From positions 1 to 64,000 of the forward strand of contig NZ_JAIUJR010000006.1 in NCBI RefSeq assembly GCF_020166335.1: a DNA stretch of 64,000 nt, given 5' to 3'. Shown here piece by piece: positions 1-64,000 of the stretch. This stretch comes from Winogradskyella alexanderae (lineage in GTDB: Bacteria; Bacteroidota; Bacteroidia; Flavobacteriales; Flavobacteriaceae). The notes beneath the pieces were generated by a model. The model did not search any database, had not been told where the DNA came from, and saw only the letters and a program-made list of their open reading frames with translations. Position numbers and translations under genes: made by a program. Within the stretch, counting starts at the first letter, position 1. Each line of letters begins with the position of its first letter.

Positions 1-3000
1 ACAATAAATTGATTAGTAGCTAACGGATTGACAAACTGATAATTAGCAAATTCTGGTCTCAAAATTCCTGTGAAAGGATTAGGTTGCCCAGTAACTGTGA
101 TTGAATTTAAGGTCGCAGGTAATGTATTATCTCCTGGATTATCAATATCAAAGATTACCTCTGCACCTGTTAATGCTGCTGTTGGATTACCTGGTGCAAT
201 TACATCTGGACAGGCGTCATCACTACACTCAAATGGAGCTGTGGTTACTGTTGCGTTTGTAAATGTACATGCAACATCATCTGAGAATGTTGCTGTTAAG
301 GATATATCAATACCATTAGCTGGTAAAGTTACTCCAACAAAAGTATGCGGAGAGGTTAAGCCAACAGCCGAAACCGAAGCAGTTCCATCTCCGGTCAAAT
401 CCAATGTACCCGTAGTTGGTGCATCCGTAAAAGTTACCGTAACATCTGCCGTAAAAGTGTCATCTGTAATATCTGAAGGTGTCCCATTATCATTACATGC
501 AGATTCGTTTGATGATGTAATATCTGTTATTGCACAACTTGCACAAGCCGATGTATCTCCAGCATCTGTTAAACCAGCTGTTGTAGCTTGTGGACTGCCA
601 GTATTTGATGGTACTCCAAAGGCATCAACAGAACCTTCGTCATCATCTGCCAAATTATTACTAGATGTTAAATCACCACCTGTAAAGGTTCCCGCTCCTT
701 CGATAGCATCAAAGCAACCGTCACCATCACTATCAACGTCTAAATGATTTGGTATTCCATCATCATCCGAATCGAACACATCAGGTATACCGTTAAGATC
801 TGAATCGGTGTAGTTTGTGGTTGAACCGTCTCCAGCTCCACCGTTATCAATTGTGTCAGCAAAATTAGGAATCCCATCACCATCCTCATCTCCAATTGGA
901 TCGTTTCCTCCTTCAGCCTCTGCAGTATCTAATATGCCATCATTGTCATCGTCTAAATCTTCTGTATCTAGGACACCATCTCCATCTGTATCAACAACAT
1001 CTCTGAAATCAACATCATTTATACCATCTGTATTTTGTAAAATTCCAGTGTCATTTATAATACCATTTGGATCTTCCAAGCCTGATGTTACGTCTATTGC
1101 ATCATCTAAACCATCAAAATCTGCATCATTACCTGTTAGTGTTATTACAGCCTCTATTGTATCTGATTGACCATCATTATCGGAATCTGGATCTAGGTAA
1201 TCTGGAATTGTATCACTTGTTGTTAGTATTCCGTCTGTATTAACTGGAGTTATTCCAATACTGCCTGCAGGTCCGCCTGCTGGCGTACTATCATAAGTAT
1301 CAGCAAGACCATCGCCATCTGTATCATCTGGTATGCCATCACTATTGGAATCTAATGGTGCCGCATAGGCTCCGGTAGACTGCGCTTCATTATTATCTGG
1401 AATACCATCACCATCCGAATCCAAATCATAACCATTTGGTATGCCGTCACCATCAGTATCTGTAAAATTGGTTAATGGATTGTTATCTCCATCGATATTT
1501 TCATCTTCCTCTGTGTCTAAAATACCATCATTATCATCATCAATATCAGCAGTATCTATTATACCGTCACCATCCCAATCCAAAGGATTTACTCCAATCT
1601 CACATCCAAAACCATCATTTTGACCTGAAGGATCGGCTATTAATACCTTTGTAAAAGCTGTTCCTGTCGTTGCCGTGGTAACATCTAATATTTGATAAAT
1701 ATCACCATTTCCATTATTAAATGCATAGAAATTGTCTTGTTCATCTTGCCATACAGCTCCAAAAGTAGCATTTGATATAGGATCTGTATTTGTAGTTGCA
1801 TTAGCAAGCGTTAAATCAAATGTTTGTGAGACCCCCGTGTTAACATCTACTTTTGTTAATATAGGTGTCGTTAATGGGCCATTCATTGTCATACCATAAA
1901 CATGATTACCAACCCGAGCATAATCCGCAGCACCTGAAAAAGTCCCTGAGACGGTAACATTTGTGGCAGGACGCGTTGCAGGATAAGACGCAATAGCTGT
2001 GACATCAAAGGTTACTATATAACTTGTTGGACCCACATTATTAATGTATCCTACAGTATTACCAATTGAAAAAAGTCTAAATGTAAAGGGTGCTGATGCT
2101 CCTGTAACTGTAATTTCTCCAACAAAAGCATAATTATTTGCTGGATCATAAACTCTAACCACATTAGCCGCATTACTTGAATAAACATATTGTGTAGCAG
2201 CGCTGTATGCACTATTTGTTGCTGAAGTATTAGGTACTCCAGGAAGTGTTCCTATATTTACATAAGCTTGAAGAAATGGGTTTAGTCTAAAAACTTCTGT
2301 CACTCCTAAAGTCGAATTCCCTCTTGTTTGGTAGAGTGAATTAATAACACCACACTGCAATGCCGCCGCTGCGCAGACCGAAGAGATTCCATCAGTAACA
2401 GTAAAATTTGTCCCTAACGAATATACAACTCCTACTTCTATTACTAATCCATTGCCATCGACCGTTGAAGGATCACCAATTCCAAACTGACCTCCGTCAT
2501 TACCATCTGCTCCATTAAACCCGTAAGCTTCATTTGCGTCACTACAGCTGTCATTATCACTATCTAAGTTCTGAAAATCAAAGCTCCCATCAGAACCTGT
2601 GTCTATTGGTGTCAATAATTCAGCAGTATCATCTGCCCCATTTGTATTGACATCAAAGAAGCCAGTATCATTGCTATCAATGCGTCCGTCAGCGTTGGTA
2701 TCTTGCAATCCAAAACCAGCTTCTTGGACATCATAAATTCCATCATTATCTGAATCTAAATCCAAATAATCCGGAATACCATCACTGTCAGTGTCCGTTG
2801 GATTAGTTGATGGGTCATTATCCAAGTCGCTATTAGCATCTTCAACTGAGTCCAAGATACCGTCATTGTCATCATCAATATCCGAGCCGTTCAGGACCAA
2901 ATCAAAATCACAATCACCTGTTGGTGAAACGTCAGCACATTGTGCAAATGATAATTGAGAATAACTGAATAGTAGAAGGACTACTAATAAAATTTTCTTT

Positions 3001-3029
3001 TCTAATGAGAATCGAGTAGAATTCTTCAT
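1..3029 (-). CDS. Large secreted surface protein with thrombospondin-type-3-like repeats, partial (C-terminus beyond left edge)
   Basis: The frame is open from ATG at 3029 to the left edge (about 1009 residues seen, no stop). Residues 1-30 are a Sec signal peptide ending SFAQ. Acidic DxDxDG-type repeats (variants of [15 protein letters not shown]) fill about residues 48-150, 475-700 and 735-770; such repeats bind calcium in thrombospondin type 3 and OmpA-like proteins. Residues about 210-470 lack the repeats and resemble the beta-propeller-like DUF6923 region of flavobacterial surface proteins. Residues about 825-940 look like an Ig-like domain with paired cysteines. A role as adhesin or matrix protein, probably exported by a type IX system through a C-terminal domain outside the window, is inference. 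It stands alone, divergent from prfC. Confidence 0.85.
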
Positions 3030-3094
3030 AATCTTATGAGGTTGATATATTATTTATAACACGTATATCGACGAAACAAATCATCGATTATCTG

Positions 3095-3124
3095 CAAATA
3101 TAATCGTTAAAATGCAAAATACAA
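3095..3124 (-). promoter_or_regulatory. Bacteroidetes-type promoter for the surface-protein gene
   Basis: On the minus strand TATATTTG (3095-3102) fits the -7 consensus TAnnTTTG. A TTG lies about 19 bases upstream (3122-3124) as a weak -33 element. The implied leader is about 60 bases. Confidence 0.5.
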
Positions 3125-3474
3125 GCGTTTTCGTAAGAAAGTTTGTATTAAAGACTTTAACATGTCTATATCACTATGGACACGGTCTTAAAATATAAGT
3201 CACTCATTAACTGTAAGTTGCCAATACAGGCCTTAGAAGATATGTTGTAAATCAACTTTAGAAAGGTGTAGGCTATTAGTAGTTATTTGGGACATATATT
3301 TATGCATGTTTAACAAATTAAACTTACATTACATTTTTCGGAAAAATACATTGAAAGAATTATTCCTTTAAAAATTTTTCGATTAGTATCCTAAAAAAGA
3401 GTTAAAACGTATAAAACGGTTTTTTTTACTCTAAAATTCTGCAAACCAAATTATAGTAATATTCCCGTTTCTTT

Positions 3475-3482
3475 TAAATTTG
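3475..3482 (+). promoter_or_regulatory. -7 promoter element of prfC
   Basis: TAAATTTG matches TAnnTTTG and lies 19 bases before the prfC ATG, so the transcript would have a leader of only about 13 bases. No clear TTTG -33 element is seen at the expected distance. Confidence 0.45.
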
Positions 3483-3501
3483 CATTCCTTATAATATATC
3501 C

Positions 3502-5091
3502 ATGAGTTTTAAAGCTGAAATTGAAAGGCGTCGTACCTTTGGTATTATATCACACCCAGATGCAGGAAAGACTACATTAACCGAAAAGCTTCTTTTATTT
3601 GGTGGTGCAATACAAGAAGCTGGTGCCGTTAAAAGCAATAAAATTAAAAAAGGTGCTACTAGCGACTTTATGGAGATTGAACGCCAACGTGGTATCTCTG
3701 TTGCCACTTCTGTTTTGGCCTTTGAGTATAATGGCATTAAGATTAATATTTTAGATACACCTGGTCATAAAGATTTTGCTGAAGATACCTTTAGAACACT
3801 AACTGCTGTTGATAGTGTGATTGTTGTCATAGACGTTGCAAAGGGTGTTGAGGAACAAACTGAAAAGCTTGTTGAAGTTTGTAGAATGCGCAACATACCA
3901 ATGATAGTTTTTATTAATAAACTTGATCGAGAAGGAAAAGATGCTTTTGATTTGCTAGACGAAGTAGAGCAAAAACTAGGTTTAAAAGTTACACCTCTGA
4001 GCTTCCCTATTGGTATGGGCTACGACTTTAAGGGTATTTATAATCTATGGGAAAAGAATATCAACCTTTTTAAAAGTGACAGCAAAAAACATGTAAAGGA
4101 CACGATAGAAATTAATGATTTAACCTCTTCGGAACTTGACAACTACGTAGGTGAATCATCAGCAAATACATTGCGCGATGAAATTGAATTGGTATCTGGT
4201 ATTTATCCAAAGTTTGATAAAGATGCCTATTTGAAAGGCGATCTTCAGCCTGTATTTTTTGGTTCTGCACTTAATAATTTTGGCGTTAGGGAATTATTGG
4301 ATTGCTTCGTTGAGATTGCCCCTAAACCAAGGGCGAAACAAAGTGAAGAACGTTTGGTAAAACCAGATGAGGATAAGTTTACTGGCTTTGTATTTAAAAT
4401 CCATGCTAATATGGATCCCAATCATAGAAACAGGCTTGCCTTTGTTAAAATTGTTTCAGGTGAATTTAAACGAAATACACCATATCTGCATGTTAGGCAC
4501 AACAAGAAATTAAAATTTTCTAGTCCTAATGCCTTCTTTGCCGAGAAGAAAGAAATAGTGGATATCTCTTACCCAGGAGATATTGTAGGACTGCAGGACA
4601 CTGGAAATTTCAAAATTGGGGATACCTTGACCGAAGGCGAAGTGATTAACTACAAAGGTATACCAAGTTTTTCTCCAGAACATTTCAGGTACATAAATAA
4701 TGCGGATCCTTTAAAGGCTAAGCAATTATACAAAGGTATAGACCAGTTAATGGATGAAGGTGTAGCACAGCTTTTTACATTAGATTATAATAGCAGAAAG
4801 GTCATTGGTACCGTAGGTGCTTTGCAATATGAGGTTATTCAGTACCGCTTAGAACATGAGTATGGAGCCAAGTGTACTTATGAAAATTTAAATGTTCACA
4901 AAGCATGTTGGGTACAGACAGAAAACGAGAAGAGCGAAGAATTTAAAGAATTCTTGAGAGTTAAGCAACGCTATTTAGCCAAAGACAAACAAGGTCAATT
5001 GGTCTTTTTGGCAGATTCCCTTTTCTCTCTCCAGATGACACAACAAAAATATCCAAGCATTACTTTTCACATGACTTCTGAATTTGATTAA
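3502..5091 (+). CDS. prfC: Peptide chain release factor 3
   Basis: The 529-residue product is the GTPase RF3, which removes RF1/RF2 from the ribosome after termination. The G1 loop HPDAGKTT is at residues 18-25, G3 DTPGHKD at 85-91 and G4 NKLD at 139-142. Domain II and the C-terminal domain follow at normal length. HPDAGK instead of HVDHGK separates RF3 from EF-G, LepA and TypA. It is the first gene on the plus strand after a long divergent spacer and appears to be monocistronic, although the next gene follows after 141 bases on the same strand. Confidence 0.97.
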   Translation: MSFKAEIERRRTFGIISHPDAGKTTLTEKLLLFGGAIQEAGAVKSNKIKKGATSDFMEIERQRGISVATSVLAFEYNGIKINILDTPGHKDFAEDTFRTLTAVDSVIVVIDVAKGVEEQTEKLVEVCRMRNIPMIVFINKLDREGKDAFDLLDEVEQKLGLKVTPLSFPIGMGYDFKGIYNLWEKNINLFKSDSKKHVKDTIEINDLTSSELDNYVGESSANTLRDEIELVSGIYPKFDKDAYLKGDLQPVFFGSALNNFGVRELLDCFVEIAPKPRAKQSEERLVKPDEDKFTGFVFKIHANMDPNHRNRLAFVKIVSGEFKRNTPYLHVRHNKKLKFSSPNAFFAEKKEIVDISYPGDIVGLQDTGNFKIGDTLTEGEVINYKGIPSFSPEHFRYINNADPLKAKQLYKGIDQLMDEGVAQLFTLDYNSRKVIGTVGALQYEVIQYRLEHEYGAKCTYENLNVHKACWVQTENEKSEEFKEFLRVKQRYLAKDKQGQLVFLADSLFSLQMTQQKYPSITFHMTSEFD

Positions 5092-5232
5092 TTGCATCAT
5101 GCATTTCATCGAATGTTGCCTTCAATTTATGTAATAGAACGATGATATTTGCATTTTATCGTCTTTTTATCTATTATTACTATCTATATGTTTTAATTAA
5201 GACAAGATTAACCCCAAATTGATCTACTTATT

Positions 5233-5463
5233 ATGGAAACAAATCACAATGTTTTCAGTAATGGTAAAATTACTGTAACCTACGAACCGAGTTGTTGTAT
5301 CAACGCCGAATTATGTGCCAACCAGCTTTCTGAAGTCTTTAGACATTCCGTTATTCCATGGATTAATTTAGAAGGTGCAAAGACCAAAAAAATTATAAAA
5401 CAAGTAAAACGCTGCCCATCTGGAGCACTTCAATATTATTTAAATAGTAAGGAGGTAGCCTAA
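5233..5463 (+). CDS. Divergent 4Fe-4S mono-cluster protein (Fer4_19 family, YjdI-like)
   Basis: This 76-residue protein carries Cys21, Cys22, Cys28 and Cys61 (the last in RCPSGAL), the pattern of the small divergent mono-cluster ferredoxin family PF06902. The conserved core with W43 and the CPSGAL motif supports the call. No partner gene is adjacent, so the electron-transfer partner is unknown. A stem-loop with a T-rich tail follows directly, so the gene is probably transcribed alone or at the end of the prfC unit. Confidence 0.8.
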   Translation: METNHNVFSNGKITVTYEPSCCINAELCANQLSEVFRHSVIPWINLEGAKTKKIIKQVKRCPSGALQYYLNSKEVA

Positions 5464-5485
5464 CCTTATTGATGACGAACTGCAA

Positions 5486-5526
5486 AAAAGAAAACCCATT
5501 AATTTTATTATTGGGTTTTCTTTTCG
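5486..5526 (+). terminator. Rho-independent terminator after the Fe-S gene
   Basis: A 13-bp perfect stem (5486-5498 with 5512-5524) encloses a 13-base loop. The A-run on the left and T-run on the right let it act in both directions, ending the plus-strand unit and any minus-strand read-through from the DUF3467 gene. Confidence 0.75.
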
Positions 5527-5596
5527 TATCACTTAACAGTTATCTGAATTAAATCAACTTAAATTGTCACAAAACTACATTAGATCGGAGATTGCT

Positions 5597-5764
5597 CAGG
5601 AGAAAAATTTGAAGCAACCGCTTACCATTATAATTTAAGCCTGACCTGTCGGTCCGAAATTCAGAGGAATCGGTGGTTGCTCCATGAAAAAATTTCTCGC
5701 AACAACAATTCAAAATTTAAGCCTGACCTGTCGGTCCGAAATTCAGAGGAATCGGTGGTTGCTC
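5597..5764 (-). repeat. Imperfect tandem repeat (about 82 bp) duplicating the 3' end of the DUF3467 gene
   Basis: The 51 bases 5714-5764, which encode the last 15 residues and stop of the DUF3467 protein, recur identically at 5632-5682, 82 bases further downstream. The spacers (5683-5713 and 5598-5631) are recognisably related, sharing AAAAATTT and GCAAC blocks. A third, decayed copy begins at 5597 (GAGCAAT, then CCGAT). This is a local duplication lying outside the reading frame, after the stop codon. Confidence 0.9.
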
Positions 5765-6034
5765 GTAATCTTTGATTTCACCATGAGCTTTTTCAAACCG
5801 AGCAACATTATCACTTAAAGCTTTAACCAATCGTTTTGCATGTTGCGGTGTTAATATAATTCTAGATTTCACCTTACTTTTTGGTGCACCTGGCATGATG
5901 TTTACAAAGTCTACTACAAATTCTGAGACCGAATGATTAATGATTGCTAAGTTGGAATATATACCTTCTGCAATCTTCTCATCAAGCTCAATATTAATTT
6001 GTCCTTTTTTTGGATTCTTTTTTTCGTCTGGCAT
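5717..6034 (-). CDS. DUF3467 family protein
   Basis: The 105-residue protein has the DUF3467 pattern: an N-terminal lysine-rich stretch, a core with the block VDFVNIMPG, then IILTPQHAKRLVKAL and a C-terminal NFGP tail. The family is widespread in Bacteroidota, typically directly downstream of rpoC, as here (140 bases, with a terminator between). The resemblance to DUF3467 suggests a nucleic-acid or expression-related role, but its function is not established. The codons for the last 15 residues are duplicated downstream (see the repeat at 5597-5764). Confidence 0.85.
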   Translation of the reverse strand: MPDEKKNPKKGQINIELDEKIAEGIYSNLAIINHSVSEFVVDFVNIMPGAPKSKVKSRIILTPQHAKRLVKALSDNVARFEKAHGEIKDYEQPPIPLNFGPTGQA

Positions 6035-6052
6035 GTTTATTTACTTTAATTT

Positions 6053-6089
6053 AAAAAAGCCTTCAATCTAAATTAGTTTGAAGGCTTTT
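6053..6089 (-). terminator. Terminator between rpoC and the DUF3467 gene
   Basis: A 12-bp perfect stem (6055-6066 with 6078-6089) has an 11-base loop and is followed on the minus strand by a T-run (complement of 6053-6058). It sits 19 bases before the DUF3467 ATG, so that gene either relies on read-through or has a promoter overlapping the hairpin. Confidence 0.8.
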
Positions 6090-6101
6090 ATTATTTGAGA
6101 G

Positions 6102-6170
6102 CCTGAACCCAGTTCAGGATAAATTCGACTAGCAAGTTTACTTTCGCCTTCGGCTAGATAAACTTGAGTC
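6102..6170. other. Pair of inverted repeats directly after rpoC
   Basis: CCTGAAC and GTTCAGG form a 7-bp stem with a 3-base loop at 6102-6118. GACT plus CAAGTTTA (6127-6140, two-base bulge) pairs with TAAACTTG plus AGTC (6159-6170), with a small GCCTTCGGC hairpin inside. Neither is followed by a T-run. They may protect the 3' end of the rpoC mRNA or be a dispersed intergenic repeat; the sequence alone does not decide. Confidence 0.55.
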
Positions 6171-6174
6171 TCAT

Positions 6175-9100
6175 TTAGTTAAAATTCATCTCTTCTTTAG
6201 CTTTCATCATTTCTTCGAACTCTTCCTTAGATCCTACGATGATATTGTCATAAGATCTAACTCCTGTACCCGCTGGTATTCTGTGACCAACAATTACATT
6301 TTCTTTAAGTCCTTCTAATGTATCAATCTTACCATTTACTGCAGCTTCGTTTAATACCTTAGTCGTTTCTTGGAACGATGCCGCTGAAATAAACGACTTG
6401 GTCTGCAATGATGCTCTTGTAATACCCTGTAAAATTGGCGTAGCTGTCGCAGGTTGTGCGTCTCTAGCCGTAACAAGATTTTTATCTTCTCTTCTAAGTA
6501 CAGAATTTTCATCTCGTAATTGTCTTACAGTTACAATTTGACCTGATTTAAAATTCTCTGAATCGCCCCTGTCTTCAATAACTTTCATTCCGAAGATCTT
6601 GTCGTTCTCTTCAATGAAATCTGATTTATGAACTAATTGATTCTCCAAGAAAATTGTATCACCAGAATCCATAATTCTTACCTTGCGCATCATTTGCCTA
6701 ACAACCACTTCAAAGTGTTTGTCATTAATCTTAACTCCTTGTAAACGGTATACCTCTTGCACCTCATTTACCAAATACTGCTGCACTGCAGAAGGTCCTT
6801 TAATATTTAATATATCGTTTGGAGTAATTGATCCGTCTGATAATGGCATACCGGCTTTTACATAATCATTTTCTTGAACTAAGATTTGGTTAGATAACTT
6901 AACTAAGTATTTCTTAATCTCACCTAATTTTGATTCTATAATGATTTCACGGTTACCACGCTTAATCTTACCAAAAGAAACTACACCATCAATCTCACTC
7001 ACAACAGCTGGGTTGGATGGGTTACGTGCTTCAAATAACTCTGTTACACGAGGTAAACCACCTGTAATATCTCCAGCTTTTGCTGATTTACGAGGTATCT
7101 TAACTAAAATCTTACCGATTTCAATCTTATCACCATCATCTATCATGATGTGTGCCCCAACTGGCAGATTATAAGAACGAATCGTTTCTCCCTTAGAATC
7201 TTCAATTAATAATGTTGGGATTAATTTCTTGTTTCTGGATTCTGAGATTACCTTTTCTTGGAAACCAGTTTGCTCATCAATCTCAACCTGATATGTTACC
7301 CCTTGTTCAATGTTTTCATATTTTACTTTTCCAGCAAACTCAGAAATAATAACTCCATTGTAAGGATCCCATTTACAAATAACATCTCCTTTTTTCACTT
7401 TAGCACCTGGCTTAACAAAAATGTGTGAACCGTAAGGTATGTTGTTTGTGCTTAAAACAATGCCAGTTTTAGCGTCTACTAACTTTAATTCTGAAGTTCT
7501 AGAAATTACTACATCGACATTATTTCCTTCGTTATCCTTTGTCTTAACTGTTTTAAGATCATCTATTTCAGCAACACCATCAAACTTGACTGTTAACTTA
7601 TTTTCTTCTGAAATATTACCTGCAATACCACCTACGTGGAACGTACGCAGTGTAAGCTGGGTTCCTGGCTCACCGATCGATTGTGCTGCCACAACACCAA
7701 CGGCTTCACCACGTTGTACCATTTTGCCAGTAGCTAAGTTGCGTCCGTAACATTTAACACAGATGCCTTTCTTAGCTTCACAGGTTAACGGTGAACGCAC
7801 TTCAATAGATTCTATAGCAGAATTTTCAATGCGCTTAGCAATTGTGTCATCGATATGCCCACCTGCTTCTACCAGTAATTCTTCGGTATGTGGATCATAA
7901 ACATCATTAAGCGATGTTCTACCTACGATCCGATCTTCTAGTTTCTCAACTACTTCTTCATTTTTCTTAAGTGCTGAAACTTCAATCCCTCTTAATGTAC
8001 CACAGTCCTCTTCATATACAATTACATCTTGGGATACATCTACCAATCGACGTGTTAAATAACCTGCATCAGCTGTTTTAAGGGCTGTATCAGCAAGTCC
8101 TTTACGCGCACCGTGAGTAGAGATAAAGTATTCTAAAATTGAAAGACCTTCCTTAAAGTTTGAAAGGATAGGGTTTTCAATAATTTCGCCACCACCTGCA
8201 TTAGATTTCTTAGGCTTAGCCATCAATCCACGCATACCAGTTAACTGACGGATTTGTTCCTTAGATCCACGAGCTCCAGAATCTAACATCATATAAACTG
8301 AGTTAAATCCTTGTTGATCTTCACGGATGCGTTTCATAGAAAGCTCAGTTAATTCGGCATTCGTTGAAGTCCATATATCAATAACCTGATTATAACGTTC
8401 GTTATTGGTAATAAGACCCATGTTATAGTTACCCATAATACCATCAACTTGCTTGTTGGCCGCATCAATCATTGCGTGCTTTTCTTCTGGTATGATGATA
8501 TCTCCTAAACTGAACGACAATCCACCTTGGAAGGCAAATTGATATCCTAAAGTTTTGATTTCATCCAAGAACTCTGCCGTTTCAGGAACAGATGTAACTT
8601 TAAGGATCTTACCAATGATATCTCTCAAAGACTTCTTAGTTAATACCTCGTTTATATATCCAGCAACTTCAGGAACCTTTTCATTGAAAAGTACACGCCC
8701 TACTGTTGTTTCAATAATTTGAGTTGTTAGCTCGCCTTCCTCATTGAAATCTTTAGTTCTTACTTTGATTCCAGCATTAAGATCTACTTTTTTCTCATTA
8801 TAAGCAATAGTTACTTCTTCTGGAGAATAGAATGTCAACCCCTCGCCTTTAACTCTATAATCCTTATCAGATTTACGTAGCTTGGTCATGTAATATAGAC
8901 CAAGAACCATATCTTGTGAAGGTACTGTTACAGGTGATCCATTTGCTGGATTGAGTATATTGTGAGAGGCTAGCATTAACAATTGTGCCTCTAAAATTGC
9001 CTCCGGTCCTAATGGTAAATGTACCGCCATCTGGTCACCATCGAAATCCGCGTTAAATGCGGTACACACTAATGGATGTAACTGAATTGCTTTACCTTCA

Positions 9101-10476
9101 ATAAGTTTTGGCTGGAACGCTTGGATACCTAATCTGTGTAATGTAGGAGCACGGTTCAGTAATACTGGATGTCCTTTAAGAACATTTTCTAGGATATCCC
9201 ATACTACAGGCTCTTTTCTATCTATAATTTTCTTAGCAGATTTTACAGTTTTTACAATACCTCTTTCAATTAATTTTCTGATGATAAAAGGCTTATAAAG
9301 CTCTGCTGCCATATTTTTAGGCAATCCACATTCGAATAATTTTAATTCTGGTCCAACAACAATAACAGAACGAGCAGAATAATCTACACGCTTACCAAGT
9401 AAATTCTGACGGAAACGTCCTTGCTTACCTTTAAGAGAATCTGACAACGACTTTAATGGTCTGTTGGAATCTGTTTTAACAGCTGAAGACTTGCGAGTGT
9501 TGTCAAATAATGAATCTACCGATTCTTGTAGCATACGCTTCTCATTACGCAAGATTACTTCTGGTGCTTTGATTTCGACCAATCTTTTAAGACGGTTGTT
9601 ACGGATAATTACACGACGGTAGAGATCATTTAAATCTGATGTCGCAAAACGACCTCCATCTAGTGGTACTAAAGGTCTCAATTCTGGCGGAATTACCGGA
9701 ATTGCCTTCATAATCATCCACTCTGGCTTATTCTCTCTATTTAAGTTAGACTCTCTAAAAGCTTCAACAACTTGAAGACGTTTCAATGCCTCTGTTTTAC
9801 GTTGTTTAGAAGTTTCATTATTTGCCTTGTGTCTTAAATCGTATGATAACTCGTCTAAATCAATTCTCGCCAATAAATCAATGAGACACTCGGCACCCAT
9901 TTTAGCAATGAATTTATTTGGATCTGTATCTTCTAGATATTGGTTCTCCTGTGGCAGTGTCTCTAAAATATTCAAATACTCTTCTTCTGTGAGGAAATCC
10001 ATCTTTTGAACAGGCTCACCTTCAGCATTTACTGCATTACCAGGTTGAATTACAACATAACGCTCATAATAGATAATCATGTCTAATTTCTTAGATGGTA
10101 ATCCAAGTAGATAACCAATTTTATTTGGTAACGAACGGAAATACCAGATATGTGCTACAGGGACAACCAAATTAATGTGCCCTACTCTATCTCTACGTAC
10201 TTTCTTTTCGGTTACCTCTACACCACATCGGTCACAAACAATACCTTTGTAGCGAATTCTTTTATATTTACCACAGGCACATTCGTAATCCTTTACGGGA
10301 CCAAAAATACGCTCGCAGAACAAACCATCACGTTCAGGTTTGTGTGTTCGATAATTAATAGTTTCCGGCTTTAAAACTTCACCTCGAGATGCCGCTAGAA
10401 CAGACTCAGGTGATGCTAAACCGATAGAAATTTTGTTAAACTTCTGTAATGTATTCTTATCTTGTTTTCTTGCCAT
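6175..10476 (-). CDS. rpoC: DNA-directed RNA polymerase subunit beta'
   Basis: The 1433-residue catalytic subunit carries the zinc-binding cysteines 66, 68, 81 and 84 near the N-terminus and the invariant metal-binding NADFDGD at residues 475-481. The bridge helix and trigger loop region and a second cysteine cluster ([11 protein letters not shown]) follow. The length and the long insert before the C-terminal domain are usual for Bacteroidota. It lies 63 bases after rpoB in the same operon and is followed by inverted repeats and a terminator. Confidence 0.99.
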
Positions 10477-10539
10477 GTTGTTTATGGTATTCAGCGCATA
10501 ACTTCAGTCATTTATTGACCAAAGTTATACACCTAAGTT

Positions 10540-13500
10540 TTACTCTTCTAATCTAATATCTAATCCTAGTCCCTTCAATTCGTGCATAAGTACATTGAAA
10601 GATTCTGGTAATCCTGGCTCTGGCATTGGCTCACCCTTAACGATTGCCTCGTAAGTTTTAGCTCTACCTATTACATCATCTGATTTAACAGTTAAGATTT
10701 CACGCAATGTACTTGATGCACCGTAGGCTTCAAGTGCCCAAACTTCCATCTCACCAAAACGTTGACCTCCAAATTGCGCCTTACCACCAAGCGGTTGTTG
10801 CGTAATTAACGAGTACGGGCCTATTGAACGTGCATGCATCTTATCATCAATCATGTGACCTAACTTAATCATATAAATCACACCGACTGTTGCAGCCTGG
10901 TCAAATCGCTCTCCGGTTCCACCATCATATAAATAGGTATGGCCAAATCTCGGTATACCAGCTTCATCAGTATATTCATTAATTTGATCTAGAGTAGCAC
11001 CATCAAAAATTGGTGTCGCGTACTTACGATCTAATTTTTGACCTGCCCAGCCTAGTACAGTTTCATAAATCTGACCAATATTCATACGTGATGGTACACC
11101 TAGTGGATTCAATACGATATCTACAGGTGTTCCGTCCTCTAGGAATGGCATGTCTTCTTGACGTACAATACGAGCAACTATACCTTTGTTACCATGACGT
11201 CCTGCCATTTTATCACCAACTTTTAGCTTACGTTTTTTAGCAATATAAACCTTTGCAAGTTTAATGATCCCTGAAGGTAACTCGTCTCCTACAGAGATTG
11301 TAAATTTCTCGCGTCTGAGTGAACCTTGTAAATCATTTTCCTTAATCTTATAGTTGTGAATTAAGTCTGCAACTAAAGTATTTGTATGGTCGTCTGTAGT
11401 CCACTTTCCTGATGTTAAATGCGTGTAGTCATCCACAGCGTTCAACATTTTTAAAGTATACTTCTTACCTTTTGGTATAATTTCTTCTCCAAGATCATTA
11501 TAAATACCTTGAGCGGTTTTACCATTTACAATTGCAAATAATTTTTCAACTAAAATATTTTTAAGATCGTCAAAACGCTTATCGTAAGCATCTTCGAGCT
11601 TTTCGATATCTTCTTTATCTTGTGCTCTTTTACGCTTATCTTTTACAGCTCTTGCAAACAACTTCTTATCTATTACAACGCCATTTAATGATGGTGAAGC
11701 TTTTAAAGAAGCATCTTTTACATCACCTGCTTTGTCCCCGAAAATTGCACGCAAAAGTTTTTCTTCTGGTGTTGGATCAGATTCACCTTTTGGTGTAATC
11801 TTACCAATCAAGATATCGCCTGGTTTAATTTCAGCACCAATACGAATCATACCATTCTCATCAAGGTCTTTAGTAGCCTCTTCTGAAACATTTGGAATAT
11901 CATTAGTCAACTCCTCATTACCTAATTTGGTATCTCTTACTTCTAACGAATATTCATCTATATGAATTGACGTGAAAATATCGTCACGAACAACTTTTTC
12001 AGAAATTACAATAGCATCCTCAAAGTTATATCCTTTCCAAGGCATAAAGGCCACTTTCATATTTCTACCAAGTGCAAGTTCACCATTCTGCGTTGCATAA
12101 CCCTCACAAAGCACCTGACCTTTTGTAACCTTATCACCTTTTTGAACAATAGGCTTTAAGTTTATTGAAGTCCCTTGGTTGGTTTTTCTGAATTTCACCA
12201 ATGGATATTCTTTGACATCACTATCAAAGCTTACCATTGCTTCCTCTTCAGTGCGCTTGTATTTAATCACAATTTTATCAGCATCAACATACTCAACGAC
12301 ACCCTCGCCCTCGGCATTAATTAAAACTCTGGAATCTGATGCAACCTGACGTTCTAAACCAGTACCCACAATTGGTGATTCTGGACGTAATAAAGGTACA
12401 GCTTGACGCATCATATTAGAACCCATTAAGGCACGGTTTGCATCATCATGCTCTAAGAAAGGTATTAACGATGCCGAAATCGATGCGATCTGATTTGGCG
12501 CAACGTCTGTGTAACTTACAGTTGAAGGCTCCACAACAGGGAAATCTCCTTCTTGACGCGCAATTACCTTATCATGAGTAATTTTACCTTTGCCATCTAC
12601 CTCAACTGTTGCTTGGGCGATTAATTTTTCTTCTTCCTCTTCTGCACTTAAATATGTTGGCGCATTCTTGATATCTACGACACCATCTTCAACTTTTCTA
12701 TATGGAGTTTCAATGAATCCCATTGAATTCACCTTAGCGTAAACTGAAAGTGAAGATATTAAACCAATGTTTGGTCCTTCTGGTGTTTCAATTGGACACA
12801 AGCGACCATAGTGTGTGTAATGAACGTCACGAACCTCAAAACCTGCTCTTTCTCTAGAAAGACCCCCAGGTCCTAAGGCCGATAATCTTCGTTTGTGGGT
12901 AATCTCTGCCAATGGATTTGTTTGATCCATGAACTGAGATAATTGGTTTGTACCAAAGAACGAGTTAATTACAGACGATAATGTTTTAGCATTTATCAAA
13001 TCAATTGGCGTAAATACTTCGTTGTCTCGTACATTCATACGCTCACGAATAGTACGTGCCATACGTGCTAAGCCAACTCCAAACTGAGACGATAACTGTT
13101 CACCAACCGTACGTACACGACGATTTGATAAGTGGTCAATATCGTCAATCTCTGCTTTAGAGTTAATTAACTCAATTAAATATTTTATGATGGTAATGAT
13201 ATCTTCTTTAGTAAGCACTTGCTTATCCATACCGATATCAAGACCTAATTTTTTGTTCATTCTGTAACGTCCAACTTCTCCTAGAGAATAACGCTGATCA
13301 GAAAAGAACAACTTATCAATTATACCACGTGCAGTTTCCTCATCTGGCGGTTCTGCATTACGTAACTGACGGTAAATGTGCTCAACAGCCTCTTTCTCTG
13401 AGTTTGTTGGATCTTTCTGTAATGTGTTATGAATAATGGCATAATCTCCCTGTTGGGCACTTTCCTTGTGTAAAAGAATTGTTTTTACACCTGCTTCAAG

Positions 13501-14352
13501 GATTTCTTCAATATTTTCTTTGTCTACAATGGTGTCACGATCTAATACAATTTCGTTACGCTCAATAGATACAACTTCCCCAGTATCTTCATCTACGAAA
13601 TCTTCATGCCATGTATTAAGAACACGTGCCGCCAACTTGCGACCAATAACTTTTTTCAATCCTGTTTTAGAAACTTTAACCTCCTCTGCAAGGTCGAATA
13701 TCTCTAAAATATCCTTATCACGCTCAAAACCAATTGCACGGAATAAAGTAGTAACAGGTAATTTTTTCTTTCTATCAATATAAGCGTACATTACACTATT
13801 GATATCCGTTGCGAATTCTATCCAAGAACCTTTAAAAGGAATTACTCTTGCAGAATACAACTTCGTACCATTAGCGTGGAATGATTGGCTAAAGAACACA
13901 CCAGGTGATCTATGTAACTGCGATACAACTACACGCTCAGCGCCGTTTATGCAAAATGTACCACTAGGTGTCATGTAAGGGATAGTACCTAAATAAACAT
14001 CTTGAACTATAGTTTCGAAATCCTCGTGCTCTGGATCTGTACAATACAGTTTCAATCTTGCTTTTAAAGGTACACTGTAAGTTAATCCCCTTTCGATACA
14101 TTCTTCAATCGTGTATCTTGGAGGATCTATAAAGTAATCTAAAAATTCTAAGACGAATTGATTACGTGTATCTGTAATTGGGAAGTTCTCCATGAAGGTG
14201 TTATACAAACCTTCATTCTCTCTTGCTTCTGACTTTGTTTCTAATTGGAAAAAATCCTGAAAGGATTTTATTTGAATATCCAAAAAGTCTGGGTAATCTG
14301 TTCTATTTACAATAGAAGAGAAATTAATTCTTTCAGCCTTTTTTGCTAACAT
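10540..14352 (-). CDS. rpoB: DNA-directed RNA polymerase subunit beta
   Basis: The 1270-residue subunit has the rifampicin-binding cluster with ordinary sensitive-type residues ([12 protein letters not shown] then [12 protein letters not shown]), the [12 protein letters not shown] motif and the C-terminal [19 protein letters not shown] block that contacts beta'. It follows rplL after 122 bases containing a perfect hairpin, and precedes rpoC. This is the conserved rplJL-rpoBC arrangement. Confidence 0.99.
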
Positions 14353-14410
14353 TGATGAACGAGATTTTTTATTAAAAAAAATTAAAATTGTGCATATCCT
14401 TTATATACAC

Positions 14411-14451
14411 AAAAGGGTTTAGGTCTTAGAGGGTAACTCCAGACCTAAACC
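14411..14451 (-). terminator. Attenuator/terminator hairpin between rplL and rpoB
   Basis: An 11-bp perfect inverted repeat (14416-14426 with 14441-14451) encloses a 14-base loop and is followed on the minus strand by TTTTG. Its place in the rplL-rpoB spacer matches the partial terminator known from E. coli, which lowers rpoBC expression relative to L7/L12. That it is partial here is inference, since rpoB has no other obvious promoter. Confidence 0.75.
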
Positions 14452-14474
14452 ATATGTTGTAGGTTAAGCTGAGC

Positions 14475-14855
14475 TTACTTAAGCTCAACCTCAGCTCCTG
14501 CTTCTTCTAAAGAAGATTTTAAGCCCTCTGCTTCGTCTTTAGAAACACCTTCTTTTATTGTACTTGGTGCTTCATCTACTAAGCCTTTAGCATCTTTTAA
14601 TCCTAAACCAGTTAACTCCTTAACTAATTTTACAACAGCCAACTTAGATGCTCCAGCTGCTTTTAATATAACATCAAATTCAGTTTGCTCTTCAGCAGCT
14701 TCACCGCCACCTGCAGCACCACCTCCAGCAGCAACTGCAACTGCAGCTGCAGCAGGCTCAATGCCATACTCATCTTTTAATATTGTAGCTAATTCGTTAA
14801 CCTCTTTTACGGTTAAATTAACCAATTGTTCTGCGAAATCTTTTAAATCTGCCAT
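14475..14855 (-). CDS. rplL: 50S ribosomal protein bL12 (L7/L12)
   Basis: This 126-residue acidic stalk protein has an N-terminal dimerisation helix (about 1-33), an Ala/Gly-rich hinge (about 34-55) and the C-terminal factor-binding domain with [24 protein letters not shown]. It recruits translational GTPases to the ribosome. It follows rplJ after 48 bases. Confidence 0.98.
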
Positions 14856-14903
14856 TTTTCTATTGTTTAATGTGTGTGTTATAATAATTTTTGTGTGTTT
14901 ATT

Positions 14904-15425
14904 TTATCCTTCTTTCTCAGATAACGTTTTTACGATACCAGCTAGGGTTCCTCCACCTGATTTAAGTGCTGAGATAACATTCTTAGCTGGCGATTGTAAT
15001 ATTGTAATAATTTCTCCAAGAAGCTCTTCACGAGACTTAATTTCTACAAGTGTATCTAATAAGTCATCACCAATATAAATAGCTTCTTCAATAAAAGCAC
15101 CTTTTAATAAAGGCTTATCTGATTTTTTTCGGAATTGTTTAATAACCTTTGCAGGTGCGTTCCCTGCTTCAGAATACATAACAGAAGTGTTCCCTTTCAA
15201 AGTAGATGGTAATTCACCAAAGTCCTTATCAGAAGCTTCCATTGCCTTCTCTAAAAGCGTATTCTTCACAACAGCCAGTTTTACGTTTGATTTAAAACAA
15301 GCTCTTCTTAAGTTTGAAGTCGTTGCTGCATCTAACCCAGAAATATCAGTAAGATAGATATTAGTGTTTTCAGCTAATTGAGCAGTTAACTCTTCAATTA
15401 CTTGCGATTTTTCTTCTCTTGTCAT
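14904..15425 (-). CDS. rplJ: 50S ribosomal protein uL10
   Basis: The 173-residue protein anchors L7/L12 dimers to 23S rRNA. It shows the usual N-terminal RNA-binding domain (LDAATTSNLRRACFKSNVKLAVVKNTLLEKA) and a C-terminal helix for L12 dimers. Only 19 bases separate it from rplA, so the long L10-binding leader known in E. coli is not present in the gap; if autoregulation exists it must use sequence inside rplA or another mechanism. Confidence 0.98.
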   Translation of the reverse strand: MTREEKSQVIEELTAQLAENTNIYLTDISGLDAATTSNLRRACFKSNVKLAVVKNTLLEKAMEASDKDFGELPSTLKGNTSVMYSEAGNAPAKVIKQFRKKSDKPLLKGAFIEEAIYIGDDLLDTLVEIKSREELLGEIITILQSPAKNVISALKSGGGTLAGIVKTLSEKEG

Positions 15426-15444
15426 AATATTCTAAGTTTAACTA

Positions 15445-16134
15445 CTATCCTATTTTAGTATCAATTGCTATACTTGGGCTCATTGTACTTGACATGTAAA
15501 TACTCTTTACATAAGTACCTTTAGCTGCAGTTGGCTTTAACTTCATTAAAGTAGTTAAAAGCTCGTTTGCATTACCAACCAATTTCTCAGCACTAAAAGA
15601 TGCTTTTCCAATTGGTGCATGTACGATACCTGTTTTATCAACTTTAAAATCTATTTTACCAGCTTTTACTTCACTAACAGCCTTAGCTACATCCATTGTA
15701 ACTGTTCCTGTTTTAGGGTTTGGCATAAGACCTCTTGGGCCTAATATCCTACCTAATGGTCCCAACTTACCCATAATGCTTGGCATTGTAACGATAACGT
15801 CAACGTCTGTCCAACCATCTTTTATTTTTTGTAAGTATTCATCTAACCCAACATAATCTGCACCAGCTTCCTTAGCTTCGGCTTCCTTATCTGGAGTTAC
15901 TAATGCGAGAACCTTCATATCTTTACCTGTACCGTGTGGTAATGAAACAACACCACGAACCATTTGATTGGCCTTACGAGGATCTACACCAAGTCTAACT
16001 GCTAAATCTACTGAAGCGTCAAACTTTGTGTATGTTATTTCTTTTAGTAAAGCTGAAGCTTCTTCTAACGAGTAAAGTTTGTTTTTATCAACCTTTGCTC
16101 GTGCTTCTTTTTGCTTTCTTGTTAATCTTGCCAT
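15445..16134 (-). CDS. rplA: 50S ribosomal protein uL1
   Basis: The conserved N-terminus [11 protein letters not shown] starts at 16134, giving 229 residues. The frame is open nine codons further upstream, but that extension is unconserved-looking and would overlap the rplK stop. L1 builds the L1 stalk and can repress its own operon. The signature for the L1 stalk RNA contact, including [14 protein letters not shown], is clear. It lies 10 bases after rplK. Confidence 0.97.
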
Positions 16135-16144
16135 TTCAAAAATT

Positions 16145-16585
16145 TTAGTTTGGAGCCTCACCTCCTTTAACAGTGATTCCCATAGATCTAGCTGTACCAG
16201 CTACCATCTTCATTGCTGAACCTATTTCAAATGCATTTAAATCTTGCATTTTGTCTTCAGCAATAGCTCTAACTTGATCCCAAGTTACTTTTGCTACTTT
16301 TCGTCGGTTTGGTTCTCCAGAACCCTTCTTTACTTTGGCCGCTTCTAATAATTGTACTGCAGCTGGTGGTGTCTTGATTACAAATTCAAATGATTTGTCT
16401 TTGTAAACAGAAATGACCACAGGTAAAACTTTACCTGGTTTATCCTGGGTTCTCGCATTAAACTGCTTACAGAACTCCATGATATTAACTCCAGCAGCAC
16501 CTAAAGCGGGTCCAACCGGTGGCGACGGATTCGCAGCACCTCCCCGAACTTGTAGCTTAACTACTTTGTCTAATTCTTTTGCCAT
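16145..16585 (-). CDS. rplK: 50S ribosomal protein uL11
   Basis: The 146-residue protein has the proline-rich [26 protein letters not shown]-terminus that contacts the GTPase centre and the C-terminal 23S rRNA-binding domain ([16 protein letters not shown]). It is required for stringent-factor activation in studied bacteria. It sits between nusG (69 bases upstream) and rplA. Confidence 0.98.
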
Positions 16586-16654
16586 TTTTAAATGTTTAGT
16601 GCGTTATATCTAAATTGGAAGCTAGAATGAACGCTATCTTTATTGTAACAATTA

Positions 16655-17200
16655 TTATAACTTTTCTACTTGCATATAGCTCAATTCTAATGGTGTCTTT
16701 CTACCGAAAATCTTAACCATTACCTCAAGCTTGCGCTTTTCTTCGTTTATCTTTTCTATAGTACCATCAAATCCATTGAATGGTCCATCTATAACCTTTA
16801 CGGTTTCTCCTTTTGTAAACGGTATGGCCACAAGAGCATCTGCTTCAATAGCCAATTCATCTACTTTACCTAACATTCTATTTACTTCAGATTGTCTTAA
16901 CGGTACAGGATCACCACCTTTAGTCTCTCCTAAAAAGCCAATTACATTTGTAATGGACTTTATAATATGTGGAATCTCACCGCTAAGGTTTGCCTGTATC
17001 ATTATGTATCCAGGGAAATAGACTTTCTCTTTGTTAATCTTTTTCCCATTACGGATTTGAATTACTTTTTCTGTAGGCACCAATACTTGGTCAACATAAT
17101 CCTCAAGCCCTAATCTTGCAATTTCGTTTTCGATGTAAGTTTTTATTTTGTTTTCCTGTCCACTTACAGCTCTAACAACATACCATTTTTTATCAGACAT
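16655..17200 (-). CDS. nusG: Transcription termination/antitermination factor NusG
   Basis: The 181-residue product has the NGN domain (WYVVRAVSGQENKIKTYIE at the start) and a C-terminal KOW domain at about 127-150 (FTKGETVKVIDGPFNGFDGTI). It binds RNA polymerase and couples it to ribosomes or Rho. It follows secE after 19 bases in the canonical secE-nusG-rplK order. Confidence 0.98.
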   Translation of the reverse strand: MSDKKWYVVRAVSGQENKIKTYIENEIARLGLEDYVDQVLVPTEKVIQIRNGKKINKEKVYFPGYIMIQANLSGEIPHIIKSITNVIGFLGETKGGDPVPLRQSEVNRMLGKVDELAIEADALVAIPFTKGETVKVIDGPFNGFDGTIEKINEEKRKLEVMVKIFGRKTPLELSYMQVEKL

Positions 17201-17219
17201 AATCGTTTCTGTAATATTG

Positions 17220-17414
17220 TTAGTTTATAAATTGAAAATATGCTTTAACTGCACGACTAAAAACCGTGTCAACACCCCAAATAGCCAATGAAAAAATAAT
17301 TGAAAATACAGCTACCAAAACTGTTAATCTCTGAGCTTCTGGCCAAGGTGTCCAAGACACATTGTTTTTTAATTCCTCAAAAGACTCTTTTATATATGTT
17401 ATAATTCCTGCCAT
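17220..17414 (-). CDS. secE: Preprotein translocase subunit SecE
   Basis: A 64-residue single-span SecE: an amphipathic helix with the conserved FEELKNNVSWTPWPEAQRLT block (about 12-31) precedes one transmembrane helix (about 33-53). It stabilises SecY in the SecYEG channel. It lies between tRNA-Trp and nusG. Confidence 0.95.
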   Translation of the reverse strand: MAGIITYIKESFEELKNNVSWTPWPEAQRLTVLVAVFSIIFSLAIWGVDTVFSRAVKAYFQFIN

Positions 17415-17459
17415 TTGTTATTTGTTTTTCAGACTCTATTACAGCCTTATTTTGCTTCG

Positions 17460-17532
17460 CACGGGTTGCGAGACTCGAACTCACGACACCTGGTTTTGGA
17501 GACCAGTGCTCTACCAACTGAGCTAAACCCGT
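17460..17532 (-). tRNA. tRNA-Trp (CCA anticodon)
   Basis: A full cloverleaf can be read on the minus strand: acceptor ACGGGTT pairs with AACCCGT, the anticodon loop is CTCCAAA and the T arm carries GTTCGAGTC. The 3' CCA is not encoded. It sits between tuf and secE, a standard place for this tRNA. Confidence 0.97.
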
Positions 17533-17543
17533 AAATAATAATC

Positions 17544-17570
17544 AAGGCGTCCTGTATTACAGGACACCTT
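17544..17570 (-). other. Hairpin between tuf and tRNA-Trp
   Basis: A 7-bp stem GTCCTGT/ACAGGAC extended by AAGG/CCTT across one mismatch has a 3-base loop. The minus-strand tail is TTGATTATTATTTA, not a clean T-run. It is either a weak terminator after tuf or an RNA processing signal before the tRNA. Confidence 0.5.
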
Positions 17571-17595
17571 AATTAACTATTTAACATTATAATGT

Positions 17596-18783
17596 TTAGT
17601 CTAATATTTCAGTTACCTGACCAGCTCCAACTGTTCTACCACCTTCACGGATAGCGAAACGTAAACCTACGTTCATTGCAATTGGCTGGATTAAATCTAC
17701 CTCAATAGTAAGGTTATCACCAGGCATTACCATTTCAACACCAGAAGGTAAAGTAATGTTACCTGTAACGTCAGTAGTTCTTACATAGAACTGTGGACGA
17801 TAGTTATTGTGGAATGGTGTGTGACGGCCTCCTTCTTCTTTTTTAAGGATATAAACCTCAGCTTTGAATTTAGCATGTGGCGTTACAGATCCAGGTTTAG
17901 TGATTACCATACCTCTTGAAATCTGCGTTTTTTCAATACCTCTTAAAAGAATACCCGCGTTATCTCCAGCCTCACCTCTGTCAAGAATTTGACGGAACAT
18001 TTCGATACCTGTAATAGTAGATGTTAATTTCTCAGCACCCATACCGATAATTTCTACTGGATCACCTGTTTTAGCAATACCAGTTTCAATACGTCCTGTT
18101 GCTACAGTACCACGACCTGTAATTGAAAATACATCCTCAATTGGCATTAGGAATGGCTTATCCATATCACGCACTGGCTCTTCGATCCAAGTGTCAACGG
18201 CTTCCATTAATTCCATTACAGTGTCTACCCACTTTTGCTCACCATTAAGTGCGCCTAAAGCAGAACCAGCCACAACTGGACCATTGTCTCCATCGTACTC
18301 ATAGAAGTTTAATAAGTCTCTAACTTCCATGTCTACCAATTCTAAAAGCTCTTCATCATCAACCATATCTACTTTGTTCAAGAAAACAACGATACGAGGA
18401 ATACCTACCTGACGACCTAATAAGATGTGCTCACGTGTTTGTGGCATAGGACCATCCGTTGCAGCAACAACTAAAATAGCACCATCCATTTGAGCAGCAC
18501 CAGTTACCATGTTCTTTACATAATCCGCGTGACCTGGACAGTCTACGTGTGCATAGTGACGGTTAGCTGTTTGATATTCTACGTGTGAAGTATTAATTGT
18601 TATACCTCTTTCTTTTTCTTCTGGTGCGTTATCAATCTGATCAAAAGATTTAGCCTCTGAAAAACCTGCATCAGCTAATACTTTAGTAATAGCAGCAGTT
18701 AAAGTTGTTTTACCGTGATCTACGTGTCCAATAGTACCAATGTTTAAGTGTGGTTTTGAACGATCAAAAGTTGCCTTTGCCAT
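17596..18783 (-). CDS. tuf: Elongation factor Tu
   Basis: The 395-residue GTPase delivers aminoacyl-tRNA to the ribosome. G1 GHVDHGKT is at 19-26, G3 DCPGHAD at 81-87 and G4 NKVD at 136-139, followed by beta-barrel domains II and III of normal length. It is flanked by tRNA genes, four upstream and tRNA-Trp downstream, which suggests coordinated supply of EF-Tu and tRNAs. Confidence 0.99.
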
Positions 18784-18853
18784 GTTTAATTTATTTTAAT
18801 CTTATTAAATATTAGTGTTCAATTTAAATTCTAAACTATCTCTTAGAAAAAAG

Positions 18854-18925
18854 AGCCAATGACGAGATTTGAACTCGTGACCTCTTCCTTACCAAGGAAA
18901 CGCTCTACCCCTGAGCTACACCGGC
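18854..18925 (-). tRNA. tRNA-Thr (GGT anticodon)
   Basis: Cloverleaf on the minus strand: acceptor GCCGGTG pairs with CATTGGC (two G-T pairs), anticodon loop TTGGTAA, T arm with GTTCAAATC. CCA is not encoded. It is the last of four clustered tRNAs upstream of tuf. Confidence 0.96.
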
Positions 18926-18987
18926 GTAAAGGTTTTAGTTTCTCATTACATTACATCTAATGAGTTCCTGCCTTCACAGGAATATTG

Positions 18988-19060
18988 AGCGGGAGACCGG
19001 GTTCGAACCGGCGACATTCAGCTTGGAAGGCTGACGCTCTACCAACTGAGCTACTCCCGC
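18988..19060 (-). tRNA. tRNA-Gly (TCC anticodon)
   Basis: Acceptor GCGGGAG pairs with CTCCCGC, the anticodon loop is CTTCCAA and the T arm carries GTTCGAACC. CCA is not encoded. Confidence 0.97.
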
Positions 19061-19095
19061 TTTTATGAAACAAACTTTTTCTTTGTTGCATTTGG

Positions 19096-19178
19096 TGGGA
19101 AGAGCAGGATTCGAACCTGCGAAGGTAAAAACCAACAGATTTACAGTCTGTCCTCGTTGGCCGCTTGAGTATCTTCCC
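19096..19178 (-). tRNA. tRNA-Tyr (GTA anticodon)
   Basis: Acceptor GGGAAGA pairs with TCTTCCC, the anticodon loop is CTGTAAA and there is a long variable arm, as expected for bacterial tRNA-Tyr. The three bases after the discriminator (19095-19093) read CCA, unlike the other four tRNAs here. Confidence 0.97.
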
Positions 19179-19219
19179 AAAAATCAATAAACTAAAGAAC
19201 TGATTCTTTTTTAGTTAAG

Positions 19220-19293
19220 AGCCGATAGAGGGACTCGAACCCACGACCTGCTGATTACAAATCAGCTGCTCTAGCCAGCTGAGCTATATCGGC
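19220..19293 (-). tRNA. tRNA-Thr (TGT anticodon)
   Basis: Acceptor GCCGATA pairs with TATCGGC, the anticodon loop is TTTGTAA and the T arm carries GTTCGAGTC. CCA is not encoded. It is the first gene of the tRNA-tuf unit. Confidence 0.97.
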
Positions 19294-19327
19294 CTTTTTT
19301 CTTCGTTTTCTGGGTCAAAAAAGACCA

Positions 19328-19355
19328 CAAAAAAGTCCGCTATTTCTAACGGACT
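19328..19355 (-). terminator. Terminator of the hibernation-factor gene, overlapping the tRNA promoter
   Basis: A 6-bp GC-rich stem AGTCCG/CGGACT (19334-19339 with 19350-19355) has a 10-base loop and is followed on the minus strand by TTTTTTG. It ends transcription arriving from 19408-19710. Its promoter-side arm overlaps the presumed start of the tRNA operon. Confidence 0.75.
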
Positions 19356-19356
19356 G

Positions 19357-19386
19357 CAAATGTAGTGTTTTATTTTTGTATTCAAA
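19357..19386 (-). promoter_or_regulatory. Promoter of the tRNA-tuf operon
   Basis: On the minus strand TACATTTG (19357-19364) fits TAnnTTTG, and TTTG (19383-19386) lies 18 bases upstream as the -33 element. The start would fall near 19350, inside the terminator hairpin. Confidence 0.65.
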
Positions 19387-19407
19387 ACATTTTTGAAAAA
19401 ATTTTAG

Positions 19408-19710
19408 TTAGCTATGGGCTCTCAATTTTTGCTTTCTTTTTTTAATTTGTCTTTCTAGAGAGGCAATAGCAATATCGGCACCTTCCTCGAATGTTTTACA
19501 TTGTTTTTTTACAATAAAGCTGTCTCCTGGAACTCTAATCTTAGCTTCAAATACCTTGTTCTCTTTACCGCTAGTATTTTCCACCTTTAAATATACATCT
19601 GATTGTATGATTTTATCATAAAACAAGTCTAATTTATCCATACGTTTTTGAATGAAATCAATTAGTTTACGATCTGCAGTAAAATTTACGGATTGAGTGT
19701 TTACTTTCAT
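19408..19710 (-). CDS. hpf: Ribosome hibernation-promoting factor, short HPF/RaiA family
   Basis: The 100-residue protein has the beta-alpha-beta-beta-beta-alpha HPF fold pattern: MKVNTQSVNFTADRKLIDFIQKR at the start, the central EAKIRVPGD strand and a basic C-terminal helix (ERQIKKRKQKLRAH). It binds in the decoding channel of idle ribosomes. Only the short form is present, without the dimerising C-terminal domain of long HPF. It is encoded between xerC and the tRNA-tuf block and ends at a terminator. Confidence 0.9.
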   Translation of the reverse strand: MKVNTQSVNFTADRKLIDFIQKRMDKLDLFYDKIIQSDVYLKVENTSGKENKVFEAKIRVPGDSFIVKKQCKTFEEGADIAIASLERQIKKRKQKLRAHS

Positions 19711-19779
19711 AAGCTCATTTTTAGGTTAAACAAATGATGATAAATTGACATTTAATCACCTTCAATATTTTTAACGCAG

Positions 19780-20670
19780 TTACTTTTTATTTCTTGGGTG
19801 CGATTTGGCATAGACCTTTTTTAATTCTGCTATACTATTGTGCGTGTATACTTGAGTAGCTGCCAAACTTGTATGTCCAAGAAGTTCTTTCACTGCATTT
19901 AAATCTGCACCTTCGTTTAATAAGTGAGTAGCAAAAGAATGTCTCAGTACATGTGGGCTACATTTTGCTTTTGAAGACGCCTTACTAAAATACTTATTTA
20001 TTATTCTGTAAACAAGCATTTCGTAAATTTTAATACCCTTTTTGGTTAAAAAAACTGCCTTTTTGTCTGTGATTTGTTGTAGTTCATTTCTATATTGCAG
20101 GTAACGCTCAAAGGATTGAACAACAGAGTTAATTATGGGAGTATAGCGCTCCTTGTTGCGCTTTCCGATTACTTTAAGTTGTTTAGTTTTTAAATCTACA
20201 TCCGAAAGCTCAATGTTAACTAATTCAATTCTTCTTATTCCCGTTGAATAAAATAATTCAATGATTAAGCTATCCCTGGCAGATTCAAAATCTACAACTT
20301 CAATACTTTGGTCCAAGACCGCTTTAAGCTCATTTTTAGAAAATGGGAGATTTAACTTTTTTCCGACCTTAAGTGCCTTGTGTTTGCTTAACGGGTTACT
20401 CTTAATTACCAAAGTTTTCTGCAAAAACTTGTAATAGGCATTCAATGAAGATATTTTTCTATTTATAGATCTATTGCTTACGCCATTATCCACTAACTCA
20501 ACAATCCATTGTCTTATTAAACTGTAGTCTGCGTCTTTGATATTGACGTCATTATAGTTTTCAGCCAAAAAGTCCTGAGCAGAATTTACATCATTAATGT
20601 AAGCAGTAACGGTATGCTGTGAATAATTTTTCTCTAATGAAAGATAATCTGAAAATGCCTTAATACTCAT
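19780..20670 (-). CDS. xerC: Tyrosine recombinase XerC
   Basis: From ATG at 20670 the product has 296 residues; a longer frame begins at 20700 but adds a sequence unlike the family. An N-terminal SAM-like core-binding domain (about 1-90) precedes the catalytic domain with Arg146 (TGIRRIEL), His240 and Arg243 (HVLRHSFATHLL), His266 (LLGHTSL) and Tyr275. The set matches chromosome dimer resolution recombinases acting at dif with FtsK. No integron, prophage or dif-like element is adjacent, so a housekeeping role is likely. It lies between rpsU and hpf. Confidence 0.93.
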   Translation of the reverse strand: MSIKAFSDYLSLEKNYSQHTVTAYINDVNSAQDFLAENYNDVNIKDADYSLIRQWIVELVDNGVSNRSINRKISSLNAYYKFLQKTLVIKSNPLSKHKALKVGKKLNLPFSKNELKAVLDQSIEVVDFESARDSLIIELFYSTGIRRIELVNIELSDVDLKTKQLKVIGKRNKERYTPIINSVVQSFERYLQYRNELQQITDKKAVFLTKKGIKIYEMLVYRIINKYFSKASSKAKCSPHVLRHSFATHLLNEGADLNAVKELLGHTSLAATQVYTHNSIAELKKVYAKSHPRNKK

Positions 20671-20725
20671 CTTTAAAAGCTTGAGAATAAATATAACCAA
20701 ATAGATACAAAATAGCTCTTAATAA

Positions 20726-20752
20726 AAAATCCTGTGATAAACACAGGATTTT
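20726..20752 (-). terminator. Terminator after rpsU
   Basis: An 11-bp perfect stem (20726-20736 with 20742-20752) with a 5-base loop is followed on the minus strand by a T-run. It separates rpsU from xerC. Confidence 0.85.
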
Positions 20753-20769
20753 ACTAGTGATAATGATGA

Positions 20770-20964
20770 TTATAAAATTTCTTTATCTTGTAACATTTGA
20801 ACATATTCTGCTTTTTGCAGTTCTTTTCTACGCTCAACTGATGGTTTTATAAAGTACTTTCTTGTTTGCAACTGTCTTTTTGTGCCAGTTTTGTCAAACT
20901 TACGTTTATATCGCTTTAGTGCCCGCTCTATGTTTTCGCCTTCGTTTACCTGTATTTTTAACAT
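20770..20964 (-). CDS. rpsU: 30S ribosomal protein bS21
   Basis: The 64-residue basic protein has the bS21 pattern: an N-terminal strand (MLKIQVNEGENIERALKRYKRK) and an arginine/lysine-rich helix. In Flavobacterium, bS21 with bS18 and bS6 hides the 16S anti-Shine-Dalgarno, which explains why these bacteria scarcely use Shine-Dalgarno sequences. The gene has its own promoter and terminator and a strong Shine-Dalgarno, so autoregulation is likely. Confidence 0.97.
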   Translation of the reverse strand: MLKIQVNEGENIERALKRYKRKFDKTGTKRQLQTRKYFIKPSVERRKELQKAEYVQMLQDKEIL

Positions 20965-20974
20965 TGGAACTTAA

Positions 20975-20983
20975 CCTCCTCCC
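20975..20983 (-). promoter_or_regulatory. Strong Shine-Dalgarno of rpsU
   Basis: GGGAGGAGG on the minus strand contains a full AGGAGG with 10 bases to the ATG. Most other starts in the window have AT-rich, Shine-Dalgarno-free leaders. In Flavobacterium johnsoniae ribosomes lacking bS21 expose the anti-Shine-Dalgarno and translate rpsU preferentially; this site fits that feedback. Confidence 0.85.
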
Positions 20984-20999
20984 TTTTAAAATTTGGGCG

Positions 21000-21028
21000 C
21001 AAAGATAAGATGATTTTTAGATTTGCAA
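21000..21028 (-). promoter_or_regulatory. Promoter of rpsU
   Basis: TATCTTTG (21000-21007, minus strand) fits TAnnTTTG, with TTG at 21026-21028, 18 bases upstream. The start falls near 20993, leaving a leader of about 30 bases that contains the Shine-Dalgarno. Confidence 0.65.
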
Positions 21029-21034
21029 TTAAAA

Positions 21035-22468
21035 TTATTCCTTAAATAATTGTGCCTTTTTGGTTAGGTCTTTAATAAGTTTTTCGTCTTCTTCGCTTTC
21101 TAATAATACATTGTAGTTTCTCCAGAACTCTTTATTGTATGGTTTAGTAGCAAAAATATCTGCATCCCAATCTTTCTCCAACTCTAGTTTGATAATGTCA
21201 TTATCTAATACAATTTCTGAAAATAGCACCTCTTGTATAGTTGAATAGTAACGCTCATTTTTATTATAACGTTCTTTTTGACTTTCGGTCATCTTGGTAT
21301 CTGATTTAAGACCAACAGTAACCAACTTTGGCGTTTCGTAGTAAATGTAATTCGGGTACATTTTATCTTGAAACTCCATGTAATTTAGAATTAGCTTGTG
21401 GTTGGTCTGTGTATCAAACAAGCGCTTACTTCTTATTTTTTGAGCATCTGACGCTGCAATTAAGTTATATTCTATTCGTTTAATGGCGTAATTATCATAA
21501 TAAATATAAAGCCAGCCATTTGCGATATAGCCTTCGTTATAAATACCTTCGGTTTGAAGCCCAACAAAATCAAAACTCTTATCAATTTTAATTTTATAGA
21601 TTTTACGTTCATTATCTACTAGAATTGTATCTAGTTCAAATTGATGATTACTTAGAATCTCCTCTCCAAATAATGCATTGTTATCTTTTGAATTTCTCAG
21701 TAAATTCAGCTTTCCAGAAAACAAGTTTTTTAATCCATTTACTCTGGTATCGTTCCATTTTATTGCCTTAACTAATTGCTCTTTTGAAAGCTCTGACCTT
21801 TCTACATCTGTTATCTTAATGCGCTTACCAGAGTCCTTTTGATTGGTATAAGCTACATATGAAAAAATACTGTCTATATCACGTAAATCGTAACTCTTTC
21901 GAACTTCATCAACATTTAGCTTAAGATAATCTTTTGCGGATACAGTATAACCAGAATCATATAAGGTAATAGCACTTTCTATCAACCACTTAAACTCTAC
22001 CTTATTTCGTTCTTTATGGCGAAAGAATCCTTTTTGGACATAAGATGAATCGGGCAGATTTACATCTAACTTCTCAATAGCCTTAAGTACAATACCGTTT
22101 CCATCTGTTGGCCTTGGTTCTGCCAGAATTACAACCTCATCTAATGTGGCAATATCTTCTTCAAGAAAGATATCTAGAGAATTGTCAAATTCATCTACTT
22201 TTGTTTTAAAGGTTTTAAAACCAATTGATGAAATTACTATTGTATCTTGACTAAATCCTTCTGGTACGAGCAAAAGGAATCTACCATCTGAATTACTGAC
22301 CGTACCAATAGTAGTATTTTTTATGTAGATACTTGCATTTTCTAGAGGTAATAAAGTGGAAAAATCTACAACCTTATTTTTGAGCTCAATCTGAGCATTG
22401 GCAACAAAAATAAAAGCCGATGTGAAAGCAAAAAATAAGCTGAGACGTAGGTTAGAAATCATAGCCAT
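21035..22468 (-). CDS. Carboxypeptidase-regulatory-like domain protein, exported
   Basis: The 477-residue protein has a signal peptide (to about VANAQ, residue 26) and a carboxypeptidase D regulatory-like (beta-sandwich) domain at about 27-115, with GTVSNSDGRFLLLVPE and DTIVISSIGFK. The remaining 360 residues are unassigned. Such domains in Bacteroidota usually sit on envelope proteins, including receptor-associated ones. No plug or barrel is seen. The start may be 22468 or 22462. A TACATTTG -7 element at 22485-22492 implies a leader of only 10-16 bases. Confidence 0.75.
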   Translation of the reverse strand: MAMISNLRLSLFFAFTSAFIFVANAQIELKNKVVDFSTLLPLENASIYIKNTTIGTVSNSDGRFLLLVPEGFSQDTIVISSIGFKTFKTKVDEFDNSLDIFLEEDIATLDEVVILAEPRPTDGNGIVLKAIEKLDVNLPDSSYVQKGFFRHKERNKVEFKWLIESAITLYDSGYTVSAKDYLKLNVDEVRKSYDLRDIDSIFSYVAYTNQKDSGKRIKITDVERSELSKEQLVKAIKWNDTRVNGLKNLFSGKLNLLRNSKDNNALFGEEILSNHQFELDTILVDNERKIYKIKIDKSFDFVGLQTEGIYNEGYIANGWLYIYYDNYAIKRIEYNLIAASDAQKIRSKRLFDTQTNHKLILNYMEFQDKMYPNYIYYETPKLVTVGLKSDTKMTESQKERYNKNERYYSTIQEVLFSEIVLDNDIIKLELEKDWDADIFATKPYNKEFWRNYNVLLESEEDEKLIKDLTKKAQLFKE

Positions 22469-22484
22469 TTGAGATTTTAATATC

Positions 22485-22492
22485 CAAATGTA
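22485..22492 (-). promoter_or_regulatory. -7 element for the carboxypeptidase-regulatory-domain gene
   Basis: TACATTTG on the minus strand matches TAnnTTTG and lies 16 bases before the ATG at 22468. No convincing -33 element is seen. Confidence 0.4.
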
Positions 22493-22503
22493 CTAATATT
22501 TAA

Positions 22504-23670
22504 TTATGTAGCTGGTTTGTAATCTTTATTATCAATTACCATTTTGGCAATAATCTCTTTAAGGATTTCAGATGTCCCACCACCAATCGGACCGAGTCGG
22601 CTATCACGAGCAAGTCTCGCTAATGGATATTCCTCCATGTAGCCATAGCCTCCTAGAAATTGCAGGCATTGGTAAATAACTTCATCTGCCATTTTTGTAG
22701 ATTGTAATTTAGACATGGTTGCTTCTTTTACAACATACTCACCCATATCTAATCTTTTTGCCACATAGTAGTTGAATTGTTTACAAATTTCCATTTGAGT
22801 TTCACACTCTGCATAGGTGTGCCTTAATGCCTGAAATTTATCGATGGTTTTACCAAAAGCGGTGCGCTCGCTCATATATTGTTTTGCATAGTCTAAAGCA
22901 AACTCTGCTCTAGCATGTGCATTAATGCCCATGATTAAGCGCTCTAAAGCAAAATGTTGCATTATATAACCAAAACCTTGGTTTTCTTCTCCCATGAGAT
23001 GCGAAGTAGGAACTTCAACGTTATCAAATGCTATTTCTCCTGTATCCGACGCTCGCCAACCAAGTTTATCTAATTTGGTAGCAGAAATCCCTGGCATTTC
23101 TCTATCAAGAACAAAAATACTTATTCCCTTATTGCCCAATTCAGGGTTTGTTTTTGCCGCTACTACCAGATAATCGCTGTAAACACCATTAGTTATAAAG
23201 GTTTTAGACCCGTTAATTATGTAGTTATCGCCTTTTTTTACAGCGGTAGTGCGCATACCAGCAACATCACTTCCTCCAAAAGGTTCTGTGATGCATAGAC
23301 AGCCTATTTTATCTCCTGTTATACTGGCCGTAAGATACTTTTCTTTTATTGCCTCGTCGCCTTCTTTATTGATATGGGTCATTGCCAAATACACATGTGC
23401 CCAGATTGCAGCAGCAAATCCACCAGAGTTTATTTTTTGCAATTCTTCAAGAAGAATAACAGTATAAAACAAATCGAGGTCTAAACCTCCATACTGTTCT
23501 GGATAGGCCAAACCGAAGTATCCCATCTCTCCAAACTTCTTCCAAATGAATTTATCTAAACTACCCTGTTTTTCCCATTTTTCTACATGCGGAACAACTT
23601 CCTTTTGTAAAAAATCTCTTAAACTTTCTCTAAATAAATTATGCTCTTCCGTAAAATACAACCTCGACAT
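22504..23670 (-). CDS. Acyl-CoA dehydrogenase
   Basis: From ATG at 23670 (MSRLYFTEEHNLFRESLRDFL) the product has 388 residues; a frame from 23679 adds three residues. It shows the FAD-dependent family layout: N-terminal helices, the middle beta domain with LCITEPFGGSDVAGMRTTAVK, and the C-terminal bundle with FLGGYGYMEEYPLARLARDSR. The Glu in the last block is a candidate catalytic base. It oxidises acyl-CoA to enoyl-CoA in fatty-acid or amino-acid breakdown; substrate length cannot be read. No electron-transfer flavoprotein genes are adjacent. Confidence 0.92.
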   Translation of the reverse strand: MSRLYFTEEHNLFRESLRDFLQKEVVPHVEKWEKQGSLDKFIWKKFGEMGYFGLAYPEQYGGLDLDLFYTVILLEELQKINSGGFAAAIWAHVYLAMTHINKEGDEAIKEKYLTASITGDKIGCLCITEPFGGSDVAGMRTTAVKKGDNYIINGSKTFITNGVYSDYLVVAAKTNPELGNKGISIFVLDREMPGISATKLDKLGWRASDTGEIAFDNVEVPTSHLMGEENQGFGYIMQHFALERLIMGINAHARAEFALDYAKQYMSERTAFGKTIDKFQALRHTYAECETQMEICKQFNYYVAKRLDMGEYVVKEATMSKLQSTKMADEVIYQCLQFLGGYGYMEEYPLARLARDSRLGPIGGGTSEILKEIIAKMVIDNKDYKPAT

Positions 23671-23683
23671 TTTATGCAATTTT

Positions 23684-24571
23684 TTAAAGGTGCAAATATA
23701 ACTTAATTATCTCATATTTGTTTAGAGGAAAATCCTCAACTTTTGTTAATTCTTCCAAAGACTTAAAGCCATCACGGAGTGTTCTTTCCTCTATAATATT
23801 ACTCGCAATTTCATAGTCTACATACTTTATTAGGACCAAATCATCCTTAGATGCTGTATTAAGGTTATAAGTAACTATAGTCCGAGGGGTTTTTACAACA
23901 AAATCTTTTTTGATATTTTCAATTACCTCGTCTGTTAAACCATGAACTTCAGTTAATTCAATTTCTGAATGAAACCCACCCACTAATCGATTTCTATACG
24001 TAATTATTCGTTCAGAAAGTTTTTCACCTACACCATAGACCTTTTGAAGTTGACTTTTGGTTGCTTTATTTAAGTCTATTTTTTGTTCAAATGTTTTGGT
24101 TGTATTTTGATTTAAATAAGTATTTGAATACTGTTTTTTTGGTTTGTTAACCCATTCTGGAAATTTAAAATATGGTGAAATTTCAGCCAATAGGGAATCA
24201 GATACATTTGTAACTTTTTGAAATTGTGAGGCAGAATTTACCCATTGATTTTTGGATCTAAATTCATGTAGGCGATCAATTTCTTCATTGCTCATTCCCA
24301 AGGAATATCCTTTAAAATCAGTAATGTAATTTGGGTTAAAAGGATAAATAGTTGTTTTATTTTCTTCTAACTTTGCAACTTTTAGAGAGTCTATCTCAGA
24401 TCGTAGAGTGTCAATTATTGGACTATCGAATGATTCTTGCTTCTCAGTAAAATATGGAACCATGTAAATAATTTGCAGCACAAAAATAATTAGAAGCAAT
24501 AAAAAAATCCCATTTCGTTGTTGATTTGAAAACTGAAAATGGGGTTTAAAAAATTTCATTAAAAGAGTCAT
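23684..24571 (-). CDS. Helix-hairpin-helix protein with N-terminal membrane anchor (ComEA-like)
   Basis: The 295-residue product has one transmembrane segment near the N-terminus (about 22-40) and repeated helix-hairpin-helix units, for example DLNKATKSQLQKVYGVGEKLSERII at about 170-195 and a second set to the C-terminus. These bind DNA non-specifically in ComEA and related proteins. A role in DNA uptake or surface DNA binding is possible but not shown. The ATG abuts the stop of the upstream symporter gene; the more likely start is the Met at codon 5 (MKFFKPHF), giving 291 residues. Confidence 0.75.
   Translation of the reverse strand: MTLLMKFFKPHFQFSNQQRNGIFLLLLIIFVLQIIYMVPYFTEKQESFDSPIIDTLRSEIDSLKVAKLEENKTTIYPFNPNYITDFKGYSLGMSNEEIDRLHEFRSKNQWVNSASQFQKVTNVSDSLLAEISPYFKFPEWVNKPKKQYSNTYLNQNTTKTFEQKIDLNKATKSQLQKVYGVGEKLSERIITYRNRLVGGFHSEIELTEVHGLTDEVIENIKKDFVVKTPRTIVTYNLNTASKDDLVLIKYVDYEIASNIIEERTLRDGFKSLEELTKVEDFPLNKYEIIKLYLHL
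23693..23700 (-). promoter_or_regulatory. -7 element for the acyl-CoA dehydrogenase
   Basis: TATATTTG on the minus strand matches TAnnTTTG, 22 bases before the ATG at 23670. It lies inside the 3' end of the upstream helix-hairpin-helix gene. Confidence 0.4.
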
Positions 24572-26248
24572 TTACAAATGCTTAGAAAGGTCTTCATGAC
24601 CTTCCTCCAATGCTTCTTGTTTTTTAGATATAGCATCTAAATAACGTTTCATCTCATCTCTAACACGAGGGAATAAAAGTAATAGTCCTAACATATTTGG
24701 AAAGACCAGTGCAAGAATCATAGCATCAGAAAACTTAATAACAGCATCAAGAGTTGCCGCAGCTCCAATAATTACAAAAACTAGAAATAAAATCTTATAA
24801 AGTAAATCTGCCACTTGGCCTCTACCAAACAGATACTTCCACGACTGTAGGCCATAATAAGACCAAGAAATCATTGTAGAAAACGCAAACAACACTATTG
24901 CAATGGTTAAAACGTATGAGAATCCTGGTATTACAGAATCAAATGCTTCGGATGTTAAATCCACACCTCCAATTTGCTCTCCAGTAGCAGAAATTAAAAC
25001 ATTACTTCCTTCTACCGCACCATATTCAAATACGCTTTGCATATTTGCTCCATCGATATTGAAGAAGATAATTACCAATGCGGTCATGGTGCAAATAACT
25101 ACCGTATCTATAAAAGGCTCTAATAATGCTACAACACCTTCTGAGGCAGGATACTTAGTTTTTACTGCAGAGTGAGCAATAGCAGCAGAACCAGCACCAG
25201 CTTCATTGGAGAATGCCGCTCTTTGAAATCCAACTATTAAGACTCCCATAAAACCACCTAATCCAGCCATAGGTGAAAATGCACCTTTAAAAATTAAACC
25301 AAAAGCGTCATCTATATAAGATATGTTTGCGAAAATTATTATCAAGGACGCCAAAACATAAATTCCTGCCATAAAGGGTACTATCTTTTCGGTAATTTTC
25401 GCAATTCTTTTGATTCCACCGATGATTACGATTCCGACTAAGACAGCTAAAATTATGCCAATTATAAATCCATTAGAACCTCCTTCTAGACCAATTAAAG
25501 ATGATATTTGAACTGTTGCCTGATTTGATTGAAAGGCATTACCACCACCAAATGAAGCGCCAACACACAAAACGGCAAAAACTCCAGCAAGAACTTTACC
25601 AAGACCTGTCATTCCTCGCGATTTCAATCCCTTTGACAAGTAATACATTGGACCTCCATAAATGGTTCCATCATCTCCAACATCTCTATATTTAACACCC
25701 AAGGTACATTCTACAAACTTTGTTGCCATACCAAGCAGTCCACATATAATCATCCAAAAGGTAGCGCCAGGACCACCCATTGCAATAGCAACAGCAACTC
25801 CTGCAATATTCCCTAAACCAACTGTGCCCGATACTGCTGTAGCTAACGCCTGAAAATGTGAAACCTCGCCTGCAGCACTTTCGTCCCGTATGGTACGTTG
25901 TATATCATCAACATCTAAGGGCTCTTCGTTATCATATAATTTAGCAACGCCGTGCTTTTCAATATCTACATACTTTCCTCTTACCGTACTAATGGCAGTA
26001 GGAAATCTGGTTATGCTTGGAAACTTGAAATAGACAGTAAAGAATGTAGCTCCAGCAACTAATAATATTACAACGAGAGGCACACTTAAACCTGCAATAG
26101 GTACAGACGTTAAAATTAAACCTTCCCACCAAACAGCGAAGGGCATAAAGGCATCATTTACTTTTTCGTCTATACCTTTTGTTGCTTCTTGGGCAAAATT
26201 TAATAATGGTAATAGTAGCACACTAGTTGCAAGAAGATATTTCTTCAT
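24572..26248 (-). CDS. Alanine/sodium symporter (AGCS family)
   Basis: The 558-residue multi-span membrane protein has AGCS signatures, including YGGPMYYLSKGLKSRGM and the block GAGSAAIAHSAVKTKYPASEG. AGCS proteins take up alanine or glycine with Na+ or H+. A 60-70 residue hydrophilic insert carries a DDIQRTIRDESAAGEVSHFQALATAVSGTVGLGNIAGVA stretch, the start of the conserved core. The first 20 residues resemble a signal peptide or first span. It is read together with the downstream helix-hairpin-helix gene with no spacer. Confidence 0.92.
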   Translation of the reverse strand: MKKYLLATSVLLLPLLNFAQEATKGIDEKVNDAFMPFAVWWEGLILTSVPIAGLSVPLVVILLVAGATFFTVYFKFPSITRFPTAISTVRGKYVDIEKHGVAKLYDNEEPLDVDDIQRTIRDESAAGEVSHFQALATAVSGTVGLGNIAGVAVAIAMGGPGATFWMIICGLLGMATKFVECTLGVKYRDVGDDGTIYGGPMYYLSKGLKSRGMTGLGKVLAGVFAVLCVGASFGGGNAFQSNQATVQISSLIGLEGGSNGFIIGIILAVLVGIVIIGGIKRIAKITEKIVPFMAGIYVLASLIIIFANISYIDDAFGLIFKGAFSPMAGLGGFMGVLIVGFQRAAFSNEAGAGSAAIAHSAVKTKYPASEGVVALLEPFIDTVVICTMTALVIIFFNIDGANMQSVFEYGAVEGSNVLISATGEQIGGVDLTSEAFDSVIPGFSYVLTIAIVLFAFSTMISWSYYGLQSWKYLFGRGQVADLLYKILFLVFVIIGAAATLDAVIKFSDAMILALVFPNMLGLLLLFPRVRDEMKRYLDAISKKQEALEEGHEDLSKHL

Positions 26249-26344
26249 TTGTAGTAGTATTAGTTAGTTCTTGTTAAAGTAGCCGACAAGATGCTAAAAA
26301 AAAACGAGTTTATAAAGTCAAGTAAGTTAAAATGGGCTTAAAAT

Positions 26345-27373
26345 CTAGGGTATATTATATTCAGAATTTAATCTTTCAATTTGCTCAGGTCTACCCAAAA
26401 CCACTATTTTGGTGCCAGTAAATAATTTGGTATCTGCCTCCGGATTAACTATATATTCACCATCTTTATTTTTAAACCCAATTACTGTACAACCTGTTTT
26501 TTTGCGCAGGTCTAATTGCCTTATAGTCTTTACTTCTTTAGCATCGTACAACAATTCAACTTTTACTTCTTCAATATTGATATTACTTTCACCGACTATA
26601 CCAAGATTATCTATAAATTCAACCAATCCAGGAATTACTACAAGTGATGCCATATGATCTCCACCTATCTTATCTGGTAATATTACATTATTGGCTCCTG
26701 CTAATTTTAATTTATTATAAGACGCTTCTTGGGAAGCCCTACTAATAATTGTCATTTTACCATTTATTTGACGTGCAGATAACACCACAAATAAATTATC
26801 TGCATCGCTTGGTAAGGCACAAATAAGCGTACTTGCACGATCAATGCCTGCTTCTAATAAGGTTTCATCTTCATTGGCATTTCCCAAGACATACGGATAT
26901 CCTTCTTCTTGTAGACGCTCTATGATATCCTTGTTTCTTTCAATAATTACAAAAGGTTTCTTATAGATTTTTAGTTTTCTAGCGGCCTGTCTCCCATTTC
27001 GCCCAAATCCGCATATAATAATATGGTCTCTCATTGTGCTTATTTCCTTTTGCATTTTGCGTTGTTTTATATCTTCTAAATTATTTTTACTAAGAATATA
27101 TTCAGTGATGATCGAAATGGCATATCCAACAATCACAACACTCGAAAGTATTAAAAAAACAGTAAATATCTTTGCTGTTGTATTTAATGGGTTTACCTCT
27201 TCAAATCCTACTGTCGTGATGGTTATTACTGTCATATAAACAGCATCAATCCAACTGTAATCTGCGATAAATCTGAATCCTGACACACCGATAAAAAGAA
27301 CTAATAGTAACAGGAGTAGCGCAGTGTATATTTTGGACCTAAAGAGTCTTAGCAGAGGGTTACGAACTTTCAT
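26345..27373 (-). CDS. Potassium channel with RCK (TrkA-N/TrkA-C) domains
   Basis: The 342-residue protein has the two-helix pore layout: TM1 about 15-33, pore loop about 42-60 and TM2 about 67-92. A Rossmann RCK domain follows, with the nucleotide motif CGFGRNG at 121-127, and a TrkA-C domain at about 255-335. The filter reads T-V-G-F-E (54-58), whereas the family signature is TVGYG or TVGFG, so the last glycine is replaced by glutamate. It overlaps the PspC-domain gene by 4 bases (ATGA). A K+ channel gated by cytosolic ligands is likely; ion selectivity may be altered. Confidence 0.85.
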   Translation of the reverse strand: MKVRNPLLRLFRSKIYTALLLLLLVLFIGVSGFRFIADYSWIDAVYMTVITITTVGFEEVNPLNTTAKIFTVFLILSSVVIVGYAISIITEYILSKNNLEDIKQRKMQKEISTMRDHIIICGFGRNGRQAARKLKIYKKPFVIIERNKDIIERLQEEGYPYVLGNANEDETLLEAGIDRASTLICALPSDADNLFVVLSARQINGKMTIISRASQEASYNKLKLAGANNVILPDKIGGDHMASLVVIPGLVEFIDNLGIVGESNINIEEVKVELLYDAKEVKTIRQLDLRKKTGCTVIGFKNKDGEYIVNPEADTKLFTGTKIVVLGRPEQIERLNSEYNIP

Positions 27374-27597
27374 AAGTCAAATACTGAAGAACGTTTTGTA
27401 TACAGGATATCTTTTATTCGCATCCAAAATGCTAAGAACAAGTACAATGCAAAACCAAAACCCAAGGTTACAAAGGTGAGATACATAAATGTGGTCCTAA
27501 CAATCTTAGCTCTTATTCCTAATCTATCAGCAATTCTCTGGCAGACATAATAACCACGCTTTTGAAAATATAATAATAGGGCATAAAATAGATTCAT
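27370..27597 (-). CDS. PspC-domain small membrane protein
   Basis: A 75-residue protein with the PspC pattern: an N-terminal segment QKRGYYVCQRIADRLGIRAKIVRTTFMY and one strongly hydrophobic helix (about 38-60). In enterobacteria PspC belongs to the phage-shock envelope stress response; stand-alone PspC domains are common in Bacteroidota. It is translationally coupled with the potassium channel through an ATGA overlap, which suggests a shared membrane role. Confidence 0.8.
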   Translation of the reverse strand: MNLFYALLLYFQKRGYYVCQRIADRLGIRAKIVRTTFMYLTFVTLGFGFALYLFLAFWMRIKDILYTKRSSVFDL

Positions 27598-27610
27598 AGA
27601 CGCAAGGTAA

Positions 27611-28882
27611 TTAATTTTTGACGATTAAACCATTACCAATGGCACATCGTAAGCATTGATTTTTATCGCAGTAATTTTGCTTTAATTCCAATAATGCCTG
27701 AGATGTTAAAGCGTGCGTTTCAAGAGATTTTAAATCTAAAAATTTTTGGGTAATGGCATTTTTTTCAAACTTTAGTTCCTTGAGTAAATCAAGAATTTCA
27801 TCATCAGCTTTTTTACCTATAAACCTGGCATATGAAAATTTTATGGGTATGATTGTATTGATTATCAACAAATCAATGAATGACTTAGTCAATGGCTTTT
27901 GAGATATTTTAGATACTTTGGAAAAGGTATAATGAGACTTCCAAAAATCGGTTACTCCAATTCTAAAAAGTTCATAAAACTCCTTCTTTGCCTGAACTTC
28001 AATTATCCGTGAAAACAGATTAGTCTGAAGTGCATATAGATTTGCAAATTGAGAAATTCTAATCGTTGGGAAATTGTGCGGTCTTAGTCTAAAAAATTTT
28101 GGTTTTAGCACTCCACTATCACTCAAATTAAATTTCCGTTGTAAAAATAAATATTGATTTTTTAGATTTATCATATAGGGCTCTTGCCCATCATTTTCTA
28201 AAAGTCCAGATAGCCCAAAAAGTATCGCTTCCATTTGGAAAACATCATTTCTCGATTTTTGAAACACTGAATAATCAATAGAATTCGCGATACTCAAAAA
28301 CGATTCTCCATTTGTTTTAAGACCAAAATTTTTGAATAACAATTTAAACAAAACGGCCTCCCAATTATTTTTTGAATCTTTTAAAAGATTATTTATATCT
28401 TTCAATTTGCTTTCTAGCCTTTCAATATAAAGGCGCTCTAACCAATTCATTACAGTAAAATCATCAATTGATGAAAAATCATTTTGGCAATTTATCCATA
28501 ATTTAGAACGGATTAGTTTTTTATAATTGCCATAGAGTTTTACATCTACATAATTGCTCAACTCCAAAGTAGGAAGTGTTGAATTGTCCCTTCTGAATAT
28601 TTCGATATCGTGCTCCCAAACTACGTGCAATATAACGCTGTCATATGCTCGGTCTTTTTCGTGGTTATGCGCATACCAGTCAGAAGATTTAATGTGTATC
28701 TCAACATTACCAGCCCATAGTTGATTATCTATTTGTATCAGTGCATTGAAAAAATCCGGACCTGAATTAAGATTGTGCTGTCCAAAATTTTTGATAAGGA
28801 TAGCCTCACCATTTACAGCTTTTAATTGGGTTGTTTTTAAAGCCTTGTGTTTCCAAACATAATGAAGAAATTCTTCTTGCAT
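27611..28882 (-). CDS. DUF2851 family protein
   Basis: The 423-residue protein begins MQEEFLHYVWKHKALKTTQL and contains the family blocks NSGPDFFNALIQIDNQLWAGNVEIH and DWYAHNHEKDRAYDSVILHVVWEHD. It ends in a short cysteine motif (CDKNQCLRCAIG). Proteins of this family are cytosolic and uncharacterised. The residues D, N, E and H in the first blocks recall a nuclease-type metal site, but that is speculation. It is followed by the PspC/channel pair 13 bases downstream. Confidence 0.8.
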   Translation of the reverse strand: MQEEFLHYVWKHKALKTTQLKAVNGEAILIKNFGQHNLNSGPDFFNALIQIDNQLWAGNVEIHIKSSDWYAHNHEKDRAYDSVILHVVWEHDIEIFRRDNSTLPTLELSNYVDVKLYGNYKKLIRSKLWINCQNDFSSIDDFTVMNWLERLYIERLESKLKDINNLLKDSKNNWEAVLFKLLFKNFGLKTNGESFLSIANSIDYSVFQKSRNDVFQMEAILFGLSGLLENDGQEPYMINLKNQYLFLQRKFNLSDSGVLKPKFFRLRPHNFPTIRISQFANLYALQTNLFSRIIEVQAKKEFYELFRIGVTDFWKSHYTFSKVSKISQKPLTKSFIDLLIINTIIPIKFSYARFIGKKADDEILDLLKELKFEKNAITQKFLDLKSLETHALTSQALLELKQNYCDKNQCLRCAIGNGLIVKN

Positions 28883-28912
28883 ATGCCAAAATAGTAAAAG
28901 AAAATTCTTTAA

Positions 28913-30643
28913 CTAAACAGCTTCTTGTTTTTCTTTACTATAAAATCTTAACAATGCGTGCAACTCATTTACATCTATAGGCTTACTCAAATATCCATTC
29001 ATTTTATAGCGTTCAATCTTTTCTTTCACTTCTGATTGCGTGAAAGCAGTAAGTGCAATTATCGGAATAAGTGATTTATCAGTGTCATCTAATTTTCTAA
29101 TGGTTCGCGTTGTAGTATAGCCATCCATAACTGGCATTTGCAAATCCATTAATATGATATCAAATTCTCCCTGATTGTAGATTTCTAATAGTTCTTGTCC
29201 ATCATTTGCAATTACATAATCTAGATTCCATTTTTTAAAGAGCTTTCTTAGTAGTAATGCATTCAAATTGTTATCCTCCGCAACCAAAACTCTCAAATCT
29301 ATTTTCTTGTTCTTAACCAATACATTTTTCTTGGCAATAGACTTTTCAACTGAATATTTAAAGGGTATTTCGAACCAAAAGGTAGATCCCTCATCTTTTT
29401 TACTCTTTAAATTGAGTTTGCTCGATTGAATCTTTAGGAGTTCTTTACTTATATAAAGTCCTAATCCTGACCCACCATACAATTTTGTTGTATTATCATT
29501 TGCTTGCACAAAGCTTTTGAAGATGTCCTTCTGCTTGTTGTAAGATACTCCTATTCCTGTATCTTCTACAGTAAACCTTATTTTACATTCTTTCTCTGAA
29601 CGTTCTGCGAGTTCAATGTAAAATGTAATTCCTCCTTCATGGGTAAATTTAAATGCATTACTCAATAAGTTTTTAAGCACCTGTGAAAGTTTGAGACTAT
29701 CTCCTTTTACTATTTTTGGTAATTTACTATCCATTATTACTTCAAAACCAAGCCCTTTCTTAATAGCCGTTTGTTTAAAGTGCAATTGAATATTTTGTAT
29801 AAACTCTGTTAAAATAAAATCGTCTTCAACTAATTTTATTTCCCTGGATTTAAATTTATTCAGGTCCAGCAGATCGTTAATTAGTGCCAATAGATGTTCA
29901 CTTGAATATTTAAGTGCTTGCAGGTTTTCTAACTGCTCAGGCAAAAATCGTTCCATTAAAAGTATGTCGGACATTCCGATTACAGCGTTTAGCGGTGTTC
30001 TAATTTCGTGAGACATTGTAGATAGAAATGCATCTTTGGTTTTGTTAGCATGCTTCAATTCTATTTCGGTTTCCTTTAATTGAGTAACATCAATCATTGT
30101 TCCTATAGTACCAATGTTATCACCATTTGCATCTTTAGTCATTTCTACTTTTAGCTGTATCCAAAGTTTTTCTCCATTTGGCTTGGTATATTTAAAAAGT
30201 GTTGAATAGTCTTCTTTGCCTTCACTAAAAAACCGTCTGATTCGAGCTTTCTCTGCTTCATTTTTACCAAACAATAAATCTCTGTACGTGTGATTTAGGG
30301 CCTTTTCTACAGGTACATCCGTCAAATCCTCCCATGCTTTGTTGAGGTATTTGAAATTACCCTCCATATCTGTTTTAAAGATTACGCCCTCAATGGAATT
30401 CACAATTGTATTTAATTCATTCTCCGCACTAACGACACGAGATTTCAATGTCTGGTTTAACTTAAAAAGCTCATGCGAACTTCGATCCAAAATATTTTCT
30501 ATGTGTCTAATATCCTCATCAAAACTATTATAGGCATCATTAACCATATTAAAAAAATCCTTGAATTTTTCTAACTCATCTTTATTAAAACCAGCATTCT
30601 TAATTTGCCGGCGTAACAATCTATGTGCACTTTTGTCTAACAC
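28913..30643 (-). CDS. Cytosolic PAS-containing hybrid histidine kinase/response regulator
   Basis: The 576-residue protein has an N-terminal helical region (1-75), a PAS/PAC domain (about 75-190), a HisKA domain with the phospho-acceptor His212 (MSHEIRTPLN), an HATPase domain with DTGIGV and GGSGLGL, and a receiver domain with Asp500 (ILMDLQMPVMDG) ending near residue 570. There is no transmembrane segment and no output domain. It overlaps the FIST gene by 7 bases. It probably receives its signal from FIST and passes phosphate to an unlinked regulator. Confidence 0.92.
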   Translation of the reverse strand: MLDKSAHRLLRRQIKNAGFNKDELEKFKDFFNMVNDAYNSFDEDIRHIENILDRSSHELFKLNQTLKSRVVSAENELNTIVNSIEGVIFKTDMEGNFKYLNKAWEDLTDVPVEKALNHTYRDLLFGKNEAEKARIRRFFSEGKEDYSTLFKYTKPNGEKLWIQLKVEMTKDANGDNIGTIGTMIDVTQLKETEIELKHANKTKDAFLSTMSHEIRTPLNAVIGMSDILLMERFLPEQLENLQALKYSSEHLLALINDLLDLNKFKSREIKLVEDDFILTEFIQNIQLHFKQTAIKKGLGFEVIMDSKLPKIVKGDSLKLSQVLKNLLSNAFKFTHEGGITFYIELAERSEKECKIRFTVEDTGIGVSYNKQKDIFKSFVQANDNTTKLYGGSGLGLYISKELLKIQSSKLNLKSKKDEGSTFWFEIPFKYSVEKSIAKKNVLVKNKKIDLRVLVAEDNNLNALLLRKLFKKWNLDYVIANDGQELLEIYNQGEFDIILMDLQMPVMDGYTTTRTIRKLDDTDKSLIPIIALTAFTQSEVKEKIERYKMNGYLSKPIDVNELHALLRFYSKEKQEAV

Positions 30644-31764
30644 TCTGATAAGGTAGTTATGGTCATTGTTTGGTTATGTAATTCACAAGGAGAATATTTC
30701 CCGAAAGGTGCTATTTCGCCATAAGAATAAAAACCTGTTATTTTTGTGTTTACACCAACTATTTCTTTGACTGCCTCGACTTCTTCTTCAACTAGTTGCT
30801 TCAGAACAAAACGCCTACCTACGCAGCTAATTAAAATTGCAAGTTGTGTATCTATATTTGATGCTTTGCACGCATCTTTTGCAGAATCTTCAGCGCCGTC
30901 AATTAATCTATCGATATTTGCCTTCATCAGGCGTACGTAAGAACCTTCCGGAATATTTCCAGCAAAAGTTAAGCTTTGGTCCTTCTCATTAACACCGAGT
31001 ATTGTTCTTACCACAGGTGTATCACAATCATTAATCCTCATACTTAATGGAAAAAGCAGTCCTGAACTTGGTAAGTTTTTAGCATTGTCTCCTAAAAACG
31101 ATTTATAAAGTTCTAAAGCTGGTAAACCATCTAATTCATACAACACGTTTTTATTTGATTTGGTAACAAGTCTATCTATACCAAAGCTATCCCAGCCACC
31201 TTTAGAACTAAAGCCAACCCTTAATTCACTTCCATAAAATCCAATACCCACGATTGATTTGTCGGTTATAATGTCATTTGCCACGATAAACGTCTCGGAA
31301 AAATTACCAGAATCACCTGCCAAACCACCTGTAATACTTGTATTAGGTAAAACACTTTTTAATCCTGATACTAGATCTGCACCATTTACATTTAGTCCAT
31401 CGCTAAAAACCATGACATGTTGAAGGTCTTTTGCCTGGAGTTTCTTTGCAAGTGTTATACCAGCGCTGAAACTTTCATCCATACTATTTACCTTAACCAT
31501 TTCAAGGTTATGCGTAGTTTTCTCCAATTGCACTAGCGTCAGAGAAACGGTGTTATCATTAACTTTGACATCCGAAATTTCACCAGCCGTTGAACAACCC
31601 ATTATGGTTGCATTGGAAAACTTTTTTCTTAAAGATTTGATTAATTCTTCTTTTCCTTTGAATGTAGGGGAAATGAATAGCAAAAGGAGACTTGCCTCCA
31701 ATTCTATATTTGGTACCACATCATGCCAGGACGCATCTGTTAGGGACAGTTGCTCTACTTTCAT
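30637..31764 (-). CDS. FIST-domain sensor protein
   Basis: The 375-residue protein has a FIST N domain (about 20-205), with NATIMGCSTAGEIS and LPNTSITGGLAGDSGNF blocks, and a FIST C domain (about 215-350), with an internal NDCDTPVVRTILGVN segment and a GRRF motif. FIST domains are predicted ligand-binding sensors (proposed for amino acids) and are often encoded beside kinases. It has no signal peptide or transmembrane helix. The 7-base overlap with the hybrid kinase indicates one operon and a functional pair. Confidence 0.88.
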   Translation of the reverse strand: MKVEQLSLTDASWHDVVPNIELEASLLLLFISPTFKGKEELIKSLRKKFSNATIMGCSTAGEISDVKVNDNTVSLTLVQLEKTTHNLEMVKVNSMDESFSAGITLAKKLQAKDLQHVMVFSDGLNVNGADLVSGLKSVLPNTSITGGLAGDSGNFSETFIVANDIITDKSIVGIGFYGSELRVGFSSKGGWDSFGIDRLVTKSNKNVLYELDGLPALELYKSFLGDNAKNLPSSGLLFPLSMRINDCDTPVVRTILGVNEKDQSLTFAGNIPEGSYVRLMKANIDRLIDGAEDSAKDACKASNIDTQLAILISCVGRRFVLKQLVEEEVEAVKEIVGVNTKITGFYSYGEIAPFGKYSPCELHNQTMTITTLSEC

Positions 31765-32012
31765 CGCTTATAGTAAATTTAGGGTTATGCACTTTATCGA
31801 ATAAATATGCATTTCAGCGAATATATGTCAAAAATTACTTAAAATCAAAGTTTTAACTAAAAAAAATGCTCTATTAATTGAGTTAATCGAACTTACAGTA
31901 AAAATACAGGGCATTTTATACCTAATGCATTGTAATTTTTATATCACTATTCTAAGTCACGGTGTGCAAAATTCAATCTATATTAAAAACAGCATCATTT
32001 GTTAATTATTTT

Positions 32013-32041
32013 TTTGTTCCCGAACACTTTTTATAACTTTA
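32013..32041 (+). promoter_or_regulatory. Promoter of the small lipoprotein gene
   Basis: TTTG at 32013-32016 and TAACTTTA at 32034-32041 (seven of eight to TAnnTTTG) are 17 bases apart, and the ATG is at 32056. Confidence 0.35.
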
Positions 32042-32055
32042 AATAAAAAAGCATT

Positions 32056-32469
32056 ATGAAACGTTTACTTTTACTTTTAACGGTTTTTTCATTCTGGTAT
32101 GGCTGTAGTTATGAGGATAAACCAAAGTACTCAGCTATTGCTGATTTTATTGGCGAGTGGAAATTAGAAATTCGCACATTAAATAATAGTTTGCCAATTG
32201 AGTCTGGGGAAGAATCGCTGATTTTTTCTGAAGACAATAATTTTGAAGACCTCATAGGTCGTTATACATTGACCAGTGATACAGAAACGTCAGGATTATT
32301 TTTCGTTACTGGACTACCCTACGATTTAAATTTTGAAAGTACTTCTGGTGAGCTATTAACTTCAAGTTTCAACATATTAGATGGAATACTTACCCTTGAG
32401 TATCAGAACAACAATGGCGATAATGTACGCGAAATATGGCGAAAAGCCTTTTACCACGAAACTGAGTAA
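32056..32469 (+). CDS. Small lipoprotein, function unknown
   Basis: The 137-residue product has a lipoprotein signal peptide with lipobox WYGC, Cys17 after an LLLL-rich core. The mature part has about 120 residues with the pattern IADFIGEWKLEI...LTSDTETSGLF, resembling the lipocalin-like small beta-barrel proteins of flavobacteria. No catalytic motif is seen. It converges on the PLP lyase gene with 9 bases between. Confidence 0.7.
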   Translation: MKRLLLLLTVFSFWYGCSYEDKPKYSAIADFIGEWKLEIRTLNNSLPIESGEESLIFSEDNNFEDLIGRYTLTSDTETSGLFFVTGLPYDLNFESTSGELLTSSFNILDGILTLEYQNNNGDNVREIWRKAFYHETE

Positions 32470-32478
32470 AGGTTTTAG

Positions 32479-33459
32479 TTAATCAATATAACCCATTTTA
32501 CGCATCCAATCGTTGTTAAACATTTTTCCGACATAACGACTACCATGATCATGGAAGAGGACCACAACGACATCATCTGGCTTAAAATGTTCTTTAAGCT
32601 GTAACACTCCTTTTATAGCTGCACCTGCAGAATTACCTAGAAACATGCCTTCTTCCTTAGCAAGTCTTTGGGTATAAACAGCCGCGTCTTTATCAGTAAC
32701 TTTTGTAAAACCATCTATAATATTGAAATTAACGTTGGCAGGTAATATGTCTTCACCAATGCCTTCTGTTACATATGGATAGATCTCATTCTCATCAAAA
32801 ATACCTGTTTCGTGGTATTTTTTAAAAACAGAACCATAAGTATCAACACCCCAAACTTTTACATTTGGATTTTTCATTTTAAGATAGCTTCCCACTCCAG
32901 ATATTGTTCCTCCTGTTCCCACACCTACCACAAAATGAGTTACCCTACCATCTGTTTGCTCCCAAATTTCAGGACCAGTAGTTTTAAAGTGTGCTTTACA
33001 ATTACTTGGATTGTCGTATTGATTTACATACCATGAATTAGGTGTTTCTTCACCTAGTCTTTTAGAAACAGAATAATAACTTCTTGGATCATCTGGCTCA
33101 ACATCCGTTGGGCAAACAATCACCTCAGCACCAACAGCCCTAAGCACATCCATTTTTTCTTTGGACTGCTTATCACTAATCACAAAAATGCACTTGTATC
33201 CCTTTACAATAGCTGCCAAGGCAAGTCCCATACCTGTATTTCCAGAAGTGCCTTCAATAATTGTGCCTCCTGGTTTTAACCTACCGTCTGCCTCTGCATC
33301 TTCTATCATCTGAAGTGCCATTCTGTCTTTAACGGAATTTCCAGGATTAAAGGTTTCATATTTTGCCAAAACCAAGCAAGGTAAATCCTCGACCAATTTA
33401 TTTAATTTAACCAATGGTGTATTACCTATTGTTTCTAAAATGTTTTCAGCGTAATCCAT
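32479..33459 (-). CDS. PLP-dependent cysteine synthase/cystathionine beta-synthase-like enzyme
   Basis: The 326-residue fold-type II enzyme has the PLP lysine at K44 (NPGNSVKDRM), the phosphate loop EGTSGNTGMG and the GGTISGVG motif. It matches cysteine synthase A/cystathionine beta-synthase core enzymes, which add thiol or sulfide to an aminoacrylate intermediate. A C-terminal CBS pair is absent. The substrate (O-acetylserine or homocysteine plus serine) cannot be read. The start has a -7 element at 33477-33484. Confidence 0.9.
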   Translation of the reverse strand: MDYAENILETIGNTPLVKLNKLVEDLPCLVLAKYETFNPGNSVKDRMALQMIEDAEADGRLKPGGTIIEGTSGNTGMGLALAAIVKGYKCIFVISDKQSKEKMDVLRAVGAEVIVCPTDVEPDDPRSYYSVSKRLGEETPNSWYVNQYDNPSNCKAHFKTTGPEIWEQTDGRVTHFVVGVGTGGTISGVGSYLKMKNPNVKVWGVDTYGSVFKKYHETGIFDENEIYPYVTEGIGEDILPANVNFNIIDGFTKVTDKDAAVYTQRLAKEEGMFLGNSAGAAIKGVLQLKEHFKPDDVVVVLFHDHGSRYVGKMFNNDWMRKMGYID

Positions 33460-33476
33460 AAATCTATTTTGCGATG

Positions 33477-33484
33477 CAAAATTA
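33477..33484 (-). promoter_or_regulatory. -7 element of the PLP lyase gene
   Basis: TAATTTTG on the minus strand fits TAnnTTTG 18 bases before the ATG at 33459. Confidence 0.4.
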
Positions 33485-33524
33485 GTTAAAAGTGTTAACT
33501 AAATCGTTAAAAGTTAGTTATGTT

Positions 33525-34757
33525 TTAATCAAAGCGAATGGCCTTAATAGGCGAAATTTTTGCGACAATAACCGATGGAATCATGAGCATGAGCAAGCAT
33601 GCAATAAAGGTCCCAATATTGAGATATAGGATATAATCCAAGCTTAGATAAACTGGTGCCTCGCTAACGTAATAAGTATCTGGATCTAATGGAAAAAGTT
33701 TAAAATATTTCTGAGCTAATAACATTCCTAGCCCAATCAGATTTCCCCAGAATAAACCTAAACCGATAAGATAAGAAGCATTGTAAAGAAAGATTTTTCT
33801 AATACTCCAATTTGAAGAACCAAGAGCTTTAAGGGTTCCGATCATTGTGGTACGTTCCAGTATTAATACCAGCAAGGCCGTAATCATATTAATTCCAGCA
33901 ACGACGATCATAATGGCAATAATTCCATAGGTGTTATTGTCAAATATTTTAATCCATTCAAAAACGGTAAAGTACTTTTGATCTACAGCTCTTGCATTAA
34001 GTAAAGATGGTATTTCTTGATAGATGGCATTGGTTTTTTCTTCTAGCAATCTAAAGTCTTCAATAAAAACTTCAAAATTCCCGACTTCATTTGAATTCCA
34101 TTTGTTTAATCGCTGTATATGCCTTAAATCTGCAATACAAATCTTTTCGTCTAACTCCTGAAATCCTGAATTATATATACCAACTATTTCATAGTTAATG
34201 ATATTTGGAAGCCTATTTAAATTTTCACCAAACAAGGTTTGAAATTTGTCGCCAACGATAAATCCAAGTCGATTTGCCAAGTATTCAGAAATTAGAATTT
34301 CTTCATTGCGTTTCCCGGTGAAATCAGGCAGCCTGCCCGCAACAAGGAATTCCTCAAAGTATTGCCAATCGTAATCCGCTCCTACTCCTTTTACAACAAC
34401 ACCTTCAAAATCCGTTTCTGTTCTAATTACAGCAAACTTTGTAGCCACACCTTGTATGTGACGAATACCATCGATAGCATTGAACTCTGGATAAAATTCT
34501 TGTTTCAGTGCTATAGGTACTTGTGATTCATCCGAAGCGTTTGTATCGTAATTGGTAATCTCGACATGTCCATTAAATGCTACAACCTTATCTCTAATTT
34601 TTTGTTGAAGTCCGAGACCAGTAGCAATGGCAATTAGCATCACGATTATTCCAATGGCAATGGCCGCAATACCAATTTTAATAATTGGTGCTGATACACT
34701 ACTTTTATACGTTTTATTGCCAATTATCCGTTTAGCTATAAACAATTCAAAATTCAA
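33525..34757 (-). CDS. ABC transporter permease, FtsX/LolC-E type
   Basis: The 410-residue protein has four transmembrane segments: one near the N-terminus (about 28-52), then a long periplasmic domain (about 55-275) and three C-terminal spans. This is the MacB/FtsX/LolCE layout, and FxxxRExxxT-like residues follow in the last part (ERTTMIGTLKALGSS). The likely role is lipoprotein release from the inner membrane. The start is TTG at 34757, since no in-frame ATG precedes the conserved MNFELFIAKRI N-terminus. It is divergent from the NamZ-type gene, only 8 bases away. Confidence 0.85.
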   Translation of the reverse strand: MNFELFIAKRIIGNKTYKSSVSAPIIKIGIAAIAIGIIVMLIAIATGLGLQQKIRDKVVAFNGHVEITNYDTNASDESQVPIALKQEFYPEFNAIDGIRHIQGVATKFAVIRTETDFEGVVVKGVGADYDWQYFEEFLVAGRLPDFTGKRNEEILISEYLANRLGFIVGDKFQTLFGENLNRLPNIINYEIVGIYNSGFQELDEKICIADLRHIQRLNKWNSNEVGNFEVFIEDFRLLEEKTNAIYQEIPSLLNARAVDQKYFTVFEWIKIFDNNTYGIIAIMIVVAGINMITALLVLILERTTMIGTLKALGSSNWSIRKIFLYNASYLIGLGLFWGNLIGLGMLLAQKYFKLFPLDPDTYYVSEAPVYLSLDYILYLNIGTFIACLLMLMIPSVIVAKISPIKAIRFD

Positions 34758-34765
34758 ACCGATAT

Positions 34766-36001
34766 ATGCGTTTTAAGGTTTTCAAAAATACAGTTTTATT
34801 ATTTGTTTTGGTTGCCATCTCTTGCGGTAATAAAACAAAAAATGAATGGGTTAAAAGTGACACTTCTACCCAACTTGTTCAAAAAGATTCCTCAGTGGTT
34901 GTTGGCGCTAACAGAATGGATTTATACTTACCCTTAGTTAACGGTAAACGCATAGGAATTGTTGCCAATCAAACTAGTGTTGTTTTTAATGATAATTCTT
35001 ATACACATATAGTAGATTCATTATTAAAGCACAATGTAGATATTAAAACGGTCTTTGCTCCCGAACACGGTTTTAGAGGTACTGCCGATGCAGGTGAGTT
35101 TGTAAAGGATGGAATAGACACCAAAACCGGGATCCCAATTGTGTCACTATACGGAAAAAATAAAAAACCAAGTGTAGAACAATTACATGGTTTGGACCTG
35201 ATTGTTTTTGATATACAAGATGTTGGTGCTCGCTTCTACACTTATATCTCTAGCTTACATTATGTGATGGAAGCTTGTGCTGAAAAAAATATTCCTGTTA
35301 TAATTTTAGATAGACCAAACCCAAATGGCCATTATATAGACGGCCCAATTTTAGAAATGAAACATAAAAGCTTTGTTGGTATGCATCCTGTTCCCGTTGT
35401 TCACGGAATGACAATTGGCGAATATGCCAAAATGATTAATGGTGAAGGCTGGTTGGAAAACAATATTCAATGCGGTTTGGAAATAATTCCTATTAAAAAT
35501 TACACACACAATACTGCCTATAGCTTACCTATTAAACCATCCCCAAATTTACCTAATGATACAGCAATTAATCTGTATCCTAGTTTATGTTTCTTTGAAG
35601 GTACTAACATTAGCGTTGGCAGAGGAACCAACAAACAGTTTCAAATAATTGGTAGCCCATTTTATTCATTGAAAAGTCATAATTATGAATTCACACCTAT
35701 ACCAAATGAAGGAGCGAAGTACCCTAAGCATCAGGGTAAACTATGCAGTGGTTATGATCTATCAAAAAATGAAAAACTCAACGACCTAAACTTAGAGTGG
35801 TTAGTTACGTTTTACAAAGCGAATAAACAATTTGCTAAAAAGGAAGCTTTTTTTACAAACTTCTTTACAACCTTAGCGGGAACTGAAAAGCTACAAAAAC
35901 AAATAGAAGATGGATTGTCTATCGAAAAAATTAAAACAAGTTGGACAAAAGGGCTAATGGAATACGAACAAATGAGACAACCTTATTTGTTATATCCCTA
36001 A
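34766..36001 (+). CDS. NamZ-type exo-beta-N-acetylmuramidase (DUF1343), lipoprotein
   Basis: The 411-residue product has a lipoprotein signal with Cys20 (VAISC). The DUF1343 core shows NQTSVV, FAPEHGFRGTADAGE, SLYGKNKKPS and FDIQDVGARFYTYISS. NamZ of Bacillus subtilis and Tannerella cleaves MurNAc from the non-reducing end of peptidoglycan fragments, and family GH171 groups these enzymes. As a lipoprotein it should recycle cell-wall fragments at the membrane. It ends two bases from the convergent hypothetical gene. Confidence 0.85.
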   Translation: MRFKVFKNTVLLFVLVAISCGNKTKNEWVKSDTSTQLVQKDSSVVVGANRMDLYLPLVNGKRIGIVANQTSVVFNDNSYTHIVDSLLKHNVDIKTVFAPEHGFRGTADAGEFVKDGIDTKTGIPIVSLYGKNKKPSVEQLHGLDLIVFDIQDVGARFYTYISSLHYVMEACAEKNIPVIILDRPNPNGHYIDGPILEMKHKSFVGMHPVPVVHGMTIGEYAKMINGEGWLENNIQCGLEIIPIKNYTHNTAYSLPIKPSPNLPNDTAINLYPSLCFFEGTNISVGRGTNKQFQIIGSPFYSLKSHNYEFTPIPNEGAKYPKHQGKLCSGYDLSKNEKLNDLNLEWLVTFYKANKQFAKKEAFFTNFFTTLAGTEKLQKQIEDGLSIEKIKTSWTKGLMEYEQMRQPYLLYP

Positions 36002-36002
36002 T

Positions 36003-36434
36003 CTAATTATTTCCAGCGTTTATAGCATTAAATTTAACCGCAGAAGCAACTTTACTGGGCTTTGAAATTACTTCAGACACTACAGGTATTTCCTTTAAAA
36101 TTCTGATTACAAAAACGATACGTTTTGGTGACTGTACGGCAACCATAACATGTTTACCAACTGACAATTTGTTTAAAGGTAATTTAAAGCTTGTATTATT
36201 AACGTAAAAATCTAATTCACGGGAATAGTCTTTATTTATAGAGTACAAGGAATTAATTTTCTTGTTACTTCTCAAAATTAAAGTATCCTTAGTTTTATTT
36301 AACTCATGAATTAAATCCTTGGCTTGGATATTTCTATTTTTTTCTAATTTGGCGTAGTGCTCTTGAGCTTGAAGTGTAAAACTCAATAAAAAAAGGAGAA
36401 CTACAACTATGCAGATTCGTAATAAGTTTTTCAA
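36003..36434 (-). CDS. Hypothetical exported protein
   Basis: The 143-residue product has a signal peptide (to about LQAQ, residue 24) and no recognised domain. The mature part contains KLPLNKLSVGKHVMVAVQSPKRIVFVIRIL, which looks like a small beta-rich module. It ends against the NamZ-type gene. Codon use and base composition look like those of its neighbours. Confidence 0.65.
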   Translation of the reverse strand: MKNLLRICIVVVLLFLLSFTLQAQEHYAKLEKNRNIQAKDLIHELNKTKDTLILRSNKKINSLYSINKDYSRELDFYVNNTSFKLPLNKLSVGKHVMVAVQSPKRIVFVIRILKEIPVVSEVISKPSKVASAVKFNAINAGNN

Positions 36435-36581
36435 AGCGAACTATTAAGTTAAACATAAACGTTTACTCAACAGTAATTAATCAATCCGCTGTAAACATAA
36501 TTCTATTTACATAAATTGTACAACAAATCCCACAAAATGACTGAAAAAATAGAAGAACTGCATAAATTGTTAATAAACCTG

Positions 36582-37454
36582 TTAATAACTCCGATTTTCC
36601 AATAGGTCTATCAGACGGTCTGGGTAATCTGTAATTATTCCATCTACACCCATATCAATCAAATGGGTCATGTCTTTAACTTCATTTATAGTCCACGGGA
36701 TTACTAAATGATTTTCAGCATGTAATGTCGAAATCAAATCTTTACTTAGCAATTTATAAAATGGACTAATAATTTTTGGTTTGAAGGATAAGGATTGTAG
36801 TTTCTTCAATATCTCCTCATCTTCCTCGACTAATAATGCGACAGGCATTTTTGGATCTTGTTTATTGATTTCTTCAAGGACGTTAATATCGAAAGATTGT
36901 AAGTTCGATCTATTGGTAAAACCAGAATCATTAATCTCCTTTAGAACAACTGATACGTACTCTCTTGGGAATGGGGTAAACTTGCCATAGTATTCCTCGT
37001 CGGATTTTATTTCTATGTTAAATCTCACATTAGCACCTAGAGACTCTACCAAGTCAAATAAATCTTTTAGGAGCGGTTTGTATGTTTTTAGTTTCTTTTG
37101 GTTTGGATATACTGGGTGAAACTTCGATCCACAATCGAAGTGTTTTATAGCTTCATAATTAAGTTTATAAAAATTGTATTGTAAAGCTTCATCTTCAGAA
37201 ATTGTATTTCCATTTACATCATAACATATAACAGAATTGATGTAAGGCTCGTGTGATACTACAACTTTATTATCCTTTGAAATGACGATATCAAGTTCTA
37301 AGGTAGTAACACCTAATTCGATTGCTTTTTTAAATGCAGGAAGCGTATTTTCTGGGTATAATCCACGACAACCTCTATGGCCTTGAACATCTAATTTTGA
37401 ATTTGCACAGCCCATCAAAACAATACTTGTTAAAAGAAATATTTTACTCCTCAA
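36582..37454 (-). CDS. Glycerophosphodiester phosphodiesterase, lipoprotein
   Basis: The 290-residue product has a lipobox LMGC (Cys16). A GDPD TIM barrel follows, with QGHRG (His26), PENTLPAF (Glu35), the LELDIVISKDNKVVVSHEP block with the metal ligands and a C-terminal GVDGIITDYPDRL motif. It hydrolyses deacylated phospholipids to glycerol-3-phosphate. Its start overlaps the upstream fatty-acid hydroxylase gene by 11 bases, so the two are probably co-expressed. Confidence 0.92.
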   Translation of the reverse strand: MRSKIFLLTSIVLMGCANSKLDVQGHRGCRGLYPENTLPAFKKAIELGVTTLELDIVISKDNKVVVSHEPYINSVICYDVNGNTISEDEALQYNFYKLNYEAIKHFDCGSKFHPVYPNQKKLKTYKPLLKDLFDLVESLGANVRFNIEIKSDEEYYGKFTPFPREYVSVVLKEINDSGFTNRSNLQSFDINVLEEINKQDPKMPVALLVEEDEEILKKLQSLSFKPKIISPFYKLLSKDLISTLHAENHLVIPWTINEVKDMTHLIDMGVDGIITDYPDRLIDLLENRSY

Positions 37455-38289
37455 AGTCAGCAGAAAGCGTTGGTTTTTCGTACTTCTGAAATGGTTGTTT
37501 CAGTAATTCCGTAATATCACTATTCTTGGCTTCATCTGGAAAAACATCTACACCATACACTAATTTTTCTCTATCTAAGTACATATATGTACCAAAAATC
37601 CTGTCCCAAATACTAAAAATATTGCCATAATTTGAATCTGTATAGGGCAATCTGTAATGGTGATGCGTTTTGTGCATGTCTGGGGATACAATAATATAAC
37701 TTAAAAACTTATCCAAACCTTTAGACATCTTAATATTGGCATGTGTGAATTGTGTAAACACCAAAGACATAGATTGATATAAAAACACTAAGGCAATTGG
37801 TGTTCCTACTAAAAAAACACCTAATAAAGTAAATGAAAACCTAATTACACTTTCAATTGGGTGATGCCTGTTGGCAGTAGTGGTATCTACCTTATGATCT
37901 GTATGGTGCACCAAATGCACCATCCATAATGGTTTTATTTTGTGCTCTACATAATGTGCCAAATATGCACCAAAGAAGTCAAGTAATAGCACCCCTAGAA
38001 GAGCATATAGCCACAATGGCATTTGAGGCAACCAATTGATGACACCAAAACTGTTTGCCGTAACCCAATCTGCTGTTCCAAGTAACATCCATGCCAAACT
38101 AAAATTTATAATTACCGTTGTTAGCGTAAAGAAAAGGTTAGGAATGGCGTGTTTCCACTTTTTATATCTAAATTTAAATAATGGTACGCCGCTTTCAAGA
38201 ATCCAAAAGAAAGCCAAACCACCAACAAGAATAATACTCCTATGTGACGAAGGAATGGTTTCGAAGTAGTCAATTATGGTTTCCAACAA
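37444..38289 (-). CDS. Sterol desaturase/fatty acid hydroxylase family membrane protein
   Basis: The 281-residue membrane enzyme has the eight-histidine motif set of the di-iron family: HYVEH (112-116), H125-x2-HH (128-129), RHH (141-143), H183 and HKTHHH (206-211). Several hydrophobic spans surround it. Family members hydroxylate or desaturate lipids; the substrate is unknown, and the partner phosphodiesterase gene hints at lipid or envelope metabolism. It follows the hypothetical gene at 38291-39190 by one base. Confidence 0.88.
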   Translation of the reverse strand: MLETIIDYFETIPSSHRSIILVGGLAFFWILESGVPLFKFRYKKWKHAIPNLFFTLTTVIINFSLAWMLLGTADWVTANSFGVINWLPQMPLWLYALLGVLLLDFFGAYLAHYVEHKIKPLWMVHLVHHTDHKVDTTTANRHHPIESVIRFSFTLLGVFLVGTPIALVFLYQSMSLVFTQFTHANIKMSKGLDKFLSYIIVSPDMHKTHHHYRLPYTDSNYGNIFSIWDRIFGTYMYLDREKLVYGVDVFPDEAKNSDITELLKQPFQKYEKPTLSADFEE

Positions 38290-38290
38290 T

Positions 38291-39190
38291 CTAAATATTT
38301 AGGTTTATTATTTTTTCTGCTTTCTTCAAATTTAAAGAAGAAACTTTACTTTTCCATAGTTGCGCTTCTTCTTGCTTTCCTAAACTCATATAAGCAGTGT
38401 AATACAAGAATGCCACAAACGCCTCGTTATCATCAAGAGATTGTTGTTTTTCTAGTCTTTTAAGTGATCTCAGTAATTTCTTAGGTCGTTTTAACAATAA
38501 ATACTCTTGAATTTTTAAAAGTTCACATCGCATTAAAAGCGATTGTTTACCGTCAAGGTTTTCTGTTTTTACAAGTTCTTTGGCTTCTTCCAAGTAAATA
38601 TTTGATAAATCAATAAGCTTTGTCCTAGTTCTTTCTCTTGTATACAAGGTAAGATCAAGATATTTTGATGCTAAGAAATAGGCTGAATAAAAACTTTTAT
38701 CGGTATAGTAATTTCTTAGTTCGCTAGCTATAAATTCTGTATTTAGGGCATAGTCCTCGATAATTCCAGTAATATTTTGCAATGGCTCAATATTGCTACC
38801 TACATTTAAAATATTACCATTTATGTCCATGATTTTGATAGAATCGTCATTAAACTTATCAATGTACCTTAAGGAGCGTTTACCCTTTATTTTTAAATAA
38901 TGTTCTTCGTATTTATCTTCGCTAACAATAACAGGAACAAAGTTTTGCCATATTAGTGGACTAATCTTTTCGTCAGAAAATAAATTTGGAATCACTAAGT
39001 AACGTCCCTTTTTATTCTGTACAACCACAGGATAATCATAAAAGGTAGACTCCTCCCAAACCATGAATATCATTTTATTCTGCACCAATGCCAACTTTTG
39101 GGCAATTTCTAAAGAACGCATCCACTGTTGGGCATGTAAAAACGAGCCGAACATGACAACCAAAAGGGGAACGACAATGTATTTTTTCAT
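38291..39190 (-). CDS. Exported thioredoxin-fold-like protein without CxxC, function unknown
   Basis: The 299-residue product has a signal peptide (to HAQ, residue 21). The following segment (WMRSLEIAQKLALVQNKMIFMVWEES) resembles the start of thioredoxin-7-like domains, but the position of the redox CxxC pair holds no cysteines. The second half (about 140-299) is helical with LLMRCELLKIQEYLL and TPR-like spacing. It is followed at once by the hydroxylase and phosphodiesterase genes in one operon. Confidence 0.6.
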   Translation of the reverse strand: MKKYIVVPLLVVMFGSFLHAQQWMRSLEIAQKLALVQNKMIFMVWEESTFYDYPVVVQNKKGRYLVIPNLFSDEKISPLIWQNFVPVIVSEDKYEEHYLKIKGKRSLRYIDKFNDDSIKIMDINGNILNVGSNIEPLQNITGIIEDYALNTEFIASELRNYYTDKSFYSAYFLASKYLDLTLYTRERTRTKLIDLSNIYLEEAKELVKTENLDGKQSLLMRCELLKIQEYLLLKRPKKLLRSLKRLEKQQSLDDNEAFVAFLYYTAYMSLGKQEEAQLWKSKVSSLNLKKAEKIINLNI

Positions 39191-39236
39191 AGTTTCTTTA
39201 AATTGTTTGCATCAAAAATTATTCCACCACCATCTT

Positions 39237-39731
39237 TCAAATTTGAATCCTTTTCTTCATGTTTTCTACAATATTAAAGGCCGCGGGACAAATAGCAACG
39301 TTCTTTAACGTAAGATTAGAAATCTGATGAAATTTTTTCCTGTCTGTGTGAGGAAATTCCTTGCAAGCTTTTGGTCTAACCTCATAGATAGAACAATAAT
39401 TATCTTGACCTAAAAATGTACAAGGAACAGATTGTAAAACATAGTCATTATCTTCATCGATTCTAAGATACATTTCAATAAACTTTTGAGGTTTTATTTT
39501 AAAATACTTGGAAATACGCAGTATATCCTTATCAGTAAACAAAGGGCCAGTAGTTTTGCAACAATTGGCACAAGTTAAACAATCTGTGCGCTCAAACTCT
39601 TCATCATGTAATTCTTGCATGATGAAATCTAATTTTTTGGGTGGTTTTTTTCGCAGTCTTTTAAAAAACGTCTTGTTTTCGTTATGCTTATCTTTGGCAA
39701 GCTTAAGGAGTTTTTCGATTTGATCCTGCAT
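39237..39731 (-). CDS. YkgJ-family cysteine-cluster protein
   Basis: The 164-residue protein has the YkgJ cluster: CLTCANCCK (about 57-65), then CTFLGQDNYCSIYEVRPKACKEFP (about 104-127), with eight cysteines in total positions suited to zinc or iron-sulfur binding. The function of the family is not known. A -7 element lies only five bases upstream of its ATG, so the transcript may be leaderless. Confidence 0.85.
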   Translation of the reverse strand: MQDQIEKLLKLAKDKHNENKTFFKRLRKKPPKKLDFIMQELHDEEFERTDCLTCANCCKTTGPLFTDKDILRISKYFKIKPQKFIEMYLRIDEDNDYVLQSVPCTFLGQDNYCSIYEVRPKACKEFPHTDRKKFHQISNLTLKNVAICPAAFNIVENMKKRIQI

Positions 39732-39735
39732 ATCA

Positions 39736-39743
39736 CAAATTTA
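39736..39743 (-). promoter_or_regulatory. -7 element of the YkgJ-family gene
   Basis: TAAATTTG on the minus strand fits TAnnTTTG five bases from the ATG at 39731; a transcription start at or near the ATG is implied. Confidence 0.45.
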
Positions 39744-39770
39744 ATGAAACTTCAGAAGATAATATTAAAG

Positions 39771-39778
39771 TAATTTTG
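39771..39778 (+). promoter_or_regulatory. -7 element of the methyltransferase gene
   Basis: TAATTTTG fits TAnnTTTG seven bases before the ATG at 39786, so this divergent gene may also be nearly leaderless. Confidence 0.45.
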
Positions 39779-39785
39779 AAGATAA

Positions 39786-40490
39786 ATGTATAAGGATGTC
39801 TTTGGAAAAGCCTTACTCGATTATCACAATGATAATTATACGGAGGATATCATAACATGGACAAATATCTCAGATAAAGATATGCTCCCGCTTCCCTATT
39901 TATTTAGAAATTTTGAGGAAATGCCAATGATAGAACAAGAGGCATTAAAACATTCTAATGGCAAGATTCTGGATGTGGGTTGTGGTACAGGCAACCATTC
40001 GTTGTGGTTACAAAATAAGGGATTTGAGGTAAAGGCTATAGATATCTCCATGGGTGCTGTTTCAGTTGCTAAGAGTAGAGGTGTTAATATTGTTGAACAA
40101 AAGCATTTGTTGGAAGAAACAGAAACTTATGACACTATACTTTTACTTATGAATGGCACCGGAATTTTTGAGGAATTGACTAAACTGAACCAATACCTTG
40201 AACATCTAAAATCACTTTTAACCAAAAAAGGTAAAATATTAATTGATTCGTCTGACATTCGATATATGTACGAAGACGAGGAAGGTAGTTACTGGATTGA
40301 TCTAAACCAAAATTATTACGGAGAGTTAGATTATTATATCAGTTATAAAGGAGAAATCGAAACACCTATGAAGTGGTTGTATCTTGATTTTGACACTTTG
40401 AAAACCGCTTGTCAAACGGTTGGATTTAAGTGTTATAAAATCATAGATGGTCCACATTTTGATTATCTGGCACAATTGAAATTATTTTAA
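39786..40490 (+). CDS. Class I SAM-dependent methyltransferase
   Basis: The 234-residue protein has motif I ILDVGCGTGN at 61-70 and the acidic residue of motif II (AIDISMGAV) at about 83. The N-terminus (FGKALLDYHNDNYTEDIITWTN) is shared with small flavobacterial methyltransferases. The substrate is not evident, and the gene is alone on its strand, facing the barrel protein gene convergently. Confidence 0.85.
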   Translation: MYKDVFGKALLDYHNDNYTEDIITWTNISDKDMLPLPYLFRNFEEMPMIEQEALKHSNGKILDVGCGTGNHSLWLQNKGFEVKAIDISMGAVSVAKSRGVNIVEQKHLLEETETYDTILLLMNGTGIFEELTKLNQYLEHLKSLLTKKGKILIDSSDIRYMYEDEEGSYWIDLNQNYYGELDYYISYKGEIETPMKWLYLDFDTLKTACQTVGFKCYKIIDGPHFDYLAQLKLF

Positions 40491-40500
40491 ACAAAATGAA

Positions 40501-42228
40501 TTAAAAATCAAACTGATACGTTGCACCAGCTAATGCTTGAATACCTTGAACTGGGAAATTTAAAAATCTCTGATAATCTTGATTTGTAATGTTGTTGACC
40601 TTTGCAAAAACCGAAAGTTGATCATTAATCTTATAACCTACATGTGCGTTGGCATCAAAGTAACTATCAAGAGTTACAGGCGTAGGATCAGGAAAAATAA
40701 GAGTACCAACTAGCAATAATTGGTCCTTACGTTCTCCAACATAAAAAGCGCTAGCTCCAGCATACCATTTTTCTGAAATCTGAAAATCCATAAAAATAGA
40801 CCCAGTAATATCCGGCAAATTCCAAGCTTCTTGCTGATTGTCTAAAGAATAATTAAAATACTCACCTTTAATGCCTAAAGTGAAGTTTCTATTAACGTCT
40901 ATATTAAGTTCTCCAGCAATAGAAAATGTTGTCACATCGTCATAAACAACACTGAATGAATTCCCATACTGATAATCTCTTGTAGCAAAGGTCTGCGCAT
41001 CATTTGCTTTGAATAGAGGTTTGTTTTCCTCAGCGTAATAGTTGCCTTTAATATTATAGCTAACATTGTTTGAGAGTTTCCCTTTTAATCCCAAAAATCC
41101 ACTATAGCGTTGATCTGTAGGTGATATAAATAACGTTGGGGAAACGAAAGGGTTTTGGTTGGAAAATTCTTGGTAAGAGTTTTGTATAAGGCCTCCTGTA
41201 ATACCTCCATAGGCTATCAGTATTTCGTCTACCAACCTATATGATGCTTCAATATTTGGATATATAAAAAACTTGTTATCATCAAATTCATTATCATTTA
41301 AATAAACGAGTCTAAGACCTAAATCTACAGTTAAATCATCATGTTTTAATTGATAGGATGGCGATAAGCCCAATGTTGTATTTCCATATTTAAGTTCATC
41401 GGCAGAGGTATAAGTGTTATCAAAACTGCCACCAATATAATCTATGTAGAATGACGTGCTAAGCAATTCATCTTGAATTGGAATACTAAAACTTGTTTTG
41501 GCAATAAATCTATTTTCTCCAGAGTCTCGATTATCTGTAAATCGCCTAAATCTTACACTACCATCTTTAACTATTGCATCATCAAAATTCAATTTGCCAC
41601 CCATATTAAATCCGCTAAAGGAGTATCCTGAATCTATGGAACCTGCCTCTTCAGGTCCAAAAAAGTTTTGAGGCAAACCATACCAGTTATAGGATCGTAC
41701 GTCATAACCTGCATCAATTTTCCATGAAAAATCCCGCAATTTTTGAGAGTAATGTGCATTTAATACAGTCTTTGCAAAATCGTCATCCAATAATAAATCT
41801 TCAATACCTCCTTGTGATGAATGGTGGCTAAAATAACCACCTACATTTTCACTTCTATTTATAGCATGATTTAAATAGACTTCGCCCAGCACAGTAGTAT
41901 AAGTGCCCACACCTAATGAAGCATAATTATCAAACAACTTTGTTGGTTTTGCCTTATCTACAGTTGCGGCCTTTCCTTTTGCAGGAGTGAAGGTTGATGC
42001 CACCGGAATAGAAAATATATTGTACTTAACAGGTTTTTTCTTCACAGAATTAGAATCACTTAATTTTGGTATATCCTTAATTTTAAAAGCGTCTGATATA
42101 GTAGGTTGATAAGGTCTCACAACATTAACTACTTGATCGTCTATGGTATCCTTTTTGCGATCTTGCCCGGCGACATTAAACAGGGTCATAGTTAAGATTA
42201 CACTCGCGATTTTATATTTAATATTCAT
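40501..42228 (-). CDS. Outer-membrane beta-barrel protein, TonB-receptor-like without plug
   Basis: The 575-residue product has a signal peptide (to AGQ, residue 22) and a proline/serine-rich N-terminal segment (VVRPYQPTISDAFKIKDIPKL). About 450 residues of alternating beta-strand pattern follow, ending in an aromatic C-terminal strand (GATYQFDF). No TonB box and no plug domain are seen, although the last third resembles TonB-dependent receptors. It is coupled to the TPR protein upstream (35-base gap). Confidence 0.78.
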   Translation of the reverse strand: MNIKYKIASVILTMTLFNVAGQDRKKDTIDDQVVNVVRPYQPTISDAFKIKDIPKLSDSNSVKKKPVKYNIFSIPVASTFTPAKGKAATVDKAKPTKLFDNYASLGVGTYTTVLGEVYLNHAINRSENVGGYFSHHSSQGGIEDLLLDDDFAKTVLNAHYSQKLRDFSWKIDAGYDVRSYNWYGLPQNFFGPEEAGSIDSGYSFSGFNMGGKLNFDDAIVKDGSVRFRRFTDNRDSGENRFIAKTSFSIPIQDELLSTSFYIDYIGGSFDNTYTSADELKYGNTTLGLSPSYQLKHDDLTVDLGLRLVYLNDNEFDDNKFFIYPNIEASYRLVDEILIAYGGITGGLIQNSYQEFSNQNPFVSPTLFISPTDQRYSGFLGLKGKLSNNVSYNIKGNYYAEENKPLFKANDAQTFATRDYQYGNSFSVVYDDVTTFSIAGELNIDVNRNFTLGIKGEYFNYSLDNQQEAWNLPDITGSIFMDFQISEKWYAGASAFYVGERKDQLLLVGTLIFPDPTPVTLDSYFDANAHVGYKINDQLSVFAKVNNITNQDYQRFLNFPVQGIQALAGATYQFDF

Positions 42229-42263
42229 TGTGATTTCTTTGATTAAATAAGACTAAAACGGTA

Positions 42264-45200
42264 TCAGTTTTTGTCTGTTTCGATTGATGAATTTGTTTTA
42301 GCCTGTTCTGTCTTGATTTTCTTCAACTCTATAGTAGCAGCTTCTGTAACATCATTAAACTCGCTGAAATTTGATATCACACTTTCTAGAATATAGGTTG
42401 CTTGAAAAGCATCATTTAAGGCATAATAGTTCTTGGCCATAACAACCAATCCTTTTGCGCTAAAGTATTTATAACTGCTGAAATCCTTGGCTAATTTTTG
42501 AATTGTTATATTGGATGCTTCATATTGCCCTTCCCTATTCTCAAAATAGGCGTTGTAATAAAGAGCTTCTGCCATTGTACTACCAGTTGCCGTTTTTTGA
42601 ATCTTACTATAGGCTTCCTTTGCCTTATTTTCATTGCCTCTTTTTATGGCAGACCTTGCAATGATGAGCAGTGCATCGCTCTCAATCTTTTTGTTTAATT
42701 TGTCTTTGCTTAATACTTTTTCTGCATAATCATTAGCTTTGGCATAATCTGTCAATTGATAAAAAGCATTCATTAAATTAGATTGTGCATATAACGTATT
42801 CTGTGGATAGTCTGCTTCATTCTCTAGACGCTGTAAAATGGGAATGGCCATATCCCAACTTGAATTGGTTAAATAAATCTCACTCATTTTTACCATGGCT
42901 TGTTCTGTATATTCACTTCTGGGAGCTTCCATGACATACTTGAAATGCGGTTGTGCATTCTCGAATAAGTCTTTTTGGTAATATAGTTGGGCTAAATAAA
43001 AGTGGGATTTAAGCGCATTGATTCCATTTGGAAATTCAATTAAATATTTGTTGAATTGACGTATGGCATTATCCGTATCATTATCCAAATATGGTTTTTC
43101 TGCCGCCAGATACATGGTATTATCCAATTCTACATCTGAAACCTCAACATAATCTAATGATTTGACCCAATTGGCGTATTCATCCACTTTTCCTAAATCT
43201 ATGTAGATTAGTCTGGCGGTAGAAACGGCCTGAACAGCTTCACCGGAACCAGGGAAATCACGTGCAACTCCTTTAAATTTTCTTAATGCGCTTTCATTAT
43301 CATTTGTGTTGTAATACACGAGACCTTGACGCAGTAAAGCCTTAGATGTGAATGCACTTCTACGATACTCAGTATTTAAACGATCGTACATCTCCAGGGC
43401 TTTATCAATTTCTCCTGATTTCACATAGGTATTAGCTAACTCGTACATAGCGTCATCTCTTAAGGCAGACTTTGGATAACCATTTATAAACGTTTTTATT
43501 TCAATGATTTTCTGATTTCTATTTCCCAAATACCCATGACTCATTGCTTTTTGAAAAGATGCATAATCCGTTTCAATTTCATTAATCTGAATCGCTTTTT
43601 CGTATGCTTTAATAGCCTCATTATAGCGACTTGAAACAAAATATCCGTCACCTAACCTTAGGTAAGCATCATTGCGTCTAAGTCTATCATTTTGCTTTGT
43701 ATTAATGTAAATATTAAAATATTCTGAAGCTTTATTATAATCCTTGAGCTTAAAATAAGTGTAGGCCAGGTTATAGTTCAAATTTTCACGTTCTGGAAGT
43801 GACTTTACTTCATCTCTTTCTGCAAACTGCTTAAACCCTACTAATGCTTCGTTGTAGTAAGATAAATTGTATTCCGTTTCTGCACGCCAATAGGTTGCTT
43901 TAGCAGCAAAAATGGGATCTCTTGGTTCGTTTAATGAATTATTGAACATATCTAACGCATCTTTATATCGTGCTTCATTATATAATTCTATCCCTCTAAA
44001 AAATGCTACTTTTTGATAAGCTAGCTTGTTTTCAAAACTGGTCTTTCCCTCCAATAGCTCTAATGCCTCGCTATAATTTTTTGATGTGATATATGAGTCA
44101 ATTAGCAAAGTCTCAATTTCTTCCTTGAATGCGGTTTTTGGGTATTTTTCCAAATAGCCATATAATACTTGTGGTACGGACTGATAAGGATTACCAATCT
44201 CATAACTTATCTTTGCATAATTTAACCATGCATCTTCCTGAATTTTTAAATCAAAATCCATCTGGGAAGCATTCCTAAAGGCATTTAATGCCTCTTGCTT
44301 CTTATCTAAATTAATATAACTCTCACCCAAATGATAATATGCATTTTGGGCAACACTATTATTTCCATCTATTATTTTATTAAATTCTGAAATAGCACTT
44401 TCAAAATCTTTTTGCTTATAATACGCATAGCCTAATTGATAGTAATCCGTGTTATTCCATCTACCCCTTTTCCCTTTATAGGCTTTTAAATAGGGAATAG
44501 CTTCCTCATATTTCTCTAAATTGAAAAGACTCTCACCAATGATCTTATTTAGCTCAGATTTTTCGTCTGGGTTACCGTTTGGTAATTGTGCTTTGGCCAA
44601 TTCAATTGCTTGTTCAAATTTTCCAAGTTTAAAATTTAGATCTGCTTGATAATACGACAGTTTTTCCTTGTATTTTTCGTTATCACTAACCTCATCAAAA
44701 TATCTATTTGCGGTGTCATAATCGTCACCCTCATAGGCCATATAACCAATATAATATTTGGATTGTGAACCGTATTCCTTGCTATCTGTTACCCGTTTTA
44801 AATATTTCGTTGCTTGTTTTCTGCTGCCTGTAGAATAAAGACTGTACCCAAAGTTGAAGTAATAACGATTTCTTTCATTTCTTGAAATGCTTAACTCATC
44901 TACTTTTTCATACCATTTCCGTGCGTAGGCAAATTTTGAATTTTCAAAATAATAATCAGCTACATCCATAAAAGCGGTATTCTTTTTTGTACTGGTAGGA
45001 TATTCTTCAACAAATTTCAAAATCAAATCGTCTGCATTTTGCTGGTTTAACATAACTGCACAATTTGCTATATAATATGCACAATCAGATTTCATTACTG
45101 CATCTCTAGTATTGTATTTTAAATCATCAAATAAAGATTGTGCTGCTTTAAATTGCTGATTATTATATAGGATAAGGGCCTTTTGATAGTCTACTAAATC

Positions 45201-45287
45201 ACTTGTGTAAATCGCGGATTTTTGAGCATAACTAAACAACGTAGATATCATTAAAACTAAGCACAACCGCTTGATTGATCCGAGCAT
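42264..45287 (-). CDS. Large periplasmic tetratricopeptide repeat protein
   Basis: The 1007-residue product has a signal peptide (to YAQ, residue 22). About 20-25 TPR-type helical pairs follow, such as AYYHLGESYINLDKKQEALNAF and YNLAYTYFKLKDYNKASEYF, filling almost the whole length. TPR arrays bind partner proteins. Its gene is followed directly by the outer-membrane barrel gene, so the two may form an envelope complex. Codon use is normal for the window. Confidence 0.88.
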   Translation of the reverse strand: MLGSIKRLCLVLMISTLFSYAQKSAIYTSDLVDYQKALILYNNQQFKAAQSLFDDLKYNTRDAVMKSDCAYYIANCAVMLNQQNADDLILKFVEEYPTSTKKNTAFMDVADYYFENSKFAYARKWYEKVDELSISRNERNRYYFNFGYSLYSTGSRKQATKYLKRVTDSKEYGSQSKYYIGYMAYEGDDYDTANRYFDEVSDNEKYKEKLSYYQADLNFKLGKFEQAIELAKAQLPNGNPDEKSELNKIIGESLFNLEKYEEAIPYLKAYKGKRGRWNNTDYYQLGYAYYKQKDFESAISEFNKIIDGNNSVAQNAYYHLGESYINLDKKQEALNAFRNASQMDFDLKIQEDAWLNYAKISYEIGNPYQSVPQVLYGYLEKYPKTAFKEEIETLLIDSYITSKNYSEALELLEGKTSFENKLAYQKVAFFRGIELYNEARYKDALDMFNNSLNEPRDPIFAAKATYWRAETEYNLSYYNEALVGFKQFAERDEVKSLPERENLNYNLAYTYFKLKDYNKASEYFNIYINTKQNDRLRRNDAYLRLGDGYFVSSRYNEAIKAYEKAIQINEIETDYASFQKAMSHGYLGNRNQKIIEIKTFINGYPKSALRDDAMYELANTYVKSGEIDKALEMYDRLNTEYRRSAFTSKALLRQGLVYYNTNDNESALRKFKGVARDFPGSGEAVQAVSTARLIYIDLGKVDEYANWVKSLDYVEVSDVELDNTMYLAAEKPYLDNDTDNAIRQFNKYLIEFPNGINALKSHFYLAQLYYQKDLFENAQPHFKYVMEAPRSEYTEQAMVKMSEIYLTNSSWDMAIPILQRLENEADYPQNTLYAQSNLMNAFYQLTDYAKANDYAEKVLSKDKLNKKIESDALLIIARSAIKRGNENKAKEAYSKIQKTATGSTMAEALYYNAYFENREGQYEASNITIQKLAKDFSSYKYFSAKGLVVMAKNYYALNDAFQATYILESVISNFSEFNDVTEAATIELKKIKTEQAKTNSSIETDKN

Positions 45288-45322
45288 TGATTTCGTTTTT
45301 TGATTAATAAATTGTGATGAAT

Positions 45323-45330
45323 CAAATATA
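45323..45330 (-). promoter_or_regulatory. -7 element of the TPR-barrel operon
   Basis: TATATTTG on the minus strand matches TAnnTTTG with about 30 bases to the ATG at 45287; no clear -33 element. Confidence 0.45.
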
Positions 45331-45444
45331 ATTTAATACAGAAGCTATAACGCTAGAATTTAGCTATAATTATAAACTGACTTATTAATTATTAACATTC
45401 AGACATTAAAAAAAATAATTCGTCGTTATTGTATCCTAAGCAAC

Positions 45445-45475
45445 TTGACAATTGATTTTATTAATAATACTTTTA
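45445..45475 (+). promoter_or_regulatory. Promoter of ftsE
   Basis: TTG at 45445-45447 and TACTTTTA at 45468-45475 (seven of eight to TAnnTTTG) are 20 bases apart; the ATG is at 45500. Confidence 0.5.
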
Positions 45476-45499
45476 CACTAATCAAACATTTAACCATTT

Positions 45500-46183
45500 A
45501 TGTCCGAACCCGTTTTACAACTTAAAGACGCCACAATATACCAAGGAGAAAGCATGGTATTATCAAATATTAATTTTGAGATGCAAAAAGGGGATTTTGT
45601 CTATCTTATTGGTAAAACCGGAAGTGGTAAAAGTAGCTTTATGAAAACGCTCTACGGAGACTTAGAATTGACCGAAGGTGAAGGTTCTGTTGTTGATTTT
45701 AATTTGAGAACGATGAAGGAAAAGGATATTCCCTTTCTAAGACGCAAATTAGGGGTCGTTTTTCAGGATTTTAAATTGTTACCAGACAGAACGGTTAATA
45801 GCAATTTAGAGTTTGTACTCAGAGCCACTGGATGGAAGGATAAAGTAGACATAAAACAAAAAATTGAAAGTGTTTTGGACAAGGTAGACATGAAAACCAA
45901 AGGCTTTAAATTTCCACATGAATTATCTGGAGGGGAACAGCAGCGTATCGCAATAGCTAGAGCTTTGCTAAATGATCCTGAACTGATACTGGCAGACGAG
46001 CCTACCGGAAATCTAGATCCCCAAACTAGTATTGAGGTTATGGAAGTACTCCAAGACATTAACAAAAATGGAAATACCATTTTAATGGCAACTCACGATT
46101 ATGCTTTACTTTTAAAATATCCGAGCAAAACACTTAAGTGCGACCAAAACAAAGTATTTGAAGTTGTACAACGCAAAAACTAA
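45500..46183 (+). CDS. ftsE: Cell division ATP-binding protein FtsE
   Basis: The 227-residue ABC ATPase has Walker A GKTGSGKS (38-45), the signature LSGGEQQRIAIARALL (142-157) and Walker B LILADEP (162-168). Its closest pattern is FtsE, which with FtsX activates peptidoglycan hydrolases at the septum. No ftsX gene follows. Instead, the KpsS-like gene begins 17 bases downstream, so ftsE is co-transcribed with the glycan genes in this strain. Confidence 0.88.
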   Translation: MSEPVLQLKDATIYQGESMVLSNINFEMQKGDFVYLIGKTGSGKSSFMKTLYGDLELTEGEGSVVDFNLRTMKEKDIPFLRRKLGVVFQDFKLLPDRTVNSNLEFVLRATGWKDKVDIKQKIESVLDKVDMKTKGFKFPHELSGGEQQRIAIARALLNDPELILADEPTGNLDPQTSIEVMEVLQDINKNGNTILMATHDYALLLKYPSKTLKCDQNKVFEVVQRKN

Positions 46184-46200
46184 AGCCAATATTCCTTCTT

Positions 46201-47490
46201 ATGAATGTAATCTGTGTAGGTTATTTTGACAAACACTCAAGATTTTTTCTTGATATAAGAAAATGGCTAAAACAGAAGACAACTAAAAAGATAAATTTTA
46301 ATTGCTATAGCATACATATTAGTGGTTTTTTATATGCATTTTTCAGGCTACAACCCAACTCAATTATTACGTTTAAAGCATGGCTAAATGCTTACCTTAA
46401 AAGAAAATACTACAAAGAGATTATTGAAACCTCTGATATCTACAAAGGAATAAAATACTCGAATTTTATTGATTTCCATTTAAAACTAAATAAAGGGATT
46501 TCTAAGCGAGCCCTGAAATTACAAGCACTTTCATATATAGATATATTAGATAAGGTATACGATAACAAAAGACCAGATTACTTAATTTCTCTTGGTGATT
46601 CTAGATTATGCGTTGAAATTGCAATTGCTATCGCAAAACACAGAAATATTCAAATTTATTACCTAGAACAGGGACCATTCAATACCACTTTTTTTGATGA
46701 AGAGGGTGTAAATGCAAACCTAAGTATTAGAAATAAACCATCAAACAAAATCAAAGCAAAGTCACCCAATTCGCAAACTGATATAGTTACGGAAAAATAC
46801 AATCGCTCTCCTCTTTATCGAGGTATAGATATACTAATAATGAAATTGTTTGAAAAAACTAGGCTATATCCACCAGACTTAAAATTTACAGATATAATTA
46901 CCTACAGAAAGAATGCGGGAAAAACTAAATCATCACTAACTAAAACTACTGAATATGCTCTTTTTGCAATGCAACTACCCCTCGACGTAAATCTTATAAA
47001 TCATAGCCCATTGTATGACTCACATTTTGTAATGATTAAAGACATTTATGAAAATTTACCTAAAGGATTGAAATTAGTAGTAAGAGAACATCCACTTTAT
47101 CTACGAAAATATGGCAAGGAATTTTACAACTATTTAGATTCCAAAAATATTGAAATCGATAATACCTCAACTCTAGAAGTTGCATTAAAGGAAGCTAAGG
47201 TTGTTATCGTGAATAATTCAACTGTTGGTTTAGAAGCTATAAAAATATATAAATCTGTTGTGGTTCTAGGTGATACATTTTATGACAATGAAAAAATATG
47301 TTTAAAATTGAAAAGCAAAACCAATTTATCCCAGATTTTAAAGCAAGCATTAGAACAAAAAATTAACAAACAAGAAATAGATGCATTTTTTGAACAATTG
47401 TATAATTCTGTAATGCTGAAAGGAAGTATAACAGACAAGAATTTGACTGCCTCAAAAACAATAGCCAACCACTTAATTTCAAAGCATTAA
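46201..47490 (+). CDS. Capsule polysaccharide transferase-like protein (KpsS/KpsC-like)
   Basis: The 429-residue protein has the KpsS-type signature LEQGPFNTTFFDEEGVNAN around residues 156-174 and a later ...PLYDSHFVMIKDIY...REHPLYL block. KpsS and KpsC are Kdo transferases that build the phospholipid anchor of group 2 capsules. kdsA, for Kdo synthesis, lies 15 kb away. It sits between ftsE and a GT2 gene; a role in surface glycan transfer is likely but the sugar is unknown. Confidence 0.75.
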   Translation: MNVICVGYFDKHSRFFLDIRKWLKQKTTKKINFNCYSIHISGFLYAFFRLQPNSIITFKAWLNAYLKRKYYKEIIETSDIYKGIKYSNFIDFHLKLNKGISKRALKLQALSYIDILDKVYDNKRPDYLISLGDSRLCVEIAIAIAKHRNIQIYYLEQGPFNTTFFDEEGVNANLSIRNKPSNKIKAKSPNSQTDIVTEKYNRSPLYRGIDILIMKLFEKTRLYPPDLKFTDIITYRKNAGKTKSSLTKTTEYALFAMQLPLDVNLINHSPLYDSHFVMIKDIYENLPKGLKLVVREHPLYLRKYGKEFYNYLDSKNIEIDNTSTLEVALKEAKVVIVNNSTVGLEAIKIYKSVVVLGDTFYDNEKICLKLKSKTNLSQILKQALEQKINKQEIDAFFEQLYNSVMLKGSITDKNLTASKTIANHLISKH

Positions 47491-47491
47491 C

Positions 47492-48433
47492 ATGCCGTTT
47501 TTTTCTGTCATAATACCACTATATAATAAAGAAGACTACATTTCTGAATGTCTTGAGAGTGCCTTAAATCAGACTTTTAAGGATTACGAAATTATCATTG
47601 TTAATGACGGCTCTACGGACAACAGCATAAAGTTGGTAGAGAATTTTAAATCGGATAAGATTAGGCTGTTTCATCAGGAAAATCAAGGTGCTAGTAAGGC
47701 AAGAAATAATGCCACAAATTTTTCAACAGGTAAATATTTAGCTTTCTTAGATGCAGACGATATCTGGAAAACTAACCATTTGGCTTGTCTTTATGAAAGC
47801 ATTAGTACTTTTAAAGACTGTGGAATTTACACTAACAATTATTTCATTAAGCACAGCAATTCTATAACTGCTCCTGCAAAATTCAATTTTAAATTCAATG
47901 GTGATAAACCTTTTATACTAGATGATTTTTTTAAAGCAAGTTTGCATGAAACGGTAGTCTGGACTTCGGCATGTTCAATTAAGAAGTCTAAGTTTATAGA
48001 TTACGGCATGTTTAATCCTGTTTATTTAAGCAGTCAAGATTTAGATATGTGGATAAGGATAGCCCTAAATGAAGCAGTGGTTTTTCACCCTAAGCGCACT
48101 ATGATTTACAATAAATCCATTGAAAATAGTCTTGGTAAAATAGAAGATAATGATGCACGCTTTATATTATTAAGTTCGTTTAAAAACAAAGAAAAAGAGA
48201 ACCCTAGTTTAAAAGCGTATTTAGATTTAAAGCGCTATGGTCTTGCATTACGAACCAAAATTAATGGTGAAGAAAAAATTCATTCAGAAACGGTAAAATT
48301 GATAGATATAAGAAATTTAAGTGTAAAACAAAAACTCCTTCTTAGAACACCTGCTTTCCTACTTATGATTATGAATAACATAAGACCTTATCTTATTAAA
48401 AATAGACTGTATCTAGCTATTTTTAAAAGCTAG
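47492..48433 (+). CDS. Family 2 glycosyltransferase
   Basis: The 313-residue protein has a GT-A fold with VNDGSTDNS (38-46), the NTP-metal site DAD at 87-89 (FLDADD) and WTSACSIKK, then a SSQDLDMWIRIAL block with the likely catalytic Asp. The last segment contains hydrophobic residues (LLRTPAFLLMIMNNI) suggesting membrane association. Its 3' end overlaps the convergent FdtA gene by 21 bases. Confidence 0.9.
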   Translation: MPFFSVIIPLYNKEDYISECLESALNQTFKDYEIIIVNDGSTDNSIKLVENFKSDKIRLFHQENQGASKARNNATNFSTGKYLAFLDADDIWKTNHLACLYESISTFKDCGIYTNNYFIKHSNSITAPAKFNFKFNGDKPFILDDFFKASLHETVVWTSACSIKKSKFIDYGMFNPVYLSSQDLDMWIRIALNEAVVFHPKRTMIYNKSIENSLGKIEDNDARFILLSSFKNKEKENPSLKAYLDLKRYGLALRTKINGEEKIHSETVKLIDIRNLSVKQKLLLRTPAFLLMIMNNIRPYLIKNRLYLAIFKS

Positions 48434-48823
48434 AAAGTCGTTAAAATTCCTGATATAATCATCCTCATTATATTGAGCTGATGCTAATACCAAGCAAACA
48501 CAACCAGAAGAGAAGTTGTCTATTTCCCGCCAGATACCTGGAACAATCAATAAGCCTTTATGAGGTTTATTTAAGTTTATTATTTTGGTGGTTTCCCCAT
48601 CCTTTAAATGCACATCAAAACTTCCAGAGAGTGGAATTAAAAGTTGATACAGTTCTTTGTGCGCATGTCCTCCCCTGAATGCATCAGAAGGTACATCGTA
48701 CAAGTAGTAAACACGCTCAATCGGAAAAGGTATAGTTGTACCTTCAATAACAGCAAGTAAACCTCTTTCGTCATGAACTCTGGGAATTTCAATCAGTTCG
48801 ACATTCTCTATTTTTGAATTCAT
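48413..48823 (-). CDS. FdtA/QdtA-like dTDP-sugar 3,4-ketoisomerase (cupin)
   Basis: From ATG at 48823 (MNSKIENVELIEIPR) the product has 136 residues; the frame extends to 48850 but would overlap the glycosyltransferase stop at 48826. The cupin motif RGGHAH at about 50-55 provides the two histidines that catalyse isomerisation of dTDP-4-keto-6-deoxyglucose to the 3-keto sugar. This makes 3-amino-3,6-dideoxyhexoses such as Fuc3N or Qui3N. The partner aminotransferase gene lies at 53695-54792. Confidence 0.85.
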   Translation of the reverse strand: MNSKIENVELIEIPRVHDERGLLAVIEGTTIPFPIERVYYLYDVPSDAFRGGHAHKELYQLLIPLSGSFDVHLKDGETTKIINLNKPHKGLLIVPGIWREIDNFSSGCVCLVLASAQYNEDDYIRNFNDFLAFKNS

Positions 48824-48825
48824 TT

Positions 48826-49920
48826 TTAGGATTCTAATAATTTTTGCCATTGCAAGGCTATATTCGACATGGCAAAAGTCATAACACTACTCCTTGCATT
48901 TTGCTTGCAGCTAAGATATAACTTTTCATCTTCTACAAATCTATTCAGACCTTTAGCTAATGTTAATTCATTATTGTTTTCTACCAATAATCCATTATGG
49001 CCATTTTCTAAAACACCGTCTTTATAATTATCATACATAACGCTAACCACGGGAATTCCGCAAGCTAGAGATTCCAATACGGTCATAGGAAAACCTTCAT
49101 AACGGCTACTCAACACTGTAAATCTCGAATTAACAATGTACTTAAATGGATTATCAGAAAAAGGCAGGACAATGACATGTTCTTTCAATTTTAAGTCAGA
49201 AATTAGGTTGAGTATATCTACTTTATCCTTGCCATCTCCCATTAGTATTAGCTTGATTGCCCTGTCTTTTAGAATAGACTGATTGTAAGATTCCACCAAT
49301 AGTTTTAAGTTTTTTTGTTCATCCTCAAAACGACCATACCACAGTACAAAATCAATTTGGTCTTTTAGCGTCTGTATTTTTAGTTTATCTAAATAATCAA
49401 AATCGATAGGGTTGTAAATGGTGTCTAAATTTTTAAAACCATAAGTACTAGCTACTTTGTTGGTAATTCCATTAGAGACGGAAACAATAGCTTTTGAACG
49501 CTTATACAGTAATTTAGTTAACCATTTTACTGGAGGGAAATACAAATCAATTGCATGATTATGTACAATATAAATTGTGGCTTTTGGATAGATTAAACCA
49601 GATAATATATGCTCAGAAAATAATTTAGTCCTAACCCTATGGTCTATGAGAATATCAATTTTTTTCTCAGTGATAAAACGCTTTAGCAAACGTAATCTGT
49701 TAAACCTACCTAATAAGGTATCTTTCTTCTCTTTTATTTCTCCAAGATTAAATAATTGGCCTTTATATGGATAGGAAATACTATTTAAAATTGTGACGAT
49801 GTACACCTGATAACCAAGATTGGCAAGCATGATAGATTGCAAGGATGCTACGCGGTCTGCTCCACCTTCACTGAGTGATCGGCAAACTATACATATTCTT
49901 TTTTTATGATTACTTTGCAT
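48826..49920 (-). CDS. Family 4 glycosyltransferase (GT-B fold)
   Basis: The 364-residue protein has the N-terminal start RICIVCRSLSEGGADRVA and the C-terminal signature of GT4 enzymes (RYEGFPMTVLESLACGIPVVS), with the donor-binding E in YEGFP and SLACG. It should transfer a nucleotide-sugar to a growing glycan. It is divergent from the next glycosyltransferase (25-base spacer) and is followed by the ketoisomerase gene. Confidence 0.9.
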   Translation of the reverse strand: MQSNHKKRICIVCRSLSEGGADRVASLQSIMLANLGYQVYIVTILNSISYPYKGQLFNLGEIKEKKDTLLGRFNRLRLLKRFITEKKIDILIDHRVRTKLFSEHILSGLIYPKATIYIVHNHAIDLYFPPVKWLTKLLYKRSKAIVSVSNGITNKVASTYGFKNLDTIYNPIDFDYLDKLKIQTLKDQIDFVLWYGRFEDEQKNLKLLVESYNQSILKDRAIKLILMGDGKDKVDILNLISDLKLKEHVIVLPFSDNPFKYIVNSRFTVLSSRYEGFPMTVLESLACGIPVVSVMYDNYKDGVLENGHNGLLVENNNELTLAKGLNRFVEDEKLYLSCKQNARSSVMTFAMSNIALQWQKLLES

Positions 49921-49945
49921 ATAAATTGGAAGGTAAAGATATTAA

Positions 49946-51094
49946 ATGAAAGTATTACTTTTTGGAGAATACAACAGAGCACAATGGAACATTAAGAAAG
50001 GGCTAGAAAATCTCGGTCACGAAGCCGTTGTGGTAAGTCTAAGGGATGGGTTTAAGAAAGTAGATGTTGATATTGAAATTAAGGATCATTTTACATCTTA
50101 TGCTCTTAAAAAAATCAGAAATCTTTTAATTAGACTTTTTGGTTTTGATATTTCAGCATGGAGTATTAAACGCCAGATTAAAGCCAAAAAAGATAAACTC
50201 TCAAACTTTGATATCGTTCAATTGGTAAATGAAGCACCATTCGATTTTAATAGGAAACACCAAAAGATAATCTTCGATTGGTTAAAAGATTGGAATAAAA
50301 CCATCTTTTTGTTGTCTTGCGGATTAGATTATCCCAGCGTAAAATATGCTTATGATAAGAAATTTAGATATTCCGTATTAACCCCATATTTTGAAGGCAA
50401 GGGAAGCAAAAGAGACTTCTCTCCTGCCTTAAGCTATATTTCTGAGGAGCATGTAGAATTTCATCATTATATCTTCAATCATATATCTGGTGTTATTTCA
50501 AATGATCTCGATTATCATTTACCATTAATAGGATATAAAAAATATCTTGGTATGATTCCGCATGCTATAGATACTTCTAAACTAAAATACCAAAGACCAG
50601 TCATAACGGATAAAGTTATTATTTTTCACGGCATTAATACCTTCAACTATTTTAAAAAAGGAAATGATATTTTTGATCAGGCATTACAAATAGTCGAGGA
50701 AAGGTACAGCACTAAAGCAGAGATTATAATTACGAAGAATTTACCCTATAAAGATTACATAAAAAGCTTTGACAAAGCGCATATCTTATTAGATCAGGTT
50801 TATGCTTATGACCAAGGTTTTAATGCCCTAGAAGCTATGGCCAAAGGTAAAGTTGTATTTACTGGCGCTGAAAAAGAATGGGAAGATTACTTTAATGTGG
50901 AAGGAGATACAATAGCCCTTAACGCTTTACCTGATCCGGTTTTAATCGCAAACAAACTCATTTGGTTGATTGAAAATCCCAAAAAAATAATAGAAATTTC
51001 TAAAAAGGCACGCAAGTTTGTTGAAGACCATCATAATTATGTAGCATGTGCAGACAAATATTTAGAAATTTGGAAAGAGGCCATTATGCATTAA
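49946..51094 (+). CDS. Glycosyltransferase, GT4-like C-terminal half
   Basis: The 382-residue protein begins MKVLLFGEYNRAQWNIKKGLENLGHEAVVVSL, typical of GT-B N-terminal domains. The C-terminal part carries ILLDQVYAYDQGFNALEAMAKGKVVFTG, comparable to the donor-binding EALA loop of GT4 enzymes. The middle (residues 90-200) is less conserved. It overlaps the convergent flippase gene by 11 bases. The product is predicted to be cytosolic and to add a sugar to the same polymer as its neighbours. Confidence 0.75.
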   Translation: MKVLLFGEYNRAQWNIKKGLENLGHEAVVVSLRDGFKKVDVDIEIKDHFTSYALKKIRNLLIRLFGFDISAWSIKRQIKAKKDKLSNFDIVQLVNEAPFDFNRKHQKIIFDWLKDWNKTIFLLSCGLDYPSVKYAYDKKFRYSVLTPYFEGKGSKRDFSPALSYISEEHVEFHHYIFNHISGVISNDLDYHLPLIGYKKYLGMIPHAIDTSKLKYQRPVITDKVIIFHGINTFNYFKKGNDIFDQALQIVEERYSTKAEIIITKNLPYKDYIKSFDKAHILLDQVYAYDQGFNALEAMAKGKVVFTGAEKEWEDYFNVEGDTIALNALPDPVLIANKLIWLIENPKKIIEISKKARKFVEDHHNYVACADKYLEIWKEAIMH

Positions 51095-52406
51095 TCTTAG
51101 ATTGTTTTCTGTAATACAGATGCACAAAAATTATAACCACGATTAGATATACAGCATATCTTACAAAGTGTGCAATTACAACCCCCTCCGTACCATAATT
51201 ATTTAAAAATAGCTTTGTTAAAACATAGAATAAGACAAGAGAAATCAATTCAGTAATAACAAAACTAGATACTAACTTTTTTGCCAAAAACTGATAGGCC
51301 AAAACTAACGCGCAAAGTCTAATGAAATCCCCTAACAGCTGCCACTTAAAAAGTGGTTCCATTCCCGTAAAATTCGGATAGATTAATTGAATAATATAGT
51401 TGCGCGATAAATAAACCAATAGCATACCGATAAAAAATATCGGTAGAATTGTTTTATAAATAGTAAGAACTTCTCGAGTAAATTCTAATCGACCATGGAT
51501 ACTTGCGAATCTCGGCAAAACATAAAGCGTAAAAAGGCCTGTTGCAAAAACCATGTAATTTTTTGAAATAAAGGTAATTGCAGTCCAATAGCCTGCTTCG
51601 TTGATATTTATTTCATCCGTAACTAAAGTTCGTATCTCTAATTCAATATAATTGATTAAAAAAGCTGAAATGAAGGACATTAAAGTAAAAGCCATAAGGT
51701 TTTTACGATAATCTAATTGAAGTTTAAAGTTCTTTAATTTTACATACTGTGTTAAGGTCTTTCCAAAAATAGCCACAAGAGTTATAAGCTGAATTATAGG
51801 TGCAATAACAATTGCAATTATTACACCTTGTAGATTATAGCTGTATAACCCAACTACCAAAATAACAGAAGCGATCAAATAACTAATAAGTTCAATTTTG
51901 GCATACTTCTTATAGTCGGATAATCCATTGACCACACCACTTATGACCCTGCTAAGAGCTATAAAAGGTACTATGATTGCCAATACCTTAAACACATAAG
52001 TAAACTCATTACTTTTGAACACATAGTTTGTAAAATAATCTGCCCCAACAAACAAAACCAAAGCAGAAATAATTGCGCCTAAAAGCAAAAAAACAGTCGC
52101 TGTAGAAAAAACTTTTGTAAGTTCTGGACGGTTGTTCTTAAATTCGGAAACATACTTTACCAGTCCACTAAAAGTACCAAGTGTTGAAGTACTTGAAAGC
52201 ATAGCGAGGATATTCCGAATCTGACCAATACTAGCGATACCAGCCTCTCCAACCGTTACGGCTAACAGTCTTTGAATTATAACAGAAACGATTAACCTTA
52301 TTGAAATAACAACAGCATTTAAAGAGGTTATCTTTAAAACAATGTTATTTCTAATAAAATCCGGAAATTTCAATATTACAGTATTAGCTTTCTTCGAGTC
52401 CTTCAT
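51084..52406 (-). CDS. Wzx-like oligosaccharide flippase (first of two paralogues in the order on the map)
   Basis: From ATG at 52406 (MKDSKKANTVILKF) the product has 440 residues; a frame from 52436 adds ten residues. It has about 12-14 hydrophobic spans of the polysaccharide-transport (MATE-like) superfamily and resembles WzxE-like translocases. The N-terminal region (KITSLNAVVISIRLIVSVIIQRLLAV) is parallel to the next flippase. It probably moves a lipid-linked glycan across the inner membrane. Its 5' end overlaps the upstream flippase gene by 23 bases. Confidence 0.85.
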   Translation of the reverse strand: MKDSKKANTVILKFPDFIRNNIVLKITSLNAVVISIRLIVSVIIQRLLAVTVGEAGIASIGQIRNILAMLSSTSTLGTFSGLVKYVSEFKNNRPELTKVFSTATVFLLLGAIISALVLFVGADYFTNYVFKSNEFTYVFKVLAIIVPFIALSRVISGVVNGLSDYKKYAKIELISYLIASVILVVGLYSYNLQGVIIAIVIAPIIQLITLVAIFGKTLTQYVKLKNFKLQLDYRKNLMAFTLMSFISAFLINYIELEIRTLVTDEININEAGYWTAITFISKNYMVFATGLFTLYVLPRFASIHGRLEFTREVLTIYKTILPIFFIGMLLVYLSRNYIIQLIYPNFTGMEPLFKWQLLGDFIRLCALVLAYQFLAKKLVSSFVITELISLVLFYVLTKLFLNNYGTEGVVIAHFVRYAVYLIVVIIFVHLYYRKQSKINA

Positions 52407-53694
52407 CTGACAAAACTCCAAACAAAGAACTACCAAAAATTAGCAATATAATTCCAAAATGCATAAAATAACTTAAACAATGGCCCATTACTGCTCCTAC
52501 AAGCCCGTAAGCATCAATAAGGTATATGCTTGAAAAGTATATAATTACAAATAGAAAAATCTCAATAACAATGAAATGTGCAAACATCTTTTTTGCCAAA
52601 AACTGATATGCAATAACCATAGATAATACCCTCATAAAATCCCCAAGGATCTGGTATCCAAATAAGTCTTCAACAGGTTGAAATTCCTCAGTAAATAGAA
52701 TGTTTACCAGTACAGATCTACTTAAGTAAATTATAAGCAAAATCAAACCAAAAACAGGTATTATAGTCTTGTAAAAACTGAGTACTTCCTTTCTAAATTC
52801 CTTCTTGGTTGTAATTTCAGAAAATCTTGGTAATATATACAATGCCATTAAGGAATTGATAAACATTAAATAATAGTCCGAAACTCTATTCATTGCTTGC
52901 CAATAACCAGCCTCTTTCAACCCTATTTCTGCGATAATGTAGTTTCTTATTATAATTAAAACCACTGGTATCGCTATTGAAGAAACTAATGCTATAAGCA
53001 TGTAAGGACTTAATCTATCAAGAATGGAAAAACTAAAATTAGTTATTTTAATTAAGTTTATAAGACTTTTTCGGTATAGAATACCAACTATAGATATTAG
53101 CAAATTAAGGGCTGGAGTAATTACCACCGCTACCAGTGCGCCATCAATATTGTCTTGCCATATCAGCAAAATGGTTACCAACAAACCAAGTATCTGCCCT
53201 ATTATATTAATAATGAATAGAATTTTATACTTTGAAAAACCATTCATTATTGAAAACACAAACATGTTTAGCGCATAAAATGGTAGGACAATAGCCAAAT
53301 ATTCAATTACATAGGTGTACTTATAATTGCCTTGAAAAATGAGACTGTTAATAAATTCCGCATTGTAATAACATAATAAGGCAAGGATCATTGAGGTAAA
53401 AAATCCAATATAAAATACTGTAGACAGGGTTTTGCTCAGTTCTCTGGCGTCATTTTTAAACTTATCAATATATTTTACAACTCCTTTATAAAGTCCAACT
53501 ATAGCTAGGGATTGGATCGCACTTAAAAAATTCCGCAAGTTACCAATTAATGCCATGCCTTCTGCACCGATAAAAACTGCGATAAACTTGGAAATTAAGA
53601 TTCCGGCAATAATCTTTATACTAATATTTGCCGTATTAAGACTTGCGGCCTTATTTAAGACTTCAGTGTTTATATAGTTGAATAATTTTTTCAA
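52384..53694 (-). CDS. Wzx-like oligosaccharide flippase (tandem paralogue)
   Basis: The 436-residue multispan protein has the same layout and superfamily as the neighbouring flippase. The first 80 residues share clear parallel blocks (SLNTANISIKIIAGILISKF against SLNAVVISIRLIVSVIIQRL). The gene is translationally coupled to the aminotransferase stop (0 bases) and overlaps the second flippase. Two flippases beside each other suggest either two exported glycans or a heterodimer. Confidence 0.88.
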   Translation of the reverse strand: MKKLFNYINTEVLNKAASLNTANISIKIIAGILISKFIAVFIGAEGMALIGNLRNFLSAIQSLAIVGLYKGVVKYIDKFKNDARELSKTLSTVFYIGFFTSMILALLCYYNAEFINSLIFQGNYKYTYVIEYLAIVLPFYALNMFVFSIMNGFSKYKILFIINIIGQILGLLVTILLIWQDNIDGALVAVVITPALNLLISIVGILYRKSLINLIKITNFSFSILDRLSPYMLIALVSSIAIPVVLIIIRNYIIAEIGLKEAGYWQAMNRVSDYYLMFINSLMALYILPRFSEITTKKEFRKEVLSFYKTIIPVFGLILLIIYLSRSVLVNILFTEEFQPVEDLFGYQILGDFMRVLSMVIAYQFLAKKMFAHFIVIEIFLFVIIYFSSIYLIDAYGLVGAVMGHCLSYFMHFGIILLIFGSSLFGVLSDEGLEES

Positions 53695-54792
53695 TTAGTA
53701 GGCATTTAGAACTTGGATAATGGCGTTCACTTCTTCTTTTGTCATTACTGGGCTTATAGGTAAACTAATTACGTTTTGATGAATCCTCTCTGTTATGGGT
53801 AAACTCAAAGTTGAATACTCTTTTAATGCTTCCTGCTTGTGAGGTGGTATTGGATAATGAATTAGCCAACCAATCTTATTATTATTTAAATACTGAGTAA
53901 ACGCTTCTCTGTTTTTGACCTCAACAATAAAAGCATAGAACACATGGTTTTTTGCACCACTATAATATGGAAGTTTCAGCTTAGGATTGGCAATTTCTTT
54001 TAAATAGCGCATTGCAATTTCTCTACGACGTTGATTGTCGTTGTCAAGTACTTTTAACTTTATAGATAAAAACGAAGCCTGTATACCATCTAATCTCGTA
54101 TTGTATCCTTTTAGGGCATTTTGATATTTTGCTGTGCATCCATAGTTGGACAACTTTCGAACCATATCATTTAGCTCTTTATCGTTTGTTGTTATAGCTC
54201 CTCCGTCACCTAGTGCTCCCAAATTTTTACTAGGATAAAAACTGAAAGCACTGGCATCTCCAAGGTTACCAGCTTTGCCATCTTCATTGTATGCACCGTG
54301 TGCCTGAGCTGCGTCTTCAATTAAAAAAATAGCTTTCGATTTGATAAGTGTTTTAATGGCACTAACGTCAGCTAATTGACCATAAAGATGAACCACAATT
54401 ATTGCTTTAATATCATCAGTTAGGTAAGGGCTTATGGTATCAGCAGTTATATTATAGGTTTTGGGGTCTGGTTCAACAAATATAGGTTCCAATCCAGCAT
54501 GAATAACAGAGAGTACAGTTGCAATAAAAGTATTAGCAGGAACTATAACTTTATCACCAATTTTTAACCTACCTATTTCAATATAACCTTTTAAGATTAA
54601 TGTCAAGGCATCTAGACCATTTCCAGTTCCTATACAATAGGATGTACCGCAATAGTCGCTAAATTCTTTTTCAAAACTAGAAACATTATTCCCAAGAATA
54701 TATTGAGCATTGCTAATATCATTGTCTAGTGAAGCATGAAACTGATTCTTGAATCTAGCGTTAATTTTATGTAGATCTAAAAAGGGTATCAT
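53695..54792 (-). CDS. DegT/DnrJ/EryC1/StrS family sugar aminotransferase (FdtB-like)
   Basis: The 365-residue PLP enzyme has the internal aldimine Lys189 (FYPSKNLGALGDGGA), the conserved PANTFIAT segment and VHLYGQ, all typical of the nucleotide-sugar aminotransferases. Paired with the FdtA-like ketoisomerase it probably converts the 3-keto sugar to a 3-amino-3,6-dideoxy sugar. It overlaps the GNAT gene by 4 bases and abuts the flippase gene. Confidence 0.88.
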   Translation of the reverse strand: MIPFLDLHKINARFKNQFHASLDNDISNAQYILGNNVSSFEKEFSDYCGTSYCIGTGNGLDALTLILKGYIEIGRLKIGDKVIVPANTFIATVLSVIHAGLEPIFVEPDPKTYNITADTISPYLTDDIKAIIVVHLYGQLADVSAIKTLIKSKAIFLIEDAAQAHGAYNEDGKAGNLGDASAFSFYPSKNLGALGDGGAITTNDKELNDMVRKLSNYGCTAKYQNALKGYNTRLDGIQASFLSIKLKVLDNDNQRRREIAMRYLKEIANPKLKLPYYSGAKNHVFYAFIVEVKNREAFTQYLNNNKIGWLIHYPIPPHKQEALKEYSTLSLPITERIHQNVISLPISPVMTKEEVNAIIQVLNAY

Positions 54793-55727
54793 ACTAATTT
54801 AATTTCATAATAATCCTGTTGGTACTCCTTACAACCCAACTCAATTTTTTGCCTCATTAGGCCTACGTTATAGCCTTCAGGATAGGCGTCATCCATAACA
54901 GTTCCCATTGAAAAATAACGTTTACCTTCTGTCTTGTATTTGTAAATTAATTCAATAAACAAATATTCCAATGCACGTTGGTTTTCGCCAAGATCATTCG
55001 TTGCACCGTATTGGGACTTTACAACATGGCCTTTGTCAAAAATAGTAATACCGGCTAGAATCTCTCCCTTTAAATAGATATTATACTGCTTTATCTGTTC
55101 AATGAATCTCGATTTTAAAAGGGTTATTTCATTCAAAGTATGCACAGGGCTAGTGTTATGTCTGGATTTTAAGCGCGGGATGAGCACACGATTCCAAAAA
55201 CTTTCGAAGCTACTTTCCTCTCTTATTTCAAAACCCTTAATATGGTTCTTACGGTAATGCTTAAGTTTTGTTTTATGAATATTCAAGGGTAAACTATAGT
55301 CTATCGCCAGGACCTTATTGCTATGGTACAAAATAGAACTAATACCTTGAAGATAATTTGTTACCCGCTTTGAGTTGGCTGATTGATAAATGACGGGTAA
55401 ACTTCTTATCTTCAGATATTCAATTTCAAATTCAATTAAGTAATCTCGTAATGCAATGAATATTGAATCTATACTATAATTGCTTTCTAGAAAAAGGCCA
55501 CCATAGGTTAAACCTTGATGTGAATAAAGGGTGTTGTCTTTAAGATTGGCAGGAAGCAACCCAATTAGGCTATTTCCCATATAAATCATTAATGAAAAAT
55601 CTTCAAATCTATCACTATGATAGTCCATAAAATTCCTTTTGAACAAAAAGGTCATCTCTGGTGATGAATCCACAAAGTCATCCCAAATTTCAATATCGTT
55701 AGTGCTATATTTCTTAATCTGTATAAT
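54789..55727 (-). CDS. FemAB/GNAT-like transferase with non-ATG start
   Basis: No ATG opens this frame: an in-frame stop precedes the region, and the first usable start codon of the common kind is GTG at 55673, which would give 294 residues. The 15-18 codons before it code for a plausible natural N-terminus (IQIKKYSTNDIEIWDDF), so the start is probably ATT at 55727 or 55718 or ATA at 55724. The C-terminal half (KSQYGATNDLGENQRALEYLFIELI) and GNAT-like (FemAB) shape suggest an acyl or aminoacyl transfer to the amino sugar made by the neighbours. ATG-less initiation is inferred, not shown. Confidence 0.65.
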   Translation of the reverse strand: MIQIKKYSTNDIEIWDDFVDSSPEMTFLFKRNFMDYHSDRFEDFSLMIYMGNSLIGLLPANLKDNTLYSHQGLTYGGLFLESNYSIDSIFIALRDYLIEFEIEYLKIRSLPVIYQSANSKRVTNYLQGISSILYHSNKVLAIDYSLPLNIHKTKLKHYRKNHIKGFEIREESSFESFWNRVLIPRLKSRHNTSPVHTLNEITLLKSRFIEQIKQYNIYLKGEILAGITIFDKGHVVKSQYGATNDLGENQRALEYLFIELIYKYKTEGKRYFSMGTVMDDAYPEGYNVGLMRQKIELGCKEYQQDYYEIKLV

Positions 55728-55754
55728 AAACCTAGTTTTACATGGACAAATAAA

Positions 55755-57239
55755 TCATTTATCTTTTGTAGTTACATTGCCGTTATGATCAATCGCTTCA
55801 ATTACGTCTTTATTCCCAAAGCTGTTCAATCTTAGGTTGTAACTAATGTCTTCTTCCATATGATCTAAATACTTTTCATTTTTGCTTAAAGACGCAAATA
55901 AAACCCTAAATACATTAACATTAGATTCAAGGTCCTTATCAAACCCTTCTTCAAGATGACCAGTCCATTTTATTGCTGCAATATTCGAAAAAATAGAATT
56001 GATCAATTCTGGTTTTTCATTACTATAAAGGTCATTAAAACTTCTTAAGCCAACCCATCCGCCATGATCTGCTAGAATGATAATTATTCCATTTCCATCC
56101 TTTTCAGATATATAATTAATAATGTCCTTCAACCAAATATTAACTTCTTCAATTCTGCTCAGATAGCGATCGCGTTCTTTCAAGACAGATTCATCTGTTT
56201 TAAAAAATGCTACATGGTGGGGCATTAGCTTTTCGATGAAGAAAAATTTTGGAGTGCTGTCCAACGGTTTATATACGGCTTTAAAGTCTTTGTAGACGTC
56301 TCTCACTTCATTTCCGCCTTTGGTCAAGTGCGAAAAATCATCTTTTTCTATATTATAATAATCGAAAATTTCTTGTTTCTTGTTTTGCTGAAAGTATTCA
56401 TCCTCAGCTATAAAATAGGTCTCGTAACCATTGGAATTAAAAATAGATGCAACAGGATTATGTTTTGTTATAACTTCTCTTCCATTCGCAAACTCTATTT
56501 TAGGAAATATCATATCGGCATATTTATGTTGCTTCATTGCAAATAATGATGCATTGGAGGTTAAACTTGCAGGATAATTACTCCTAAAATTATCATATAC
56601 TTTAAATCCATTTACATCTAACCAATCATAAAGATCACTTTTGTAATTATACGGAGACGATTGCATCATTTTCTTAGAGACATACCCATCTGGTTGAATC
56701 ATATAAACATTTGGGAAGGACTTAAATTTTACATTTTCAATATCATCTGGCTGTTCTAACCATATATCGCGTTTGATGTCTTCATAAATATTAACTGACA
56801 TTCTCACAAAAGACAAGCAAGAAAATAACAATAGCACTACAACCATTTTTTTATAATGCTTTCTTGGGTTAAATGGTAAAACAAATCCAATAACAGCCAT
56901 ACCAACAAGGAGTGCAATGCGTTTTAATGTTGAGTTAAAATAAGTTTGGCTTAAAAAAATGATAACAGCTAGTGTAATTAACCAAAACAGCACATGCTTT
57001 TGCTTTGATTTAAACCTTCCAATTCTTCTAAAAACAAAAAAGTAAATACCATATAACAGTAGGACAAACCCAAAAATAAAAGCGGAAAAAAATAACAGAT
57101 GAGATAATGAATTTACTGCCCAATAGTTGTTAGAAACATAGAATAAAACTGGTGTTATTGCTATTGCAAGAAAGGTTAGTAATGGTGCTTCCTTTTCACT
57201 AGATATAAAATCTTGAATTTTGTCTCGTAAACTACTCAA
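55755..57239 (-). CDS. Membrane-anchored alkaline-phosphatase-superfamily enzyme (sulfatase/LTA-synthase-like)
   Basis: The 494-residue protein has about five transmembrane segments (residues 19-148) and a C-terminal hydrolase domain. Metal-binding motifs are DGYVSKKMM at about 185, a Ser/Thr-rich block SNYPASLTSNAS (candidate nucleophile), MPHHVAFF and ILADHGGWVG. The layout is that of lipoteichoic-acid synthases and phosphoethanolamine transferases, so modification of a lipid-linked glycan by a phosphate group is likely. It overlaps the methyltransferase gene by 8 bases. Confidence 0.8.
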   Translation of the reverse strand: MSSLRDKIQDFISSEKEAPLLTFLAIAITPVLFYVSNNYWAVNSLSHLLFFSAFIFGFVLLLYGIYFFVFRRIGRFKSKQKHVLFWLITLAVIIFLSQTYFNSTLKRIALLVGMAVIGFVLPFNPRKHYKKMVVVLLLFSCLSFVRMSVNIYEDIKRDIWLEQPDDIENVKFKSFPNVYMIQPDGYVSKKMMQSSPYNYKSDLYDWLDVNGFKVYDNFRSNYPASLTSNASLFAMKQHKYADMIFPKIEFANGREVITKHNPVASIFNSNGYETYFIAEDEYFQQNKKQEIFDYYNIEKDDFSHLTKGGNEVRDVYKDFKAVYKPLDSTPKFFFIEKLMPHHVAFFKTDESVLKERDRYLSRIEEVNIWLKDIINYISEKDGNGIIIILADHGGWVGLRSFNDLYSNEKPELINSIFSNIAAIKWTGHLEEGFDKDLESNVNVFRVLFASLSKNEKYLDHMEEDISYNLRLNSFGNKDVIEAIDHNGNVTTKDK

Positions 57240-58617
57240 CTTTTCTCTTCATTAAATACATTACACGATCAGAATTCTTGATCGCAATTTTCTGTTCTAT
57301 TTTGAAAAATCTTGTATAACTCATTTCAAAATTATCAGAACTGTAAAAATCAAAATAGGTTTCAAATTCGCCTTTTGACTTTAACAATCGCTGTACCCAG
57401 GAATCATTTCGTTTTGGAAATTCAATGATTAACCTATTTGAAAAATGAGCAAAAAAACGGGCTGATTCCCTAAAAGGTACATTACCTGATAGTGACATAT
57501 GATGAATAACGGCCAAAGCCATAACAACATCTGGTGCGTAGTCTTTTATTCTATTCAAAAATGAAGTTCGTTCTTCGTTATTAAGGCCAAGTCCTGGTGA
57601 CGGATTTAATACATCAAGAACAAACGGTAACATATTCTGTTCATTAGATTTCTTTAGCCTCATATAATTAGCATCGACTGCATTGTTATCAATATCGCAG
57701 ACTAATTTTTCTGAAATATCAAAATCTATTTCCCTAGCAAACGTGCCATCGTTACCTCCTATATCAATTAATAAGTTTGGTTTAATGGCTTGAATCCAGG
57801 TATTGATTATTTCAGATTTATGATTAAAAGCATCTTCAGAATAATTTATCTTATCATAATAATTGCCCCATTCTGTCGCGGTTTTAAGCTTAAGATTTTT
57901 AATAAAATTGTAAAGGCTTTTAATAATATTCAGCTGGCCTTTTAATGATAAGGATTTTACTGCGGTTTCTCCTTTATAATCCTCATTATGCTTTTGTTCC
58001 AACTTAGCTAACAAATGAATATTGCTGAAAAGAATTGGGCTGAATTTGGTTTTAAACGGCAATAACGAACTTGCCATTGTAACTGGTATGCCATCAATAA
58101 AATTTCGAATTAACTTCAATTGATCTGCACCATGATAGTAAGATAAAACTAATGGAGATAGAAAGTGCATTACAAACTGCTTGTATGCACGCCACGGTAT
58201 ATTTTCTTCATAAAAATCAAAGCTTAAGGTGTCAATAAAAACGGCACTTCCTCTATGAAAAGTTATATTGAATGCCGAAGCATCTTTTAAACTAAACCCA
58301 TTTTCTAATGCAACCTTCTGAATCTTTAAAGTTAAAAGCGCTGCCTCCTTGTACATATTAAAACTCCATTCATAAGGATAAGTAATAAATGGAATTTGTT
58401 CTGGCTTAATTAATATCTCTTTATCCGTAGAAGATAATTCGTCATGTGGAATTAGTAATCCGTTCTTAAAAAGCTTTTTATAAAAACCCGATTCTGTAAG
58501 TGCTTTATATTGCCTAAAATAGATTGGATTAATTACACGTTTTACCTCTCCATTATCTAGAAAAATATAACCTGAAGGATCTCTAAATGAAGATGAATGA
58601 AGTGCCTTAGCGTCCAC
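57232..58617 (-). CDS. SAM-dependent methyltransferase (NoeA-like)
   Basis: The 461-residue protein has a long N-terminal part of its own (1-270, with a HRGSAVFIDTLSFDFYE block) and a C-terminal Rossmann domain with motif I LIDIGGNDGTFARE at about 278-290, then DVVMALAVIHHM. Proteins of this shape are annotated as nodulation-type NoeA methyltransferases, acting on glycan or lipid. It follows the 65-residue membrane protein by one base and overlaps the hydrolase gene by 8 bases. Confidence 0.8.
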   Translation of the reverse strand: MDAKALHSSSFRDPSGYIFLDNGEVKRVINPIYFRQYKALTESGFYKKLFKNGLLIPHDELSSTDKEILIKPEQIPFITYPYEWSFNMYKEAALLTLKIQKVALENGFSLKDASAFNITFHRGSAVFIDTLSFDFYEENIPWRAYKQFVMHFLSPLVLSYYHGADQLKLIRNFIDGIPVTMASSLLPFKTKFSPILFSNIHLLAKLEQKHNEDYKGETAVKSLSLKGQLNIIKSLYNFIKNLKLKTATEWGNYYDKINYSEDAFNHKSEIINTWIQAIKPNLLIDIGGNDGTFAREIDFDISEKLVCDIDNNAVDANYMRLKKSNEQNMLPFVLDVLNPSPGLGLNNEERTSFLNRIKDYAPDVVMALAVIHHMSLSGNVPFRESARFFAHFSNRLIIEFPKRNDSWVQRLLKSKGEFETYFDFYSSDNFEMSYTRFFKIEQKIAIKNSDRVMYLMKRKVE

Positions 58618-58618
58618 T

Positions 58619-58816
58619 TTACTTTGTATTGTCTACATCAGAATCTTTTACATCGATATCATCGAAAACATCATCTTCAACTGGTTTTGAAATTCCAAAG
58701 AACACTTTGATTTTGTGCATTAGATTTTTTGAAAACAATACCACTCCGGCAATTGCAGCAACAATTGCCTGAACAATCATTGCACCCAAACCAGGATCGA
58801 AATAAAGTAAATGCAT
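58619..58816 (-). CDS. Small membrane protein preceding the methyltransferase
   Basis: The 65-residue product has the start HLLYFDPGLGAMIVQAIVAAIAGVVLFSK (residues 2-30), a short aromatic-acidic motif FDPG and one hydrophobic helix, and an acidic C-terminal tail. Small proteins with this FDPGxG pattern are seen beside membrane sulfatase-like genes in flavobacteria, as here. The function is unknown; a subunit of the downstream enzyme is a possible reading. Confidence 0.7.
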   Translation of the reverse strand: MHLLYFDPGLGAMIVQAIVAAIAGVVLFSKNLMHKIKVFFGISKPVEDDVFDDIDVKDSDVDNTK

Positions 58817-58844
58817 GTTACAAGTTTTTGTAAATATAAAACAT

Positions 58845-59084
58845 CTAGCTTTTCTTACTAGCTAAATAGTAAATATTAACGGCTAAAATAGCACCATTAG
58901 CAATGATTATTGGTAGACCAATTCGAAGCGAGGGCATTAAAAATCCATATGAAATAAAAAGAATACATCCTGTCATATTAACCAACCTCAATTTTTTTAG
59001 TTCTTTCATCATAAAAGATAACAGAACCATAAATGAGGCTAAATATCCAACGTACTCCGTTGCGGTTATACCGGACAATTCCAT
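58845..59084 (-). CDS. Small three-span membrane protein (SemiSWEET/YgjV-like)
   Basis: The 79-residue protein has three hydrophobic segments (about 10-25, 34-50 and 54-74) and the family feature YVGYLASFMVLLSFMMKELKKLRLVNMTG. It resembles the small PQ-loop SemiSWEET or YgjV-type proteins, half-transporters that form dimers. Its place at the start of the glycan operon suggests carriage of a small sugar or precursor. There are 28 bases between it and the next gene. Confidence 0.65.
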   Translation of the reverse strand: MELSGITATEYVGYLASFMVLLSFMMKELKKLRLVNMTGCILFISYGFLMPSLRIGLPIIIANGAILAVNIYYLASKKS

Positions 59085-59093
59085 ACTTTCAGA

Positions 59094-60893
59094 TTAAACA
59101 CTTTTGGCACGTTTACGATCTACTTCCTTTAATAGGATTTTACGCAATCTCAAATGATTTGGTGTAACTTCAACGTACTCATCTTTTTGAATGTATTCTA
59201 AAGCCTCCTCAAGTGAAAATTTTATTGCAGGCACAATCTTCGCCTTATCGTCAGCACCTGCAGATCTTACATTACTCAATTTTTTGGTCTTTGTAACATT
59301 CACCACCATATCGTCACCACGAGAGTTTTCACCAATGACTTGACCTTCGTAAATATCTTCGCCTGGGTTAATAAAAAACTTACCACGCTCCTGCAATTTA
59401 TCTATCGAGTATGGAATAGCAGTTCCGTTTTCCATGGACACCAATGAACCATTCTGTCGTTCAGGTATACCGCCTTTAATCGGTCTGTATTCCTTAAAAC
59501 GGTGCGCCATAATGGCTTCTCCTGCTGTAGCAGTTAGCAATTGATTTCTTAAACCAATAATACCTCGTGATGGCACTATAAACTCACAAACCATACGATC
59601 GCCCTTGGCTTCCATTCTTAGCATTTCACCTTTTCGCATTGTGACCATTTCTATAGCTTTTCCGGATACAGACTCCGGTAAATCTATGGTCATCTCTTCA
59701 AAAGGTTCACATTTAACACCATCAATTTCCTTAATAATTACTTGTGGTTGTCCAATCTGTAGCTCATAGCCTTCTCTGCGCATTGTTTCAATTAAAACCG
59801 ATAAATGCAAGACACCACGGCCAAAGACCATAAATTTATCTGCACTGTCAGTTTCTTCCACTCTAAGTGCTAAGTTCTTCTCAAGTTCTTTTGTGAGACG
59901 TTCCTTTATATGTCGAGAGGTCACAAATTTTCCATCTTTACCAAAAAACGGGGAATCGTTAATGGTAAATAACATGCTCATGGTTGGCTCGTCAATTGCA
60001 ATAGTTTTTAAACCTTCCGGATTTTCAAAATCGGCTACAGTATCTCCAATTTCAAAATTTTCTAAACCTACTATAGCACAAATATCACCAGCTTGAACCA
60101 TATCTACTTTTTTACGCCCAAGCCCTTCAAAAGTGTGTAATTCTTTAATTTTGCTCTTTACTGTTGAGCCATCTCGCTTAACAAGAGATATCTGTTGACC
60201 CGATTTCAGATTTCCTCGTGTTAACCGTCCTATTGCAATCCGACCAGTAAAACTCGAAAAATCTAGTGAGGTAATTAACATCTGAGTCGAACCTTGCTCA
60301 ATTTTTGCTTCAGGAATATGTTCAATTACCATATCCAACAAAGGTTCAATATTGGATGTTTGCTCTTTCCAGTCCTCACTCATCCAATTGTGTTTAGCAG
60401 AACCATAAACCGTCGGAAAATCTAATTGCCATTCTTCTGCACCAAGCTCAAACATTAAATCAAATACCTTTTCATGCACTTCATCAGGTGTGCAGTTTTC
60501 TTTATCAACCTTATTTATAACCACACAAGGTTTTAATCCTAAATTAATTGCTTTTTGCAAGACAAAACGTGTTTGTGGCATTGGCCCTTCAAAAGCATCG
60601 ACCAAAAGTAGTACACCATCTGCCATGTTCAAAACACGTTCTACCTCACCTCCAAAATCAGCGTGACCAGGCGTATCAATGATGTTAATCTTGGTTTCCT
60701 TATAAACAACCGAAACATTTTTTGAGGTAATGGTAATACCTCTTTCGCGTTCCAAATCATTATTATCCAATATTAAATCACCTGTGTTTTCGTTCTCACG
60801 AAATAATTGGCAATGGTACATTATTTTGTCTACCAACGTAGTCTTGCCATGGTCTACGTGAGCAATTATAGCTATGTTTTTTATTTTGGTCAT
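59094..60893 (-). CDS. typA: Ribosome-associated GTPase TypA/BipA
   Basis: The 599-residue translational GTPase has G1 AHVDHGKT (11-18), G3 DTPGHAD (73-79) and G4 NKVD (127-130), then domain II, the EF-G-like domains III and V and the C-terminal domain typical of BipA. It is needed for ribosome assembly and stress or low temperature growth in studied bacteria. Its end lies nine bases from the SemiSWEET-like gene on the same strand. A -7 element precedes it at 60917-60924. Confidence 0.97.
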   Translation of the reverse strand: MTKIKNIAIIAHVDHGKTTLVDKIMYHCQLFRENENTGDLILDNNDLERERGITITSKNVSVVYKETKINIIDTPGHADFGGEVERVLNMADGVLLLVDAFEGPMPQTRFVLQKAINLGLKPCVVINKVDKENCTPDEVHEKVFDLMFELGAEEWQLDFPTVYGSAKHNWMSEDWKEQTSNIEPLLDMVIEHIPEAKIEQGSTQMLITSLDFSSFTGRIAIGRLTRGNLKSGQQISLVKRDGSTVKSKIKELHTFEGLGRKKVDMVQAGDICAIVGLENFEIGDTVADFENPEGLKTIAIDEPTMSMLFTINDSPFFGKDGKFVTSRHIKERLTKELEKNLALRVEETDSADKFMVFGRGVLHLSVLIETMRREGYELQIGQPQVIIKEIDGVKCEPFEEMTIDLPESVSGKAIEMVTMRKGEMLRMEAKGDRMVCEFIVPSRGIIGLRNQLLTATAGEAIMAHRFKEYRPIKGGIPERQNGSLVSMENGTAIPYSIDKLQERGKFFINPGEDIYEGQVIGENSRGDDMVVNVTKTKKLSNVRSAGADDKAKIVPAIKFSLEEALEYIQKDEYVEVTPNHLRLRKILLKEVDRKRAKSV

Positions 60894-60916
60894 AACCGTT
60901 GTGAATTTAAAGCGCG

Positions 60917-60924
60917 CAAAGGTA
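60917..60924 (-). promoter_or_regulatory. -7 element of typA
   Basis: TACCTTTG on the minus strand fits TAnnTTTG 23 bases before the ATG at 60893; no -33 element is clear. Confidence 0.5.
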
Positions 60925-61087
60925 CATCTAAATCCCTGTATTTCGTTAATTATATGTTATTATTTGAATTACAAGCAATTTGGATGTGTATCTTACGTTT
61001 CTGATTTGATTAATAGTAAAAGCCTAAAAACCACATCAACCGCTAATTACTGGCATTTTACATCTTAACCCTAATAATTTAAAAGAG

Positions 61088-61447
61088 ATGAAAGCAATTA
61101 GTAAATACACACGTTTTATACCCTATCTATATTATTTATCCATCATTGCGTATTGGTTTACCTATACAAACAGAACAGAAGGGGTTTCAGCCTACCCTAT
61201 ATTACTCTTTGGAATTCCATTTGTTTGGCAGTTGATTAGACCTAACAGAAACCTTAATTTCTCTTTAGGAATTATTTTTGTTTGTATTTCTTCTTATTTG
61301 ATTTTAGCATATCTACTGGAAATACTGAATATTGTAAATTGGTTTGGATCTGCTAACTCAATAACAAAAAGCTTTGGTATTCTAATACTTGGCAGTTTTA
61401 TTATGGCCTTATGGATGGTTAGAAACAGTATCCAAAAGCAATTTTAG
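61088..61447 (+). CDS. Hypothetical four-span membrane protein
   Basis: The 119-residue product has four hydrophobic segments (about 10-27, 34-50, 55-78 and 90-112). No catalytic or binding motif is seen. It precedes the lipoprotein gene and kdsA on the same strand, but a promoter-like element lies between it and the lipoprotein gene. Confidence 0.6.
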   Translation: MKAISKYTRFIPYLYYLSIIAYWFTYTNRTEGVSAYPILLFGIPFVWQLIRPNRNLNFSLGIIFVCISSYLILAYLLEILNIVNWFGSANSITKSFGILILGSFIMALWMVRNSIQKQF

Positions 61448-61474
61448 ATGCTATTTTTAAAGCTTTTATTGTAC

Positions 61475-61482
61475 TATCTTTG
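61475..61482 (+). promoter_or_regulatory. -7 element of the lipoprotein-kdsA unit
   Basis: TATCTTTG fits TAnnTTTG 25 bases before the TTG start at 61508. Confidence 0.5.
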
Positions 61483-61507
61483 CAGGAATCTTAAATAAGA
61501 TAAAATT

Positions 61508-62050
61508 TTGCATAATCAATTATTTCTTATTTCCAAAAGAATAAAATTTATCTTTCCTATATTACTTGCTTTCATTCTTACGGCCTGTCCATCAGATGAT
61601 GATTGCACCAAAACAATTACGATACCTCAATTCTTTGTGGTGGGCAATCAAACATATTCTACTGAAACCACTCAGGAAGTTCCATGCGACTTTCCTGAAC
61701 CTACTGAACCTGAAGTTGTTGACATACCCTTTTTGGAAAATTTTACATATGAAATAATAAGCTTTACCTATATAGGAGAAACAGACAACAACACAACAAT
61801 TTTACAATTTGAAATTCAGCTCAACAACCACAATAATTACCCGGTATCAGGCTTACCTTATTTCACTATAAACTCGTCAGAACTCGAGTTTTCAACTGCA
61901 AACTACGTGAATGATGCTGTTAACCCATGTTTAAGTATCCAATCTAATTCAAGTTGTTTATTTACTTTTGACCAAGAGTATCCATTAAATGGAACACTAG
62001 CTCCCACAACTTTCGAAATTGTGAATGTTCAATATATTATAACAGACTAA
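61508..62050 (+). CDS. Lipoprotein, function unknown
   Basis: The 180-residue product carries a lipoprotein signal with Cys27 (ILTACPSDDD), a usual flavobacterial lipobox, and a beta-rich mature part (residues 70-180). The only common in-frame start codon ahead of the signal peptide is TTG at 61508; no ATG lies in frame before the hydrophobic core. It is followed by kdsA 27 bases downstream and may be co-transcribed with it. No enzymatic motif is seen. Confidence 0.7.
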   Translation: MHNQLFLISKRIKFIFPILLAFILTACPSDDDCTKTITIPQFFVVGNQTYSTETTQEVPCDFPEPTEPEVVDIPFLENFTYEIISFTYIGETDNNTTILQFEIQLNNHNNYPVSGLPYFTINSSELEFSTANYVNDAVNPCLSIQSNSSCLFTFDQEYPLNGTLAPTTFEIVNVQYIITD

Positions 62051-62077
62051 ATACAATTAATTTTAATTTCTACAGCA

Positions 62078-62887
62078 ATGACAATTCCAAAAATTAAACA
62101 TACAGATTCTAACAATTTCTTTTTGCTTTGCGGCCCTTGTGCCATAGAAGGTGAAGATATGGCATTACGTATTGCAGAGAAAGTAGTTTCAATTACTAAT
62201 AAGCTTAAGATTCCTTATGTTTTTAAAGGAAGTTTTAAGAAAGCAAACCGCAGTAGAATAGACAGTTTTACGGGAATTGGAGATGAAAAGGCTCTAAGAA
62301 TTTTAAGGAAGGTATCAGAGACATTTGACATACCCACCGTTACTGATATTCATGAAGTTTCTGATGCAGCAAAGGCGGCAGAATATGTAGATATTCTTCA
62401 AATACCAGCCTTTTTGGTAAGACAAACCGATTTAGTCGTTGCAGCCGCCAAAACAGGTAAGGTGGTAAACCTAAAAAAAGGTCAATTTATGAGCCCCGAA
62501 GCAATGAAACATGCCGTAAAAAAAGTGAAAGATTCTGGTAATGAGTTAGCCCTAATAACTGATAGAGGCACTATGTTTGGCTACCAGGATATGGTGGTCG
62601 ATTTTAGAGGCATACCAACAATGCGCCAATTTGCGCCAACAGTATTAGATGTGACCCACTCTTTACAGCAACCAAACCAATCTGTAGGCGTAACAGGAGG
62701 GCGACCAGAAATGATCGAAACCATTGCACGAGCAGGTGTAGTTAATAATGTCGACGGATTATTCATAGAAACCCATTATGATCCCGCGAATGCCAAAAGC
62801 GATGGCGCTAATATGTTACATTTGGAAAATCTCGAGAGTTTACTAACTAATTTAGTTGCGATTAGACAGCTGATTAATTCCTTTTAG
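62078..62887 (+). CDS. kdsA: 3-deoxy-8-phosphooctulonate synthase (KDO-8-P synthase)
   Basis: The 269-residue TIM-barrel enzyme condenses arabinose-5-phosphate with phosphoenolpyruvate. Family blocks are FFLLCGPCAIE, FKGSFKKANRSR and VTDIHEVSDAAKAAEYVDILQIPAFL. The Cys at about residue 18 (LLCGPC) and later CxxC-like positions will decide metal dependence. It feeds Kdo to lipopolysaccharide core and possibly to the KpsS-like capsule pathway. Its end overlaps the convergent DUF1801 gene by 14 bases. Confidence 0.95.
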   Translation: MTIPKIKHTDSNNFFLLCGPCAIEGEDMALRIAEKVVSITNKLKIPYVFKGSFKKANRSRIDSFTGIGDEKALRILRKVSETFDIPTVTDIHEVSDAAKAAEYVDILQIPAFLVRQTDLVVAAAKTGKVVNLKKGQFMSPEAMKHAVKKVKDSGNELALITDRGTMFGYQDMVVDFRGIPTMRQFAPTVLDVTHSLQQPNQSVGVTGGRPEMIETIARAGVVNNVDGLFIETHYDPANAKSDGANMLHLENLESLLTNLVAIRQLINSF

Positions 62888-63263
62888 ATCGTTTTGGTTT
62901 TAAAACCAATTTAAATGGGTTTGTGTTTATAGCAAGCTGTTTTTTAATTACATAAAGGATAACATCATCATTTATATCATCAGGTAATCTATACCTTAAA
63001 GATGTAACTGCCTTACGATTAGCGGTAATAAAGTGCTCTCTATGCTTTGTGAGTCTTTCACCATGCCAAAAGGCCAAATCCACATAATCTTTAGACTTAT
63101 TAAAATAACAAATCGGTAATTCACCGTTATAATAAAATGGGATTCTCCATTTATAATGCAACTCAGGATTCGGAAGAATAGCTTCTACTATAGTTTGAAG
63201 TTGCATCAAAATGGATTTGTATGGCTCTTCTTGTTTTAAAATATACGCTTCTGCAGGATTCAT
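62874..63263 (-). CDS. DUF1801 family protein
   Basis: The 129-residue protein has the DUF1801 pattern: PNPELHYKWRIPFYYNGELPICYFNKSKDYVDLAFWHGERL, a small alpha-beta domain (PF08818) of unknown function. It has a basic C-terminus (LKPKRSKRN). It converges on kdsA with a 14-base overlap and is next to the membrane protein gene. Confidence 0.8.
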   Translation of the reverse strand: MNPAEAYILKQEEPYKSILMQLQTIVEAILPNPELHYKWRIPFYYNGELPICYFNKSKDYVDLAFWHGERLTKHREHFITANRKAVTSLRYRLPDDINDDVILYVIKKQLAINTNPFKLVLKPKRSKRN

Positions 63264-63265
63264 TA

Positions 63266-63619
63266 TTAGAAAAGCCTTAATATACCAATGACTAAAAGGG
63301 CAATACCAATAATTGCTTTAAATGGCATTAATTGATAAGACAATTTTCTCAAGTTAGCTTCTAAAGCTGGTACTTTTCCAAAGACATGGGTTAATAGCAA
63401 CATACCACCCACAATACTTATAATACTGTAAATAAAATTACTCCAAAATGTGATTATAGGAAAAACAATCAGTGATCCACCAATAACAGTTTGAAAAGGA
63501 TCAAGTGCATCTGCAATTTTATTAAAGAAATTGCTTTCGCCATCCCATTTGTCTAAAGTTGCAATACCTAATAAAATACCACCTGTTATTTGGGCTATGG
63601 TCAATACTATTCCAATCAT
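63266..63619 (-). CDS. Hypothetical membrane protein, three to four spans
   Basis: The 117-residue product has hydrophobic segments at about 4-20, 43-58, 60-77 and 98-115. No known motif. The gene lies two bases upstream of the DUF1801 gene, so the two may form a unit. Confidence 0.6.
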   Translation of the reverse strand: MIGIVLTIAQITGGILLGIATLDKWDGESNFFNKIADALDPFQTVIGGSLIVFPIITFWSNFIYSIISIVGGMLLLTHVFGKVPALEANLRKLSYQLMPFKAIIGIALLVIGILRLF

Positions 63620-63748
63620 TTTTTTACATTAATTACATAAAAATAAGAAAATACAAATCAAAAAATCCTCTTGCCGGTCAATATATCTCGCGACATGTTC
63701 TTTAATCCACTATATCAAATATTTAGCATTTCATTTTTTATCTAAACT

Positions 63749-64000
63749 TCAATCTTCATCTTTATGTACTCGTGGTAACACCTCTTCAGGGAATGGGAAC
63801 AAAATAGTTGAATTCTTTTCTGCAGCAATATTTGATAGGGTTTGATATAACCGTAATTTAATTGCAGAAGGTGATTTATCAATCTGTTTACCTGCTTCCA
63901 GAAGTTTTCCTGCCGCTTGATCTTCCGCTTCTGCCAGAATAATCCTTGCACGACGCGAGCGCTCTGCTTCAGCCTGATTTGCCATCATACGCTTCATATT
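63749..64000 (-). CDS. SPFH/band-7 domain protein (slipin/stomatin-like), partial
   Basis: The reading frame is open to the right edge; only the last 83 residues are seen. The segment ([33 protein letters not shown]) is the C-terminal coiled coil of the SPFH family, followed by a [23 protein letters not shown] block typical of the stomatin and slipin C-terminus. Its role in the membrane scaffold or protease regulation is inferred from family knowledge. Confidence 0.85.

Follow-up and report, generated by a model that had tools for sequence, protein, structure and literature searches.

The closest described relatives of the genes analysed here are noeA and noeB, reportedly identified as rhizobial host-range genes in a 1995 paper; we found no assigned chemistry for either in the literature consulted. 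On pSymA of S. meliloti they lie in the order nodL, small ORF, noeA, noeB, so that a three-part trio sits together with a Nod-factor acetyltransferase gene, and not in a Wzx locus, and contains a single noeB. Resembling the proposed working of our locus, the Gtr-type O-antigen glucosylation cassettes combine a cytosolic donor-maker, a small membrane protein and a type-specific periplasmic transferase. In E. coli O9a, a single protein with kinase and methyltransferase activities, WbdD, acts on an exported glycan by phosphorylating it and then methylating the phosphate, according to the portion of the report available to us (PMC3482155). Finally, the Lani_1194 family of kinase-methyltransferases and its conserved neighbours were predicted in print in 2022 from 816 neighbourhoods, only 38% of which, for the wider family, hold an alkaline-phosphatase-type partner, and Flavobacteriales form its second largest group (PMC9758233, accessible part). 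This family shares with our locus the kinase-like plus methyltransferase architecture, the homology to NoeA and the alkaline-phosphatase-fold partner, but the accessible part of the report mentions none of four features described below: the DPG motif, all-or-none inheritance, enzyme copies in tandem and the slot linked to typA.

The window, a 64,000-nucleotide stretch from Winogradskyella alexanderae, carries between positions 51084 and 59084 the eight genes listed in an earlier note, all in place and all on the minus strand. In the direction of transcription they encode a SemiSWEET-like small membrane protein of 79 aa (58845..59084), the DPG protein of 65 aa (58619..58816), a NoeA-type kinase-like plus methyltransferase protein of 461 aa (57232..58617), a "sulfatase-like" membrane enzyme placed like NoeB (494 aa; 55755..57239), a FemAB/GNAT-type acyltransferase of 294 aa with weak matches to both FemAB and GNAT (54789..55673), a DegT-type sugar aminotransferase of the QdtB/FdtB kind (53695..54792) and two WzxE-like flippases, Wzx1 (52384..53694) and Wzx2 (51084..52436). 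Most of the spacings, given by the note as -23 to about 30 bases, were borne out: 28 bases separate the SemiSWEET-like and DPG genes and 1 base the DPG and methyltransferase genes, the methyltransferase and sulfatase-like genes overlap by 8 bases, FemAB and DegT by 4, and Wzx1 and Wzx2 by 23 (given an ATG start for Wzx2 at 52406), and no base lies between DegT and Wzx1. The exception is the gap of 81 bases between the sulfatase-like gene and the GTG start listed for FemAB; as the FemAB frame, taken from stop to stop, reaches some 27 codons beyond that start (321 aa instead of 294), a start other than ATG, GTG or TTG could yield a gap of about 30 bases. The typA gene lies on the same strand, 9 bases upstream of the run, and terminator-like sites between 48300 and 61000 are at chance level (5 found, 5.7 expected).

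The glycan locus extends past the eight genes to about 46.2 kb, with a glycosyltransferase, a GT4 glycosyltransferase (48826..49920, minus strand; PF00534, 4.3e-31), an FdtA/QdtA-type dTDP-sugar ketoisomerase (48413..48850, minus strand; PF05523, 1e-49), a GT2 enzyme and a capsule-type protein, and its gene adjacency far exceeds chance expectation. Of those proteins of solved structure that carry a specific name, the DegT protein (PF01041, 3.1e-95) is closest to QdtB (5.5e-110) and the FdtA protein to QdtA (3.7e-33), suggesting that the locus makes a 3-amino-3,6-dideoxyhexose precursor of the Fuc3N or Qui3N type, as had been proposed. The export genes are the two flippases, both of which match the WzxE model NF011679 (2.2e-63 for Wzx1 and 4.6e-51 for Wzx2) although under its cut-off. 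The assignment to glycan modification and export is thus supported; the SemiSWEET label is a weak one, the NCBIfam model scoring 15.9 bits where 80 are required.

To determine which of these genes travel together, their distribution was surveyed across 68 Winogradskyella genomes. The DPG, kinase-methyltransferase and sulfatase-like genes were all present in the same 19 genomes and all absent from the remaining 49. By contrast, FemAB (60/68) and Wzx1 (66/68) occur whether the trio is present or not, and the SemiSWEET-like gene, found in 20 of the 68 genomes, is unlinked to it (7/19 trio-positive and 13/49 trio-negative genomes, p 0.55). DegT and Wzx2 were followed in 12 trio-negative loci, the genus-wide survey having covered the other genes, and are present in 10 of them; in 10 of 12 trio-negative relatives examined the slot of the trio is occupied by different genes. 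Genes that do not travel together, the outcome which the earlier note had named as refuting its proposal, were thus seen for the surveyed neighbours and not for the trio. The earlier view of all eight genes as one dedicated system, which their common strand and tight spacing would favour, as would the order from the SemiSWEET-like gene to FdtA that is retained in the closest relatives (L002 and L051), is contradicted by this survey and is now very improbable. Of the eight genes, three make up an all-or-none cassette with kinship to noeA and noeB; the remaining five are widespread neighbours for sugar synthesis and export, and FemAB and Wzx1 are close to universal in the genus. New here are the all-or-none character of the cassette, the recognition of the small protein as a third component, the multiple copies of the sulfatase-like gene and the typA-linked slot. 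As regards the remark that the combination was not recognised as a described system, the trio is already described in part: noeA of S. meliloti is among its relatives, and a family of such kinase-methyltransferases had appeared in print together with its conserved neighbours (PMC9758233, accessible part).

Across 52 loci, the DPG HMM matches 50; the protein has a short N-terminus bearing a YFDPGLGA motif, one hydrophobic stretch and a tail that is first basic and then acidic. An LDPGTG relative lies directly before noeA in S. meliloti (E 2.3e-5), giving the same gene order as in the window, and we found no stated role in the literature consulted for a small membrane protein of the DPG type. 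Of 50 assessable loci, 48 have the sulfatase-like gene immediately behind that of the methyltransferase; the copy in L021 is a fragment, and in L030 the gene is absent within 3.1 kb downstream. One to five full-length sulfatase-like copies accompany each kinase-methyltransferase in 49 of the 52 loci, and none of 57 tandem copies has its closest relative within its own locus, which indicates that the tandem copies are old.

The structure of the sulfatase-like protein was predicted with high confidence (model m47c6fe43eeac, pLDDT 92), with long N-terminal membrane helices up to residue 155 followed by a C-terminal catalytic domain. In the PDB, residues 162-494 match YejM/PbgA, sulfatases, EptC and LtaS with Z up to 23.1, and the model thus points to the alkaline-phosphatase superfamily. 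EptC, LtaS and YejM/PbgA combine membrane helices and catalytic domain in the same way (Z 19-23), but are only 11-14% identical to the window enzyme among the matches listed, and the clade of the latter has Ser for Thr at the nucleophile position. In an alignment of 84 sequences, D184 (84/84), S/T225 (84/84; Thr in 74, Ser in 10), D391 (84/84) and H392 (83/84) are conserved, residues that we take to act as metal ligands and nucleophile according to the superfamily pattern; position 225 is Ser in the window enzyme and Thr in most relatives. The label "sulfatase/LTA-synthase-like" in the earlier note therefore agrees with the predicted structure and not with the domain profile, since PF00884 gave no match to this protein at E<=1 (and none in the whole genome at E<=0.001). 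A formylglycine sulfatase was considered and rejected: formylglycine sulfatases carry the activation motif C/S-x-P-x-R, whereas PF00884 is not matched here and the nucleophile region reads, by eye, YPASLTSN. S. meliloti NoeB does match PF00884 (40.9 bits), is 15% identical to the window enzyme and was not listed by the HMM of the window family at E<0.5, so that this third part corresponds to NoeB by superfamily and position only; the same HMM nevertheless reaches intermediate proteins, and these, like NoeB, are recognised by PF00884.

The "NoeA-like" label proved correct: the kinase-methyltransferase is homologous to S. meliloti NoeA over its full length (30% identity over 98% of the query in tblastn against records annotated noeA). 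Its N-terminal half (residues 1-245 approximately), whose kinase-like character had been overlooked, precedes a class I SAM methyltransferase domain (about 246-461) at the C-terminal end. R27, D112, N117, D129, D285 and G287 are invariant among 31 aligned sequences, with kinase-type and SAM-site residues among them, and our position match places D112, N117 and D129 on D166, N171 and D184 of PKA; the residue types are those described for the family in the accessible part of PMC9758233. The kinase motif patterns hold for 48 of the 51 close members and for 14 of the 17 distant ones. On the basis of these residues, the N-terminal half is probably kinase-like. The predicted model (pLDDT 85) gave a methyltransferase fold match with Z of about 16, in a fold search that covered mainly residues 246-460, i.e. 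the methyltransferase half. The phosphate methyltransferases MePCE and BCDIN3D took the second to fourth places in Z, but on a par with NNMT and others, and VRK3 appeared at rank 41 among the best 50 Foldseek rows (E 2.8e-5).

Taken together, these results lead us to propose, with a probability of roughly 0.55, that a NoeA-type decoration cassette sits as an insertion in a conserved locus, linked to typA, for the synthesis and export of a glycan containing a 3-amino-3,6-dideoxyhexose, and that the cassette modifies this glycan. The group added is probably of a phosphate type, in line with the phosphate-linked decoration suggested earlier. In such a scheme the cytosolic kinase-methyltransferase would phosphorylate a membrane-linked acceptor and then methylate the product, a reaction of the WbdD type; the DPG protein would link both sides of the membrane, with its motif on the periplasmic face and its basic tail inside; and the periplasmic enzyme, via Ser225, would move or trim a phosphate-type group on the exported glycan. 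The chemistry may thus be that of a methyl-phosphate.

In an unlikely alternative, the N-terminal half would serve as a pseudokinase scaffold and the protein would do no more than O-methylate a sugar or lipid, while the sulfatase-like enzyme would draw on ordinary phospholipids to add an unrelated headgroup of the phosphoethanolamine or phosphoglycerol type. EptC and LtaS, which are phospholipid-headgroup transferases, are among the superfamily relatives, the fold search bore mostly on the methyltransferase half, and the N-terminal halves of 10 members gave no Pfam kinase match except for a sub-threshold RIO1 match in one. However, a dead scaffold would not need D112, N117 and D129, which are invariant in 31/31 sequences, nor the D..N..D pattern kept in 14 of 17 distant members, and the fact that these enzymes are strictly linked within the genus speaks for one common pathway.

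A capping function like that of WbdD, in which the kinase-methyltransferase would phosphorylate and methylate the end of the glycan within the cytosol, thereby stopping chain growth, the sulfatase-like enzyme then removing or editing the cap after export, is likewise doubtful. WbdD and the window protein are both kinase plus methyltransferase proteins encoded in glycan loci, and WbdD entries appear at ranks 21, 37 and 49 among the best 50 Foldseek rows, which give no aligned domain. By contrast, the domain order is reversed, WbdD consisting of methyltransferase, kinase and coiled coil (PMC3482155, accessible part) and serving an ABC-transporter (Wzm/Wzt) pathway, whereas the window protein ends with its methyltransferase domain and its locus carries Wzx flippases; the accessible part of PMC9758233 holds no direct comparison of the NoeA group with WbdD. 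It would also be odd if the editing of one cap called for as many as five distinct periplasmic enzymes beside a single kinase-methyltransferase. Because one to five anciently distinct enzymes share one kinase-methyltransferase, we rather favour them as alternative transferases of a common product over simple hydrolases. A tentative extension of the proposed decoration cassette is a Gtr-like machine, in which the kinase-methyltransferase would make a membrane-bound methyl-phosphate donor and the DPG protein would present this donor across the membrane to interchangeable periplasmic enzymes, each placing it on a different glycan position, on surface glycans in Flavobacteriaceae and on a host-recognised molecule in rhizobia. 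The likeness to Gtr cassettes is meant as one of working and implies no homology, and the group moved here would be of a phosphate type and not a sugar.

These findings assign noeA to a cassette that also includes a small membrane protein, and show that one marine Flavobacteriaceae genus carries this cassette as a removable unit, related genomes having several partner enzymes. Since sister genomes with and without it can be compared at one slot, a clean and direct comparison of their glycans is possible.

The association holds beyond the genus. Among 395 genomes of the phylum, the kinase-methyltransferase was found in 14, a DPG match in 10 and a sulfatase-like match in 9; all DPG-positive and all sulfatase-like-positive genomes carry the kinase-methyltransferase, and none of the 381 others has either partner. 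Within this sample both partners are missing from G222; no sulfatase-like neighbour reaches the threshold in G172, G239 and G201; a DPG match is lacking in G078; and G033 has its sulfatase-like match about 400 kb away. In Smac51 the DPG gene is located 3' of the methyltransferase gene, and a sulfatase-like match is absent from the 15 kb examined, of which 1.6 kb lie downstream. In Singulisphaera and Gemmatirosa a methyltransferase gene is accompanied by a sulfatase-like gene (HMM E 5.6e-23 and 1.8e-18) and by weak DPG matches (9.7e-5 and 1.9e-6), and relatives of the cassette span Bacteroidota, Pseudomonadota, Planctomycetota and Gemmatimonadota.

The eight open reading frames lie on the minus strand from 59084 to 51084, as the earlier note had described, in the order SemiSWEET-like protein, 65-residue protein (called here DPG), NoeA-type kinase-methyltransferase, sulfatase-like membrane enzyme, FemAB, DegT and the flippases Wzx1 and Wzx2. 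The typA gene is located 9 bases upstream of this run on the same strand, and the glycan locus extends downstream with genes for a glycosyltransferase, a GT4, FdtA, a GT2 and a capsule-type protein. Scans for promoters and terminators at the locus gave results at chance level. SemiSWEET was rejected as a family label for the small membrane protein, the score being far below the model cut-off. It should be noted that the open frame of femAB continues for about 27 codons past the first ATG/GTG/TTG (window 55673-55754), as if a rare start codon were used, and that several FemAB relatives likewise have frames exceeding the called gene. At window 48413-48433, fdtA and the GT2 gene run towards each other and share 21 bases.

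Among 68 Winogradskyella genomes, the genes encoding DPG, the kinase-methyltransferase and the sulfatase-like enzyme were present in the same 19 and were all absent from the same 49, which is the co-occurrence that the earlier note had suggested looking for. This trio is all-or-none and, contrary to the initial proposal of an eight-gene system, FemAB, Wzx1 and the SemiSWEET-like gene are not tied to it. FemAB was found in 60 of the 68 genomes (19/19 with the trio and 41/49 without, p 0.09) and the SemiSWEET-like gene in 20 (7/19 and 13/49, p 0.55), by Fisher tests that treat related genomes as independent and ignore kinship; Wzx1 was found in 66.

The slot between typA and the flippases was examined in 12 of the 49 trio-negative genomes, where it is mostly filled by other genes. 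In ten of them (L089-L096, L098, L099), a hydrophobic protein that is large, at about 530-590 aa, is encoded between typA and femAB or degT; the six of these ten proteins that were scanned gave no Pfam match at E<=0.01. Close relatives (64% or more) of a 317-aa GT2 accompany the large protein in 5 of the 12, the query genome being counted. The slot of the two other loci, L088 and L097, holds the SemiSWEET-like gene only, and FemAB and DegT are missing as well. These fillers look like glycosyl-decoration modules. On the genus survey and the trio-negative loci around the slot, a single eight-gene system was rejected. The large protein also occurs in 5 of 52 trio-positive loci (L001, L008, L013, L019, L052), and the trio and the large protein are therefore not mutually exclusive. 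These 52 loci were selected by close similarity to the window methyltransferase, whose closest relatives are Winogradskyella records, and some of them are probably also part of the genus sample; because of this selection, their typA neighbourhood reflects related species.

Searches of 395 phylum genomes detected the kinase-methyltransferase in 14, the sulfatase-like enzyme in 9 and DPG in 10, all 9 and all 10 falling inside the 14; these searches scored 3 to 15 candidates per genome, so that an absence is not proof. All ten DPG matches lie less than 2 kb from the methyltransferase gene (about 1.7 kb in G253, under 150 bases in the rest), and 8 of the 9 sulfatase-like genes neighbour it, the copy of G033 being about 400 kb away. 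A more sensitive local search gained a DPG neighbour in L058 and a sulfatase-like neighbour in L060, gave one in L063 at no better than E 0.09, and found no sulfatase-like neighbour in L061 and L064 and neither neighbour in L066. The idea that this is not a described system has to be tempered, since the accessible part of PMC9758233 already reports the kinase-methyltransferase family, with neighbours conserved in 65% and 38% of 816 neighbourhoods. The 38% is the share of the alkaline-phosphatase-type partner, so the linkage is looser in the wider family.

METHYLTRANSFERASE
The kinase-methyltransferase (461 aa) consists of a kinase-like half followed by a methyltransferase half. With this protein as the query, tblastn against plasmids returned 65 records, 57 of which are from Sinorhizobium; among the matches listed (30 of 65), the gene of the Sinorhizobium records, where named, is noeA. 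The S. meliloti protein shares 30% identity over 98% of the query, and about 38-42% identity was observed, among the matches listed, in a deltaproteobacterium, Singulisphaera and Gemmatirosa. Six residues are invariant in 31 aligned sequences, namely R27, D112, N117 and D129 and, within the SAM-site region, D285 and G287; a D..N..D pattern is retained in 48/51 close and 14/17 distant members. According to the accessible text of PMC9758233, the family combines a kinase and a methyltransferase, has equivalents of PKA D166, N171 and D184, and likely carries an arginine in place of the usual lysine; from the alignment, R27 may be this arginine. The predicted model (pLDDT 85) has a class I methyltransferase as its C-terminal half (Z about 16), the fold searches having tested mainly residues 246-460. 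Ten N-terminal halves gave no Pfam match above cut-off, and a PDB search with the alignment yielded weak matches in the methyltransferase region and one other. MePCE and BCDIN3D ranked high in the fold search but were tied with other methyltransferases and are thus not evidence of phosphate methylation.

The genes nodL-noeA-noeB were reportedly named in a 1995 paper. As far as the accessible parts of the sources go, NoeA and NoeB are hypothesised Nod-factor modifiers (PMC9048898) and host-specific nodulation proteins (PMC10945364), and a truncated noeA occurs in a strain failing on 17 of 27 host genotypes (PMC4053727). Our literature search, whose coverage leaves out most subscription literature, returned by title no study on the biochemistry of NoeA or NoeB, and no title on this gene set for Flavobacteria glycosylation loci or for NoeA combined with a sulfatase and a flippase. 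An Actinoplanes paper (PMC13390465) mentions neither sulfatase, LTA synthase or alkaline phosphatase nor NoeA in its accessible text.

A DPG-type protein is encoded in 50 of the 52 loci, the exceptions being L043, which begins at the methyltransferase gene, and L048, which gave no match. Between nodL and noeA of S. meliloti, an annotated record lists a DPG-type gene whose product is called hypothetical. After its D-P-(G/T)-x-G motif, the protein has a hydrophobic stretch (mean hydropathy 1.96 over 51 sequences including the window) and then a basic tail. No K or R precedes the motif in 44 of the 51 sequences. The positive-inside rule predicts that the motif is on the periplasmic face. An AHA sequence resembling a signal-peptidase site precedes the motif of the S. 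meliloti and Smac51 proteins.

In the predicted model of the sulfatase-like enzyme (pLDDT 92), membrane helices at the N-terminus are combined with a domain of the alkaline-phosphatase superfamily, with YejM/PbgA, sulfatases, EptC and LtaS as best structural matches. D184 and D391 never vary among the 84 full-length copies compared, and H342 and H392 are each conserved in 83; residue 225 is Thr in 74 copies and Ser in the other 10, one of which is the window enzyme. The Ser225 copies form one clade (SH-aLRT 93) and, in all four loci that also hold Thr copies (L003, L006, L031, L040), are last and adjoin femAB. Membership of the formylglycine sulfatases was rejected, as PF00884 misses the window protein. 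NoeB is matched by PF00884. The HMM of the window family did not retrieve NoeB at E<0.5, so that NoeB corresponds to the window enzyme in superfamily and in the position of its gene only. No PF00884 sulfatase was found in the whole genome of the window strain at E<=0.001, although such a sulfatase is present in 10 of 14 control genomes.

We favour the reading that the trio is a NoeA-type decoration cassette modifying the exported glycan, with a probability of about 0.55, a value lowered because the HMM comparison does not make NoeB a direct relative of the window enzyme. What the data show is limited to which parts are present, their linkage and the conservation of residues; the steps of the mechanism are proposed. 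In the cytosol, the kinase-like half would phosphorylate a membrane-linked acceptor that the methyltransferase half would then methylate, an order for which WbdD is a precedent (PMC3482155, accessible part). DPG would connect the cytosolic and periplasmic sides at the membrane, and the alkaline-phosphatase-superfamily enzyme would move or trim this phosphate-type group on the Wzx-exported glycan in the periplasm. The matches of both flippases to the WzxE model fall below the model cut-off. Of the solved proteins that bear a specific name, DegT is closest to QdtB (5.5e-110; a 'putative aminotransferase', 7n63, outscores it) and FdtA to QdtA (3.7e-33). These matches make dTDP-3-amino-3,6-dideoxyhexose, of Fuc3N or Qui3N type, the likely precursor; the suggested Fuc3N/Qui3N-containing glycan is thus retained as to the sugar class, the two forms not being separable. 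The FemAB protein matches the FemAB model at 2.4e-5, far below cut-off, and its position beside DegT tentatively suggests N-acylation of the amino sugar.

Of 50 assessable loci, 48 have the sulfatase-like gene immediately 3' of the methyltransferase gene; the other two are L030 and L005, the called start in L005 being 167 bases away. The number of full-length copies per locus varies: one in 26 loci, two in 15, three in 6, four in 1, five in 1 and none in 3 (L011 and L047 are cut off by the contig end, and no copy occurs within 3.1 kb in L030). At L033:11389-19107 and L008:8484-15883, four to five full-length copies surround one kinase-methyltransferase gene, and each is nearest to a copy of another genome. 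In a quickly built, midpoint-rooted tree, none of the 57 copies from multi-copy loci is nearest to one in its own locus; the copies are therefore old distinct types and not fresh duplicates. To judge from this tree, such types are kept or exchanged. Their multiplicity would be easier to explain if different transferases shared a common kinase-methyltransferase product. Fragmented sulfatase-like or kinase-methyltransferase copies were also observed in otherwise complete loci (L004:8160-9686, L021:11364-12834, L033:12870-13214 and L050:9977-11366).
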